Of a stretch of 48,108 bases of DNA, positions 1-48,108 are shown piece after piece. The translations under genes and the position numbers were made by a program. The notes under the pieces were generated by a model. That model saw only the letters and a list, made by a program, of their open reading frames with translations. It was not told the DNA's origin and did no database searches. Numbering within the stretch: position 1 is the first letter of the stretch; each line of letters opens with the position of its first letter. Origin of the DNA: a virus. The stretch spans positions 1 to 48,108 of the IMG/VR virus record IMGVR_UViG_3300006954_000001; one strand, given 5' to 3'.

Positions 1-123
1 CAATCGCGTCGTGGCGCTGGTGGGCACCACGGGCACGCGCCGCGCCGCGAAGACGACGGTGGAGAAGCAGCAGAACGTCCTTGGCGTGAACCTGCACAGC
101 GCGACGATTGCCACCGGCAGCAA
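1..123. repeat. Terminal direct repeat, left copy (contig circularity overlap)
   Basis: Bases 1-123 match 47986-48108 exactly. The repeat lies inside one open reading frame that stays in frame when the ends are joined. It is therefore best read as the overlap of a circular or circularly permuted assembly, not as a physical terminal repeat. Confidence 0.95.
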
Positions 124-850
124 CTTCATTGTGGCCCTGCCGGGTTACGGCAACCCCCTCAAGGTGCGTGTGGACCCGACCGTCACCATTGAAGGCGGGG
201 CGGCGCTGGAGATCACGGCAGGCGACTGGCTCTGCTCCACGGCCTCAACGGCAGGCGTGGCCCGCACGGCTGGGCCGGCGACAAGCAGCGGCTTCCCGGC
301 GGCCAACCAGTTCATCACCGGTGTCGCTCAGGGCGCCTTCGCGACCTCGCTGGAGGATCGCCTGTCGGGCGCTGGTGCAGGCACGGTGATGGCCAAGATG
401 CTGCCGGCCGTGGGCGCCGGTGCGTGGGTGCGCCACGACGCCTCCCTCATCTGGAGGGACTTGACTCCGACCGACGCCGACATCTTTGCTTGCCGAGCGA
501 CAGCCGGAAACAACGGCACCCAGAGCGCGGTCAACGATGTCTTCGTGACCGAGAAACACATGCCGGTGACGGCCGTCTCTTTGGAGGCGATCTTTGCCGG
601 GACAATGGGTGCTGGCGGCTCTGTGATGGGGGTCGAGATCGGCCCATCCTCAGGCATCGTGCATGGCGGGGTGCGGATCGAAGGGCAGGGCAACACGGAC
701 ACACTTGGCCTCCGCGGGATGGTGGAGACGGGCACGCGCTCGGCGGCTTCCAACACCGTGATCGGAAATCGCTTCCGCGTCGATACCACGTCTACGAACA
801 TGTCGGCGGTGAACAACTTCGATCTGCTCCAAGTCGGCTACCACTTCTGA
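1..850 (+). CDS. Virion fibre-like protein, C-terminal part (gene spans contig ends)
   Basis: This is the C-terminal part of the gene that begins at 47516; joined across the 123-bp overlap it encodes about 439 residues. A GTG at 11 could mimic a start, but the frame is open upstream through the junction, so it is internal. The protein is rich in Gly, Ala, Thr and Ser with little charge and no membrane segment, typical of beta-structured virion proteins. It lies between the nozzle-like gene and the internal virion genes, which suits a tail fibre, spike or receptor-contact protein. That role is inferred from position; no enzymatic motif was recognised. Confidence 0.75.
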   Translation, partial: NRVVALVGTTGTRRAAKTTVEKQQNVLGVNLHSATIATGSNFIVALPGYGNPLKVRVDPTVTIEGGAALEITAGDWLCSTASTAGVARTAGPATSSGFPAANQFITGVAQGAFATSLEDRLSGAGAGTVMAKMLPAVGAGAWVRHDASLIWRDLTPTDADIFACRATAGNNGTQSAVNDVFVTEKHMPVTAVSLEAIFAGTMGAGGSVMGVEIGPSSGIVHGGVRIEGQGNTDTLGLRGMVETGTRSAASNTVIGNRFRVDTTSTNMSAVNNFDLLQVGYHF

Positions 851-861
851 GGACATGACCC

Positions 862-1761
862 ATGGGCTTCCTTGACTCGCTCTGGGGCGGCTCGATCAAC
901 GGCAACCTTGCCGCGCTGCCGGGTGGCGGTGCGGGCAAGTTGTCCGCCGTCCTCAACAACATGTCCGAGCTTCAGGCGATCCAGTCGATGCTGTCCTTCC
1001 TCGGCACGGACCAGCAGTCCTTCCTTCAGAACTACACGCTGGACAAGAAGGCCGGGAAGAAGGCGTTCAAGGAGAACCCGCTGGGCGTGGCCAAGGTTGG
1101 CGGCACCTACTACGACATCGGTGGGCTGCTGGGACAGAAGGCCGACCTTGCCGCGCAGGCTGACAAAAAGGCGCTGAGTAACGCGCAGGCCAAGTACGAG
1201 TCCCTGAAGCAGCAGCCGATGCTGGCCACGCTCGCGGCTCAGGCCGAGGGCAACTTCGACAGCAACTTCACGACCGCCGTGGACGACATGTTCCAGAAGG
1301 TCATCAGCAAGAACCTTGGGGCCGGTGCGGCGCAGGGCTTCCTCAACGACCCCAACAAGCAAGCGGCTCTCACGCAGCCTGCTGCGGTGGCTCAGGCCAA
1401 GTACCTTCAGGACTACAAGCAGGCCGCGCAGGGAACGCTACAGGGCCTTGCGGGGCTGCCGCAGACGACGGCCTTCAACCCCAACATCCTTGCCGGGCCG
1501 CAGTCGGCTGCTTACTACCTGCCGGGTGTGATGAACGCGGCCTCGATGATTCAGGGCAACAACCAGTTCAACAGTCAGCTTCAGTTCCAGCAGGGCATGG
1601 CGCAGAATCAGGCGGCGATGAACTTCGCCAAGTTCTCTGCCGGCCTTGCGGCAGGGGCCTTCGGTGGTGGCTTCGGTGGGGCCGGAGGCGCTGGTGCCGC
1701 TGCTGGCGGTGCGACTGGCGGCTACGGCAGCCCGTTCTTCGGGGGCAACCCGTATGGCTGA
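862..1761 (+). CDS. Internal virion/ejection protein candidate, Gly-rich C-terminus
   Basis: A 299-residue protein starting at ATG 862, 11 bases after the fibre-like gene, with a GAGGAC ribosome-site-like sequence. The middle is rich in Ala and Gln and looks helical. The last 40 residues are a Gly/Ala run (AGAFGGGFGGAGGAGAAAGG) that is either flexible or membrane-inserting. It is the first of four overlapping genes that end with the 1635-residue protein. In podoviruses this position holds the DNA-ejection proteins (T7 gp14-16 equivalents). Order and composition support the role; sequence homology was not established. Confidence 0.7.
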   Translation: MGFLDSLWGGSINGNLAALPGGGAGKLSAVLNNMSELQAIQSMLSFLGTDQQSFLQNYTLDKKAGKKAFKENPLGVAKVGGTYYDIGGLLGQKADLAAQADKKALSNAQAKYESLKQQPMLATLAAQAEGNFDSNFTTAVDDMFQKVISKNLGAGAAQGFLNDPNKQAALTQPAAVAQAKYLQDYKQAAQGTLQGLAGLPQTTAFNPNILAGPQSAAYYLPGVMNAASMIQGNNQFNSQLQFQQGMAQNQAAMNFAKFSAGLAAGAFGGGFGGAGGAGAAAGGATGGYGSPFFGGNPYG

Positions 1762-2722
1762 TTTCACCGACATCCTTGCTGGGGCCTTCGGTGGGGCAGC
1801 CAACCCCAACGACCCCTTCAGCTACGCCAAGCTCCAGCTTGCCCGGAAGCAGGAGGCTGATGCGGCGGGCGTGGATGCGCTTCGCACTCAGATCATGCAG
1901 GGCGAACTGGATCTCCGCCGGCAACTTCAGCCCTACTCCATTGCCAGCCTTCAGGCCGACATCAAGCGGAACGAGTCGGCGGCCAAGGAGGCTGATGCTC
2001 AGGCCGCGCGCATCGAGCAGGCCACGGCCGAGGCCAAGAACCAGTACGAGCAGTTCGGGAAGCCCCTCTTCGACTACCTCGGCTCGGCCATCAAGGCCCA
2101 TCTGAACGGAGAGCCGGCGCCCGATGCGGCCAAGGCTGCGGTGGCCATGGCCCAGCCGCAGGGGCCGATGTTCGACGAGAGCGGCCCCGCCGCCCTTCTC
2201 GGCCTGCCCCTGCCGGACCGAGATCCGTTGACTGCACTCCTCAGCAAGCGCGCTCACGCGCAGACCGTTGCCAAGATCCTTGGCTCTCCCATCACGCCCA
2301 ACTCGGAAGTCGATGCGTTCAGGGAGATGGCGCGGAGGACGCTGGCCGCTCAGGCGGCAGCAAGGAATCCACAGCAGTCGCTTGCATCGAACGTCGCCCT
2401 TGGCGGCAGCGTTGGCCTCGGGCTGGCCGGCGCTGGTGGCATCGCCTCGGGGCTCGGCGCGCTTTTCTCCGCTCCGGGTGCGCCGTCCCTTGCCAGCCAG
2501 ATGCTTGCCGAGGCCGGGCAGTTCGCGATTCCGGAGGCGGCTGCGGCCAGCGACGCCGCGCTCGGCCTCACGCTTGGGCGTCTCGGCGGCTTCTTGGGCG
2601 GCGCCGGAGTCGCAGCCGGCTCTCTGCCGCTTGCTGCGTGGGTCTTTGACCCCGCGCCGCACTCGGAGGCCGAGCGCCTGCACCGCGAAATGATGGCCGA
2701 AGTCTACAAGTACGGTAAGTAG
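1754..2722 (+). CDS. Internal virion protein candidate
   Basis: A 322-residue protein. The start is the ATG at 1754, which overlaps the upstream stop by 8 bases; the frame is open further upstream but only inside the previous gene. Residues about 10-110 are Ala/Gln/Glu-rich and probably coiled coil. Residues about 215-300 hold several Gly/Ala/Leu stretches (for example LGLAGAGGIASGLGALF) that could insert into a membrane. Helical and membrane-active character, and tight coupling to both neighbours, suit a podoviral ejection-channel subunit. The function is inferred. Confidence 0.7.
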   Translation: MADFTDILAGAFGGAANPNDPFSYAKLQLARKQEADAAGVDALRTQIMQGELDLRRQLQPYSIASLQADIKRNESAAKEADAQAARIEQATAEAKNQYEQFGKPLFDYLGSAIKAHLNGEPAPDAAKAAVAMAQPQGPMFDESGPAALLGLPLPDRDPLTALLSKRAHAQTVAKILGSPITPNSEVDAFREMARRTLAAQAAARNPQQSLASNVALGGSVGLGLAGAGGIASGLGALFSAPGAPSLASQMLAEAGQFAIPEAAAASDAALGLTLGRLGGFLGGAGVAAGSLPLAAWVFDPAPHSEAERLHREMMAEVYKYGK

Positions 2723-3837
2723 TGAACGAACTCGACACCCTTCTCTCTGGCTTCGCTCCTGCCGCGAGGCCGCAGCGTCGGCAGGGCACGCCTGCCCCCG
2801 ATGACGGGATGCTTCCCAGCCGGATGCTGGGCGCTGCCGGTACGGCGATCACCGCCCAGCGGGCGAAGACCCTTGGCCCCTATGACGCCATCATGGGCCT
2901 TCTGGGAGGCATGGACCCCCTGCTGCGGGCGGTGTCTCAGTCGGCCATCGAAGATGCGCTCTCGCTTCCTCGGGGCTCGATCCCTTCGCAGGAGGAAGAC
3001 ACCCTCCAGAAGCTCCAGTTCCAGCAGCGGACGTTTGCGGCGCACAAGTCCCTGCTGGTGGACAAGGTGATGGACGTGCAGGCCACCATCGCGGACCTCC
3101 CCGATGAGGTGAAGGCCAAGATCGAGATGGACGAGGACACGCTGGAGTCAGATCCCAAGCGGTGGATCGCCTACGCCAAGGCCATCGGCAGCGACCTCAC
3201 TCCCGGTGACCTCATGCGCGCCGGGATGCTGAAGACCCCGGACGAGATCGCGGCCAAGCAGACCAAGGAGAAGTCGGACGCGGCGCAGGAAGACGTGGCT
3301 TCCACCTCCCGGCTGCGGCAGAAGCTCGAAGACCTCAAGGCCCTCAACGTGGGCACGAGCAAGACGCCGGCTCTCCTTGCCGAAGCGGACTTCCCCGGTC
3401 AGGCGAAGGCGGCCATCGAGAAGCAGGGTGAGGCCATGGACACGGACCTCCTGCCTGCCAAGTGGGAGTTCTGGACCGGCCCTGATGCGAACACCCTCCA
3501 AGGGTTGGAGCGGGCCTATCTGAACGAGGGTCGCGCTCTCGCCTCCCCGATGCTCAAGCCCCTCGCTGCCCGTGGCTTCCTTGAGGCTGCCGGGGAGCAG
3601 ATCGGGCGCGTGCTGAACACGGCCCAGAAGGGGCGCATCAAGACCAAGGAGGGCGACCAGACGCGCGTGATGGTGGGTGATGAGCCCGCCGTCCTGCACG
3701 CCGCGCACCTTGCGCTGCTCTTGGCTCAGGACGGCGGCATGGACATCTCGGACGTGCTGACCAAGCTGGGCGTGGACGCCAACGCCATCGACCTCGACAG
3801 CTACAAGGCCGCCGCTGCCAAGGTGAGCGGTGAGTAG
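2722..3837 (+). CDS. Internal virion protein candidate, mostly helical
   Basis: A 371-residue protein starting at GTG 2722, whose first base is the last base of the upstream stop codon. It is soluble-looking, charged and largely helical, with no transmembrane segment, no cysteine motif and no catalytic motif recognised. It overlaps the 1635-residue gene by 8 bases. Its place in the four-gene block suggests a core or ejection protein; a chaperone or tail accessory role is equally possible. Confidence 0.7.
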   Translation: MNELDTLLSGFAPAARPQRRQGTPAPDDGMLPSRMLGAAGTAITAQRAKTLGPYDAIMGLLGGMDPLLRAVSQSAIEDALSLPRGSIPSQEEDTLQKLQFQQRTFAAHKSLLVDKVMDVQATIADLPDEVKAKIEMDEDTLESDPKRWIAYAKAIGSDLTPGDLMRAGMLKTPDEIAAKQTKEKSDAAQEDVASTSRLRQKLEDLKALNVGTSKTPALLAEADFPGQAKAAIEKQGEAMDTDLLPAKWEFWTGPDANTLQGLERAYLNEGRALASPMLKPLAARGFLEAAGEQIGRVLNTAQKGRIKTKEGDQTRVMVGDEPAVLHAAHLALLLAQDGGMDISDVLTKLGVDANAIDLDSYKAAAAKVSGE

Positions 3838-6800
3838 TGTCGAGAACCTTGGGGAGATCGTTGGGAAGACACTGACCGACGACCTCGCCGGGAGGCTGGC
3901 GGGCCGCGCCCTCAAGGTCGGGGCTCTGGGCGCAGAGCGCCTGCTGCCTTCGCAGGACGGCTCTCTCGGGGTCATCGACCTCGACAACCCGCTGCTCTCG
4001 GGCGACGGCTACCAGACCAAGCTGCTCGCGGCCGGGACGTACACCAAGCAGCCCGAACTGTTCTACGGCCCTTTCATGCAGTTGGGCACCTATCTCAAGG
4101 GCAAGGGAATCATCCAATCCGATGCGCTCGCGCTGGGGATCGACATCCTTGGACCTGATCCGATCAATCTGGCGACTCTTGGCACGGGTGGCCTCATCGA
4201 GAAGGCCACGGGCGGGCTGATCTCCGGGCTTACCCGGAGCGGCAAGGTGGCCAAGCTGGCCTCCGCCATCCGCGACACCAAGGGGGCCATGACGGGCGCG
4301 GAGTTCGTGACCCATGTGGCCGACGCGCTGGAGGGCGCGGCCAAGGTTGCCGGCGCATCTCCCGAGTGGGCGGCTGCGGCCAAGGCCGGGAACAGCAAGG
4401 CCGCCATCGACATCCTGAAGACAGCCCTCGACACGGGGAAGTTGTCCGCCGAGGACACGGCGCTACTGACCAAGTTGCGCGAGTCCGGGAAGGCCATCGG
4501 AGACGTGCTGAAGCACGCTGACGAGATCGGGACCAAGGGTGTCCTGTCAGACTCGGCCTACCTCGGGGAGACCATCGGCCAGCGCATCTCGCGCGGGCAG
4601 GTGAATCCCTTCCTCAAGATCGCCAAGCCCGACATCGCCAAGCCTTGGAACATCCCGCTCCAGATGATGGGCTTCGAGGTGAAGGGCCAGACGTACTGGA
4701 TGCCGGGGTCCACCAACATCGCTGGCGGGCTGGAGAAGGCGGCCAAGTCTCCGGGCCTCTCGGCCTACAACGCCACGGTGGGGCTCTCGATCAACCGGGT
4801 GCTGACGGGGGTGCCGCAGGACCAGCTTTTCAGGGACTTCGAGGCGGCCGGGATCAAGACCGAAGACCTTGCCGCCCGCTTCCGTGAGCGCCGCCGGCTC
4901 TCCCCCAACACCGAGGTGGAGGGGACCCCCGAGTTCGAGGCTTGGAAGGAGCGCGTGCTGGACCGCTTTACGGGGCTCCAGCGGGCCTACGATCAGGCTG
5001 CGGTCCGCAGGGCCAATGAGACCATCGAAGCCTCCGTGGCGGCCTTGGAGGGCCTGCGGCCGGGCTTGGAGCAGGCCATCGCTGGGCAGGCCATCAACAA
5101 GGACTACGCGGCCCAGATGGGCTCCATGCTGCGTAGGCTGCACGAGGACATGGGTGTCCGCGCCCTGCGCCGGGACATGGGGGAGCCGGGCTTCGGCATC
5201 CCTGCCCGGCAGTCCTTCGCGACCCTCATCGCCCGGCAGACGGTGGTCAACGTCCGCGACATCATCGAGCAGGGCTACCAAGGCCCGCTCATGCGCGAGG
5301 CCGTGGCCGAACTCTTTGGCCCTGCCGTGGCCCACCCGCAACTCTGGGAGGAGGTGGGTGGCCGGCTGGTGCTGAGGGGCACGCCGGAGGAGGTGGCCAA
5401 GGAGTCGCCCTTCCTTGCCTCCGTGCTTCAGCGCGCCCCGGGCAGGGAGGCCACGGCTGCCCTCGAAGCCCGCCTCCGCACGGAGGGGTTGGATGCCGGC
5501 CTCTCGCACGTCATCAAGCAGACCCAGATCACGCTGGATGCGACCGGCAAGAACCTGCTGCACGAGGGCGTGGTGCAGGGCCTCCTGCACGACTACTTCC
5601 CGCGCGTCTTCCGCCCCAACGAGAAGTTCTTCGCGGAGTTCGGGGGCAGCACGGCCGACTCGGCCGCTGCGATGGAGCGCCTGTTCGCCTCCGACGACGG
5701 GGACATCCTGCTGGCCAACCTCGGCAGCAAGACGGTGAAGGAGCAGTTGGACAAGGCCGGGCAGGGCAAGCTGTCCATGGCCGAGGCGCGGGCATGGACT
5801 GAGAGCGTGGCCCAGCGGATGGAGGCTGCCGGCTACGGGGTCTACAAGAAGGACGGGCCGGAACTGCTGGGTCACTACATGGAGGCGGCGAGCAGCGCGC
5901 TGCTCCTCAACCGCGTCCTGCATGACCTCCCGAACTTGGGTGGGGCGCTGACCTTCGCGGACGTGGCCGAGAGGATCGGGAGCAAGGAGGCCGCGAAGAT
6001 CCCGCAGGAAGCCTTCCGCAAGGCCAGCCGGGTGATGGCGGTCAACAGCGAAGACGACATCCCCAAGGAACTGCGCGGGCACTTCACCCGCATTGATCCG
6101 CGCTACCGCACGGTGCCGGCGAGCAGGGATACCGAGAAACTGCTGGGCGGCGCAGAAGCCAGCGAGATCGCCGCCACCGAGCGTGGGCGCGGCATCGAGC
6201 GCGAGGTAATGCGCTCCGAGATGACTGCCGAGGCCACGGCCGCTGCTCGCTCCAAGGCCGCTGCCGAGGAGATGGTGGCCATCAAGCGCGGCAGCAAGGC
6301 CATTGATGAAGCCTCCCGCGAACTCGCTGCTGCCGAGAGGCAGGGGGCGGTGGCCACCCGCAAGGCCATGCAAGGCGGCCTGCGTTCCATCAGGGACGCA
6401 GAGCGGGCCATCGGCGGCATTGGCCGCGACACCACCAAGGCGCTCAAGGGCGTGCTGGATGACCTGAATCCGCAGCTTGAGCGCATCGACGGGCTGCTCA
6501 AGGATGCCCAGCGCAGCCACGTCCTCAAGGAAGGCGCGGAGCGCGCTGCCGAACGCGGCACCGCTGCTGGCGAGCGGGCCGGCGAGAACGTCGCGCCTCT
6601 CCGCGACTACGTTCGCAAGGCCATGGGCAGCGCGCGGCGCATCGAGACCAAGGCCGACGTGATGCGGAAGCGCGCGGAAGCCATGATGGCCTCGGCCGAG
6701 AAGAAGATCGAAGTCCACGAGGCCCGCATCGCCCGCTCAGGCAAGCCGCTGGCCAAGGCCGAGGCGGAAGCCATTGCCGCCACCAAGAAGGCCAAGGACA

Positions 6801-8737
6801 GCCTCGCCCTCGTCTCCAAGAAGTGGGGCGACATCGCTGATGCTGCCCGCAAGGCGCAGGGCAAGTCGGCCGACATCCTTGGCCGCGCCGAGGTGCGCGG
6901 CAGCATGGCCGCCCAGAAGGGCGCGCTGGTGGATGCCGCCAAGAAGGCCCGCACTCAGGTCTCCAAGGAACTCTGGGTCTTCACCCCCGACTACGCCCAT
7001 CTCCAGCAGGCGCTGCACCTCTACGCCAAGGGCGAGGGCGTGCCGGGCTGGCTGCGGAAGTACCGGGACTGGAACTACCGCTTCAAGTCCGTGCTGCTCT
7101 CACTCGACATCTACCACCTCAACACGCTTTCCATCTCGCAGTTGATGACCGACCCGACCTCCGCCCTCAAAGTGCTGGCCACGGCCAAGGGGATGAAGCG
7201 CGCAGCCATCGGAGCCGGAGTAGGCGCGGGAGTGGGCATCGCCTCGGACCGCGACGCTCGCGGAGTCGCCGGCCTGTCCCTCGCCGGGGCCATCTACGGG
7301 GCCGCGATCACGGCTGCTCTGGAGCGGGCCGGGAACGCCTCCCGCGTGGCCCTCAATCCCGGCAACGTGGACACGCTCTACCGCATGGGGCGTGGAGGCT
7401 GGATCGGGAAGCCCGACGACAGGGCCATCGGTGTTGCCGCCGCCGCCCTCAAGGCCATCTCGGACAGGCTGGCCTCCGACGTAGCGCAGGGTGCGGTCAA
7501 GCCCATGCTGCACCCCATCGACAAGGTGCGGCACATGGCCGAGGCGTGGGAGCAGACCTTGTGGGAGGTCTCGCACAACGGCAGCAAGCACTTCTACTTC
7601 GATGTCATGTGGCGCAGGGAACTCCCCAAGCTGGAGAAGAAGCCCGGCTACCAGATCGAAGCCCTCAAGGCCGAGTACGACTTGGCCAAGCAGGAAGGGC
7701 GCCTGCTTCCCGGCGACACCTCGGCCTCCAAGTTCATCGAGCGGCGCAGGCAGGGTATGGAGGACGCGCTGGCGCGCGAGCTTGTGCAGTCCGCCAACAA
7801 CACCTTCGGTGGCCAGAACTGGGCCAACCTGCTGAACCACCCCGAGTATCAGCGGCAGGCGAGGGACTTCCTCCTGTCCCCCGACTGGACCGCCAGCCGC
7901 ACGGCCATGACGGCCACCTACCTGATGAACATGGGGCCGATGAAGCGGGCCGCTTTGGGCGCAGGCATCGGGGCCGCCATCGACTTCGTGCAGTCCGGCG
8001 GAGACCCGGAGGACTTCCATCCCGCCCGCGCCGCCTCCCTCGGGGCCGCTGCCTTCCTTGCCCTCGGCAAGTGGGCTGACGGCATCCAGAAGCGAATGAT
8101 GGTGCCGGGAGACGTGATGCGGAAGGAGGCCGCCCGCATGTCTGCCTCCGCCCTCCGCGGCGGGTACACGTTCGCCAACGCCCTCAACCTCGCCTTCACG
8201 GGGCACTTCCTCTGGGAGAACGACGAGGGCCGGAAGACCCAGATCGGGCTGGGGGATGGGAGCTACGTCGCTCTCGGCAAGCCGTGGGTCGAGGCCTTCG
8301 AGTTCGCGGGTGTCTACCACCCCGAGCGGTACCCGGCTCCCGTGGCCTCGCGCCTCTTCTCCAAGGCTGCCCCGATTCCGCACGCCGTTCTGCGGGTGCT
8401 GACCAACACCAACGACTGGGGTGGCCCGCTCATCACGGCCGACGATGGCCCGCTCGACATCGCCTACAAGGACATGAGCTTCGCCATCGACGCCGTGGCC
8501 CCCATTGGCCTCCAAGGCATCAGCAGGGTGGGGGCTGCCGTAGGCACCGGGCAGTACGATCCACGGCAGCTACAGAGCGGTCTGCTGCGTACCACGGGCT
8601 TCCAGACATCCGTGCCTTCCATCCACAGGGGAGGAGGCCTGCTGGGAGGGCCGATGGGGGAGCCGGGGAACCTGTCCGATCTCCTCTCCGTGCCGTCCTT
8701 GGGTGACCCCACGAACCTCATGGCGGGGCGGCTGTGA
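3830..8737 (+). CDS. Giant internal virion protein (DNA-ejection apparatus candidate)
   Basis: At 1635 residues this is the largest gene in the window, with a GTG start at 3830. Layout seen: residues 1-150 contain Gly/Leu-rich segments; about 700-1060 is a long Ala/Glu/Lys/Arg helical zone, likely coiled coil; about 1120-1170 and 1370-1400 are Gly/Ala-rich hydrophobic stretches (such as AAIGAGVGAGVGIAS) that could span membrane. The region around FGGQNWANLLNHP followed by SPDWTASR resembles domains found in large polyvalent phage and mobile-element proteins. Known podoviral counterparts (T7 gp16 class) are of similar size and extend the tail through the cell envelope. No lytic transglycosylase motif was recognised. 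Confidence 0.8.
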   Translation: MSSVENLGEIVGKTLTDDLAGRLAGRALKVGALGAERLLPSQDGSLGVIDLDNPLLSGDGYQTKLLAAGTYTKQPELFYGPFMQLGTYLKGKGIIQSDALALGIDILGPDPINLATLGTGGLIEKATGGLISGLTRSGKVAKLASAIRDTKGAMTGAEFVTHVADALEGAAKVAGASPEWAAAAKAGNSKAAIDILKTALDTGKLSAEDTALLTKLRESGKAIGDVLKHADEIGTKGVLSDSAYLGETIGQRISRGQVNPFLKIAKPDIAKPWNIPLQMMGFEVKGQTYWMPGSTNIAGGLEKAAKSPGLSAYNATVGLSINRVLTGVPQDQLFRDFEAAGIKTEDLAARFRERRRLSPNTEVEGTPEFEAWKERVLDRFTGLQRAYDQAAVRRANETIEASVAALEGLRPGLEQAIAGQAINKDYAAQMGSMLRRLHEDMGVRALRRDMGEPGFGIPARQSFATLIARQTVVNVRDIIEQGYQGPLMREAVAELFGPAVAHPQLWEEVGGRLVLRGTPEEVAKESPFLASVLQRAPGREATAALEARLRTEGLDAGLSHVIKQTQITLDATGKNLLHEGVVQGLLHDYFPRVFRPNEKFFAEFGGSTADSAAAMERLFASDDGDILLANLGSKTVKEQLDKAGQGKLSMAEARAWTESVAQRMEAAGYGVYKKDGPELLGHYMEAASSALLLNRVLHDLPNLGGALTFADVAERIGSKEAAKIPQEAFRKASRVMAVNSEDDIPKELRGHFTRIDPRYRTVPASRDTEKLLGGAEASEIAATERGRGIEREVMRSEMTAEATAAARSKAAAEEMVAIKRGSKAIDEASRELAAAERQGAVATRKAMQGGLRSIRDAERAIGGIGRDTTKALKGVLDDLNPQLERIDGLLKDAQRSHVLKEGAERAAERGTAAGERAGENVAPLRDYVRKAMGSARRIETKADVMRKRAEAMMASAEKKIEVHEARIARSGKPLAKAEAEAIAATKKAKDSLALVSKKWGDIADAARKAQGKSADILGRAEVRGSMAAQKGALVDAAKKARTQVSKELWVFTPDYAHLQQALHLYAKGEGVPGWLRKYRDWNYRFKSVLLSLDIYHLNTLSISQLMTDPTSALKVLATAKGMKRAAIGAGVGAGVGIASDRDARGVAGLSLAGAIYGAAITAALERAGNASRVALNPGNVDTLYRMGRGGWIGKPDDRAIGVAAAALKAISDRLASDVAQGAVKPMLHPIDKVRHMAEAWEQTLWEVSHNGSKHFYFDVMWRRELPKLEKKPGYQIEALKAEYDLAKQEGRLLPGDTSASKFIERRRQGMEDALARELVQSANNTFGGQNWANLLNHPEYQRQARDFLLSPDWTASRTAMTATYLMNMGPMKRAALGAGIGAAIDFVQSGGDPEDFHPARAASLGAAAFLALGKWADGIQKRMMVPGDVMRKEAARMSASALRGGYTFANALNLAFTGHFLWENDEGRKTQIGLGDGSYVALGKPWVEAFEFAGVYHPERYPAPVASRLFSKAAPIPHAVLRVLTNTNDWGGPLITADDGPLDIAYKDMSFAIDAVAPIGLQGISRVGAAVGTGQYDPRQLQSGLLRTTGFQTSVPSIHRGGGLLGGPMGEPGNLSDLLSVPSLGDPTNLMAGRL

Positions 8738-8940
8738 CCGACATCCTTCAAGCCGCTGCCGAGTTGAAGCCCTTCCTGCGAAGGCTGGAGACGGCGCTGG
8801 CCCTGCTTCACACGGACAATGCGGACCTGACCGCGATCAAGAACGACATCGCCACCATCAAGGCCGACATCGCGCTCATCAAGGCCCGCCTCCCCGCTGC
8901 GCTGGACGCCTCCGGTGGGCTGAAGACCAAGGAGCAATGA
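8734..8940 (+). CDS. Small coiled-coil protein
   Basis: A 68-residue protein with GTG start at 8734 in a GTGA overlap with the giant virion gene. It is almost entirely helical with heptad-like spacing of Ile and Leu (IKNDIATIKADIALIKARL), so a coiled coil is likely. It has no membrane segment. It sits between the virion genes and the block of small membrane proteins. It could be a tail accessory, assembly or lysis-regulating factor; nothing in the sequence decides. Confidence 0.65.
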   Translation: MTDILQAAAELKPFLRRLETALALLHTDNADLTAIKNDIATIKADIALIKARLPAALDASGGLKTKEQ

Positions 8941-8941
8941 C

Positions 8942-9268
8942 ATGACCGGCGAAGGACAGACCAAGCTCGGCAACGGCTCGTGGGTCAGCGTCTCGCTGAT
9001 GGTCGGCATCCTCGGCGCCGCGCTCTACGGCGCGGTCTACGCCACGCGCGTCGTCGAGAAGCTGGACCTCCTCGTCAGCAACGACAGCAAGCGCGAGGCG
9101 TCCACCAAGGAACTCGCCTCCGCCGTCTCAGACCTCCAACGAAGTGTGGACAAGTTCACCGACGCCACGGACTTGCGGCTGTGGATCGCGGATCTTGCCC
9201 GTCTCAATCCAACTCTGGCCGTGCCGGCTCTGGGAGGGCCGTTCCGAGAAAATGGACAACGGAAGTAA
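8942..9268 (+). CDS. Single-pass membrane protein, holin/spanin-region candidate
   Basis: A 108-residue protein. A hydrophobic segment at about residues 14-34 (VSLMVGILGAALYGAVYAT) follows a short polar N-terminus. A charged helical region (about 36-85) and a short tail follow. It starts 1 base after the upstream stop and overlaps the next gene. The topology fits a small holin, antiholin or membrane-anchored lysis factor. No family was recognised, so the lysis role rests on context. Confidence 0.6.
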   Translation: MTGEGQTKLGNGSWVSVSLMVGILGAALYGAVYATRVVEKLDLLVSNDSKREASTKELASAVSDLQRSVDKFTDATDLRLWIADLARLNPTLAVPALGGPFRENGQRK

Positions 9269-9536
9269 CCGCAAGACTCTAGCCGCCCTCTGCGCGCTGG
9301 CCGTGATCGTCTCCGTCGCCGGCATCTGGTATGCCGCGTCGGGGCTGGATCGCGTCTACGTCGCCGTGCAAACCAAGCCCGCCGCCGTCTCCCGGCTGTG
9401 GCTGGACTACACGGACAGCGAAGGGCGCCCTCAACACGTCGAGGTGACGAGCAAGCCCGGCGAGTCGCAGCACGAGCTTGTCGTTCGTCTGCACGATGCC
9501 GTGACCGAACAGGAAAGACAGTTCCCCCGGAGGTGA
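9252..9536 (+). CDS. Membrane-anchored small protein (spanin-like topology)
   Basis: ATG 9252 is preferred because the longer frame from 9144 lies wholly within the previous gene. The product is 94 residues: a short basic N-terminus, one hydrophobic segment at about 9-28 (LAALCALAVIVSVAGIWYAA), then a soluble domain containing RLWLDYTDSEGRPQHVEV. It overlaps the upstream gene by 17 bases. N-in single-pass proteins with a periplasmic domain in a lysis block are often inner-membrane spanins, but the long coiled coil typical of those is absent. The function is uncertain. Confidence 0.55.
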   Translation: MDNGSNRKTLAALCALAVIVSVAGIWYAASGLDRVYVAVQTKPAAVSRLWLDYTDSEGRPQHVEVTSKPGESQHELVVRLHDAVTEQERQFPRR

Positions 9537-9539
9537 GCC

Positions 9540-9719
9540 ATGGCCAGCCTAGACTTGACCGATCCCGAGAAGCCGAAGTTCTCCTACCTCAGCGGCGGCC
9601 GTCGCGTAGGCGGCGAACGCGAGTGCAATTGCAGCGGCAACCCGACGTGCCTTGAGGACTGCCAAGCGGACGCTCAGGCGCTTCTCGACGCGACACTGCT
9701 GCTGTTCCCTGAGGATTAA
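9540..9719 (+). CDS. Cys-rich 59-residue protein
   Basis: A short frame starting at ATG 9540, with the strong ribosome site GGAGGTGAGCC just upstream and ending one base before the next GTG start. It has four cysteines in CNCSGNPTCLEDC spacing (C29, C31, C37, C41), which could bind a metal or form disulfides. It is acidic at both ends with no membrane segment. The perfect packing between neighbours and the ribosome site make it a convincing gene. Its function is unknown. Confidence 0.6.
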   Translation: MASLDLTDPEKPKFSYLSGGRRVGGERECNCSGNPTCLEDCQADAQALLDATLLLFPED

Positions 9720-9962
9720 GTGTCACGCCCCGACGCCAATCTCCGTGAGTCCGTTGGCCTCTTGGCTCAGTCCGTGGAGTCACTGGCCAAGGCCGCGGAG
9801 AAGCAGGAGGGGCGCATCGTGGCGCTGGAGAAGTCCGCGCTCGACATGCGCGTGGACCGGCTGGAGCGCGTCCTGTTCGGCCTGCTCGCGGCCGTGGGCG
9901 TGGAGACCATCGGAATCATCGGAGCAATCACCGTATGGCTAGTGACCCGCAACAAGCCCTAG
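9720..9962 (+). CDS. Coiled coil plus C-terminal membrane segment, XhlA-like
   Basis: An 80-residue protein with GTG start at 9720. Residues 8-50 form a heptad-rich helix (SLAKAAEKQEGRIVALEKSA). Residues about 53-75 are a single hydrophobic segment (FGLLAAVGVETIGIIGAITV) followed by a short RNKP tail. This layout is that of the XhlA/haemolysin family of holin-associated proteins, which act with holins in membrane disruption. Assignment is by architecture and lysis-block context only. Confidence 0.6.
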   Translation: MSRPDANLRESVGLLAQSVESLAKAAEKQEGRIVALEKSALDMRVDRLERVLFGLLAAVGVETIGIIGAITVWLVTRNKP

Positions 9963-10378
9963 ATCCCGTGGCCGCGGCCCGTGCCGCCCAAGGGCTCCTC
10001 GGCCTCGACAGAGAGGACGTGGAGGCCGTTGTGGTGGCCTGCGTCCCCTACCTCGTGGTGGAGCTGGACACGGGGACCATCGTGATGACCTCCCCGCTGA
10101 CATCGCGGGCCTTCGGCTACGTCCCCGGCGAGCTTGTGGGCAGGAGCGTCCATGACCTCGTGCCCGAGAGGCTGAGGGCGCAGCACAGGGGTCACTTCGC
10201 CGGCTTCGCCAACAACCCGGCCGACCGCCCCATGGGCACCATCGGGATGAAGCTCGTGGGCCTGAGAAGGGACGGCAGCGAGATCCCTGTCCAGATCGGC
10301 CTCGTGCCGTGGGCGTGGGGCGGGAGAAGGTTCGTCGTCGCTACCGTTCTTCCGCTGCCTGCTGGAGCTGCGCCATGA
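9935..10378 (+). CDS. Free-standing PAS-domain protein
   Basis: A 147-residue protein. After about 28 N-terminal residues the rest reads as one PAS domain: SPLTSRAFGYVPGELVGRSV is the classic PAS core (an A.FGY...EL.G.S pattern), followed by LVPERLRAQH, then GLRRDGSEIPVQIGLVP and a closing strand. PAS domains sense ligands, redox state, light or bind partners, and normally sit in larger kinase or cyclase proteins; here there is no output domain. It overlaps the XhlA-like gene by 28 bases and the next membrane-protein gene by 4 (ATGA), so it is translated with the lysis-type block. Cofactor and role are unknown. The fold call is fairly confident. Confidence 0.75.
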   Translation: MASDPQQALDPVAAARAAQGLLGLDREDVEAVVVACVPYLVVELDTGTIVMTSPLTSRAFGYVPGELVGRSVHDLVPERLRAQHRGHFAGFANNPADRPMGTIGMKLVGLRRDGSEIPVQIGLVPWAWGGRRFVVATVLPLPAGAAP

Positions 10379-10839
10379 TCGACACCACCTCGCCCTCTCC
10401 GCCCCCGCTGCCGCCCTTGGATGGCTGGCAGAAGTGGGGCGCATGGATCATCGTCGCCGCGTGCATCGCGGGCGCGCTGCTGGCCATCAATGCGATGCCG
10501 ACGGGGTGCGTAGCCATCCCGCGCTCCGAGGCCGACGGCGGTCCTGCCTACGCGGTAGGGGTGTCGTCCGGCTTCATCGCTGGCGCCGCGGAATCACCGT
10601 GGCTCCCTTTTCTGCCGGGGCCTGTAAAGGCGCTCGCGCCGCTGCTGTTGCTCCTGTTCCCGAAGGTGAGAGACAACGCCGCTGCGGCAGTCTCTCCCTC
10701 TACCCCCGGCGAACAGCGCCTCCCAGCCGCTGCCGCTGCGGTGGTGCCCTACTTCAACAGCCCTCCCGTGGTCCGTGAGAAGCAGGCCCGGAGGGAGCAG
10801 AAGAAGGCGGAGAAGCGAGAGGCGAGGAAGAGCGCCTAG
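10375..10839 (+). CDS. Two-hydrophobic-segment membrane protein, Lys/Arg tail
   Basis: ATG 10375 overlaps the PAS gene stop as ATGA; the frame continues upstream only within the PAS gene. The product is 154 residues: a Pro-rich N-terminus, a hydrophobic segment at about 22-44 (WIIVAACIAGALLAINAM), a second at about 80-98 (VKALAPLLLLLFPKV), and a strongly basic C-terminus (RREQKKAEKREARKSA). This is holin-like topology and the last plus-strand gene before the convergent leftward array. Holin is plausible but unproven. Confidence 0.6.
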   Translation: MIDTTSPSPPPLPPLDGWQKWGAWIIVAACIAGALLAINAMPTGCVAIPRSEADGGPAYAVGVSSGFIAGAAESPWLPFLPGPVKALAPLLLLLFPKVRDNAAAAVSPSTPGEQRLPAAAAAVVPYFNSPPVVREKQARREQKKAEKREARKSA

Positions 10840-11005
10840 CGATCACGCCGGCCACCTCCTCGCGCGTCATCGTGAGGCGTGCGTGTAGATCCGCGTGTTG
10901 CGCTGCGACGCAGGCATCGGAGCAGAGGTCTGCTACAAGCTCCGCGCCCTCGTCCACGGGGATCGGCGTGCGACACCATCCGCAGCGGTGAATGCCGTCT
11001 CTCAT
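10754..11005 (-). CDS. Small protein with N-terminal Cys motif
   Basis: An 83-residue frame reading leftward from ATG 11005, 6 bases after the stop of the preceding small gene. Cysteines at CGWC (residues 8-11) and near LCSDAC suggest a small zinc site. The last 30 residues are low complexity and overlap the end of the convergent membrane-protein gene by 86 bases, so that part may be fortuitous. Possibly the terminal gene of the leftward array. Confidence 0.4.
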   Translation of the reverse strand: MRDGIHRCGWCRTPIPVDEGAELVADLCSDACVAAQHADLHARLTMTREEVAGVIARRSSSPLASPPSSAPSGPASHGPREGC

Positions 11006-11011
11006 GCCCGC

Positions 11012-11185
11012 CTAGCCCTGCCCGGAGGGTGGGGGCCGTCGCTTCTTGGCCTTGATGGCGCAGCGGTAGAGGCGCCGCTTCTCATCGAACTTCTTGAAGT
11101 CCTGCGGCCAGTAGCGGCGGAAACCGGGCTCACCACCAAGCACGTTGCCGAGCCTGTAGTCGATCTTGCTGATGCGGCTCCGCAA
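11012..11185 (-). CDS. Small basic protein (57 residues)
   Basis: The frame has no ATG; TTG at 11185 is the most likely start, just downstream of the tRNA-like gene. The product begins RSRISKIDYRLGNVLGG and ends with a Lys/Arg/Pro tail (AIKAKKRRPPPSGQG). Its composition, with aromatic and charged residues, is protein-like, unlike the longer shadow frame upstream of it. The start codon is uncertain. Function unknown; a nucleic-acid-binding tail is possible. Confidence 0.4.
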   Translation of the reverse strand: MRSRISKIDYRLGNVLGGEPGFRRYWPQDFKKFDEKRRLYRCAIKAKKRRPPPSGQG

Positions 11186-11205
11186 CTCGCGCGAAGAAAG
11201 GTGGG

Positions 11206-11277
11206 TCGGGAGAGCAGGACTCGAACCTGCGCCACGCGGCGTCCCGCGCCGTGCTGCACCACCTACACCATCCCCCG
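11206..11277 (-). tRNA. tRNA-like gene, proline type, abnormal anticodon arm
   Basis: Reading leftward, CGGGGGA at 11277-11271 pairs with TCTCCCG ending at 11207 (one G-T wobble), with discriminator A at 11206. The T arm is canonical: GCAGG-TTCGAGT-CCTGC. A D stem GTGT/GCAC is possible. C1 and A73 are features of bacterial tRNA-Pro. The anticodon arm reads CGGCG-CGGGA-CGCCG: either a 5-base loop, or a shorter stem with a 7-base loop reading GGG without U33. Total length is 72. CCA is not encoded directly after A73. It is either a degenerate or an unusual tRNA. Confidence 0.6.
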
Positions 11278-11307
11278 AAGATTCCAACCGCTCTCTCCTC
11301 CCTGCCC

Positions 11308-11321
11308 CCGCCGTCAGGCGG
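11308..11321 (-). terminator. Short hairpin after the 391-residue gene
   Basis: CCGCC-GTCA-GGCGG forms a tight stem-loop directly downstream of the leftward gene ending at 11329 and upstream of the tRNA-like gene. There is no T run, so it may serve as a processing or weak termination signal. Confidence 0.35.
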
Positions 11322-11328
11322 TGGGCGG

Positions 11329-12504
11329 CTAGGTCTTGTAGCCGAACACGGGTCCGATCTGGAGTGCCACGCTGGCCTCGTGAACGCCCATCGAGGGCTT
11401 CCACTTCATCCGCTCCGACCGCTCCCACCACGCCCGCGCCCGCGGCTTGTAGAACTCCTCCCACATCACAGGCGCGTGCCGCTTGGCCGTGAGCATTGCC
11501 GGCATCGCAAACAGGCTCATGGTTCCATCCCAGAGCGGCTTGCCGTCCTTCTGGTGGACGAACAGGCACGGCGCTGCCGTCATCGTGAGCGTCGGGTTGG
11601 ACTGCACCGTGAACGTGAGGCCGGCGGAGAGTGGCGCGATCTCGTCGGGCTGATGCGGGTCGTAGTCGTCGCAACACCCTCCCAGCGGGGCCACGACCTT
11701 CTCGCTCTGCTCCATCGCCCACCGCTGGGCCTTGAGCCCCTGCATGTAGAGCCCCTTCACGCTGCTCCACCAAGTGAACGGGATGTCCGTCCACCACGGG
11801 GCCTGATCCAGCCAGAGCGCAAGCGCGTAGGTAATCCGGCTCTGCATCCACACGCTCACGCGGCAGTACCCGTGGTCCGCCTGCCCCGCTGACGGCCCGT
11901 TGAGCCCGAGGTAGGGGCAGCCGTTCTGCTCGCCGCTGGTGGCCTTGAGGCGCTTCACGATGGCCTTGGCGACGAACAGCGGCCGGTCGTCCTTCACGCC
12001 GGCCTTCTTGTTGGCCGCAGCCACGCGGGCGGCCCCCTCCAGCATCCAGCCGAGGGCGCGCAGGGACTCCACGGTCGGGCACTTCTCCTTCGCCCACTTC
12101 ACGCTCCAGTCCATGAGGGCCGAGACGTGCGCGATGGAGAGTGGCGAGCCGCGCAACTTGGAGATTCCCAAGTGCTGCGTGAGACTGAAATGCATGTCGT
12201 CAGCAACGGTGATGGGCGGCGACTTGCCCTGCGCGTTGACGATCTGCGCCGAGGTAGCGAAGTCGTAGGCCACCTTCGCTGCTGGCCCTCCCGTGCTGAG
12301 ATGCCGCCAGTTCTCTTCCTCCCACTCCCACTGGTCGAAGAAGGCGTCGAAGTTGAGGAAGTAGCCGTTGTCGAAGGCCGCCTCCCACGGCCAGTCACCG
12401 GGCACCATGCGCTCGCTCCCTTGGGCCGCAGTATTCGGGCCGTTGGGCAAAGCTTTGGAGCAGATGCCTTGCAGGACGGAGAGGACGGGCGCGGGCAGGG
12501 TCAT
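11329..12504 (-). CDS. Trp-rich hypothetical protein
   Basis: A 391-residue protein with ATG start at 12504 and a good ribosome site (GAGGGAAG). It is unusually rich in Trp and aromatics (for example FDQWEWEEENW and WWTDIPFTWWSS) and mostly soluble. It contains scattered cysteines (GGCCDDYD) but no recognised catalytic motif. It is by far the largest of the downstream leftward genes and sits next to the lysis-type block across the convergence point. No endolysin was recognised elsewhere, so it is one candidate to test for cell-wall activity, without direct support. Confidence 0.7.
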   Translation of the reverse strand: MTLPAPVLSVLQGICSKALPNGPNTAAQGSERMVPGDWPWEAAFDNGYFLNFDAFFDQWEWEEENWRHLSTGGPAAKVAYDFATSAQIVNAQGKSPPITVADDMHFSLTQHLGISKLRGSPLSIAHVSALMDWSVKWAKEKCPTVESLRALGWMLEGAARVAAANKKAGVKDDRPLFVAKAIVKRLKATSGEQNGCPYLGLNGPSAGQADHGYCRVSVWMQSRITYALALWLDQAPWWTDIPFTWWSSVKGLYMQGLKAQRWAMEQSEKVVAPLGGCCDDYDPHQPDEIAPLSAGLTFTVQSNPTLTMTAAPCLFVHQKDGKPLWDGTMSLFAMPAMLTAKRHAPVMWEEFYKPRARAWWERSERMKWKPSMGVHEASVALQIGPVFGYKT

Positions 12505-12535
12505 CTGCTTCCCTCTTGAGGTGCGGTGGGGCGGG

Positions 12536-12916
12536 TCACTTGGGCGTGATGTTGAGCAGGGCTGGATTCAGGACGCCGCCGGACTCGTTGGCCTTCTCGC
12601 CTTCGGTGCCAAGCTGGCAATCCAGATTGTGCCACCGACGCAGGGCTTCTCCGTGGACCCACCAGCGAGAAAGCATGCTGACGGCGCAGCCGTACATGAA
12701 GCCCGTGATGCCCTCGTCGTCGGCTTCGTGGCTTGCGTCCTTCGCGCACTCGACAACGGTTGCGCCGCTGGCGATAGCCGCTTCCATGCGCGTGGCCCAC
12801 TCCGAGGCGTAGCGGTAGACCGCGCCTCCGTAGGGATCGCTGTTCTTCTCCAGCCCGGCAGCCCACTCGGGCTCCATGTTGGGCGCAAACGTCATCGGCG
12901 GATCGTGAATCTTCAC
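12536..12916 (-). CDS. Hypothetical protein, 126 residues
   Basis: GTG start at 12916 in a GTGA overlap with the upstream gene, preceded by GGAAAGGAAG. The protein has a helical core (YRYASEWATRMEAAIASG), a His/Asp-rich stretch (DASHEADDEG) and a short hydrophobic patch (FMYGCAVSML) that is too short and mixed for a firm membrane call. Family not recognised. Confidence 0.6.
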   Translation of the reverse strand: MKIHDPPMTFAPNMEPEWAAGLEKNSDPYGGAVYRYASEWATRMEAAIASGATVVECAKDASHEADDEGITGFMYGCAVSMLSRWWVHGEALRRWHNLDCQLGTEGEKANESGGVLNPALLNITPK

Positions 12917-13374
12917 TCGCTTCCTTTCCGGCCCTCTCGGGCCTGTTGATCTTGGGTTGCCGCATTGAGGGCTGCGGCGAGCGTAGGGCCGGAACCGAGT
13001 TCTGGTCCCCACTCTCCGTCGGGGCCGAAGTCGTCCAAGGAGACAATGAAGTCGGGCTCGCGGTAGCAGATGGTGATGTCCTTCTCGCGGATCAGCGCCT
13101 CGGCCTTCTCCAGCGCCTCCCCGCGGGCCAGAGCGGCGGGCGTGAGGCGAACGGGGTAGAAGCGTGCGCCGTGGAAGCGGCAGTTGCCGCGTAGCTCGCC
13201 AGACACCCGCGCGCTGTGCGGCTCGCCATGCGAGTACGCCCGCATCTGCCCGCCCATCGTGATGAGCCGAACGATCTTCGGTGGCCCAGCGCCGTTGAGT
13301 ACCCAGTACCACCCATCCTCCTTCGGCGGCTCCGAGGACCAAGTGCCCGGGTCGTTGGGATCAATCACTGTCAT
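12913..13374 (-). CDS. Hypothetical protein, 153 residues
   Basis: ATG start at 13374, six bases after the HNH gene. The N-terminal half is beta-rich with aromatics (EDGWYWVLNGAGPPKIVRL), a pattern common in small phage proteins of unknown function. The C-terminal half is acidic and helical. No cysteine motif or membrane segment. Translationally coupled to the next gene by GTGA. Confidence 0.6.
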   Translation of the reverse strand: MTVIDPNDPGTWSSEPPKEDGWYWVLNGAGPPKIVRLITMGGQMRAYSHGEPHSARVSGELRGNCRFHGARFYPVRLTPAALARGEALEKAEALIREKDITICYREPDFIVSLDDFGPDGEWGPELGSGPTLAAALNAATQDQQAREGRKGSE

Positions 13375-13380
13375 GTGGGC

Positions 13381-13905
13381 TTACTCGAAATAGAGCATGG
13401 CAGCGCGCGCCATGCGGTGATAGCGGGCTCTCTCGTTTGCGCGCACGACCTTTCTGGCTCCGTCCTTGGCGGCGGCGACACGGCGGCATTCGCGGCACCA
13501 TCGCCAGCCGTACTTGGTGCGACGTGGAGCGTACTCGTGTCCCCGCGGGCATCTCTCCTTCGCGGCGTTCTCTGCGGCGAAGCTCTCGCCTCGCAACGTG
13601 TTCACTCGTCCGGTGACTGGCTCTAGGTGATCCGGATTGCAGCACGCCCGATTCCGGCAGAGGTGATCGAGTTGCAGGCTGTCCGAGATCGGGCCGCGAA
13701 TGAGCCTGTACGCGAAGCGGTGCGCCACGCCCTGATGGCGCGTGCCTTGGTGGCGGACGTGGAAGCGCCCGTAGCCGCGGGAGGTGACGCCGCGCCACGG
13801 CCAGCATTCGGTGGCGCCGCGCTTATCGACCCACGACCAGAAGCGAGCGACTGTGGCCTCGGGCCAGCTAGCCGGCTCGTTCGGGTCGGGCGGCGGGTAG
13901 GTCAT
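13381..13905 (-). CDS. HNH homing-type endonuclease
   Basis: 174 residues from ATG 13905 (ribosome site AAAGGAC; ATGA overlap with the upstream gene). The HNH beta-beta-alpha-metal core is plain: LQLDHLCRNRACCNPDHLEP with H81, N90 and H93. Zinc-type cysteines flank it, and a second cluster (CPRGHEY, then CREC) follows at about 118-145. Such proteins nick or cut DNA. Embedded in an operon of small genes it may be a free-standing mobile endonuclease, though ATGA coupling suggests long residence. The reaction is known for the family; the target is not. Confidence 0.85.
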   Translation of the reverse strand: MTYPPPDPNEPASWPEATVARFWSWVDKRGATECWPWRGVTSRGYGRFHVRHQGTRHQGVAHRFAYRLIRGPISDSLQLDHLCRNRACCNPDHLEPVTGRVNTLRGESFAAENAAKERCPRGHEYAPRRTKYGWRWCRECRRVAAAKDGARKVVRANERARYHRMARAAMLYFE

Positions 13906-14156
13906 GGCTTGTCCTTTGGCTGGAAGTAGCGGCCAGCCTTGCCGCACATGCCACGATTCCACCAGTGCGCGTCGCGCTCGTCCTTAGCGTTGAGGCCGAT
14001 GACGACCAGCCTGTCCGGCGACCAGTGCGATGGAACGTCGCGCACACGATCAGCGCAGATTCGATGACCTTTGACGAGGACGGGGCGGTCGCATCGCTCA
14101 TATGGGAACACGCCACTCGTCGAGAGGTGGCGGCAGTCGATGCAAGCCCTGCTCAT
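13902..14156 (-). CDS. Small Cys-motif protein
   Basis: 84 residues from ATG 14156 (ATGA overlap upstream). It begins MSRACIDCRHL, has a further Cys near YERCD and more at about 35 and 72, a layout of small zinc-binding phage proteins. It ends in a basic GRYFQPKDKP tail. Function unknown. Confidence 0.6.
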   Translation of the reverse strand: MSRACIDCRHLSTSGVFPYERCDRPVLVKGHRICADRVRDVPSHWSPDRLVVIGLNAKDERDAHWWNRGMCGKAGRYFQPKDKP

Positions 14157-14515
14157 GCTCCCTCTCCCTTCTGGCTCGCGGCGGCGCGGCACGCCTTGCT
14201 GATGACCGCCAGTTCGGCTTCGACGTTGGCGCCAGCCTCGTCGCTCATCGCCCCGCTGCGAGCGATCTGCGCGAGGATGTCGAGAGACTCGAAGGCATCA
14301 GACAGCAGCGCCCTGATCGCCGGAGCGGAGGGCGTGGGCGTGCGGAGAAGTTGCACGATGCCCTCGGCCTCTGCCTTGGTGAGCCCTTCGATGCGGGCCA
14401 GATGATGCAGGCCGGACACGGCCCACAGCCGCCCGGCCTTGTTGTGCTCCAGATGCGTGACGCTCCCGAAGGGCTGGTAGACGTATGGGCCGTCAACAAC
14501 AGCGTCGCCGCTCAT
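14153..14515 (-). CDS. Hypothetical helical protein, 120 residues
   Basis: ATG start at 14515 in an ATGA overlap. The first 40 residues are beta-like with aromatics; the rest is helical, including GLTKAEAEGIVQLLRTP. The second half resembles dimerising helical hairpins. No metal or catalytic motif recognised. Confidence 0.6.
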   Translation of the reverse strand: MSGDAVVDGPYVYQPFGSVTHLEHNKAGRLWAVSGLHHLARIEGLTKAEAEGIVQLLRTPTPSAPAIRALLSDAFESLDILAQIARSGAMSDEAGANVEAELAVISKACRAAASQKGEGA

Positions 14516-14706
14516 CGTCGCGCCGCCTTCGCGTAATATAGCCGCGCTCGATACAGACCCGTTGTCGTGAGATCCTGTCGGCTTTCGCGAACCTGCCGGG
14601 CCTGCTCAATGAGCCAGTCCGCAACTTCCGCGTTCTCGCGCTGGCTCCAGTTGCCGGGCTTGTCCAGTGTCAGTAGGGCGCGGCACTTCTCAGGCTTCTG
14701 CTTCAT
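14512..14706 (-). CDS. Hypothetical protein, 64 residues
   Basis: ATG 14706 lies 2 bases after the stop of the Acb2/Tad1-like gene. The small basic helical protein (RENAEVADWLIEQARQVRE) has no recognised family. Its coupling to the preceding gene suggests co-translation. Confidence 0.55.
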   Translation of the reverse strand: MKQKPEKCRALLTLDKPGNWSQRENAEVADWLIEQARQVRESRQDLTTTGLYRARLYYAKAARR

Positions 14707-14708
14707 CG

Positions 14709-14906
14709 TCAGCCGCCCTTCTGGAGTTGAGCGCGAACGAAACAGTCCTTCGCCTCCAGCAGCTTCCGCATTCCTGCGGACTTCTCGGGGCCGTCCGTCA
14801 GCATGGACTCCATCGCCTGCGCCAGATCAGCGCACGGCTTGCTCACCTCCTGCAAGTGCGGCGGCAGGTGTTCGTAGGCAAAGAACTTCTGCGTCGTCGT
14901 GGGCAC
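14709..14906 (-). CDS. Acb2/Tad1-hairpin-like small protein (candidate cyclic-nucleotide sponge)
   Basis: 65 residues from GTG 14906, chosen because AAGGAG sits 5 bases upstream; GTG 14912 is an alternative start. The pattern KFFAYEHLPPHLQEVSKP, then LAQAM, then GPEKSAGMRKLLEAKDCFV is a two-helix hairpin found in many phages. It recalls the small DUF7681/Acb2-Tad1 hairpin proteins, some of which bind cyclic oligonucleotide or ADP-ribose signals to block CBASS and Thoeris defence. The family link is from memory of the motif and not verified; ligand binding is inference. It sits in an array of small early genes, where counter-defence proteins are common. Confidence 0.5.
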   Translation of the reverse strand: MPTTTQKFFAYEHLPPHLQEVSKPCADLAQAMESMLTDGPEKSAGMRKLLEAKDCFVRAQLQKGG

Positions 14907-14930
14907 GGTCACTCCTTGGTAAATGCGGCT

Positions 14931-15335
14931 CTAGCCGCGGGTTGATTCGTTGCGGTGTCGAAGCTGCCAGCGCAGCGCGTCCGGATCGCTAGCGCCGGCT
15001 TTGACCGCGATGCAGAGCGCGGCCCAAGCGGCCTGCTCCCATTCCTGCGCGTCCACCCCTTTCGGCATTTCGGCGACTGGCGGCACAAGCTCATGCGGCC
15101 CGCAGTCCTGCAAGAACTCGCGGGCGGCGATATAGCGCAGCACCACGCGACAGAGCGTCAGCGCCTCCTTCGCCCCCGCCGCCGGCGCGTGGCGGGCGAT
15201 CACCTCGCCCATGTTCTCGTAGAGCGCGGGCCAGTCCACCGGATCGCCTCCGGTCATCAGCCAGCGGCCAGCGATCTCCTTCGCAGCAGCAAGCATCCAC
15301 GCGCACGGCTCGGGCGGGGCGGGGGTGGCGGTCAC
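14931..15335 (-). CDS. Hypothetical protein, 134 residues
   Basis: GTG start at 15335 in a GTGA overlap. Mostly helical, with several Trp and Cys residues but no paired CxxC motif. The C-terminal part (WEQAAWAALCIAVKAGAS) is amphipathic. No family recognised. Confidence 0.6.
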   Translation of the reverse strand: MTATPAPPEPCAWMLAAAKEIAGRWLMTGGDPVDWPALYENMGEVIARHAPAAGAKEALTLCRVVLRYIAAREFLQDCGPHELVPPVAEMPKGVDAQEWEQAAWAALCIAVKAGASDPDALRWQLRHRNESTRG

Positions 15336-15664
15336 TTGGGTTGCTCCTTGCGCGAGAGGCGCTGGCGCATGGCCCGCAGGTTTGCGCGTGCTCGGGCCAG
15401 CAGGGCGCGCCAGCCTTCTTCGGCTGCCATCGCGCGGCGATCATCGTGGTCAATCGGGACAGAGCATCCGTCGCCGTCCTGCTCGTCCATCACTGTCTCG
15501 ATGGCGACGCACTTCGGGTGCGCGACGTACTCCATGAGGCCGTCGTCGCGGTAGACCTGCTTGTATTGCTGCGCGCCGCGCTTGATGCGCTTGCCGCACA
15601 CCTCGCAGAACTTCTCCTTGCGGGCGGTCTGCAACTTGGTGGACAGGACTTGGCCGTAACACAT
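15332..15664 (-). CDS. Small zinc-ribbon-like protein
   Basis: 110 residues from ATG 15664, which shares one base with the upstream stop. A CEVCGKRIKRGAQQY motif at about 20-34 with a later HPKC gives a Cys3His-like treble-clef arrangement. The C-terminus is basic and helical (ARARANLRAMRQRLSRKEQ), suited to nucleic-acid contact. Function unknown. Confidence 0.6.
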   Translation of the reverse strand: MCYGQVLSTKLQTARKEKFCEVCGKRIKRGAQQYKQVYRDDGLMEYVAHPKCVAIETVMDEQDGDGCSVPIDHDDRRAMAAEEGWRALLARARANLRAMRQRLSRKEQPK

Positions 15665-16050
15665 CACCACCCCTCCCCGCCGCCCGGCGAGGCGGGCCAA
15701 TGGCGCCAGCGGAGGATTCCGGCGCGAATCTCGGCAGACGACTCGCACATCATCCGCACCTGTGCGGCGCAGTCGAACCGCTTGTTGCCACCGCGAAGTC
15801 GCGCGACCTCGCCGCCGTACTCGACGAGGATGTCGCAAGTGAACGGGTGGCCCGCCTTCGGCCACGTCGCCGGATCATCCGTCACGACAGTCCAGTACCC
15901 ACCGCCCTCGCGCGCTGCGAGCAGGCGGGCGACGGCGGCGACGAAGCCGTCGCGATCTCTCAGGACCGCCGTGGGGCTCGTCGGCCAGTCCCACGCAAGG
16001 TCAGCGATCTTGTCCGCCAGCGCCTCCGCGGATGTCGGGGCGGGGGTCAT
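15664..16050 (-). CDS. Hypothetical protein, 128 residues
   Basis: ATG 16050 in an ATGA overlap with the 27-codon gene. The N-terminal helix-rich part is followed by a beta-rich middle (GGYWTVVTDDPATWPKAGH) resembling small phage proteins of unknown function. Two Cys residues are unpaired. No catalytic motif recognised. Confidence 0.6.
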   Translation of the reverse strand: MTPAPTSAEALADKIADLAWDWPTSPTAVLRDRDGFVAAVARLLAAREGGGYWTVVTDDPATWPKAGHPFTCDILVEYGGEVARLRGGNKRFDCAAQVRMMCESSAEIRAGILRWRHWPASPGGGEGW

Positions 16051-16130
16051 GGCTTTCTCCAGTAGCAGCCGTACAGGCCGGCTGCGCAGACGAGTTCAAG
16101 CGTCGTGGTGATTGCCGACGTGCCGCTCAT
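16047..16130 (-). CDS. Tiny 27-residue hydrophobic peptide gene
   Basis: ATG 16130 overlaps the upstream stop as ATGA, and its own stop overlaps the next start as ATGA, so it fits exactly between its neighbours. The peptide has a polar start (MSGTSAITTTLE), a short hydrophobic middle with two Cys (LVCAAGLYGCYW) and an RKP end. The double 4-base overlap is the main evidence for translation. It may be membrane-associated; function unknown. Confidence 0.5.
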   Translation of the reverse strand: MSGTSAITTTLELVCAAGLYGCYWRKP

Positions 16131-16570
16131 GCGCCCGCCGATCCGCCCGCGGCGGGCAGAATGCGCCGCAGATCCGCCTCGCAGTTCTGGTAGGCGTACC
16201 GCACCTCGTCGGAGTACGGCCCCTCCAGCGCCTCCGTGAAGTCCGTGCCGCGGCGGTGCCACTTGTCGGCCAAGGCCCGCAACCCCGCCTCGCGCCTCTC
16301 CGCCTCGCGCAGCGCGGCTACGAGGGCTGGCGCGGCGTCACGCATGTAGGCGATGAAGTCCTGATCGGCCGCCGGGAATGAGCCGCCCGGTGGCGTCGCG
16401 TAGACGCCCTGTCCGCGAGCAACCGCGCAGATCATTACGTCGGGCGGGAAGGCGACCGCGCCGTGTGCATCCGGAATCCGCTGGGCGCGCGTGGTCGCCC
16501 ACGGCCCCGGCGTCGCCTTCGCCGCCAGCCGCTCGACGGCGGCGCAGGTCTGCGAGAGGTCAGGGGCCAT
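16127..16570 (-). CDS. Ead/Ea22-like hypothetical protein
   Basis: 147 residues from ATG 16570, overlapping the upstream gene by 11 bases. It begins with a helix carrying RLAAKATPGPW, then has DQDFIAYMRDAAPALVAAL, the two signature segments of a very common family of small early phage proteins (Ead/Ea22-like) whose role is unknown. The C-terminus is helical and charged. Confidence 0.65.
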   Translation of the reverse strand: MAPDLSQTCAAVERLAAKATPGPWATTRAQRIPDAHGAVAFPPDVMICAVARGQGVYATPPGGSFPAADQDFIAYMRDAAPALVAALREAERREAGLRALADKWHRRGTDFTEALEGPYSDEVRYAYQNCEADLRRILPAAGGSAGA

Positions 16571-16790
16571 TGACGGGCTCCGGCACGTCCAGCGACGGCA
16601 GGTTGTGATGCTCGGTCCACGGCGTTGCATCCTGCGGCACGGCGACATCGGATGTATGCGCGCCAACATTCACCATCTGGACGTTGCAGGCGACGCATTC
16701 GGCCGTCGGTGACAGGCGCGGCATCACCAGCACGACGCGCGTGTGCTGCTTGCACTTGGGGCAGACAAAGATCCACGACGACACGTTCAC
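16560..16790 (-). CDS. Small zinc-ribbon-like protein
   Basis: 76 residues from GTG 16790 (GTGA overlap). The first part reads FVCPKCKQHTRVV and then CVACN, a two-knuckle CxxC...CxxC zinc ribbon. The rest is acidic and probably disordered. Comparable zinc ribbons occur in transcription and translation modulators, but nothing indicates the partner here. Confidence 0.6.
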   Translation of the reverse strand: MNVSSWIFVCPKCKQHTRVVLVMPRLSPTAECVACNVQMVNVGAHTSDVAVPQDATPWTEHHNLPSLDVPEPVNGP

Positions 16791-17038
16791 TTGATTTTCC
16801 TCTCCTTCGCCCGCCGCGCGACGGCGGGGGCCTTCCACGGGGTGTCACAGGTATCGCAGGCAAGATCCACAAGCGTCATCTGCGCGATGAAGGCGTCGCC
16901 TCGCGTGAACGAACGACAGATGAAGCGCGGACCCGAGGCCGTCGCGTTCATGCACCGGCAGTTCTTGTGCCACTCGACGACGCGCTCCGTCCTCGGCTTC
17001 CTCGCCTTGCGCGTGCGGCGGGCGGGCGGGGGCGTCAT
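16787..17038 (-). CDS. Small Cys-motif basic protein
   Basis: 83 residues from ATG 17038 (ATGA overlap). The N-terminus is strongly basic and Pro-rich (PPPARRTRKARKPRTER). CRC and a later CDTCD could form a zinc site. The C-terminus is again basic. Nucleic-acid binding is plausible from composition; function unknown. Confidence 0.6.
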   Translation of the reverse strand: MTPPPARRTRKARKPRTERVVEWHKNCRCMNATASGPRFICRSFTRGDAFIAQMTLVDLACDTCDTPWKAPAVARRAKERKIK

Positions 17039-17322
17039 GGGGCCTCCTTGTTGTAGGCCGTGACGTGCGACAACGCGTACTCGCGCACCTTCTCGGCGGT
17101 GGCGGACATGATGGTCTTGCCGCAGGAGCAGGTGGTCTTCCAGCGTCCGTTCGGATGCTGCCACGGCTCCTTGGTCGCGTGGACCTCGCGCTCCATCTCA
17201 GCGACTTCGGCGGCCCCTCCGCACGCAACGCAACGCCGAGCGTAGCCGCAGCCTGCGCCAAGCCACTCGCCGCAGGACTCACAATGCTCGCCGTCCAGAA
17301 CAGCATCGGTGTAGTCGCTCAC
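17035..17322 (-). CDS. Multi-cysteine zinc-binding-like protein
   Basis: 95 residues from GTG 17322 (GTGA overlap). CESCGEWLG, then CGYARRCVACGG, then CSCG give eight or more cysteines, enough for two zinc sites. The C-terminus contains a helix (ATAEKVREYALSHVTA). Family not recognised. Confidence 0.6.
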   Translation of the reverse strand: MSDYTDAVLDGEHCESCGEWLGAGCGYARRCVACGGAAEVAEMEREVHATKEPWQHPNGRWKTTCSCGKTIMSATAEKVREYALSHVTAYNKEAP

Positions 17323-17606
17323 GGCTGCGCCTCGGCCCCGCCGCCCCGGGCAAGCGAGCGAGAGCCTTCGTGTGCGGCCCTGCTCGTTGACGGCGGCACC
17401 GCGCATCCAGCCATGCACTCCTCCGTGTATTGGTGCAGCGTCTTGCGCTTGCACTTCGGGCACTCCGAAGCGAACTCGCCGGCCTGCTCCTCTGGCGTGC
17501 AGGTGTGCGCCTTGACGCGCTCGGCGTAGTGGTCCGCCTGAGAGCGCGACGGCTCGCCCATCGCGTCCATGTACGCCCGGCTCCAGCACTTCTCGCAGGC
17601 GCTCAC
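17319..17606 (-). CDS. Small Cys-motif protein with SQADHY segment
   Basis: 95 residues from GTG 17606 (GTGA overlap). It begins with ACEKCWSRAYMD, followed by SRSQADHYAERVKAHTCTPE, a motif seen in several phage hypothetical proteins. A second CPKC and a Cys pair near EECMAGC follow. Likely zinc-binding; function unknown. Confidence 0.6.
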   Translation of the reverse strand: MSACEKCWSRAYMDAMGEPSRSQADHYAERVKAHTCTPEEQAGEFASECPKCKRKTLHQYTEECMAGCAVPPSTSRAAHEGSRSLARGGGAEAQP

Positions 17607-18949
17607 GCCGCACCTCCGCCGCCGCGTGCGGCCAGATAGGCGTCGAGGGCGTCCACGACGGTGTGCGTCTGCTTCCAGTGGTCGGAGCCGCCGGCCATCC
17701 ACAGGCGGTCCAGCGCGAGGCACAGCGCCTCCCGCGCCTTGCCCGCCTCGCCCCCGTCCGCGGCAGGAGGGGCGGACGAGAGGCCCAGCACGACGTAGCC
17801 GGGCGCCACGCCGAAGCGGCCACCACTCATGATGTAGCCGATCTGCGTGTGGTACGAGCGCCCGTGGTAGCCGCTCGCCTCCGACCACTCGCGCAGCATG
17901 AGCCTGTCGCCCACGCGGAAGTCGCGGTCGGCCTTGCGGACCTCGAAGCGTTTGCTGCCGTCGCACAGGGCCTCGAAGAACTCAGGCCAGACCTTGAGGT
18001 CGTGGCAGACCGGATCTCGCTCCGCCCCGCTCGGGCGCGGAGGCGGGGCGGCCACGGCGCCAAGGGGCACGGCCGCCTCGTACAGTCGCGTGGCCGAACC
18101 GAGAAGGCGCTGCGACGTGGCAAGCTCCGCTGTGAGCCGCTGGACCTCGGCAATCTCCCCGCGCAGTGCCGTGTTCATCTCGCCGCGCTCGCGCTCCAGA
18201 TCGTTCTTGTCGGCCCGCAGCCGTTCGCACTCCGCCTCGGCGCGAGCGGCGCGGGACTCCGCGGCGGCAACGAGAGCCTTCTGCTCGCTGACGTGATTGC
18301 GGGACGTGATGAGTTGTCCCCAGATCACGTCGCGCGCAGACAGCGCCTCGTCCCGCTCGCGATTCGCCCGCTCCGCCGCAGCGGCCTCGGCGGCGCGGAT
18401 GTTAGTCACGATGTACGCCTTGTCGTCCGATGCGAGTTGGGCGGCGTGGCGATAACGCAGGTGGATGAGGATGTTCTCGGCCCGCTGCTCAGGCGTCGTC
18501 GCGTCCACGGGCTCCGCCGTCATCGCCTCGGCGCGCGGCGGGGAAGGGGCCGCAGGATCGGCGGCCGGGAGCGTCCGCTTATAGGGCTTCGTCGGGTCGT
18601 CACCCTCGCCGCATTTCACGGTGGGCTGATCCGGCTTGTCGCTACCCGATCCTGCGGCCTTCTTCGTCTCGTTCGGCAGCGCGGCGAGGGCGGCAAGCGC
18701 AGCGGAGAGGCGCGCGGCTCTCTCTTGCCAATCTTGGTCGCCGCCCATGCGGAGGTAGAAGCCGCAGGCCCTCGCCGCCTCCGCCACCTTCTCCAGCAGC
18801 GCCTGAGAGGTGCGGCGGGCGAGAAGCTCGCGGGCCATGCGAATCTCGTCCGGACTGCTACTGAATGCGTAGGCGGCGATGTTGCTCAGCCTTTCATCGC
18901 TCAATCCGCCAGAGCCGGCGGCGGGAGAGGGAGAGGATGGGGTGGTCAC
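17603..18949 (-). CDS. Coiled-coil protein with C-terminal DUF3850 (ASCH-like) domain
   Basis: 448 residues from GTG 18949 (GTGA overlap); the frame continues upstream but only across the neighbouring gene. The N-terminus is Ser/Ala/Pro-rich. Residues about 165-270 form a coiled coil (ERANRERDEALSARD and RAEAECERLRADKNDLER). Residues about 315-395 are a DUF3850 domain: HDLKVWPEFFEALCDGSKRF, then EVRKADRDFRVGDRL, then YHGRSYHTQIGYI. ASCH/DUF3850 folds bind RNA or modified nucleosides. About 50 extra helical residues follow. DUF3850 proteins are usually free-standing and under 100 residues, so this long form is unusual. Confidence 0.75.
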   Translation of the reverse strand: MTTPSSPSPAAGSGGLSDERLSNIAAYAFSSSPDEIRMARELLARRTSQALLEKVAEAARACGFYLRMGGDQDWQERAARLSAALAALAALPNETKKAAGSGSDKPDQPTVKCGEGDDPTKPYKRTLPAADPAAPSPPRAEAMTAEPVDATTPEQRAENILIHLRYRHAAQLASDDKAYIVTNIRAAEAAAAERANRERDEALSARDVIWGQLITSRNHVSEQKALVAAAESRAARAEAECERLRADKNDLERERGEMNTALRGEIAEVQRLTAELATSQRLLGSATRLYEAAVPLGAVAAPPPRPSGAERDPVCHDLKVWPEFFEALCDGSKRFEVRKADRDFRVGDRLMLREWSEASGYHGRSYHTQIGYIMSGGRFGVAPGYVVLGLSSAPPAADGGEAGKAREALCLALDRLWMAGGSDHWKQTHTVVDALDAYLAARGGGGAA

Positions 18950-19359
18950 TGAGTTGCTCCGATGAAGTCGGGATGCTTGGTGCGAACGTGGGCAGCCATC
19001 CGCGTTGCGGCGAAGCTGCGGTTGCAGCACGGGCACAGGCCGTGAGCGGCGCGCTTCTTGGCTCGCGTGGCCTGCCCCTTGAAGGCCGACGCCTTCCGCT
19101 GCGCCTCTTCCTTGCGGCGCTGCTCGCGCTCGGCCCATTCGCGGTTGGACTGGCTGCACTGTTGCGCGTGGGCGAGAGCGCGCTTGGTCTTTTCCAGTTC
19201 CGTCTCGCCGTAATAGACGTTGGCGTGCTTCATCGGGCAGAAGAACTCCGCATGGTCCTCGCGCCTGTGCCGCTGGAACTCGACCGTGATGCCGAAGGCC
19301 ATGCTGCAAGTTGCACAGTGGATCACGGAGACCGTGCCGGTGAACAGTTGCGTAGTCAC
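18946..19359 (-). CDS. Two-zinc-finger protein with basic linker
   Basis: 137 residues from GTG 19359. An N-terminal CATCSMAF with a following HRREDH and FFCP, and a C-terminal CPCCNRSFAATRMAAHVRTKH, look like two classical-type fingers. Between them is a long Lys/Arg/Glu/Gln helix (REWAEREQRRKEEAQRKASA). DNA or RNA binding is likely from the layout. Coupled by GTGA on both sides. Confidence 0.65.
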   Translation of the reverse strand: MTTQLFTGTVSVIHCATCSMAFGITVEFQRHRREDHAEFFCPMKHANVYYGETELEKTKRALAHAQQCSQSNREWAEREQRRKEEAQRKASAFKGQATRAKKRAAHGLCPCCNRSFAATRMAAHVRTKHPDFIGATQ

Positions 19360-19472
19360 GACCTCAGCCCCCACATCAGCGTCAGCGCCACCAAGCACCC
19401 CATCACCACGACCGCAGCCCAGACCGTCTGGAGCCGCTGGTCCTCGTCGCGCCACTCGATCAGGCGGGGCAT
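19356..19472 (-). CDS. 38-residue single-pass membrane peptide
   Basis: ATG 19472 starts 2 bases after the upstream stop, and the TGA overlaps the next GTG as GTGA. The charged N-terminus (MPRLIEWRDEDQR) is followed by one hydrophobic segment (VWAAVVVMGCLVALTLMW). The packing and the clean membrane segment support a real gene. Possible roles include superinfection exclusion or membrane modulation, but nothing specific is visible. Confidence 0.55.
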   Translation of the reverse strand: MPRLIEWRDEDQRLQTVWAAVVVMGCLVALTLMWGLRS

Positions 19473-19474
19473 GG

Positions 19475-19801
19475 TCAGGGCTCCTTGCGGATGGGGAGGG
19501 TGAGGACGTTGGCACCTGCGCCAGCATCGAAGAACCGAACGAAGTCACCGGGGGCTCCATCCCTGACGAGCCCTTTGGTTTGCAGATCAACGTAGTTGGC
19601 CCATTCCGGCGACGAGTCCCACGTCTTGCCCCACACGCGCACGCCGCAGGCATTCGCGCACGGGCAACTCGTCGGCTCGCAACCAAGCCCTGCGGGGAGC
19701 GCATCAATCGCGGGCTTCCCTCCCTCGGCCAAGCGTGCGTTGCAGAACGCCAGCGCCGCGTCGTACAGCGGGGCCGGCACCTCAAGCCTCACAGGTTCCA
19801 T
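19475..19801 (-). CDS. Hypothetical Cys-containing protein, 108 residues
   Basis: ATG 19801 is preceded by a purine-rich ribosome site (GAGGGAGAGAG). The N-terminal helical region is followed by CEPTSCPCANACG (four Cys in a short span), then an alpha/beta region. It is the first gene after a strong hairpin, so its expression may be set by read-through from the ssDNA-binding-like gene. Function unknown. Confidence 0.6.
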   Translation of the reverse strand: MEPVRLEVPAPLYDAALAFCNARLAEGGKPAIDALPAGLGCEPTSCPCANACGVRVWGKTWDSSPEWANYVDLQTKGLVRDGAPGDFVRFFDAGAGANVLTLPIRKEP

Positions 19802-19823
19802 GTCTCTCTCCCTCTCAGGTAAA

Positions 19824-19891
19824 GCGCGCCGGGCCGGAGGGCCTAGGAAAATGGGGAGAAAGGGGGAGTTGCCCTTCCCGGCCCAGCGCGC
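19824..19891 (-). terminator. Long hairpin after the ssDNA-binding-like gene
   Basis: A 14-base arm GCGCGCCGGGCCGG (19824-19837) pairs with CCGGCCCAGCGCGC (19878-19891), with one position read as G-U on the leftward transcript. Inside it AGGGC (19838-19842) pairs with GCCCT (19871-19875). Leftward it is followed by TTTACC. It starts 8 bases beyond the stop codon at 19899, so partial termination or mRNA protection is likely. Confidence 0.7.
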
Positions 19892-19898
19892 AGATGTT

Positions 19899-20546
19899 TC
19901 AGAGATCCTTCAGGTTGATGCTCTTCGCGCCCTTCAGGTCAAAAGGGACGCGGCTGATGCCGTCCTCGTCTTCCCCGGACTCATCAGAGCCGGACGGCTG
20001 GGCCACGGGCTTGTTGTAGCCCTGCCCAGCGAGGAAGGCGCGAGCGGCAGCGTTGTCCTTCTCGCGCTGCGTCTTCACCCAATCCGGCAGCGTGGTGCTG
20101 ATGGGCTGCATCAACACGGCTCCGGGGCGAGGCTTCATGATGGACGCGATCTTGGCCGAGAAGGTGCCGTCCGCCTTGGCCCGATGCTCGATGTTGAGCG
20201 ATGCCATGCGGCCACGCATCGAGCCAAGGGGGAAGCCCACGAGCTTGGGCGGGCACTCCTTGCCCAGCCAGCCCTTCATGAGCTTGGCGAAGCCGGAGTT
20301 CTCCCCGTACTTGATGCTCTTCGTGTAGGTGCTGATGGAGTAGGGCTTCCCATCGGCCATCTTCTCGTCGAGGTCGAAGAAGAAGCGGACCCCGCGCACG
20401 ACACCCTTCGGGATGCCGTTGAACTCGTCCACGATCTCGCCCCAATCCACCACCGCGAAGCAGACTGCATCGTGCAGCCCTTCGCCGGGGATGGGTTGCT
20501 GGGGAGCGGGCGGCGCGCTGCCGCCTCCGTAATCCAGATCACTCAT
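19899..20546 (-). CDS. ssDNA-binding-like replication/recombination protein (NGO0469-type)
   Basis: 215 residues from ATG 20546, overlapping the upstream gene by 4. The core GEGLHDAVCFAVVDWGEIVD, then RGVRFFFDLDEK and GKPYSISTYTKSIK, resembles an OB-fold-like phage family typified by NGO0469, often placed with replication genes. The domain ends near residue 150. The tail has an acidic stretch (SDESGEDEDG), as SSB proteins do, though here followed by about 20 more residues. It would coat single-stranded DNA or aid recombination. The family call is by pattern. Confidence 0.6.
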   Translation of the reverse strand: MSDLDYGGGSAPPAPQQPIPGEGLHDAVCFAVVDWGEIVDEFNGIPKGVVRGVRFFFDLDEKMADGKPYSISTYTKSIKYGENSGFAKLMKGWLGKECPPKLVGFPLGSMRGRMASLNIEHRAKADGTFSAKIASIMKPRPGAVLMQPISTTLPDWVKTQREKDNAAARAFLAGQGYNKPVAQPSGSDESGEDEDGISRVPFDLKGAKSINLKDL

Positions 20547-20923
20547 GGTGCTTTCTCCTGTGTGTGGTCACTGGCCGAATGGCACGGGACCGGGGTTAGT
20601 CTTCCTTGGGCGGCAAGGCCGCCGTCGCATTCGTAGTCCCACCACCCTCTCGGGTTCCATCTGGCGGGCTGTAGGACAGTGAGGGCGATCTGGCCGTCGT
20701 ACATGACCCGAGCGCCGGGGGCGTACAAAGGCCCGCCAGAGGGCTCCACGATGGCCGTGGCGGGCTCGCTCTTCGGAGCGCCCTTCTCCTGCGCCCAAGT
20801 GTCCCCTGCCAGCCGGCAGTAGGAGCGATAGCCCTCCGGGTTGTCCTCGGCCCAATGGGCCTCGTCGGGGTAGCCACCGTAGCAGTCCCGGTTGTAGTCG
20901 CGTTCCCCGTACCAGCCGCTCAC
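20543..20923 (-). CDS. Hypothetical aromatic-rich protein, 126 residues
   Basis: GTG start at 20923 (GTGA overlap). It opens with a Tyr/Trp/Asp-rich region (GWYGERDYNRDCYGGYPDE) and has a beta-like centre (ARVMYDGQIALTVLQPARWN). It is coupled to the ssDNA-binding-like gene downstream. No family recognised. Confidence 0.6.
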   Translation of the reverse strand: MSGWYGERDYNRDCYGGYPDEAHWAEDNPEGYRSYCRLAGDTWAQEKGAPKSEPATAIVEPSGGPLYAPGARVMYDGQIALTVLQPARWNPRGWWDYECDGGLAAQGRLTPVPCHSASDHTQEKAP

Positions 20924-21171
20924 AGGACTTCCTCCACCAGCCCGGCCCTTGCATCAGCAGGCAGGGCCTTGAGGAAGGCGCGTGTGACGTAGCCTTCGCC
21001 GGCCTCGTGGGCTTCCTCGACGTAGGACGCCACCACCTCGCGGAGCGCGTCCATGATGGGAAGGTCGAAGTCCCTATCGGCCATCTTTCCGGCCTCGATG
21101 AGCTTGACCACCACCGCATCCACGATGATGTCGGCGTACTTCTCGGCGTAGCGGATCGCAGGCGTGTCCAT
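20920..21171 (-). CDS. Hypothetical helical protein, 83 residues
   Basis: ATG 21171 shares a base with the upstream stop; GTG 21174 is an equally possible start, and GGGGGAG lies just before both. Entirely helical and acidic (YAEKYADIIVDAVVVKLIEA and YVEEAHEAGEGYV). No motif recognised; likely an oligomerising early protein. Confidence 0.55.
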   Translation of the reverse strand: MDTPAIRYAEKYADIIVDAVVVKLIEAGKMADRDFDLPIMDALREVVASYVEEAHEAGEGYVTRAFLKALPADARAGLVEEVL

Positions 21172-21467
21172 CACTCCCCCTTGTCGTCGTGGTTGATCTG
21201 CTGGAGCCGGACGTGGAGGCCAGCAAGCTCGGAGGCGATCTCGTCCACCAGATGCGAGGGGCGGCCATCCAAGAGGGATGCGGCCTTCCTCAGCGCCTTC
21301 TCCGTGAGGCCGAGGGAGGTGATGGCCGAGTCACAGAGGCGACGGCCGGTGAAGCCACCGGCCTCCATCTCCAGCAGCACCTCCGCCTCCCGGCGGCGAG
21401 CGGCCTTGTAGGCCGCTCTGTCGCCAGCGTGCTTGAGTTCAGTGTTGAGGTCGGACATGCCGGACAT
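21171..21467 (-). CDS. Hypothetical helical protein, 98 residues
   Basis: ATG 21467 follows GGGAGG and lies one base beyond the stop of the XRE-type regulator gene. Basic helical N-terminus (RAAYKAARRREAEVLLEME), then helical segments. Being second in the operon it is probably co-expressed with the repressor. Function unknown. Confidence 0.6.
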   Translation of the reverse strand: MSGMSDLNTELKHAGDRAAYKAARRREAEVLLEMEAGGFTGRRLCDSAITSLGLTEKALRKAASLLDGRPSHLVDEIASELAGLHVRLQQINHDDKGE

Positions 21468-21468
21468 C

Positions 21469-21702
21469 TCAGCCTCCCTTCCGGGCCAGCGTCGGCCACA
21501 GGTTGGTGATGTCGTCGCAGTAGAGGCGCGCGAGCGCCTTCATGGTCTTGTGCGAGGGCTCCCGCTTGCCAGCCTCCAGCAGCGAGAGGTAGGCCGGGTC
21601 GATGCCGATGGCGTCGCCAACCTGCCGCTGGGTGAAGCCGCGCGTGATGCGCGCCATCTTCAGGGCCGATGGCTTGCGGGCCTTGATGCTCTTGGTCTTC
21701 AT
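21469..21702 (-). CDS. XRE/Cro-CI-type HTH repressor
   Basis: 77 residues from ATG 21702. The helix-turn-helix is clear at about 24-58: TQRQVGDAIGIDPAYLSLLE with EAGKREPS after it. A Lys/Arg-rich N-terminal arm (KTKSIKARKPSALKMAR) could reach into the minor groove. It has no C-terminal peptidase or dimer domain, so it is Cro-like in size. It heads the leftward operon and diverges from an RHH gene across an 83-bp gap with an inverted repeat, where it probably binds. Confidence 0.8.
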   Translation of the reverse strand: MKTKSIKARKPSALKMARITRGFTQRQVGDAIGIDPAYLSLLEAGKREPSHKTMKALARLYCDDITNLWPTLARKGG

Positions 21703-21710
21703 GGGCGCGG

Positions 21711-21739
21711 ATCTTCGCCTAGGCTTTTCGGCTAGTCAA
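21711..21739 (-). promoter_or_regulatory. Leftward sigma70-like promoter for the XRE operon
   Basis: On the minus strand TTGACT (21739-21734), a 17-base spacer and GAAGAT (21716-21711). The predicted first base is near 21704, two bases from the ATG at 21702, so the mRNA would be practically leaderless. Confidence 0.5.
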
Positions 21740-21753
21740 ATACTTTTCTTGAC
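21735..21753. promoter_or_regulatory. Operator-like inverted repeat at the divergent promoters
   Basis: GTCAA (21735-21739) and TTGAC (21749-21753) form a perfect inverted repeat with a 9-base centre. Each arm is part of one promoter's -35 element, so a dimer bound here would cover both. Likely binder: the XRE protein or the RHH protein. Confidence 0.5.
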
Positions 21754-21778
21754 CGCCAGCGAAATATTCTGGTAGGCT
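21749..21778 (+). promoter_or_regulatory. Rightward sigma70-like promoter for the RHH operon
   Basis: TTGACC at 21749-21754, an 18-base spacer and TAGGCT at 21773-21778. The predicted first base is about 21785, next to the ATG at 21786. GGAG at 21781-21784 is too close to act as a normal ribosome site. Confidence 0.5.
21761..21770. promoter_or_regulatory. Shared 10-mer site GAAATATTCT, copy 1
   Basis: AT-rich word inside the spacer of the rightward promoter. The same 10 bases occur at 26263-26272 upstream of another promoter. In such GC-rich DNA a repeated AT-rich word at two promoters is a reasonable operator candidate. Confidence 0.4.
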
Positions 21779-21785
21779 GCGGAGC

Positions 21786-22085
21786 ATGACTTCCCAGAAG
21801 CGCAAGATGGAGTGCCCCGAGTACGCGCGCATCTGGGCCAATGACGCCATCTGGACCGAAGCGGGCGAGGCGCACCGCGGGCCGATCTATGCTGCGGCCT
21901 ATATCCCGCGCTCGGTCATGGCCATGGTGGATGCCTTCGCTGAAGCCAAGGGCGTCAACCGCTCGTCTCTCCTGCGAGACTGGATACAGGTTGGCCTGAT
22001 GATCGCTGGCGACGACGAGGACATCCGCGGGAAGAACATCGAAGCCCTCTTTCACAAGCATCTGGAGTACCTGCGCGAGACATGA
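21786..22085 (+). CDS. Ribbon-helix-helix-like regulator
   Basis: 99 residues from ATG 21786. The segment AAYIPRSVMAMVDAFAEAKG then NRSSLLRDWIQVGL has the strand-helix-turn-helix order of CopG/Arc regulators (a strand, a first helix, then N-R-S-S starting the second helix). About 35 residues precede it and 25 acidic ones follow. Transcribed divergently from the XRE gene, so the two may form a bistable or early-timing switch. ATGA overlap with the resolvase gene. Confidence 0.6.
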   Translation: MTSQKRKMECPEYARIWANDAIWTEAGEAHRGPIYAAAYIPRSVMAMVDAFAEAKGVNRSSLLRDWIQVGLMIAGDDEDIRGKNIEALFHKHLEYLRET

Positions 22086-22432
22086 ACATCGCATCGAATA
22101 AAGCCAAGGGACGCCAAGGCGAGAACTCCCTTGTCGCCTACCTCCGATCCAAGGGCTTCCCGGTGGAGCGCCGTCGCCTGACCGGCGTGGCCGACTGCGG
22201 CGACCTCGCCAACCTTCAAGGGTGGACGCTGGACTGCAAGGTCCGCAAGGGGCTGGACCTGAGCGGCTGGGTAGACAGCGCCAGAGAGCAGGCCAAGGCG
22301 GCAGAGCTTCGCTTTGGTGGGCCTCATCGTGGGGCCGTAGTCATCAAGCGCCGGATGCACACCGACCCCGCGCGCTGGTTCGTGGTGCTGGACCTCGAAA
22401 CCTTTGCCTCCCTGCTGGAGAAGCCCAAGTGA
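22082..22432 (+). CDS. Holliday-junction-resolvase-like nuclease
   Basis: 116 residues from ATG 22082. KGRQGENSLVAYLRSKGF supplies the N-terminal helix with the conserved Glu (QGE), and GDLANLQGWTLDCKV gives the D...DxK core of the PD-(D/E)xK fold. Length and pattern match small phage and archaeal-type resolvases, which cut four-way junctions during replication or before packaging. Coupled by ATGA to the RHH gene and by GTGA to the next. Confidence 0.7.
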   Translation: MNIASNKAKGRQGENSLVAYLRSKGFPVERRRLTGVADCGDLANLQGWTLDCKVRKGLDLSGWVDSAREQAKAAELRFGGPHRGAVVIKRRMHTDPARWFVVLDLETFASLLEKPK

Positions 22433-22803
22433 CTGTGCCCGTCTGCGCGCGCGGCCACGACATGTCTGTTCCCTACGTCCGCAAGGATGGGCGGAAGGAC
22501 TGTCGGACCTGTATGCGCTACCGCAGGCAGCGAGCGATGGCCACCATGCCGAGGATGCACAGGGGCTCGGGCGAGTCACCGCTGCCGGCATCTCTGCGGA
22601 CAGTGCCGATGGCGGCCCCTGATGACGTGGTGGTGGTGTTCAGCAGGGCGCTGGCGGAGGACATCACTCCGGGGCTCGCGGCCTTGGCCAAGGGGCAGCA
22701 CAATGAGGTGGGCAGGGCGGCGGCGTGGCTCTACAGGGCGATCAGGGCCGAGATGAACAACGAGGTGGCCCACAACGCCAACCAGCGAGCGCCGGGCAGC
22801 TAA
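22429..22803 (+). CDS. Zinc-finger protein, HNH-tail-like
   Basis: 124 residues from GTG 22429 (GTGA overlap). CARGHDM and CRTCMRYRRQR form a CxxGH...CxxC zinc site like the C-terminal cluster of the HNH protein at 13381-13905, but no HNH core is present. The second half is helical (AALAKGQHNEVGRAAAWLYR). It ends this short rightward operon. Possibly a domain left over from, or borrowed by, an HNH enzyme. Confidence 0.6.
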   Translation: MTVPVCARGHDMSVPYVRKDGRKDCRTCMRYRRQRAMATMPRMHRGSGESPLPASLRTVPMAAPDDVVVVFSRALAEDITPGLAALAKGQHNEVGRAAAWLYRAIRAEMNNEVAHNANQRAPGS

Positions 22804-23114
22804 GACGCGGCCGGACTAGCGAACCCCTCCCTCCTCCCCAAGCATCGCAGGGAGCGCGGCTGTCTGAGTCCAGCCAGAGGAGGGTAACCCCCGCTGCCTT
22901 GCGTGCCGCAGCGGCTCAGGCTCCCGGTGTGATCCAACAGCCCTGCTGTTTACAAGGCTGGGGTCGGCCTCGGTCGGGCCTTGACCTTGCGCGGCTCAAA
23001 ACCTAGAACCTGCGCCTATCTCGACTCGACACCGAGATCGTGGCTTCCGCACTGTCGGGAGTCAAGCGTCGCCCGCTCCGGGGATAACTCGGGGCGGGCG
23101 ATAGTCTTATGGGC
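22804..23114. other. Convergent intergenic region
   Basis: No convincing gene. The rightward operon ends at 22803 and a leftward gene ends at 23115. The only clear structure is the strong hairpin at 23070-23100. Short purine-rich words such as AGAGGAGGG at 22876 are not followed by a supported start. Confidence 0.6.
23070..23100. terminator. Bidirectional hairpin terminator
   Basis: CGCCCGCTCCG (23070-23080) pairs with CGGGGCGGGCG (23090-23100), eleven pairs with one T-G, around a 9-base loop. It sits between convergent operons and can fold from either strand. T runs are weak on both sides. Confidence 0.65.
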
Positions 23115-23519
23115 TCAGGCCAGCAGCCAGAGCGGGGTGCGCCTCGAATGGCTGCCGGGCTGCTGCATCTTCACGGTCTTGCCCGAGTCCACGAGGACGC
23201 CCCGCCTGACGGCGTGGTTGATGAGCGAGCCCCAAGCGTGCGATGTGGTGGGTTGCCCCAGCCCTTGGGACAGGAGCCACATGCGAACCTGCTCCCCGCT
23301 GGCTTGAGCGAAGCAGCCCCGCATCCTGCCCAGCAGGGACAGCCCCTTGGCCATCCATGCGGCGTTGTTCTCTGCCACGGAGGCCAGCGCGAGGTCGCGG
23401 GCCTGCTCCTCGGGGTGAAGCTCGACGGGGGCGAAGGCGCTCGGCTTGAAGCTGAACTGCTCCACCTTGAGGCCCTTGGGGGCCACGAACAGCGGCCCCG
23501 GATACTCCCTCGCGCTCAC
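23115..23519 (-). CDS. Winged-helix-like protein
   Basis: 134 residues from GTG 23519 (GTGA overlap). The C-terminal half (FAQASGEQVRMWLLSQGLG, then HAWGSLINHAVRRGVLV, then HSRRTPLWLL) has the helix-helix-wing order of a family of phage winged-helix proteins found near replication genes. The N-terminus is Pro/Glu-rich. It may bind DNA or modulate replication initiation; the partner is unknown. Last gene of the second leftward array. Confidence 0.6.
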   Translation of the reverse strand: MSAREYPGPLFVAPKGLKVEQFSFKPSAFAPVELHPEEQARDLALASVAENNAAWMAKGLSLLGRMRGCFAQASGEQVRMWLLSQGLGQPTTSHAWGSLINHAVRRGVLVDSGKTVKMQQPGSHSRRTPLWLLA

Positions 23520-23611
23520 GTCTCCTCCTCCGCGCTGTAGCGGGCATGGGAGGCAGCCGCGAGGTAGGCCCCCAGCAGCAGCAGGGCGAGGCAGGAGAGG
23601 GATTCAGTCAT
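23516..23611 (-). CDS. 31-residue membrane peptide
   Basis: ATG 23611 overlaps the upstream gene by 8 bases and its stop overlaps the next start as GTGA. The peptide is a short polar start, one hydrophobic helix (LSCLALLLLGAYLAAASHA) and an acidic end (YSAEEET). Either a tiny membrane protein or a signal-peptide-like gene. Confidence 0.5.
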   Translation of the reverse strand: MTESLSCLALLLLGAYLAAASHARYSAEEET

Positions 23612-23774
23612 GCGATGGCTCCGGGGCGGGCTCATCGTTGGATGCCTCCCGTCCATCATGGGGCTGGCGAATGCGACTGGATGGCGTGCGGCATGGGTTG
23701 CCCTGCATCGCCCCACACTCCTTGCAGGGGCGCAGGCAGCGCCGCAGGGCGTCAAGTCCCCAATCAGGGCTCAT
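23604..23774 (-). CDS. Small Cys-motif protein, 56 residues
   Basis: ATG 23774 overlaps the upstream stop as ATGA. LRRCLRPCKECGAMQGNPC has four cysteines in zinc-ribbon spacing, resembling the zinc knuckle of small phage early proteins. The remainder is acidic and disordered-looking. Function unknown. Confidence 0.5.
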   Translation of the reverse strand: MSPDWGLDALRRCLRPCKECGAMQGNPCRTPSSRIRQPHDGREASNDEPAPEPSHD

Positions 23775-24262
23775 GTTTCCTTTCCCTCCAAGATGGCCCG
23801 CATGTCGTCAGGGGACAGCCCCGCCTCTGCGGCCATGGCTTCGATATCGACCTGTCCCACCGTGGGACTTGAGAAAGCGGGCGGCGGGGTATGGGCACTC
23901 GCTGCGCCCTTCTCTCCACCCTTGCGGGTGGCCCCGCCGCCCTTCATTCCTTGATGCTGCTGGGCGGCCTGCAAGGCACTCAGGGCAGCCGCAAGCCCCT
24001 GCATGGCCTTGGACTCGACCGGAGCAGCCCACGCGCGCCTGATGGCCCTACGCACCCCTGTTTCGGGGGTCCTCTCACGCTTAAGCCAGCGGTCGATGGT
24101 CTTCGGCGTGAAGCGAAGCTCCACGGAGAGGGTTTCGACCAGCCCGCCGCGCGGGCCGATGAAGCCGTAACGCTCCGCAGCCCACCTGAGCCAGTCTGGC
24201 CATCGGTCGGACAAAGGGTCACCATGCTGGTCGAGGAAAGGTGCCTCGGAAAGCGCGTCCAT
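23771..24262 (-). CDS. HTH-like DNA-binding protein candidate
   Basis: 163 residues from ATG 24262. ETLSVELRFTPKTIDRWLKR followed by ERTPETGVRRAIRRAW resembles a helix-turn-helix. The middle is Gly/Lys/Ala-rich and probably disordered, and the C-terminus ends with a short helix (AMAAEAGLSPDDMRAILEG). Likely a small regulator or replication accessory; family not established. Confidence 0.55.
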   Translation of the reverse strand: MDALSEAPFLDQHGDPLSDRWPDWLRWAAERYGFIGPRGGLVETLSVELRFTPKTIDRWLKRERTPETGVRRAIRRAWAAPVESKAMQGLAAALSALQAAQQHQGMKGGGATRKGGEKGAASAHTPPPAFSSPTVGQVDIEAMAAEAGLSPDDMRAILEGKET

Positions 24263-24267
24263 GGAGA

Positions 24268-24522
24268 CTAAGACCCGGACTCCGGGTCACCCTCGTCGGC
24301 GGCTGTCCCTTGGTCACCGTGGAAGGTGCCCATCCTGAAGGGATGCAGCGGGCACTCGCTTGAGGCGCACCGACGCACCTCCGCTAGGTCCCCGCCCATG
24401 CAGGTGAGGCAGAACTGCCGGATAGCAGCCCGGCGCGATCCTGCCTGCCTCGCGGCCTCCATTTTGGGCCACTTCTTCCGAAGTTCGCGGGCCAGTGTGT
24501 CCGATGCGTTGAGCGTTGCCAT
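24268..24522 (-). CDS. Small zinc-binding-like phage protein
   Basis: 84 residues from ATG 24522. The block AIRQFCLTCMGGDLAEVRRC then SSECPLHPFRMG is a CxxC...C...C pattern familiar from many phage hypothetical proteins. A basic helix precedes it. Likely a zinc-stabilised adaptor; function unknown. Confidence 0.65.
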   Translation of the reverse strand: MATLNASDTLARELRKKWPKMEAARQAGSRRAAIRQFCLTCMGGDLAEVRRCASSECPLHPFRMGTFHGDQGTAADEGDPESGS

Positions 24523-24546
24523 GGGCGTGATCCTACCAAGGGTTTT

Positions 24547-24687
24547 GAGGTAGCCGGGATGGGCTGGTTATTCCCTGCGGGTCCCGGTCAGGCTCCGCCT
24601 GCCGCTTCACTCGGGAGGGCCAGCAGCACCGTCATCAGGGCTGCCGGCTACCTCGCACTCCATCCGGGGAGGCAGGAGCCCGGATGG
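24547..24687. other. Structured intergenic region with nested inverted repeats
   Basis: Outer arms GAGGTAGCCGG (24547-24557) and CCGGCTACCTC (24644-24654) are perfect complements 86 bases apart. Within them GCTGG (24563-24567) pairs with CCAGC (24620-24624), and CAGGC-TCC-GCCTG forms a small hairpin. Outside, CCATCCGGG (24660-24668) pairs with CCCGGATGG (24679-24687). This 181-base gap is long for this genome and could yield a multi-arm RNA or an attenuator. Confidence 0.45.
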
Positions 24688-24703
24688 CGCGAGGGAGATA
24701 GGG

Positions 24704-25135
24704 TCAGAGCCAGCGGTGCCGGAGGGAGTAGCCCTTGCCGCCGCCGGGGACGTGTTCGTCGCGGTTGCTGTGGTCGTTGCTCGGGCAGCCGGGGCCGAGG
24801 CAGTCGAAGCCGTCCGGGTGCAGGACGTAGCTCAGGCTTTGCGTGATGTGGAAGCCCATGTCCATGCCGCACCCTCCGGCTCCGACGCTCCCGTCATCGT
24901 GCCAGCGGTAGCCCAGAGCGTCGGCCACGTCGCCGCTCACGTTCTCGGGGACTCCGCCGCGAATGGCGATGACGGAAATGTGCCGGTACATGCCGCTGGC
25001 GCTCACGCTCCGCATGATCGTGCAGACGGTCGAGCCGGGCGGGAAGATGGCCCGCAGCCGGGCGATGGCCTCCGCCTTCTCGCGCCGCTTGGCGGCGGCC
25101 TTGCTCTCGGGCTTCGCTTCCTTGGTCGTGTTCAT
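24704..25135 (-). CDS. Conserved phage hypothetical protein
   Basis: 143 residues from ATG 25135 with the strong ribosome site GGAGGAAAGAG. The blocks PGSTVCTIMRSVSASGMYRH, GYRWHDDGS, GCGMDMGFHI and CPSNDHSN, ending in GKGYSLRHRWL, match a widespread phage family of unknown function. His, Cys and Asp residues cluster in the conserved blocks, so metal binding or catalysis is conceivable. A basic helix forms the N-terminus. Confidence 0.7.
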   Translation of the reverse strand: MNTTKEAKPESKAAAKRREKAEAIARLRAIFPPGSTVCTIMRSVSASGMYRHISVIAIRGGVPENVSGDVADALGYRWHDDGSVGAGGCGMDMGFHITQSLSYVLHPDGFDCLGPGCPSNDHSNRDEHVPGGGKGYSLRHRWL

Positions 25136-25240
25136 CTCTTTCCTCCGTGTGGCGTTCTCTCTCGTGCCCTCGCCCTACCAAGGACAAGGGGCCTCATGTG
25201 TGGCCACGCCCGCGAGGGGATGGCCACCTAGAGGCTGGGG

Positions 25241-25642
25241 CTAGGGCTCCTTGGGGTCCATCGCGCCGGGGGCGGAGAGGGCGGCGCGGGCCTCATCGGC
25301 CCAGCGAGCTACGGCAGGCTCGCACGCGCGGACCTTGCCGGCCTTGATTGCGTCGAACCGATCCGCGGCCACGTCCAGCGCCTCCCGCAGGCCAGCCTCG
25401 CGCTCCCTTGCCGCCGCGAGGGCGGAGAGAAGGGATTCCCGCTCGTTCACGGCTTGGACGATGAGGGCGGCGTTGGCGGCACGCGTCTCTCTGCTCGCCC
25501 CTCCGTGCCCGATGGTAGGGCACGTCGCCACGGTCACGGAGCCGCTGTTGATCCTGATATGCGGCCCCGCGTTGGGATGCTCAGGCTCCGCACAATGGAG
25601 CGTCCACGGCCTCCCGCTCTCAGCCTTGCCGGGCGCGCTCAT
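25241..25642 (-). CDS. Hypothetical protein, 133 residues
   Basis: ATG 25642 overlaps the upstream stop as ATGA. A beta-rich N-terminus with several His/Cys (TLHCAEPEHPNAGPHIRI and CPTIGHGG) is followed by a helical C-terminal half of early-protein type (ANAALIVQAVNERESLLSAL). The N-terminal part could hold a metal. Family unknown. Confidence 0.6.
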   Translation of the reverse strand: MSAPGKAESGRPWTLHCAEPEHPNAGPHIRINSGSVTVATCPTIGHGGASRETRAANAALIVQAVNERESLLSALAAAREREAGLREALDVAADRFDAIKAGKVRACEPAVARWADEARAALSAPGAMDPKEP

Positions 25643-25866
25643 GCGCCCTCCTTCCCGCCCGACAGGGCGAGGCGGGCGGCCTTGACGCAGGACGCGAGGA
25701 CGCGCGCAGCCTGCCTGTCGCTGTCCACATCTCCGCAGCGCCCGATGGCCTCCAGCGCCTCCCTGAGCCGCTGATTCTCCGCCAGCAGCGAGGCGATTTG
25801 ATCCCGCGGATCAAGCAACGGGACATCCCTGAAGGGGTTCTCTGCTTTCACGTTCTCTTCCTCCAT
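25639..25866 (-). CDS. Small coiled-coil hypothetical protein
   Basis: 75 residues from ATG 25866, ribosome site GGATGGAGGAAG. The centre is a leucine-spaced helix (IASLLAENQRLREALEAIG) and the rest is helical, a pattern common among small early phage proteins that pair through coiled coils. ATGA overlap with the next gene. Function unknown. Confidence 0.6.
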   Translation of the reverse strand: MEEENVKAENPFRDVPLLDPRDQIASLLAENQRLREALEAIGRCGDVDSDRQAARVLASCVKAARLALSGGKEGA

Positions 25867-25921
25867 CCGTCAGGCCCGCCCACACCACCACGGCGAGGGT
25901 CAGGCCAGACACCTGCTTCAT
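25811..25921 (-). CDS. Possible 36-residue membrane peptide
   Basis: A frame from ATG 25921 opening with a hydrophobic run (MKQVSGLTLAVVVWAGL) and ending inside the coiled-coil gene, which it overlaps by 56 bases. GC-rich sequence produces such frames by chance, and the ribosome site is weak, so this is a low-confidence call. Confidence 0.2.
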   Translation of the reverse strand: MKQVSGLTLAVVVWAGLTDGGRERESREPLQGCPVA

Positions 25922-25965
25922 CACCCGCCCCGGGCCTCCCGGCCAAGGGCGGAAGGGAAGCAGGG

Positions 25966-26160
25966 TCAGGGCTTGGCGTACTCCTCCGGGCTCACCCGCG
26001 TCACCACGCAGGCCTTCCCGTCAATGCTCTCGCACACCACCAAGGAAGGGCGCGACATTGGCGGGTCACGCATTGCGTCGTGAATCGCTCCATCCTCGCT
26101 CTCGTACTCGTTCCAGAAGCGCGGGTCGCTCTCCTCCACGTCCAGTCGGTAGTAGATCAC
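25966..26160 (-). CDS. Hypothetical protein, 64 residues
   Basis: ATG 26160 follows GGAGGATGAGC. It is a small acidic protein (YYRLDVEESDPRFWNEYE) with two Cys that do not form a motif. It is the first gene after the promoter at 26223-26251. Function unknown. Confidence 0.55.
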   Translation of the reverse strand: MIYYRLDVEESDPRFWNEYESEDGAIHDAMRDPPMSRPSLVVCESIDGKACVVTRVSPEEYAKP

Positions 26161-26222
26161 TTGCTCATCCTCCAGTCAGGCTGCCCAGCCCACCACGGGC
26201 CTAGCTCCACCTGACATCGGAC

Positions 26223-26251
26223 ACAGTAAGGCATGGACCTTAGAAGGTCAA
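26223..26251 (-). promoter_or_regulatory. Leftward sigma70-like promoter
   Basis: On the minus strand TTGACC (26251-26246), a 17-base spacer and TACTGT (26228-26223). It points into the gene at 26160 and the rest of the second leftward array. Good spacing and an AT-rich setting in GC-rich DNA. Confidence 0.6.
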
Positions 26252-26262
26252 GCCCCATTCCG

Positions 26263-26272
26263 GAAATATTCT
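26263..26272. promoter_or_regulatory. Shared 10-mer site GAAATATTCT, copy 2
   Basis: Identical to 21761-21770. It lies 11 bases upstream of the -35 element of the leftward promoter, a position suited to an operator, activator site or AT-rich UP element. Confidence 0.4.
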
Positions 26273-26343
26273 CACGCCACACTTCATCACCCATCACGGG
26301 CAAGGCAGAGCTTCCCGGCGAGACTGTCCAAGCTCAGGAGCCT

Positions 26344-26385
26344 GAGAGCCGAGAGGGCAGGAGGGCGGAGAGCCGAGAGGGCAGG
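26344..26385. repeat. Tandem 18-base direct repeat (24-base period)
   Basis: GAGAGCCGAGAGGGCAGG occurs at 26344-26361 and again at 26368-26385. Related purine-rich words (GAGAGAGCAGGG, GCGAGCAGGAG) and GGCTCAGGCGATG versus GGCTCGGGCGATG continue to about 26440. Iteron-like, but too few copies to call an origin. Confidence 0.55.
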
Positions 26386-26664
26386 GCTCAGGCGATGAGA
26401 GAGCAGGGCTGAGCGAGCAGGAGCGCAGGGGCTCGGGCGATGCCCTCCCTCCCCCCTGCACTCCATCCCTCCCACCAGCAGGGAGCCAAGGGGTAGGCAG
26501 GGAGGGGTAAACGAAGGGCGAGGCGTAAGAGCCTTGCCAAACCCCTTCCGCTCATCCCCTAGCAGATTCAGCCTAGGGCTGATGGAGCTCCACGTCCCTT
26601 GCGGGGTGGGGCTAGGAAGGAAGGCTAGGACGATACCGGCATTCAGGGTCTGGGATGGAAGCAG

Positions 26665-26682
26665 AGAAAGCAAGTGCTTTCT
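26665..26682 (-). terminator. Perfect hairpin after the gene ending at 26685
   Basis: AGAAAGCA (26665-26672) and TGCTTTCT (26675-26682) are perfect complements with a 2-base centre. It lies 2 bases beyond the stop codon of the leftward gene. No T run follows, so it may terminate or protect the mRNA end. Confidence 0.45.
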
Positions 26683-26684
26683 GG

Positions 26685-26945
26685 CTACAGGCCCAGAAGA
26701 ATCGTATCGGCCTTGGCGTAGATGCGTTCGGCTAGGGCCTGCGCGATCTTGGATGGAGGGCGGCGGAAGGCGCGGAGGACGACGTACTGCATGTCTTCGG
26801 GGAGGTTCTGGAAGCAGGCGTAGCAGTAGGGGGACTTGGGGATGAAGGGCATCTTGCGTGGGCAGGTGCGGCAGCCACGGGTCTCCTTCCCTGTGCGCCC
26901 GAAGTGGCAGCGGTAGTGGGCCTTGTCGACACGCTGCTTGGTCAT
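26685..26945 (-). CDS. Small Cys-rich protein
   Basis: 86 residues from ATG 26945, chosen over ATG 26969 because it makes the ATGA overlap with the upstream stop. YRCHFGRTGKETRGCRTCP and YCYACF supply six Cys/His ligands for a zinc site. The C-terminal half is a basic helix (LRAFRRPPSKIAQALAERI). Function unknown. Confidence 0.6.
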   Translation of the reverse strand: MTKQRVDKAHYRCHFGRTGKETRGCRTCPRKMPFIPKSPYCYACFQNLPEDMQYVVLRAFRRPPSKIAQALAERIYAKADTILLGL

Positions 26946-27232
26946 CTCCCATGCACCCTTCTGTGCCACTCCATCAGCCCCTCACCCTCTCTCTGCCTGT
27001 CCGTAGAAGCCTCCGTGTACGCCTGCTGGGCCTTCCGCTCCCTCTGCTTGCGGTATGGGTCGAAGGTGGGCGCGCATGACGCCCAGAGTCGTCGACCTGC
27101 TCCGTACTTGCTGGCCATCGGCTCATCCACCGCTCCATCAAAGAGATGGGCATTCCCGAACATGGTGGTGCAGGGGCGCTCGTGCTTCCCGCAGGCTCCG
27201 CGGCATTGGCAGAAGTCGCCCTTCCCGCTCAC
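26942..27232 (-). CDS. Small Cys-cluster basic protein
   Basis: 96 residues from ATG 27232 (ATGA overlap). CQCRGACGKHERPC near the start could chelate zinc. The C-terminal half is very basic and helical (DPYRKQRERKAQQAYTE). Nucleic-acid binding is plausible. It is coupled to both neighbours. Confidence 0.6.
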   Translation of the reverse strand: MSGKGDFCQCRGACGKHERPCTTMFGNAHLFDGAVDEPMASKYGAGRRLWASCAPTFDPYRKQRERKAQQAYTEASTDRQREGEGLMEWHRRVHGR

Positions 27233-27726
27233 CTCTGGCCCTCCGCGCGGCGGGAGAGGTAATCCACCAGCCTGCGGAGGATGTGGGTTGGGACCTTGGC
27301 CTCTTGGGCCAGCGCCCCTGCGATGATGAGGGACTGGCGGCAGGCCACCCGCAGGGCGTCTCCCTCATAGTCCTCCGCGCTCCCTGCCTGCTCCTGCTGC
27401 GTCTGGGCCGGGGCTGAAGGGGAAGGGGCTGGTCGCCAGCCAAGGCCCCACAGGAGGCTCACGGCCTCTCCTGCGGCGTAGTCAGAGAGGGATGGGTACT
27501 CCTTGCGGAAGACTTGGCGCAGGGAGTGAGCCGCTGCTTCCTTGGCCTCCCTCTCCTCGTCCTTCTCCGCCTGCCGCTGGCGGGCTTGCTCAAGGATAGC
27601 CAGAGCCCTGCTGGCGTTATTGAGGGCCATGATCCTGTCCATGCCGGTGGTGGCGCAGGCGAGGTAGTGAACCACGCACGCCTCCCTGTAGGCCCGCTCC
27701 AACTCCTCGATGCTGGGCTGCTGCAT
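27229..27726 (-). CDS. Hypothetical helical protein, 165 residues
   Basis: ATG 27726 lies 2 bases past the upstream stop. Long charged helices (ALAILEQARQRQAEKDEERE), then a Pro/Ser/Gln linker at about 97-115, then another helical region. No motif recognised; likely a multimeric early protein. Confidence 0.6.
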   Translation of the reverse strand: MQQPSIEELERAYREACVVHYLACATTGMDRIMALNNASRALAILEQARQRQAEKDEEREAKEAAAHSLRQVFRKEYPSLSDYAAGEAVSLLWGLGWRPAPSPSAPAQTQQEQAGSAEDYEGDALRVACRQSLIIAGALAQEAKVPTHILRRLVDYLSRRAEGQR

Positions 27727-27728
27727 GG

Positions 27729-28046
27729 CTAGGGCTCCCGGAGCGAGGCGGGCAAAGAGGCGCGGAGGGCTTCGCGGGCCTCTGCGAAGCCGAGGAAGGC
27801 CGCGTGGCGCTCTCCCGGCTCTCCGGCCTTCATGGCCCGCCCATGCTCGGTGTAGGCCCGCAGGAGGCCGATAATGGCAGCGGCCATTGCTGGCGCTGCC
27901 TCAACAAGATCCATGGTGTCACTGGAGTTGATGGCCTTGCTGCCACCGGCCGCGAAGATGTAGTAACACGGTGCGTCCTCATCCCAGCCAGCGAAGACCG
28001 TCCCGCCTTCTGCGGCTGTGATGCTCATGAGTTGCTCCCTGTTCAT
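27729..28046 (-). CDS. Hypothetical protein, 105 residues
   Basis: ATG 28046 overlaps the upstream stop as ATGA, so the longer frame upstream is not used. A beta-rich start (GGTVFAGWDEDAPCYYIFA) precedes helices typical of early phage proteins (LVEAAPAMAAAIIGLLRA). That second part recalls the Ead-like helix of the protein at 16127-16570, suggesting a related role. Confidence 0.6.
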   Translation of the reverse strand: MNREQLMSITAAEGGTVFAGWDEDAPCYYIFAAGGSKAINSSDTMDLVEAAPAMAAAIIGLLRAYTEHGRAMKAGEPGERHAAFLGFAEAREALRASLPASLREP

Positions 28047-28342
28047 CCCTGCTCCTTCCAGCGCGCAAGGAATGAGCCCAACTTGCACTTCGGGCTGTGG
28101 CTGCCCTTGGGGTTGTATTTGCCCGGAGGAATCTCGCCGCAGTCGGGGCAGGCTGGCTCCGGGTCGTAGCCGCCAGACATCCCCTGCCACTCGTTCTCCT
28201 CCAGCAGCCCCACCGCCTCCCGCAAGGCGGCGCAGGCTTCCACGGCATCAGTGGTTGGCAGATCGAGGTCAGAGACGTAGCCCTTGCCAGCCATCTCCTT
28301 GGCGATCTTGGCCTCGATTGCCTTCAGCCTCGCCTCGTTCAT
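28043..28342 (-). CDS. Small protein with C-terminal zinc ribbon
   Basis: 99 residues from ATG 28342 (ATGA overlap). The helical N-terminal two-thirds (ACAALREAVGLLEENEWQ) is followed by ACPDCGEIPPGKYN and HSPKCKLG, a zinc ribbon. A helix-plus-ribbon layout is usual for adaptor-like early phage proteins; function unknown. Confidence 0.6.
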   Translation of the reverse strand: MNEARLKAIEAKIAKEMAGKGYVSDLDLPTTDAVEACAALREAVGLLEENEWQGMSGGYDPEPACPDCGEIPPGKYNPKGSHSPKCKLGSFLARWKEQG

Positions 28343-28587
28343 CCCTGCTCCTCCTTGTGCCCGCAGCAGGGGCAGGGAGAGACGCGGCTGGCCTTCCCTG
28401 TGGGCCAGTAGAGACGGTCAGAGCGGCGCTTGAGGTAGCCAAGGCGCTCTAGGGCCTTGAACCTCTCCCAAGCCGAGGGAACCCGGATGCGGAACTTCTC
28501 CGCCATCAGGGTGATCGTGGGAGGGACCGCCCTGTCCTTCAGGTGGGCCGTGATGGCCTTCAGCAGTTTGTTCTGGGATGGGGTCAT
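28339..28587 (-). CDS. LexA-like winged-helix protein with CPCCGH tail
   Basis: 82 residues from ATG 28587. The pattern TPSQNKLLKAITAHLKD, then PPTITLMAEKFRIR, then SAWERFKALERLGYLKR matches the N-terminal DNA-binding domain of LexA, without any protease domain. The last 15 residues carry CPCCGH, a possible half zinc site. As first gene of the second leftward array, after a promoter, it is probably a regulator of early genes. Confidence 0.65.
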   Translation of the reverse strand: MTPSQNKLLKAITAHLKDRAVPPTITLMAEKFRIRVPSAWERFKALERLGYLKRRSDRLYWPTGKASRVSPCPCCGHKEEQG

Positions 28588-29090
28588 GGAAGTCCTTGGG
28601 TTGGGTGTTGGATGGCCGCCCCGGTCTTGCGGCTTTCTGGGCTGGCCAGCCCTTCCTGCCGCTCACCGGGATGGCTGAGTGGCCAGCAGTGCCATCGAGA
28701 CGCGGATGTCCGGTTCTGCGCCGGCCGCTCACCCCAGCCCGCACACTTCGTCCATCAAAGATGGAGGCGGAGGATGCTCGATTCTCCTGCTGGCCTGACC
28801 TCGTGTTTGTCCCACGACGCTCGGCCATCCAACGCTCATCACCCTAATCTAAGCCTTATCCGGAATCAAGTCCCATCTCCCCGGCTCATCCCAGCCACGG
28901 CGGGGAGCGACGCCAAGAAAATGTCGGGATTCCACTTCAGCCGGAAGTCTGACGCTCCGATAGTGCCTCTGGCGGACGAGGCCAACCCTGCGCAGGGAGC
29001 CTCAAGCGGCCGTCCGGGGTGTTGTCGGCTCCTATCCCGGGGAGCCAGCCCCCGGGCGGCCGGTCGCTGTATCCATCGGGAGGTAGATGC
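28588..29090. other. 503-base divergent intergenic region
   Basis: No supported gene. It separates the leftward array from the rightward replication genes. It contains a leftward promoter (28841-28869), the 14-base palindrome GGGCTGGCCAGCCC (28639-28652), a CCATC-AAA-GATGG hairpin near 28752 and GGCTCC...GGAGCC near 29028-29047 in the leader of the initiator gene. A rightward promoter must lie here, but no strong match was found. It is a candidate replication-control region. Confidence 0.5.
28841..28869 (-). promoter_or_regulatory. Leftward sigma70-like promoter
   Basis: On the minus strand TTGATT (28869-28864), a 17-base spacer and TAGGGT (28846-28841), driving the LexA-like gene and followers with a leader of about 250 bases. 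Confidence 0.5.
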
Positions 29091-29900
29091 GTGTCGTGGA
29101 TCAAGATGCGGACCGCGCTCCTGCGCGACCCGGCCGTGATGGGGATGGCTCGCGCGCTCAATGTGAGCCGCTACACCGTGATCGGCCACCTGTGGGCCAT
29201 CTGGTCATGGGCCGACGACAACACCGAGACGGGGGCCATGCCGGGCCTCACGGCTGCGGACATCGACGACATCGTGGACCTTCCCGGCTTCGCGGTGGCC
29301 ATGAGCCAGACCAAGCCAAGCGCATGGCTTGTCATAAATGACGCTGGCGTCAACTTCCCGAGGTACGACAGGCACAACGGAAAGAGCGCCAAGAGACGGG
29401 CCATGCAGGCCGAGCGCATGGCTCAGTCGCGCTCCGAGGACGGCTTGCGCACAGAGTGCGCACAGAATGCGCACACCAGCGTCACCAGAGGAGAGGAGAG
29501 GAGAGAAGAAGAGAGCAGAGAAGAACAGCCACCCCTAACCCCTCCTGCGGAGGGGAAGCGCGCAAGGAAGGAGTACGAGCCCAAGCATCCGCAAGCGAAG
29601 CGCCTCGTGGAACACTTCGCGCTCCGGTTCAAGGAGCGCCACCCCGAAGCCGAGCCTGAGGGCAAGCCGCTCACCAACCTCAAGGCCGCCGACCGACTTG
29701 CTCAGGCCCACACGGCGGACCTCGTGGGGCGCGTGATCGACTTCTATGCTGGCCGCTACAAGCCAGACGAGGACTTCGACTGGAACGAGTACCTGCACTC
29801 GATGAACTATCTGTCATCCAAGTGGGGCAAGCTCTACGGGGAGTTCTGCAAGCAGACGGGCTACGCCAATGGGCACGCCCATCCGGGGGTGACGGCATGA
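29091..29900 (+). CDS. Phage replication initiator (O-like)
   Basis: 269 residues from GTG 29091, chosen for the strong GGGAGGTAGATGC ribosome site. The N-terminal part (SWIKMRTALLRDP, HLWAIWSWADDNT, then FPRYDRHNGKSAKRRA) matches the DNA-binding part of phage O/DnaD-like initiators. Residues about 125-175 are a charged, disordered linker encoded by a purine-rich tract (29490-29525). The C-terminal part (AADRLAQAHTADLVGRVIDF) is helical, suiting helicase loading. It overlaps the DnaB-like gene as ATGA, so initiator and helicase are made together. Confidence 0.7.
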   Translation: MSWIKMRTALLRDPAVMGMARALNVSRYTVIGHLWAIWSWADDNTETGAMPGLTAADIDDIVDLPGFAVAMSQTKPSAWLVINDAGVNFPRYDRHNGKSAKRRAMQAERMAQSRSEDGLRTECAQNAHTSVTRGEERREEESREEQPPLTPPAEGKRARKEYEPKHPQAKRLVEHFALRFKERHPEAEPEGKPLTNLKAADRLAQAHTADLVGRVIDFYAGRYKPDEDFDWNEYLHSMNYLSSKWGKLYGEFCKQTGYANGHAHPGVTA

Positions 29901-31327
29901 TTGCCGACCCTGTGTGCGCTGAGGCCGAGTGCCTCGTGATCGGGGCGATGATCCTCGACCACACCAAGGCGCTTGCCATCCGGGCTGCGCTGACACCGGC
30001 CGACTTCCATGACGGCTTCCGGGCTCGCGTCTTCGCTCTCTGCTGCTCGATGCTCGATGGCGGGCAGCACTTGGACCTCGTGACGCTCTGCGAGCGGTTC
30101 CAAGGGAAGGACCGCGACGTGGACGTGCGGCTGGTCTGCGAGATGGCCGACTCTGTGGCCAACAACGACTCCGGGCGAGCCCACGCGGCGGCTCACGCGG
30201 CCATGGTGGCAGACTACGGGCACCGCCGCAGGATCATCGCGGCCTCGCGCAAGGTGGCTATGCAGGCCGGGAACACGACGGACCCGGCGGCGATGGAGCG
30301 GGCGCAGTCCGAGGCGCTGGAGATGCTGGCGGCGCGTTCCGCTCACGGCCCGCTCAAGGCGAGCGAGTTTGCTGACGAGGTTCGCAAGGAGGTTGACGCT
30401 GCACAGAATGCCAAGCCGGATGAGCGCGGCCTGCGGACGGGCATCATCGAACTGGACGACGTGATCGGCGGGATGCGCCCCGGATCGCTGACCATCCTTG
30501 CCGCGCGGCCGTCGCAGGGAAAGAGCAGCTTCGCAACGACGCTCATCTCGAAACTCTGCTTGGAGCGCGGCTTCCCTGTGGGGCTGTTTACGGTGGAGGT
30601 GAATCGCAACGACGCCTACCGCAACGTGGCGTGCTGCAACGCCAAAGTGAGCGGGCACGCGCTGATGAACGGGAAGATGTCCGACAAGGACTTCAACGCC
30701 TACAGCGAAGCCTTCTTGAAGGCCAAGGCTGCGCCGTTCTACGTTGACGACTCGCCCAATCTCACGACGGCTGCGATTCGTGCTGGCATTCGCAGGCTCA
30801 CGCTGACGCGCGGGCTGAAGCTGGCCATCGTGGACTACTTGCAGATCCTCTCGCCGGACAGCGGGAACGAGCGCAACCCGACGCGCGAGCGCGAGGTGGC
30901 CAAGATGTCAGCCAACCTCAAGGCCGCTGCTCGCGAGAGCAACATCCCCGTGCTGGTGTTGGCCCAGCTCAACCGCGAGGTGGAGCATCGGGACGGGAAG
31001 CGCCCGCGCCTCTCGGACTTGCGGGAGAGCGGGAGCATCGAGCAGGACGCGGACATCGTGATGCTGCTCTCCTCGGATTGGTCTCCGCGCCCGGACCATC
31101 CCGAGGAGCAGCCGCCCGCTGTGGAGCCCAAGAACCTCGACGTGGCCAAGAACCGCAACGGTCCGGTCCACCACGCGATCAAGCTGGAGTTGGACAAGTC
31201 CTGCACGCGGTTCAGCGGCATGGCCGGGAAGCTTGTCGAGCAGTACCAGCAGGACTTTGGTGTTACAGTTCTGGCCGCCAGCAACGGCCACGCAGGAGAG
31301 ATCGCATGGTCATCGACGAACAGCTAG
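29897..31327 (+). CDS. dnaB: DnaB-type replicative helicase
   Basis: 476 residues from ATG 29897 (ATGA). An N-terminal helical domain (AECLVIGAMILDHTKALAI) is followed by the RecA-like ATPase: Walker A ARPSQGKSS at about 203-211, a FTVEVNRND segment where DnaB normally has FSLEM, Walker B LAIVDYLQI at about 310-318, then LAQLNREVEHRD, LRESGSIEQDADIVMLL, and KNRNGP. It is a hexameric 5'-3' helicase opening the fork. No primase or polymerase gene was seen, so it presumably recruits host replisome proteins. Confidence 0.9.
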   Translation: MIADPVCAEAECLVIGAMILDHTKALAIRAALTPADFHDGFRARVFALCCSMLDGGQHLDLVTLCERFQGKDRDVDVRLVCEMADSVANNDSGRAHAAAHAAMVADYGHRRRIIAASRKVAMQAGNTTDPAAMERAQSEALEMLAARSAHGPLKASEFADEVRKEVDAAQNAKPDERGLRTGIIELDDVIGGMRPGSLTILAARPSQGKSSFATTLISKLCLERGFPVGLFTVEVNRNDAYRNVACCNAKVSGHALMNGKMSDKDFNAYSEAFLKAKAAPFYVDDSPNLTTAAIRAGIRRLTLTRGLKLAIVDYLQILSPDSGNERNPTREREVAKMSANLKAAARESNIPVLVLAQLNREVEHRDGKRPRLSDLRESGSIEQDADIVMLLSSDWSPRPDHPEEQPPAVEPKNLDVAKNRNGPVHHAIKLELDKSCTRFSGMAGKLVEQYQQDFGVTVLAASNGHAGEIAWSSTNS

Positions 31328-31410
31328 AGAGGCTGGTGCGTGATGGGGATACTGAAGCGATTCGCGCAGCGGCGTGGAGAAACCTCATTCGGCGAGCTCT
31401 CCATGCCTGA
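31306..31410 (+). CDS. Small helical protein, 34 residues
   Basis: ATG 31306 overlaps the helicase end by 22 bases, with GGAGAG 6 bases upstream. The peptide is charged and helical (EQLERLVRDGDTEAIRAAAW). It could be a genuine small gene linking replication and packaging genes; evidence is ribosome site and spacing. Confidence 0.4.
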   Translation: MVIDEQLERLVRDGDTEAIRAAAWRNLIRRALHA

Positions 31411-31522
31411 CTACGACTTCCACGCGCCCACGGCTCTCCCGTGGCCCTTCCCGTGCGCGGCCACCATCCTGATGGGCACCCTGCGCTGGCCGTGGGACAG
31501 CGATGGTGGCTACCTTGCCTGA
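31403..31522 (+). CDS. Small aromatic/Pro-rich protein, 39 residues
   Basis: ATG 31403 overlaps the upstream frame by 8 bases and runs 20 bases into the small-terminase gene. A longer start at 31340 is possible. The peptide has a Pro/Trp/Phe run (APTALPWPFPCAATILM). Function unknown. Confidence 0.35.
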   Translation: MPDYDFHAPTALPWPFPCAATILMGTLRWPWDSDGGYLA

Positions 31523-32156
31523 CTTCACCCCCGAGCAGCTAGCCGCCATCGAGAAGGGCAAGAGACTCAAGGCGGAGGGGAGGCTGCCGTCGCAGTTGGC
31601 GAAGCAGGCCGACGAGGTTCTTCCGCCAGCCACGCCGATGACGTGGGCCGTCTCTGACCCTGCGTGCCTCATCCGTCTCGTGGATGCAGCTATCGAGTCC
31701 GACGGAGACATCGCCTTCGCTGCCAAGCGGCTCGGGTGCCCGGAGGATGTCAGCTACGCCCTCCAGAACAGTTCGGAGTGGACGGCCACTTTCGAGAAGC
31801 GGTGCCACTTCCTCATCACTCTCAAGGGCCGCGTCAAGGCCCTCAAGGCCCTCTCCGACAAGGTGGAGCAGGACGGCAACGCCTACACGTTCAAGGTGCT
31901 GCACGACACCGCGCCCAAGGAAGACCTGAGCGAAGATGAGAAGCGTCGCATGACGGCCTTCTCGGGGATGACCCGCGCCGAGCTTCGCGATGAGGTCGCG
32001 CGGCATCAGGCGATCATGCAGGGCTATCAGGAGCGCCTGAGTGCAGGCAAGTCTCCGCCGCCCGCCGCTATGCAGGCTGTCATCGAAGACGTGATTGGTC
32101 CGATGCTCCCGCTCCCGACGACAACCGAGGAGTGGGAGGCACAGAATCCAGAGTGA
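31503..32156 (+). CDS. terS: Terminase small subunit candidate
   Basis: 217 residues from ATG 31503, directly before the large terminase with a GTGA overlap. A helical N-terminus with an HTH-like stretch (AAIESDGDIAFAAKRLGCPE) precedes a central helical region (LITLKGRVKALKALSDKVEQ) suited to oligomerisation, and a Pro-rich C-terminus. Small terminases recognise the packaging site and regulate the large subunit. Position is the main evidence. Confidence 0.6.
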   Translation: MVATLPDFTPEQLAAIEKGKRLKAEGRLPSQLAKQADEVLPPATPMTWAVSDPACLIRLVDAAIESDGDIAFAAKRLGCPEDVSYALQNSSEWTATFEKRCHFLITLKGRVKALKALSDKVEQDGNAYTFKVLHDTAPKEDLSEDEKRRMTAFSGMTRAELRDEVARHQAIMQGYQERLSAGKSPPPAAMQAVIEDVIGPMLPLPTTTEEWEAQNPE

Positions 32157-34051
32157 GCCGAAGCCGAGAGCGAACGGACGGCATCGAGCGGGCGCTGATC
32201 GAGCAGCTTCGCTTCGAGCGTGCGATGGAAGCGCGCCTTGCCGACGACTACCTCGCGGTGGATTACCGCAACTTCCTCTACGGAGGATGGCGGCACCCGA
32301 AGGGCCACATCGTCACGCGGCAGCACCGCGTCCTCATCAAGTGGCACGAGGCCCACAAGGTCCGCTTCTGCCCGGCCTGCACGCGCTGTTCTCTGCACAA
32401 CACGCTCTGCACCTGCGGCCCCAAGCAGGCTCTCTGCTGGCGCTACATCGGCACAGCGCCGCTTCTTCCCGGCGCTCCGTGGCACGGCGAGGGAGAGGCT
32501 GCGATTCGCACATGCTCCGAGCATGGCGACTGGCCGTGGCGCAAGGCCATGTATTACAGCTTCTACGGCGCCCTCATCGGAAACGGAGGCGCGAAGACCG
32601 AGGGCGGCGCAGCGGAATTCTCCGCGCGCCTGATCGGCCATCGTCCGTGGGATGGCTCGATCACGGACATCGTTCACAACAACTGGCTGCAACTCATCAT
32701 CTGCCAGACCCTCTCCACGTCCGGCAAGGCCACGATCCAGCCGCGCCTCGAAAAGATGCTGGGCTCGCGCATCTTGCACAAGGAGAAGAACAGCAGCGGC
32801 GGCATCGACTTCTATTGGGTGCAGACGCCGGGCGGCGTGGACCGCGTGAAGATTGCCTCGCAGGACCAGCACTCGCGCACAGCCAGCAACGTCTCTCCCA
32901 TCGAGGGCGTGGAGCAAGCCAACGTCTGGGTGGACGAGCCGCCCGACGAGTCCATTCGCGGTTCCTACGGGCGCGGCCTGCGCTTCGGCATGAACTACGG
33001 CGCTGGCGTAGAAGACCTGACGGCGACGTTCTTCGAGGGCGATGCCGAGCAGCGCATCTTCGTCTTCGACCATCTCTGGAACATGAGCCACAGGCGCGGT
33101 GGCCCGGAGAAGTCCTACTTCGTTCTGGGCGGCAGCATTCACGACAACCCTGCGCTCACGCAGGAAGACAAGCGCAAGCTGATCCTGCGCTACCCGCTGC
33201 ACGAGCAGAAGGCTCGCGAGTGGGGCATGTACGAGGAGTTGGCCGGCAAGGTCTTCCCCGAGTACGACTCGCGCGTCCACGACTACGACCCCGGCAAGCG
33301 CGCCGTTCTCGTGACGCCAGAGGGGATGCTGCTGCCGCCTTCCAAGCGGGGCGAGTATCCGTCTCACTGGCCCATCTACGGCATCGTGGACCCGCACGAC
33401 AAGCGGCCGTGGGCCATCCTCTACGTCGCCTTGGACGAGAACGGCGAGTGGTACGTCGTGGAGGAGTGGCCCAAGGGCGAGTTCCACAAGATGACGCACT
33501 ACTCCGACGCCGGCATCGAGAACCGGCCGGAGGCTTACGCGGCGCTCCTCAAGGAGATCGAAGAGGGCTTCCCCGGCGGGCCGGGCCGCGTTGTCGAGAG
33601 GTTCATGGACAAGCGGTTCGGAGGGCAGGAGAAGGCTGGTTCGGACGGTCTGACCGTCTCGGAGTCCATGGAGCGCATCGGCTGCTACTTCTCGACCGAC
33701 TACAAGGCCGAGGGCAGGTCCGAGATCATGGCCGGGAACACCATCATCCGCGAGCTTCTGGTGGGGACGTGGAAGCCGGGCGAGGAGGTGACCCAGATGA
33801 ACCACCCGCACTTCCATCTGGCCGAGACGTGCAACAATGTCCGATGGTCCCTGCTGCACCACGTCCATCTGGAGAAGGGTGGCAAGGGACAGGAAAACGT
33901 GTCGGAGGTTGGAAAAGACTACGTTGACTGCCTTAGGATTCTCGGCATGGCGATCCGGAACGTGACCACGGGCTCCGCGTCCGAGAACCGAAAGCGGGTC
34001 AATGCCCGTATGCGTCAGCGTGGAGACAGGCTGCGGAGGGCTCGGATGTGA
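32153..34051 (+). CDS. terL: Terminase large subunit
   Basis: 632 residues from GTG 32153 (GTGA). A Cys cluster at 73-88 (CPACTRC...CTC) precedes the ATPase. The P-loop reads GNGGAKTEGGA (143-153), like the GN..GKTEGGA of phage terminases but with Ala147 in place of the usual Gly. Walker B VWVDEPPDES has D261 and E262. The nuclease half has YGIVDPHDKRP (D413), the EEWPKG segment and MDKRFGG (D486). It pumps DNA into the prohead and cuts it. Confidence 0.85.
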   Translation: MSRSRERTDGIERALIEQLRFERAMEARLADDYLAVDYRNFLYGGWRHPKGHIVTRQHRVLIKWHEAHKVRFCPACTRCSLHNTLCTCGPKQALCWRYIGTAPLLPGAPWHGEGEAAIRTCSEHGDWPWRKAMYYSFYGALIGNGGAKTEGGAAEFSARLIGHRPWDGSITDIVHNNWLQLIICQTLSTSGKATIQPRLEKMLGSRILHKEKNSSGGIDFYWVQTPGGVDRVKIASQDQHSRTASNVSPIEGVEQANVWVDEPPDESIRGSYGRGLRFGMNYGAGVEDLTATFFEGDAEQRIFVFDHLWNMSHRRGGPEKSYFVLGGSIHDNPALTQEDKRKLILRYPLHEQKAREWGMYEELAGKVFPEYDSRVHDYDPGKRAVLVTPEGMLLPPSKRGEYPSHWPIYGIVDPHDKRPWAILYVALDENGEWYVVEEWPKGEFHKMTHYSDAGIENRPEAYAALLKEIEEGFPGGPGRVVERFMDKRFGGQEKAGSDGLTVSESMERIGCYFSTDYKAEGRSEIMAGNTIIRELLVGTWKPGEEVTQMNHPHFHLAETCNNVRWSLLHHVHLEKGGKGQENVSEVGKDYVDCLRILGMAIRNVTTGSASENRKRVNARMRQRGDRLRRARM

Positions 34052-36381
34052 AGCGCGCTCCCGAGATCATCACTGGCGTCAATCGCCTCGATCCCTCCAG
34101 CAACGGCAAGGCCGCCTCGCTCGTCACCGAACTCCGCCGGAAGGTGGATGCAGACCGGATGGCGATGGAGCCGTGGATGCGTCGCCAGAAGTTCTGGTGG
34201 CGGAGGCTCTTTGGCTACGAGCATCGCAACATCGAGTCCCCGTGGGTCGGAGCTTCCGACTTCTGGTATCCGATGTCGGACATCCACGCCCAGCAGGTGG
34301 TGGCGCCCATCTACGGCGCGCTGATGCTCGGCCCGCAGACTTGCTCCATGCGCCCGAAGAACGGGCAGGGCGACGACCTCAAGGTCGCTGCCGACTCGGC
34401 TGCGGAGGAGATGGTTCGCGGCCACGGCATCACCAGCATTCGTGGCTTCAAGCGCAAGCTGTCCTATGCGCTGCACGACATGGTGAGCATGGGGGCGGGG
34501 ATCGTGCGGCCGACGTGGACCTACGAGTCCATGCTGCGGACGCAGTGCATCTACGCGACGCAGCTTCCTCCTCCGCTCGACAAGCTCACGGTCATCCCGA
34601 ATCTCTCTGATGCCGACAGGGCTGGCCTGCTGCGCGGTGAGCCGAACGCGCTGCGCGAGTACGCACTGAAGCTGGGCATCTCTCTCGACGATGCGATGAA
34701 GACAGTCGCGCTGATGAACACGCCGGACATCACGGCTTGGCTTGGCGTGCCGCAGCCGCTCAACCGCGCCGCGTTCAATCAGGCCGCTGCGCGCATCGAG
34801 CAGGTGGTCATGGCCAAGTACGACTTGGACATGGACGAGCCGGCCGACAAGAAGGCGCTCAAGGACATCATGGCGTGGATGGCCGCCGGCTTCCCGAACG
34901 GGAAGGTCGAAGTCCTCACGCGCGAAGTGCTGCGGAACGGCCCGGACTGGATCAACGTCAACCGCTTCGACTTCTGGGTGCCGCGCGGGACGCGCGTGGA
35001 CATGACCCGCGCGCAGCGCATCACCGAGCGCATGATCCTGAACTCGGGTCAGGTCCAGATGCTCTCCGAGATGCACGAGTGGAACGAGAAGGCCACGGAA
35101 GCCTGTCTCGCCAAGTCCCATGCGACGTGGGGCGCTGACTATCCCAGCACTCGGCCGACGCACGAGGAAGAGAAGGGGATGGGGTCGCAGGACTTCGCGA
35201 AGACCCAAGACCTCTTTGAGCTTTACTACACATGGGAGATGAAGGACATCCACGGGACGAACACGCCCGAGGCTGTCATCACCATCCACAGCAAGGGCAA
35301 CGACCTGATGCTGTCCTCCTACGAGGACGACAGTGCGGACGGGATGATCCCGCACGTCGCTCTCTCGCTGGAGTCGCGCAGCGACGGGCTGCTCGACAGC
35401 CGGTGCGTGCAGGAGATCCTGCGCGATCCCGAGTCGTACACGTCCGCGATGTACCGGCACCTCGACAACCACCTCACGCAGACCAACGGCCCGTACTTCA
35501 AGGTCAGGAAGACGGCGTTCCTCGACCCCGAGAGCTTCGAGCCCGTGCCGGGCGGCGTGGTTCCGGTGACGCGCATCGACGACTTCACCATCGAGAACGC
35601 GCCGGTCAACTCCATGCCGATGGAGCGGTACGCGGCGATGCTGGCCCCGATGCCGGAGAAGCTGATCGGCACGGTGGACGTGGCGGCAACGCAGAACCAG
35701 CGCCTCTTCGAGCCTCGCACGCAGCTTGAGGTCGGGAGCGTCATCAAGACCCAGCAGGGCATGGTGGCGATGCGCTCGGATCTGGTCTTCGACGCGGTGA
35801 CGCTCCTGCTCCAGCGCAACTACAACGCGCTCCAGAACAACGCTCCCAAGCGGTGGTGGACGAGCATCACGGGGCAGGCTCCGGTGCATCTCACGCGGGC
35901 CGAGATTCAGGGCCAGTGGGATCTGCAACTGGAGTGCAGCGTGGGGGACATGGACCCCAACTACCGTCGGCAGAATGCGCTCCAGCAGTTCGCGATGGTG
36001 CAGCAACTCACGGCTGACCCGCGCGTGGCTCAGGACATCCGTGGCGAGTGGGACTTGTCGGCCGCGGCCCTCGAAGTGCTGCGCTGGACGGACCCTGCTG
36101 CGATGCGTCGGCTCTACCATCAGCGCCCGCAGAAGGCCCAGATGGAGATGGCTGCGGCGCAGCAGCAGCAGGCCCAGCAGATGCAGGCCATCCGCATGCT
36201 GGGCGAGCAGATGGCTCAGAACATCGGGGCCACCGAGGCTGAGTGGAAGGCGTTCATGCTGGAGGTGAAGCGCATCTCCGAGTGGGGCGAGCTTGCCAAG
36301 GTGGACACCGCCGCCAGCGCGGCCAAGCGGCAGGCCGACCTCTCGGCGCTGCTGATGCAGCTTCAGGGTGGGGCCAACTGA
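34048..36381 (+). CDS. Portal protein
   Basis: 777 residues from GTG 34048 (GTGA), immediately after the terminase. The N-terminal region is aromatic and basic (MRRQKFWWRRLFGYEHRNIE), followed by alpha/beta domains, and the last 120 residues form a Gln/Ala-rich helix (AAAQQQQAQQMQAIRMLGEQ) like the barrel/crown helix of long portals. A dodecameric portal joins capsid and tail and passes DNA. Size and position match P22/N4-type podoviral portals. Confidence 0.8.
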   Translation: MKRAPEIITGVNRLDPSSNGKAASLVTELRRKVDADRMAMEPWMRRQKFWWRRLFGYEHRNIESPWVGASDFWYPMSDIHAQQVVAPIYGALMLGPQTCSMRPKNGQGDDLKVAADSAAEEMVRGHGITSIRGFKRKLSYALHDMVSMGAGIVRPTWTYESMLRTQCIYATQLPPPLDKLTVIPNLSDADRAGLLRGEPNALREYALKLGISLDDAMKTVALMNTPDITAWLGVPQPLNRAAFNQAAARIEQVVMAKYDLDMDEPADKKALKDIMAWMAAGFPNGKVEVLTREVLRNGPDWINVNRFDFWVPRGTRVDMTRAQRITERMILNSGQVQMLSEMHEWNEKATEACLAKSHATWGADYPSTRPTHEEEKGMGSQDFAKTQDLFELYYTWEMKDIHGTNTPEAVITIHSKGNDLMLSSYEDDSADGMIPHVALSLESRSDGLLDSRCVQEILRDPESYTSAMYRHLDNHLTQTNGPYFKVRKTAFLDPESFEPVPGGVVPVTRIDDFTIENAPVNSMPMERYAAMLAPMPEKLIGTVDVAATQNQRLFEPRTQLEVGSVIKTQQGMVAMRSDLVFDAVTLLLQRNYNALQNNAPKRWWTSITGQAPVHLTRAEIQGQWDLQLECSVGDMDPNYRRQNALQQFAMVQQLTADPRVAQDIRGEWDLSAAALEVLRWTDPAAMRRLYHQRPQKAQMEMAAAQQQQAQQMQAIRMLGEQMAQNIGATEAEWKAFMLEVKRISEWGELAKVDTAASAAKRQADLSALLMQLQGGAN

Positions 36382-37106
36382 TGGGCGACCGCTGGAACCT
36401 TGAGGACGCTGACGACGGCGGGCTGGATCACGAGCCCGGCGACGTGAAGCTGAACGAGGTGCTGCGCCGTGCGCCCAAGCCCCCGCGCGTCTTCCAGCGC
36501 CCGGCCGAACCGCCCCCCGAGTTGCAACTTGCCGTCTTCGACATGGGGCCTTACGCGGGCCGCTCTCCCTTCGACCAAGGGGAAGTCGTGGACGGGGTGA
36601 AGGTCCGCGACGGGGTGCCGGACAAGTTCTTGGAGAAGATCGTTGCGACGGTGGATGGCGGCTTCGCGAAGGCCGCCCCCGGCAACATGGACCCGACGCT
36701 CTATGCGGCCTGTGTCTCTGCGCTCGCGTGGCGCCGTGGCGGCCGGGAGGTGCCCGTGACTCAGGTTGGCCCGAGATTCGACCCCTACGCCCAGAATGGG
36801 GCGGCTCCGCCTCAGCCCTATGTGCAGCCGTGGGCGCAGCCTGCGCCGGTCGGAGCCCAGCCCTTCATCCTTCCGCCCAACGGCCAGTACCGCGCGGCTC
36901 CGGCTCCAATGTCCGTCAGGATGCCCTGTGGCCACCTCAGCAGCGACGTGCAGCAGGGGCAGGGCGGTCGGCCCGTCTGCGGTGGCTGCGCGCGTCTAGA
37001 GGCCCTACAGGCCGTCGTAGGCCCTCTGGTGGGCGACAAGGCGGCTGCGGTCATGCAGGCCGTCAGGGAGTGGGAGTTCCAGCTTCGGAGTGACCTCAAT
37101 GTCTGA
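36381..37106 (+). CDS. Pro-rich virion-region protein with CxxC site
   Basis: 241 residues from ATG 36381 (TGATG overlap with the portal). An acidic start, a helical region, a long Pro/Gln/Ala linker (AAPPQPYVQPWAQPAPVGA), then MPCGHL and CGGC, which could form a zinc site before the C-terminal helix. Located between portal and scaffold, it may be a head-assembly factor; function unknown. Confidence 0.6.
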   Translation: MGDRWNLEDADDGGLDHEPGDVKLNEVLRRAPKPPRVFQRPAEPPPELQLAVFDMGPYAGRSPFDQGEVVDGVKVRDGVPDKFLEKIVATVDGGFAKAAPGNMDPTLYAACVSALAWRRGGREVPVTQVGPRFDPYAQNGAAPPQPYVQPWAQPAPVGAQPFILPPNGQYRAAPAPMSVRMPCGHLSSDVQQGQGGRPVCGGCARLEALQAVVGPLVGDKAAAVMQAVREWEFQLRSDLNV

Positions 37107-37524
37107 CGTGCGCGTCCGCCTCACCGGCGAAGTCGTCTTCCACCCCGAGAAGAACGGGCTCAACGTGGAGGTCACTCTGGCCCATGTCGAGAAGAAGCTG
37201 GCTTCCGTCCAGCGCGACAGGGTGGCGTGGGTCAACACGGACTTCCACAACTCCGTGCGGTTCAAGCTGACCCAGATGATGCAGAAGGGGGCCACGGAGC
37301 TTGCCCACCGTCTGGCTGAGCTTTCCCCGAACAGCTACATGGAGCCGCCCAAGGTGGCCCCGCTCACGCAGGGTCAGGTGACGGCGGTAGCCAGCGGCCT
37401 TCCCTGCCCGCCCAACCCCGAGGCCCCGGCGCAGCCGGTTGTCGAGCAGGTTCCCTTGCTGCCGCAGGGCGCTCCGCCGGCTCGCCGTGGTCCCGGACGC
37501 CCGCCCAAGGTCCGCGTCCAGTGA
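37099..37524 (+). CDS. Hypothetical head-region protein, 141 residues
   Basis: ATG 37099 is preferred because GGAG lies 8 bases upstream; GTG 37090 is possible. A beta-rich first half (VRVRLTGEVVFHPEKNGLNV) and a Pro-rich end with a basic tail (PARRGPGRPPKVRV) resembling an AT-hook. It overlaps the portal-adjacent gene by 8 bases. Function unknown. Confidence 0.6.
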   Translation: MSDVRVRLTGEVVFHPEKNGLNVEVTLAHVEKKLASVQRDRVAWVNTDFHNSVRFKLTQMMQKGATELAHRLAELSPNSYMEPPKVAPLTQGQVTAVASGLPCPPNPEAPAQPVVEQVPLLPQGAPPARRGPGRPPKVRVQ

Positions 37525-38066
37525 AGTGGCCGTGGATCACCGCCAAGCGGCTTGAGCGGGCGCAGGAGACCGCCCGCAAGGTTCTGGACAAGCAGGCCGA
37601 CGAGATCCAGAGCCTCAAGGATGCCCGCGACATCAGGGATGCCGAGATCCTGTCCCTTCGCAAAGATGCTCGCGTTCTCGACTCCATCGAGGCCGTCTCA
37701 GGGCTCTACGCCGAGAAGCACGCGGGGGAGACGTGGAGGGAGTACGACCGCCGCATCCTGCTGGCCTTCAAGGAAGGGGCTGACTCCACGCTGCTCAAGG
37801 CCGTCATTGACGAGATCGGGCGCCACGAGCGGCAGGGCTTCGTGGACTGCGTGGGCTTCAAGGACGCCTCCGACCTCATGCGCCAGATGGGCGGCATCGA
37901 GATGGCCCGGACGCTCAAGGAGCGCCTGCTGACCCTCACGGGGCGGTACGACCAACTCACCGCCAAGGACAAAGAACGTCATCTCCGCGCTCAGGCCGCC
38001 TTCTCGGATACCGAGGATCAAATCCTTGGGCAAGAGGTGCTTGATGGGCGCATCCCCAAGAGGTAG
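37521..38066 (+). CDS. Coiled-coil protein, 181 residues
   Basis: GTG 37521 (GTGA overlap). A coiled-coil N-terminus (ARKVLDKQADEIQSLKDARD) is followed by acidic helical regions. No membrane or metal motif. Likely a head-assembly or scaffold-associated protein by location. Confidence 0.6.
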   Translation: MKWPWITAKRLERAQETARKVLDKQADEIQSLKDARDIRDAEILSLRKDARVLDSIEAVSGLYAEKHAGETWREYDRRILLAFKEGADSTLLKAVIDEIGRHERQGFVDCVGFKDASDLMRQMGGIEMARTLKERLLTLTGRYDQLTAKDKERHLRAQAAFSDTEDQILGQEVLDGRIPKR

Positions 38067-38075
38067 TGTTCCGCC

Positions 38076-39077
38076 ATGGCCGATGCACAGCAGGGTGCGC
38101 CGCAGACGAACGGATTCGTACAGCCGAAGGTCGAATCCGCCGCTGACGTTCAGGCTCAGTGGTCCGAGACCATGGGCAACGGCGCTCCTGCCGGCGAGTT
38201 CATCTCGCCCGCCGACTTCGCGAAGCTCCCGCAGCCCGTGCGCCATCGCCTCGCGAATGCTCGCCGCGCCGAGAGGGGCGTGGAGGAACTGCGTGGCCAG
38301 ATCGGCCAGATGCAGACTCAGTGGCAGCAGTTCATGCAGAGCCAGCAGCGCGCCGCCCAGACCCAGAACGGGAACGGGAATGGCCACGCCAACGGCAAGA
38401 CCGAAGCGCCGGGCCTCGATGCCCAGCCCATCGACCAACTTCTTTCACTTCGTCGCCGCGCACGACAGGCAGAGCGGACGTACCGGGCAAACCCCGAGGA
38501 CGCCAACGCCGCCCAGATCGTGAATCACCCCGGCTTTGACGAATACCTCGACAACCTCGATCTCGCCATCCAGCGCAAGACGGCCGCCGATGCGGTCAAG
38601 CCGCTGGCTGACGGGATCAGGGCAGACAAGGACGCCCAAGGCGAGTCCTACGGCGTCTTCACCCGGCTCTCCCAGCGATACGGCGCTCCTGTCGTCGGGA
38701 ATCCCGATGGTGACCTGTTCAAGAAGGCCGCGGAAATCCGCGCGGCGCGGCTTGCAGCCGAAGGCATTGATGCGGGCGATCCCGCTCAGGCCAAGTTGGT
38801 GACGATGGTGACCGAGATGGCTTGGGCTCAGGCCGAAGCCGACATGAACCGAGCCGGACGCGGGCAGGGCGATCCCAACCGCAGGCGGCTAGAGAGCAAC
38901 GTTCAGCCTCAACTGACCAACAGCGGCGCTCCGCAGGTCAGTGACCGCATGAACGAAATCTCCGCCCTGATTGCTCAGGGTGAACGTGGCAAGGCCCACG
39001 ATCTGGCCATGCAGGAGTTCAACGAGACTCGGATGCTGCACCCTGCGTTCAACGCGCAGGCGCGCACGGCCCGCTAG
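38076..39077 (+). CDS. Scaffolding protein candidate
   Basis: 333 residues from ATG 38076, directly before the major capsid gene. Highly charged, Gln/Ala/Asn-rich and helical (EELRGQIGQMQTQWQQFMQS), with a low-complexity spacer (GNGNGHANGK), and no stable globular motif. Scaffolds of podoviruses have this size, position and composition. Inference from context; homology not established. Confidence 0.6.
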   Translation: MADAQQGAPQTNGFVQPKVESAADVQAQWSETMGNGAPAGEFISPADFAKLPQPVRHRLANARRAERGVEELRGQIGQMQTQWQQFMQSQQRAAQTQNGNGNGHANGKTEAPGLDAQPIDQLLSLRRRARQAERTYRANPEDANAAQIVNHPGFDEYLDNLDLAIQRKTAADAVKPLADGIRADKDAQGESYGVFTRLSQRYGAPVVGNPDGDLFKKAAEIRAARLAAEGIDAGDPAQAKLVTMVTEMAWAQAEADMNRAGRGQGDPNRRRLESNVQPQLTNSGAPQVSDRMNEISALIAQGERGKAHDLAMQEFNETRMLHPAFNAQARTAR

Positions 39078-39105
39078 TTCTCGTTCGTTCTCCGGCTGCG
39101 CCAGT

Positions 39106-39141
39106 TCAAGGGTCGGGCTTTTCACCCGTTCAGTCCCTTGA
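39106..39141 (+). promoter_or_regulatory. Hairpin in the leader of the capsid gene
   Basis: TCAAGGG (39106-39112) pairs with CCCTTGA (39135-39141), with CGGG/CCCG nested inside. It lies 15 bases before the capsid start and could set mRNA processing, stability or translation of the most abundant protein. Confidence 0.45.
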
Positions 39142-39156
39142 TCCCGGAGAAATCTC

Positions 39157-40176
39157 ATGGCTGCCCCGTTTGGCAGTTTCGATGACTACACCGGTGGCAA
39201 CACGCTCGGCATCGTCAAGTACGACACCGGCGTTGCGGCCATCGACATGGACGACAAGCTGGTTGAGATCAACCGCAAAAAGTCGTTCATCATGGGCATG
39301 CTTCCCTCGAAGGACGTTCCTTCGGTTGCCCACACTTGGAAGAAGTACGACGTGGGCTCCATCGACGAGTCCAACGCCTTCCCCGATGGCGCGGACTACA
39401 CCTACTCGGACGGCGATGTCACGACGGAGGCGCAGAACGTCGCCCGTCTGACCCGCGTGACGATGGAAGTCAGCGGCACGGCGCTCAACGACAAGTATTA
39501 CACCGCCTTCCGCAACCCGAAGGACTTCGAGCAGCGGGTGAAGACGGAGCGGCTTGCCAAGGTCAACAACTGGGTTCTCTACAACTCGCGTCTGGTGAAC
39601 AGCGGTGAGACGGTCCCCCGTCGCACGCGCGGCCTGCGCGAGTCGATTGCCCGTGCTGGCAACATCACGGCGGTCGGCGGAGCCCTCACGGACACGATCC
39701 TGAAGCAGACGGCCATTCAGGGCGTCTGGGCTGACGGACACGACGGTCCGTACACGATCATCACGTCCAGCACGCAGCAGGCTGTGATCGACGGGTTTGC
39801 TTACGGCAACACCCCGTGGATCGACGCCATGTCGCGTGAGCGCGTGACGAACGTGAAGACCATCCAGACGCCGTACGGGATGTGCGACGTGAAGATGGAG
39901 CGCCCGGAGTTCATGGCCAAGGCCACGGACGACACGGCGCTTCTGCCTGTGGCCATCGTGGCTGGCGATGCGGCGACCTACACGGGCCAGTCGTGGCTCA
40001 TGGTTCTGGACCTCGGCCAGCAGGAGATGCCGTATTGGGAAGTTGGCTGGTTCCGTCGCCCGTGGATGGAAGAGCCGCCCCGTGACGGTGATCGTTGGCG
40101 TGGCGTCCTGTCCAGCCAGTTCATGCTGATCGACAACGACGGCACGGCCGGCTACGTCCTCGCGACTCTGACGTGA
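39157..40176 (+). CDS. Major capsid protein (SU10/DUF5309-like)
   Basis: 339 residues from ATG 39157 after CCCGGAGAA. An N-terminal arm with the segment KSFIMGMLPSKDVPSVAHTW, a conserved middle (RTRGLRESIAR), and a C-terminal part with PYGMCDVKMERPEF match the SU10-type (DUF5309) HK97-fold capsid family. It forms the icosahedral shell. The neighbouring scaffold and decoration genes agree. Confidence 0.75.
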   Translation: MAAPFGSFDDYTGGNTLGIVKYDTGVAAIDMDDKLVEINRKKSFIMGMLPSKDVPSVAHTWKKYDVGSIDESNAFPDGADYTYSDGDVTTEAQNVARLTRVTMEVSGTALNDKYYTAFRNPKDFEQRVKTERLAKVNNWVLYNSRLVNSGETVPRRTRGLRESIARAGNITAVGGALTDTILKQTAIQGVWADGHDGPYTIITSSTQQAVIDGFAYGNTPWIDAMSRERVTNVKTIQTPYGMCDVKMERPEFMAKATDDTALLPVAIVAGDAATYTGQSWLMVLDLGQQEMPYWEVGWFRRPWMEEPPRDGDRWRGVLSSQFMLIDNDGTAGYVLATLT

Positions 40177-40194
40177 TCGAAAGGAAGTGAATCC

Positions 40195-40632
40195 ATGACT
40201 GCAACAACTCCTGCTTCTGCCGCCAAGGGCTCGCGCATCCGCACGATCACTTGGAACTCGGTGGCGGCCATCGCTCAGGCCACGACCTTCGAGGCCATCG
40301 GCCAGAGCGATGACGGCATGCCCATGCGAGTGGCCGGCAAGTTCATCGGGATGTACGTCTCCGGTGAGTATGCCGGCGGCACGCTGGGCCAGACGGTCAC
40401 CTACACGGCCTACAAGGGCTCGGTGGCTGCTGGCAACAAGGTGTTCGAGTTGGTTCACACTCAGGCCGGCGCTGCTGCGGCGATCTCCACGGACACGACC
40501 ACGCCGGCCGTCTCCGAGGCGGTCTGCACGTTCACGGCGACGGATGACCTGATCTTGGTGATCGTCACGTCCGCGACGAGCGGCAACATCATCGAGAACT
40601 TCGTGGCCCTCGACTTTCAGGCGGACATCTGA
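40195..40632 (+). CDS. Head decoration-like protein, paralog 1
   Basis: 145 residues from ATG 40195, after GGAAGTGA. Beta-rich, Gly/Thr/Ala-rich, with the blocks AIGQSDDGMPMRVAGKFIGM and TTPAVSEAVCTF shared almost identically with the next gene. Immediately after the capsid gene, this is the usual place for decoration or head-stabilising proteins that coat capsomers. TGATG overlap with its partner. Confidence 0.65.
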   Translation: MTATTPASAAKGSRIRTITWNSVAAIAQATTFEAIGQSDDGMPMRVAGKFIGMYVSGEYAGGTLGQTVTYTAYKGSVAAGNKVFELVHTQAGAAAAISTDTTTPAVSEAVCTFTATDDLILVIVTSATSGNIIENFVALDFQADI

Positions 40633-41075
40633 TGACCATCACCAATGGCTCTCCGGTGCGCGGTTCGCGGCTTACGAAGGTCTGCTGGAATCAGGCCGCC
40701 GCCATCGCGCAGGGCACGACGGTCGAAGCCATCGGTCAGTCCGATGTCGGGATGCCCATGCGGGGCGCAGGCAAGTTCATCGGCATGTTCGTCCAGTGCG
40801 AATGGGCGGGTGGTTCCAATGCCGAGACGATCACGTTCACGGCCTACAAGGGCGCCGTGGCGTCCGGTAACAAGGTGTACGAGACCGTGCTGACACAGAC
40901 GGGCGCGGCTTCGGGCACCAACGTTGCGGACAACACGACCCCGGCTGTGTCCGAGGCGGTCTGCACGTTCGCTGATGGCGATGACCTGATCCTGACCATC
41001 GTGACCTCGGCTTCGACGGGCAACATCGTCGAGACGTTCGTTGCGCTGGACTTCGAGGCTTCGATCTTTGCTTGA
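40632..41075 (+). CDS. Head decoration-like protein, paralog 2
   Basis: 147 residues from ATG 40632. A tandem duplicate of the preceding gene: AIGQSDVGMPMRGAGKFIGM and TTPAVSEAVCTF recur, as do the FTAYKG and FVALDFEA ends. Differences lie in loops, so the two may form hetero-oligomers or sit at different capsid sites. A strong hairpin follows the stop. Confidence 0.65.
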   Translation: MTITNGSPVRGSRLTKVCWNQAAAIAQGTTVEAIGQSDVGMPMRGAGKFIGMFVQCEWAGGSNAETITFTAYKGAVASGNKVYETVLTQTGAASGTNVADNTTPAVSEAVCTFADGDDLILTIVTSASTGNIVETFVALDFEASIFA

Positions 41076-41081
41076 CCTAGT

Positions 41082-41117
41082 GCCGGCCTCGCCTGCTTCA
41101 CTGTGGGCGAGGCCGGC
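41082..41117 (+). terminator. Perfect 12-bp hairpin after the decoration genes
   Basis: GCCGGCCTCGCC (41082-41093) and GGCGAGGCCGGC (41106-41117) are perfect complements around a 12-base loop, 6 bases past the stop. No T run follows, so it may give partial termination or protect the 3' end, favouring head proteins over tail proteins. Confidence 0.7.
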
Positions 41118-41135
41118 GACTGAGAGGACCGTCGC

Positions 41136-43313
41136 ATGGTGACGCTGCTGACCACCTACCTGCCCGTCTCGGCGGCGCTGACCAACTTCAGCTACCTGCC
41201 ATCGGACCAGACGGCGTACACGGCCACGTCCGCTGCCGGCCAGCGGGGCACGCTGTTCGTGCCGGTCGGCACGCCAGCCGACTATCCTCGTGTCTACGGT
41301 GGCGCCCCCTCGACCAGCACGCGCTGGAAGACGCTGGTGGTGGCGCACCTTTCCGGCGACAGCCCGAACGGCACGACCTCGCAGGTTCCGTCCACGTCGC
41401 TCACGGCCTCCTCCGGCCTGCCCTACAATGCGGTGCGCGCCGGTTTCGCGGTCTTCTCCGTGCAGCAGACTTCACAAGCGTCCACGAACACGGGCATCAC
41501 GGGGCTCGGATTCGTGCATCTGCCGGGCGGCACGCAGGGCTACTACGAGAGCAAGAACAGGCCATCGCACATCAAGGATCTTCAGTTCGCTATCCAGCAC
41601 ATCCGCTGGAATGCGACCTCTTATCCGCCCGGTCACGCAAGCAGCTATGGCCTGTCGGGCTGGATCGCTGTGACGGGCATCAACTCGACCTTCGGTTTGC
41701 CCTTCATCTGCTCTGCGCCGAACCGCGCTGGCGAGCTTGGAAGTGGCGGCCCTTACGAGATGTCCACGGTGCCGAACTTCGTGTTCGGCTCGGCCATCTA
41801 TCCGTTCCGCTGGGCCTTCTTCAAGGACGACGAGGCCAACACGGGCTGCTTCTTCGCGAAGGCCGAGTCCGGCGGCGCGGGGCAGGACGACACCGTGTCG
41901 GCCACCATCGCCGCGGCCCCGGCGCGCTACGTCCGCGACTACGGAGCGGAGGGTGTGCTGTCGGACTTCGGGGCTCCGTGCCACCCGAAGATGTTCTGCT
42001 TCAGCAACACGGGGCCGGAGGACACGACCTTCGGGCCGCCGTATATCGACAACACGCGCAAGTTCGCGACGGGTGTCCACGACAGCAAGCACATGTATGC
42101 GCTGAAGCAGGCGCTACCCCCGGGCTGGGTGGAGTTGCGCGTGCCTCCGCAGGCGACATACACCCTGTCCGAGACGCAGGCCACGGCAAACGTGATCCCG
42201 CCGCCGTACTACGACGGCTCTCTGGCGCTTCCGACGGCGCACGTTGCTGCGACCGGCACGATCACGCTCTCGGGCCAGCCCGCGGATGGCAACACAGTCA
42301 CGATCAGCGACGGACGCACGTTCCAGACGTTCGAGTTCGACAACAACGCAGCGGTGACGGCGCCGAACACGACTGTCACCATCGGGGCCTCCAAGGAAGA
42401 CACGCTCGATGCGCTGCGGACGGCCATCGGCGCGTACGGCTTCACGCTCTCGACCTCCGATGCCTCCGGCTTGGCGACAGTGACCTACACGTCCACGGAG
42501 CCGACGATTGCGGCCAACGTGACGTGGGCCAAGTCCGGCGCCAACATCGCGGTGACCGGGCTTACCGGTGGCGTGCAGATCGGGCAGGCGGCGGGCCATC
42601 TCGCCTCCATCGGCGCCATCGCCTTCAGCGGAAACACCGCAGACGGCGACACGATCACGATTGGCGACGGCTATCAGACGGTGACCTACGAGTTCGACAC
42701 CGGCGGAGGAGTCGCCGCCGGCAACGTGGCTGTCACGAATGGCACCGCTGCGCAGTCCGTGACACGCATCCTTGCGGCCATCCGCGCCTCTGGGCTCAAG
42801 CTGTATTGGGTTGGCTTCAACACCGTTGACAGCAAGCCGTCCACGACGCAGGTCAACTTCGTATCTGCGGCGCCAGACATCGCTGCTAACGTCACTTGGG
42901 CCAAGTCCGGCGCGAACATCACGGTTGCCGGCCTGACTGGCGGCTCGGCCGGTGCGCAAACGCTCACGGACGAGACTGACGAGACGGGCTACGCGCTGCG
43001 CGCCCTCATCGCACACTGCAACGATGAGCGCTGGGACAAGAAGATGCCCGCCACTGGCATCCGCCGCGAGTCTCAAGTCAACACCACGGGGCGCTGCATC
43101 GTGCCGCAGCGCATCGAGGAAGATCGCGGCTACATCCGCCTCACCAACACCGACGCCACGGACACGCTGCTCTACGGCCCGACCTTCGCATCCATGACGG
43201 GGCGACTTGAGGCTGGCCAGACGGTGGATGTGTACGGCAACGGGAAGTTGTTCGCCAAGGCGTCGGACAGCGTGTGTACCTACCGGGCGCGCGAGATGCC
43301 CGTCGGAGCGTGA
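41136..43313 (+). CDS. Virion protein: alpha/beta-hydrolase-like region plus duplicated beta domains
   Basis: 725 residues from ATG 41136. Residues about 65-340 read like an alpha/beta hydrolase: KTLVVAHLSGD as an early strand, DLQFAIQHIRW before SSYGLSGWIAVTG (candidate nucleophile S174 in G-L-S-G-W), FCFSNTGPEDTT (candidate D296) and GVHDSKHMYALK (H315/H319). Residues about 369-485 and 488-612 are two related beta domains sharing NVTWAKSGANI and GLTGG. A capsid- or tail-bound esterase or depolymerase is possible. The nucleophile elbow lacks the classic final Gly, so activity is uncertain. Confidence 0.55.
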   Translation: MVTLLTTYLPVSAALTNFSYLPSDQTAYTATSAAGQRGTLFVPVGTPADYPRVYGGAPSTSTRWKTLVVAHLSGDSPNGTTSQVPSTSLTASSGLPYNAVRAGFAVFSVQQTSQASTNTGITGLGFVHLPGGTQGYYESKNRPSHIKDLQFAIQHIRWNATSYPPGHASSYGLSGWIAVTGINSTFGLPFICSAPNRAGELGSGGPYEMSTVPNFVFGSAIYPFRWAFFKDDEANTGCFFAKAESGGAGQDDTVSATIAAAPARYVRDYGAEGVLSDFGAPCHPKMFCFSNTGPEDTTFGPPYIDNTRKFATGVHDSKHMYALKQALPPGWVELRVPPQATYTLSETQATANVIPPPYYDGSLALPTAHVAATGTITLSGQPADGNTVTISDGRTFQTFEFDNNAAVTAPNTTVTIGASKEDTLDALRTAIGAYGFTLSTSDASGLATVTYTSTEPTIAANVTWAKSGANIAVTGLTGGVQIGQAAGHLASIGAIAFSGNTADGDTITIGDGYQTVTYEFDTGGGVAAGNVAVTNGTAAQSVTRILAAIRASGLKLYWVGFNTVDSKPSTTQVNFVSAAPDIAANVTWAKSGANITVAGLTGGSAGAQTLTDETDETGYALRALIAHCNDERWDKKMPATGIRRESQVNTTGRCIVPQRIEEDRGYIRLTNTDATDTLLYGPTFASMTGRLEAGQTVDVYGNGKLFAKASDSVCTYRAREMPVGA

Positions 43314-43316
43314 ACC

Positions 43317-43649
43317 ATGGCTGATGTGACCTACCCGACGCCGGCCGACATCGACGCAACTTCGCTGTCCGGTGCTGGCTGGACCACGCTGCTTGCCGCG
43401 GCGACCATCGGACGGAAGAAGTTCTTCTGCTGGTACACGGGTGACCAGACCATCGAGCTTTCGATGGACAACGGGACCACCACGCACTTCTACCTGCCGG
43501 GCACAGGGACGGCCTCCATCGCCATTGACTTCGACAGTGACGCGAAGTCGGGCACGGAAATCTCCGGCATCAAGGTTCGCAAGAAGTCTGGCGGATCGAC
43601 TCCGGGCTCCGGCCGCGTGATGGCCGGCGCTGTGGATCTCGCGTCGTGA
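43317..43649 (+). CDS. Small beta-rich virion protein, 110 residues
   Basis: ATG 43317, 3 bases after the upstream stop. Beta-rich with an aromatic strand (RKKFFCWYTGDQTIELSMD). The C-terminus is Gly/Ser-rich. It lies in the head-tail gene run and overlaps the next gene by 4 (GTGA). Probably a minor structural or head-completion protein; unproven. Confidence 0.6.
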   Translation: MADVTYPTPADIDATSLSGAGWTTLLAAATIGRKKFFCWYTGDQTIELSMDNGTTTHFYLPGTGTASIAIDFDSDAKSGTEISGIKVRKKSGGSTPGSGRVMAGAVDLAS

Positions 43650-44275
43650 GCAGCGCGGGCATTAGCGGCTCCAGCAAGACGACGAACGACGGGCTGTATG
43701 TCGCCAAGTCCGTGGGCGCGGCCAAGGGCGATGTCCTCGGCTTCAGCGCGAGCGCGACGCCGGTGGCCATCACCAAGGGCGCGGACTACAACTCGCTGAT
43801 CTCGCTGGCCTCGGCTTCGTCGGGCTCGGCCTTCCATCCCATGATCCCGATGTGCATTGCCTCCGGGCGCACGGGCATGGCGGCTGGCTCGGGCGCCTTC
43901 CCGACGACGCACGAACTCAACTACTGCTTCACGACCGGCAACCACCACTTCGTGGTGCCCGTTGGCTGGCGCTTCCTCGTCTACGCGATGACGTGCCACT
44001 GCGCTGGTGGCGTGGGCGGCTCTGGGCAGACGGTGGACGTGGCCCTGTTCGTGGACGGCTCCACGGTGCAGTCCAACTTCACGACGTGGCAGCTTACGAC
44101 CGCGATGGGCGCCAACGCCGTGGACAGCAGCTTCCCGACGGTGGCCACGGTTCCCTACGCCATCGATGCGACCTCGGCCGAGAAGCGCGTCTCCGTTCGC
44201 ATCACGACTTCGGCCACGACCTCTTCGATCACCTTGGCCGCCTCGGTCATGGGCATTCTCACCACGGCACCCTGA
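43646..44275 (+). CDS. Beta-rich virion protein, 209 residues
   Basis: GTG 43646 (GTGA). Ser/Thr/Gly/Ala-rich, strand-forming (VGWRFLVYAMTCHCAGGVGG), with no charged helices or catalytic motif, typical of structural or decoration proteins. It is coupled to its neighbours on both sides. Function by position only. Confidence 0.6.
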   Translation: MSSAGISGSSKTTNDGLYVAKSVGAAKGDVLGFSASATPVAITKGADYNSLISLASASSGSAFHPMIPMCIASGRTGMAAGSGAFPTTHELNYCFTTGNHHFVVPVGWRFLVYAMTCHCAGGVGGSGQTVDVALFVDGSTVQSNFTTWQLTTAMGANAVDSSFPTVATVPYAIDATSAEKRVSVRITTSATTSSITLAASVMGILTTAP

Positions 44276-44697
44276 TGGCTGACTCCGGCATTCTTCTTGG
44301 CGCTCAAGCGACCGTCCAAGTCCCGCGGCAGCGCATCCGCCAGAAGATGGACATGGCGATGGTCAACTTCGGCCGGCGCTACCCCAAGCTCGCCTACAAG
44401 TTCATGCAGGAGTGCGAGCAGCGCCGCAAGATGCAGACACGCCCCACCGGGGCGTGGACCGACGACCGCGGCAAGCATGAGCGCGACACGCACGACTACT
44501 ACCTGCGCCCTCCGATGGTCTTCGAGTGGCTGGAGATGTCGGAGATCCAGTCCAACCTCGCCCCTGACTGCCAGTGCCCTTGTGGCATCGGGCGCCAGCG
44601 GTGGTGGTACGACCGCGACCTGATCGAAGAGTTCCTGTCCGTGGCCCCTGCCTGCCGGCTTTCCACGCATCGCGGCATTCCCAAGCGCGAGGTCTAG
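44275..44697 (+). CDS. Hypothetical protein with Cys cluster, 140 residues
   Basis: ATG 44275 (TGATG overlap). A basic helical first half (QRIRQKMDMAMVNFGRRYPK) and a second half with DCQCPCGIGRQRWWYDRD. The three clustered Cys could bind zinc or be structural. It lies directly before the adaptor gene; head-tail joining is possible but unproven. Confidence 0.55.
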   Translation: MADSGILLGAQATVQVPRQRIRQKMDMAMVNFGRRYPKLAYKFMQECEQRRKMQTRPTGAWTDDRGKHERDTHDYYLRPPMVFEWLEMSEIQSNLAPDCQCPCGIGRQRWWYDRDLIEEFLSVAPACRLSTHRGIPKREV

Positions 44698-44700
44698 TTC

Positions 44701-45723
44701 ATGCTGAACGGCCTCCAGAACCTCGCCCAGATGGCGCGCGAGGTGGCGTTCGCGATCAACGACTTCACGGCCTCCAAGGACGCGAAGATCCGGCAGGCGT
44801 TGAACCGCCGCTACCTCTACGTCGCCGGGGCTTTCCGCTGGCAGCAGCTTGAGCATTCCGACGAGAGCGGGCTGCGGATCTTCTCGGACATCACGCTGCC
44901 CACGCTCATTGGCTCCGAGGGCGAGGCTCCGATGCCTCTCGGGATGGGGCGGCTCATCTCCCTGCACCATCAGGACTCCCGCAGGGAGCAGTTGGTGGCG
45001 CTCCAGATGCGGGAGTTCTACGCGCGGGCCAATCTCCAGTCGTCTTCTCAGGGCCGCCCGCTGGTCTACACCAAGGTCGGGGAGACGGCGCAGTACCGCA
45101 GGCTTGCCGCCAGCGGGGCCGTGACGGCCTACAGCAGCACGTCGGCCAACGATGCACTCACGGCCCGTGTGATGTTCCGGGAGAACGCTGGGCAGGTTGG
45201 AGAGCCCCACTGGACCGACGTGGCCGGGCCGTTCGTGGCCGGGGCCTCTGTGGGAGGTGGCGTCTCTCTGGCCGAGGGTTACCCCATCGAGCGTGTGGCC
45301 CTGCCGGTCGCGTGGACGGGCACGTTCGAACTGAAGGACGGTAGCGGCAACTCGCTGGTGCTGATCCAGCGCATCGAGGAGCCGGCCACCGCGAGCAACA
45401 GCACCGAGGTCACCTACACGCGCCAGCTTCTCCGCTTCTGGCCCGTGCCGGACACGGGCTACGGCCTCACGGTGACGTGGCTGCGCGATGTCCAGTCGCT
45501 CACCGAGGATGACGATGCTCCGCTGATGCCGGTGTCGCGCGCTCTCGTGGAGGGAGCGATTGCGGATATGCTGACCCAGAAGGGCGAGGACGCCAGCAGG
45601 CACGAGGCGTTGTTCGGTCAATACACGCAGGTTGCCGCCGGGATGCAGATGACCAACGAGACCCCGCAGGTTGTGCCGCGCGGGCGCAACATGAAGCGCG
45701 CGGTCGGGATCTGGCACTACTGA
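44701..45723 (+). CDS. Tail adaptor protein (T7 gp11-like)
   Basis: 340 residues from ATG 44701. An N-terminal helical bundle (FTASKDAKIRQALNRRYLYV), beta-rich middle, and helical C-terminus (SRALVEGAIADMLTQKGED). Length and place before the nozzle-like gene match podoviral adaptors that form a ring below the portal. Assignment is by size, order and helical ends. Confidence 0.6.
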   Translation: MLNGLQNLAQMAREVAFAINDFTASKDAKIRQALNRRYLYVAGAFRWQQLEHSDESGLRIFSDITLPTLIGSEGEAPMPLGMGRLISLHHQDSRREQLVALQMREFYARANLQSSSQGRPLVYTKVGETAQYRRLAASGAVTAYSSTSANDALTARVMFRENAGQVGEPHWTDVAGPFVAGASVGGGVSLAEGYPIERVALPVAWTGTFELKDGSGNSLVLIQRIEEPATASNSTEVTYTRQLLRFWPVPDTGYGLTVTWLRDVQSLTEDDDAPLMPVSRALVEGAIADMLTQKGEDASRHEALFGQYTQVAAGMQMTNETPQVVPRGRNMKRAVGIWHY

Positions 45724-47516
45724 TGGCCATGGACCTCCTCAACCGCCGCTTCATGGAGACGAGGGGCGGGAAGCTTCCGCTCATCGAGCGGTCCGTCCCG
45801 CTCACGGGCGGGATGAACACCCGCGTTGCCCCGCAGCACCTCCCTGACGGGACGGCCTCCTACCTTGAGAACGTGGACCTGTCCGATCCATTCGTCCCCA
45901 AACTGAGGGACGGCTACGGCCTCATCGGCTCGGCGCAGACGAGCATTGATGCGGCGCTCTTGGCCAAGCGGATCAACAGCATGGGGGCCTTGTCGCCCAC
46001 GGGGACGACGGCCACGTCTCTCATCATCACGATCCCGAATGCGGCTGCCGGTCGAACTTACCGAACGACAGACACCACCTCAGCGTGGTCCGAGTGTCTG
46101 ACCGGAGGAGCCGCATCTTATGACCCCGGCGCAGCGGTGGATGTTCCCACCGCGCAGGCAGCCGATTGCTACTACATCCTCGGCACCGTGCCCGCTGCCA
46201 TCGACACGGCGGGGCTGGTGGTGCTGTCCACCAGCACGGCGGAGATCGCGCCGGCCACGGGCGGCTCCCCTCCGACGACGGGCGTGGACCTTGCCTACCT
46301 TCTCGGGCGGCTGTGGATTCTCACGTCCGACTGCTACCTCGCCTACAGCAAGTTCCAGCCGACAGCCGCGAGCATCAACAGCGATTGGGCGGCGACGGGC
46401 GTGGCCAGCTTCACGACCTCCGTGGCCTCCCGCCTCGCTGTTTCGCCCAACTCGTCTCAGGTTGCTCGCGGCCTGATCGCATGGAACGGGACCAGCCTGC
46501 TCTGCTTCTACGACAACAGCATCGAGGAGGTCATCATCGGGGATGCCAGCGATCCCTTCTCGGATGCCTCCCGGCATGTGCTGGAGCCGCGCTTCGGGCT
46601 CATCGGGCGCAGGGCCAAGGCGGTCATCGGGCAGGAAGTCATCTTCATGGACCAGTTCGGGGCCGTGAGGACGCTGACCCAAACGGTGAACGGGACGCAG
46701 GCTGGTGTAACCCCGCTGCCCTTGAGCGAGGCCATGGATGCCGAGTTCGGGAGGGACGGACTCACCGGCCGCATCAACCTCGGGGCCGCCAACCGCATCC
46801 ACTTCCAGATCGTCAGGAACCGCCTGCTCATCTTCTACCCGCGTGACTCCTCCACGGAGTGCAACGCGGTGGCGGTCTACAACCTCGCGCTGCGGTATTG
46901 GGAAGGCGTCTGGCCGACCGCGCATGAGCAGGGCTGCTCGTGCGTCTCGGACATCCGCGGCAACGGGTCCAACGGCTTCGAACTGTTCGCGACCAACGGC
47001 TCCACCACGACGCCGCTCTCCAAGGTCTATCGCTGGTTCAACGGCGGGTACACCGACGACGGCACGACTTACGAGTATGTCGAGATGACGCGCGGCTTCC
47101 CCTTCGAAGCCTTCGAAAACCCCAAGCTGTTCGGGGTGATGGAGCTGGACGGCATGGCCAGCGCCGGGATGCAGGCGCTCGTGGCCTTGCAGATCGACGA
47201 GGATGGGGTCTTTCAGGAGAGCAGCCAGACGTGGACGGGAGTGGCCCTGCCGGGCGACTTCCCGCTGACCAGCAGCAGCTTCCCGCTCACGGCCTCGTCC
47301 TTCCCGCTGACCGACTCCGTGCTGCGGCTGGTGCGGCGAACCTTCTCCTTCGAGGAGATGGATGAGATCGGGCACCGGGGCCGCTTCGCCCGCATCCGCA
47401 TCCGCTCACGGCCGCGCAACGCGGGCGACTTCTGGCAGCGGCACGGGTACAGGCTCACGGCGAAGATGGAAGCGGTGGACTGGATTCTCTCTGACGACGG
47501 AGACGTGACCGAGTAA
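45723..47516 (+). CDS. Tail nozzle-like protein (P22 gp10/T7 gp12 type)
   Basis: 597 residues from ATG 45723, whose A is the last base of the adaptor stop. LTGGMNTRVAPQHLPDG and ENVDLSDPFVPKLRDGY open a beta-propeller-like body with many repeated strand pairs (FYDNSIEEVIIGD, FMDQFGAVRTL, YNLALRYWEGVWP). Residues about 515-535 carry three tandem FPLT repeats. Such proteins form the hexameric tail nozzle through which DNA leaves. The fold call is by pattern and context. Confidence 0.65.
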   Translation: MAMDLLNRRFMETRGGKLPLIERSVPLTGGMNTRVAPQHLPDGTASYLENVDLSDPFVPKLRDGYGLIGSAQTSIDAALLAKRINSMGALSPTGTTATSLIITIPNAAAGRTYRTTDTTSAWSECLTGGAASYDPGAAVDVPTAQAADCYYILGTVPAAIDTAGLVVLSTSTAEIAPATGGSPPTTGVDLAYLLGRLWILTSDCYLAYSKFQPTAASINSDWAATGVASFTTSVASRLAVSPNSSQVARGLIAWNGTSLLCFYDNSIEEVIIGDASDPFSDASRHVLEPRFGLIGRRAKAVIGQEVIFMDQFGAVRTLTQTVNGTQAGVTPLPLSEAMDAEFGRDGLTGRINLGAANRIHFQIVRNRLLIFYPRDSSTECNAVAVYNLALRYWEGVWPTAHEQGCSCVSDIRGNGSNGFELFATNGSTTTPLSKVYRWFNGGYTDDGTTYEYVEMTRGFPFEAFENPKLFGVMELDGMASAGMQALVALQIDEDGVFQESSQTWTGVALPGDFPLTSSSFPLTASSFPLTDSVLRLVRRTFSFEEMDEIGHRGRFARIRIRSRPRNAGDFWQRHGYRLTAKMEAVDWILSDDGDVTE

Positions 47517-48108
47517 TGGGTACGAACAAGATCACGCCGAACGTCGCCAAGTGGCTGAACGATCCGAGCATCAGCAAGCAGGACGCTCACGATGCGTTCG
47601 GCCCCGATGCGAATGTCCACGATCTGACGCAGGCCGAGATGGACACCAGCACGGGTGTCATCACCACGGGTGGCTCCAGCACCCAGAATGGCGCGGCGCG
47701 TTGGGTTGATCCGGGTGGAAGCAACGACGCCACGCGGGTCATGGAGGTCTACCACTCCGGGCTCTCTCGCACGGTCGGCCTTCCCAAGAAGCACATGGAT
47801 TGGGCTTCCCTGCCGGCCACAGGTGACATCGGGGAGATGGTCTACGTCACGGACCTCCAGATCACCGTGGAGTACCGCGACGCGACGGCCGACGCGGTGT
47901 TGTCGGGGACGGGGCTTGGCGGTTGGCACCCCATCGCTGGCGGGCTGATGCTCGCGTCGAACGCGACCGGCGGTGACATCGAGGCCAATCGCGTCGTGGC
48001 GCTGGTGGGCACCACGGGCACGCGCCGCGCCGCGAAGACGACGGTGGAGAAGCAGCAGAACGTCCTTGGCGTGAACCTGCACAGCGCGACGATTGCCACC
48101 GGCAGCAA
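47516..48108 (+). CDS. Virion fibre-like protein, N-terminal part (gene spans contig ends)
   Basis: ATG 47516 overlaps the stop of the nozzle-like gene (TAATG). The frame runs to the window end and continues at 124 after the overlap is removed, to a stop at 850. The N-terminus (KWLNDPSISKQDAHDAFGPD) may be the tail-attachment part, and a Gly/Thr-rich body follows. Fibre, spike or tail-tip roles are all possible. Confidence 0.75.
   Translation, partial: MGTNKITPNVAKWLNDPSISKQDAHDAFGPDANVHDLTQAEMDTSTGVITTGGSSTQNGAARWVDPGGSNDATRVMEVYHSGLSRTVGLPKKHMDWASLPATGDIGEMVYVTDLQITVEYRDATADAVLSGTGLGGWHPIAGGLMLASNATGGDIEANRVVALVGTTGTRRAAKTTVEKQQNVLGVNLHSATIATGS
47986..48108. repeat. Terminal direct repeat, right copy
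   Basis: Identical to bases 1-123. Removing one copy leaves about 47985 bp. The repeat falls in the middle of the fibre-like gene that starts at 47516. Confidence 0.95.

Follow-up and report, generated by a model that had tools for sequence, protein, structure and literature searches.

The locus discussed here raises the question of whether a very small phage gene encodes a sponge for the nucleotide signals of bacterial immunity. The window, that is, the whole stretch of DNA that was analysed, comprises the 48,108 bases of an IMG/VR virus record. It carries SU10-like portal, major capsid and adaptor genes together with a DnaB-like helicase, and is therefore regarded as an SU10-like phage. The earlier note had placed a 65-residue product at 14709-14906. 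The open reading frame (ORF) of the quoted peptide lies exactly there, on the minus strand, which had been left unstated, and codes for 65 amino acids followed by TGA. The gene is part of a tight minus-strand run of small ORFs with unassigned functions, and its family is termed HLP here, after the motif F-x-Y-x-H-L-P. The features of the locus are as follows.

14709..14906, minus strand: HLP-family hairpin gene, predicted nucleotide-signal sponge; 65 aa, GTG start, TGA stop
14912..14917, minus strand: Shine-Dalgarno AAGGAG, 5 bases upstream of the GTG at 14906, read from the sequence
14862..14885, minus strand: F-F-A-Y-E-H-L-P stretch, residues 8-15; Tyr11 stands opposite the ligand Tyr of Acb2 by alignment
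14715..14789, minus strand: second hairpin helix, residues 40-64, from the AlphaFold2 model and conservation
14512..14706, minus strand: next gene in the run, 64 aa, ATG start, without a family match
14931..15335, minus strand: preceding ORF in the run, 134 aa, without a family match

The TGA stop lies 2 bp ahead of the ATG (14706) of the neighbouring gene. An alternative in-frame GTG at 14912 would give a product of 67 aa and overlaps the AAGGAG Shine-Dalgarno; the GTG at 14906 is favoured as the start because the relatives begin at the equivalent residue (MPSTTIKYF...). Elsewhere in the window, a long minus-strand frame (17603-19309) contains an RNA-binding-protein-like stretch (phrog_986, 1e-30) and overlaps a plus-strand ORF of 429 aa, either of which may be the true gene. 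A plus-strand ORF of 1635 aa (3830-8737), without a Pfam or PHROG match, is probably a large virion protein.

The 65-aa protein matches two PHROGs of unknown function, 1761 (1.1e-29) and 5120 (1.5e-25), and relatives were found in 366 of 50,697 phage records; with these matches, a spurious or chance ORF was ruled out. A first scan of viral contigs gave 170 stretches with HLP relatives, and one viral scan gave at least 585. A second viral scan, for which the protein of Myxococcus phage Mx4, edited by hand towards a consensus, served as a different bait, gave at least 559, a set that may overlap with the former. The protein has no direct match in Pfam or NCBIfam, and the family is without a name in PHROG, Pfam and NCBIfam. 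Literature searches for the family, for ‘Sequestin’/‘Lockin’ and for the ligand residues of Acb2 found nothing usable. HLP, very common in phages and as yet without a name, is placed by profiles and predicted structure as an unannotated branch of the Acb2/Tad1 hairpins, a fold family in which some proteins sequester the nucleotide alarm signals of bacteria. From 162 dereplicated relatives, its signature reads F-x-(Y/F)-x-H-L-P-x-x-L-Q-x-V-S-x-P...L-A...L-P-(D/R)-(G/N)-P-E-x-(S/T)-x-x-(L/M)-R-K-L-L-E-(A/S)-K-D-x-x-V-R-A, within which three subtypes are visible, namely E-K-S (that of the window protein), E-R-T and the actinophage E-L. In the second helix, E41, R47, K48, L49, E51, K53, D54, V57 and R58 are near-invariant.

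The two-helix pattern that had earlier been read from the letters reappears in the predicted structure. Through AlphaFold2, run as a single chain with a 91-sequence alignment, a model was obtained (pLDDT 92.1) in which a short N-terminal helix precedes a hairpin of two helices. When this model was compared with the predicted viral structures of BFVD by Foldseek, the top six matches included the family itself, with a protein of Ochrobactrum phage OH (L082) at rank 3. Ranks 7 and 8 were held by proteins titled ‘Acb2/Tad1 hairpin domain-containing’ (probabilities 0.97 and 0.96), and 14 more Acb2/Tad1-hairpin proteins were present in the top 50, all of this set at weak E-values of 0.33 or above. 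As a positive control, the structure of an Acb2-type relative was predicted and run through Foldseek, and the named proteins that it recovered were for the most part the same (A0A8S5Q4N3, W8NWL0, A0A8S5NKU4, A0A8F2IW27, A0A8S5MXB5 and others) at probabilities of up to 0.94. Since the named neighbours are largely the same for both, HLP appears to lie about as near to the centre of the group as Acb2 does. The same search against the PDB gave random helical proteins only and did not recover the Acb2 or Tad1 crystal structures.

As a check, the earlier note had proposed a profile search against the hairpin model DUF7681 (PF24729, Acb2_Tad1_hairpin). No match to it was found for the 65-aa protein or anywhere else in the window genome, while the T4 Vs.4 control scored 71.4 bits on this model, the Pfam gathering cut-off of which is 27 bits. 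Among the relatives, 14 of 46 gave weak matches (best E 0.0024), all below the cut-off, and another set gave 4 of 56 (best 0.013). Across 50 whole HLP-carrying contigs, four sub-cut-off matches were seen, two of which (G004 and G005) fall, by their coordinates, on the HLP gene itself; a PF24729 gene above the cut-off occurred in none of the 50, a figure that has no background rate for comparison.

The link to PF24729 is instead made through one of its subfamilies, termed FTYH after the signature F-T-Y-H-x-P-K-G-D-Q-P-E-R-Y. On PF24729, one FTYH member reaches 53.8 bits across the whole model. When HLP was aligned with FTYH by hhalign, the probability was 95.8% with 10 FTYH sequences and 96.1% with 72 (E 3.3e-9, score 46), the E-values spanning 3e-9 to 8e-9. 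Controls scored far lower, with a maximum of 13.9 in 30 trials of column-shuffled FTYH and 11.6 for reversed FTYH. Besides the helices, the alignment covers the non-helical F-x-Y start and the helix cap P-x-x-x-E-x-(S/T). Similarly, the FTYH family's own PHROG, phrog_1454, is matched by the L349 protein at 5e-21 and by HLP members at up to 3.9e-6. With the FTYH profile as query, ‘Acb2 homolog 43’, a solved structure with six chains (9ptq), is matched at 2e-5, as are, weakly (0.45), the Tad1 chains at the second helix of Tad1. A direct comparison of HLP with the 43-residue fragment of 9ptq gave a probability of 60% (E 8e-5, score 24.2), the best of 40 shuffles being 12.9. Acb2 proper gave negative results with HLP under several settings of hhalign (probability below 1%) and HMMER, and it is nearly out of profile reach for FTYH too. 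The sole PDB sequence match of the protein and its family profile, 8jaj Gp22 (E 0.001), was judged likely to be chance; its 47 positions fall chiefly in helix 1 and the F-x-Y-x-H-x-P start, within a 529-residue protein.

Another kind of evidence comes from domain fusions. In L054, HLP is followed by a RyR domain (PF02026, 9.6e-12) in a single open frame, and in L349, likewise in a single open frame, a PF24729 hairpin is followed by a RyR domain that matches the same PHROGs. Phage RyR-domain proteins are known to degrade or sequester the Thoeris signals 2'/3'cADPR (PMC13232231). With one HLP-RyR example seen (L054), the gene arrangement suggests a functional association rather than proof. The window genome has no PF02026 match, and a RyR scan of 50 HLP-carrying contigs gave none, as did its control. 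The FTYH-type hairpin and RyR domain at L349:1349-2116 form a candidate two-domain anti-signal protein in their own right. RyR also occurs joined to Phage_gp49_66 (PF13876) at L344:2320-3339 and L361:2653-3327; the latter domain, common in phages and uncharacterised, may be a further counter-signalling module. The other HLP fusions involve crAss001_48-related domains and a zinc-finger module, which have no known link to signalling. The latter module, of the anti-TRAP/DnaJ-like kind, lies ahead of the hairpin in Ochrobactrum phage OH (L082:765-1133). An unnamed domain (TWDFEAFVQYGRDHGGNIVGGMPWSFSFHG...) forms the C-terminal parts of the HLP proteins of L046 and L060, and phrog_31185 is the sole match of the L060 copy.

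The earlier assignment to the Acb2/Tad1 hairpin type accordingly finds support as regards the superfamily, where the weak PF24729 matches of the 14 relatives, the hhalign probability of 96%, Foldseek with its control and the RyR fusion all speak for it; strictly defined, neither Acb2 nor Tad1 includes HLP. The fold and the superfamily relationship are well supported by profiles and predicted structure. The oligomer, the ligand and the anti-defence function are what we infer from these.

Acb2 and Tad1 both bind cyclic di- and trinucleotides. The Y8A form of T4 Acb2, whose binding of cyclic dinucleotides is known to be disrupted, has lost the ability to activate Panoptes (PMC12657218). Position 1 of the PF24729 model corresponds to residue 7 of Vs.4 and residue 69 of the L349 protein; because the two share model positions, Acb2 Y8 can be equated with the Tyr of F-T-Y-H. 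The hhalign alignment sets this Tyr opposite Y13 of the 67-aa reading, which is residue 11 of the 65-aa protein. Across the 162 relatives (weighted), residue 11 is Y, F, W or H in 96% and Tyr in 77%. Judged from these alignments, residue 11 may well be the equivalent of T4 Acb2 Y8.

On the proposed mechanism, HLP would form a homo-oligomer, as in Acb2 and Tad1, with pockets at the subunit interfaces, where the conserved aromatic residue 11 would stack against the base of the ligand. It would sequester a nucleotide signal without cleavage, whether a cyclic di- or trinucleotide of CBASS or a cyclic-ADP-ribose of Thoeris. With the defence nucleotide thus held, the effector would stay inactive. 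The RyR fusion points to cyclic-ADPR as the possible signal, although the sequence cannot specify the ligand. The near-invariant residues of helix 2 other than L49 could form salt bridges between subunits and contact phosphates, or could face a different conserved partner. On balance, we lean towards HLP being a divergent, small hairpin of the Acb2/Tad1 superfamily that acts as a predicted nucleotide-signal sponge, and the 65-aa protein is, on this analysis, probably an anti-defence sponge. What most calls for caution is that the second helix is near-invariant among very different phages, which is unusual for a sponge engaged in an arms race.

Among the rivals, the one given most weight is that the superfamily and fold were kept while the HLP branch was recruited elsewhere, for example, as a small oligomer serving as adaptor or regulator for proteins of the phage or the host, or for RNA, acting via the charged face of helix 2 (R-K-x-x-E-x-K-D-x-x-x-R). 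We hold this to be fairly unlikely. The near-invariant charged residues agree with it, as do the fusions to the zinc-finger module and to crAss001_48-related domains, and the position of the gene among head genes in two Gordonia phages. Nevertheless, the RyR fusion common to HLP and the PF24729 hairpin argues for the sponge, as does the aromatic conserved at the ligand position of Acb2, and the scattered genomic positions of HLP genes across phages are more in keeping with an accessory gene than with a structural one. The charged face also allows a bolder form of the sponge reading, tentative and in our estimate unlikely. Here, HLP would be an abundant branch of hairpin sponges in which this face (R-K-x-x-E-x-K-D-x-x-V-R) binds a signal other than that of Acb2, e.g., cyclic-ADP-ribose, and the RyR fusion would be a two-domain trap, the hairpin capturing the signal and RyR capturing or destroying it.

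A merely convergent likeness to Acb2 and Tad1, with profile links that reflect generic amphipathic helices, is improbable. Two-helix folds are indeed widespread, the direct comparisons with Acb2 were negative, Foldseek against the PDB gave random helical proteins, and some HLP members have weak scores with Occludin_ELL and TetR_C_11 too. Yet generic helices sit poorly with an hhalign score of 46 where no control exceeds 13.9, with an aligned signature that includes the non-helical start and helix cap shared with FTYH, and with the phrog_1454 match at 3.9e-6. It is very improbable that HLP is an anti-defence family already named under some other label, such as Acb4, Tad2 or one of the recent structure-guided signal binders. 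Publications of 2024-2026 introduced several sponge families, which leaves some room for this; against it, the three databases hold no name for HLP, and the BFVD relatives are nameless or ‘uncharacterized’, except for one titled ‘Anti-TRAP domain-containing’. By its description, Acb4 (SPO1) is a tetrameric sponge for cGAMP (PMC11722364).

If the sponge reading is true, a family of this extent gains a testable function in the evasion of nucleotide-signal immunity. One source describes Acb2 as relatively rare (PMC11722364); the HLP branch would make the Acb2/Tad1 superfamily one of the commoner counter-defences. HLP is carried by phages of Erwinia, Vibrio, Acinetobacter, Gordonia, Mycobacterium and many other hosts, and representatives exist in well-studied laboratory phages, for instance mycobacteriophages with M. 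smegmatis mc2 155 as host.

Among the known systems, RyDEP, the phage RyR-domain proteins (PF02026), are the fusion partner in L054 and differ from HLP in fold. With Tad1, HLP shares the hairpin half only. Tad1 has an N-terminal antiparallel beta-sheet domain (PMC12043709), for which 65 aa are too short, and Tad1 proper was rejected since the model of the 65-aa protein is all helical. HLP is like Acb2 (Pseudomonas phage p26; T4 Vs.4) in its predicted hairpin, its overlapping BFVD neighbours and its aromatic at the ligand-stacking position, as aligned through PF24729. Acb2 sensu stricto was rejected, as HLP lacks its motifs G-Y-R-D-L-S-x-E-E-I and G-K-T-D-L-Q-x-G and any detectable profile similarity to the p26 and Vs.4 proteins. 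The comparison with the 43-residue fragment of Acb2 homolog 43 (PDB 9ptq) sets LPEGREKSVFKTKLEEA against LTDGPEKSAGMRKLLEA. The FTYH subfamily (PF24729; phrog_1454), found, for example, in Lactococcus phage 1706 and Mycobacterium phage Phabba, has a member above the Pfam cut-off, unlike HLP. The two differ in H-L-P-x-x-L-Q of HLP versus H-x-P-K-G-D-Q-P-E-R-Y of FTYH, and in R-K-L-L-E-A-K-D-x-x-V-R-A versus (T/R)-K-(L/V)-(R/E)-E-(A/V)-V-x-x-A-N-A-A-I-A. They are alike in the F-x-Y start, in P-x-x-x-E-(K/R)-(S/T) before helix 2, and in their equal length and pattern, and both have been seen fused ahead of a RyR domain.
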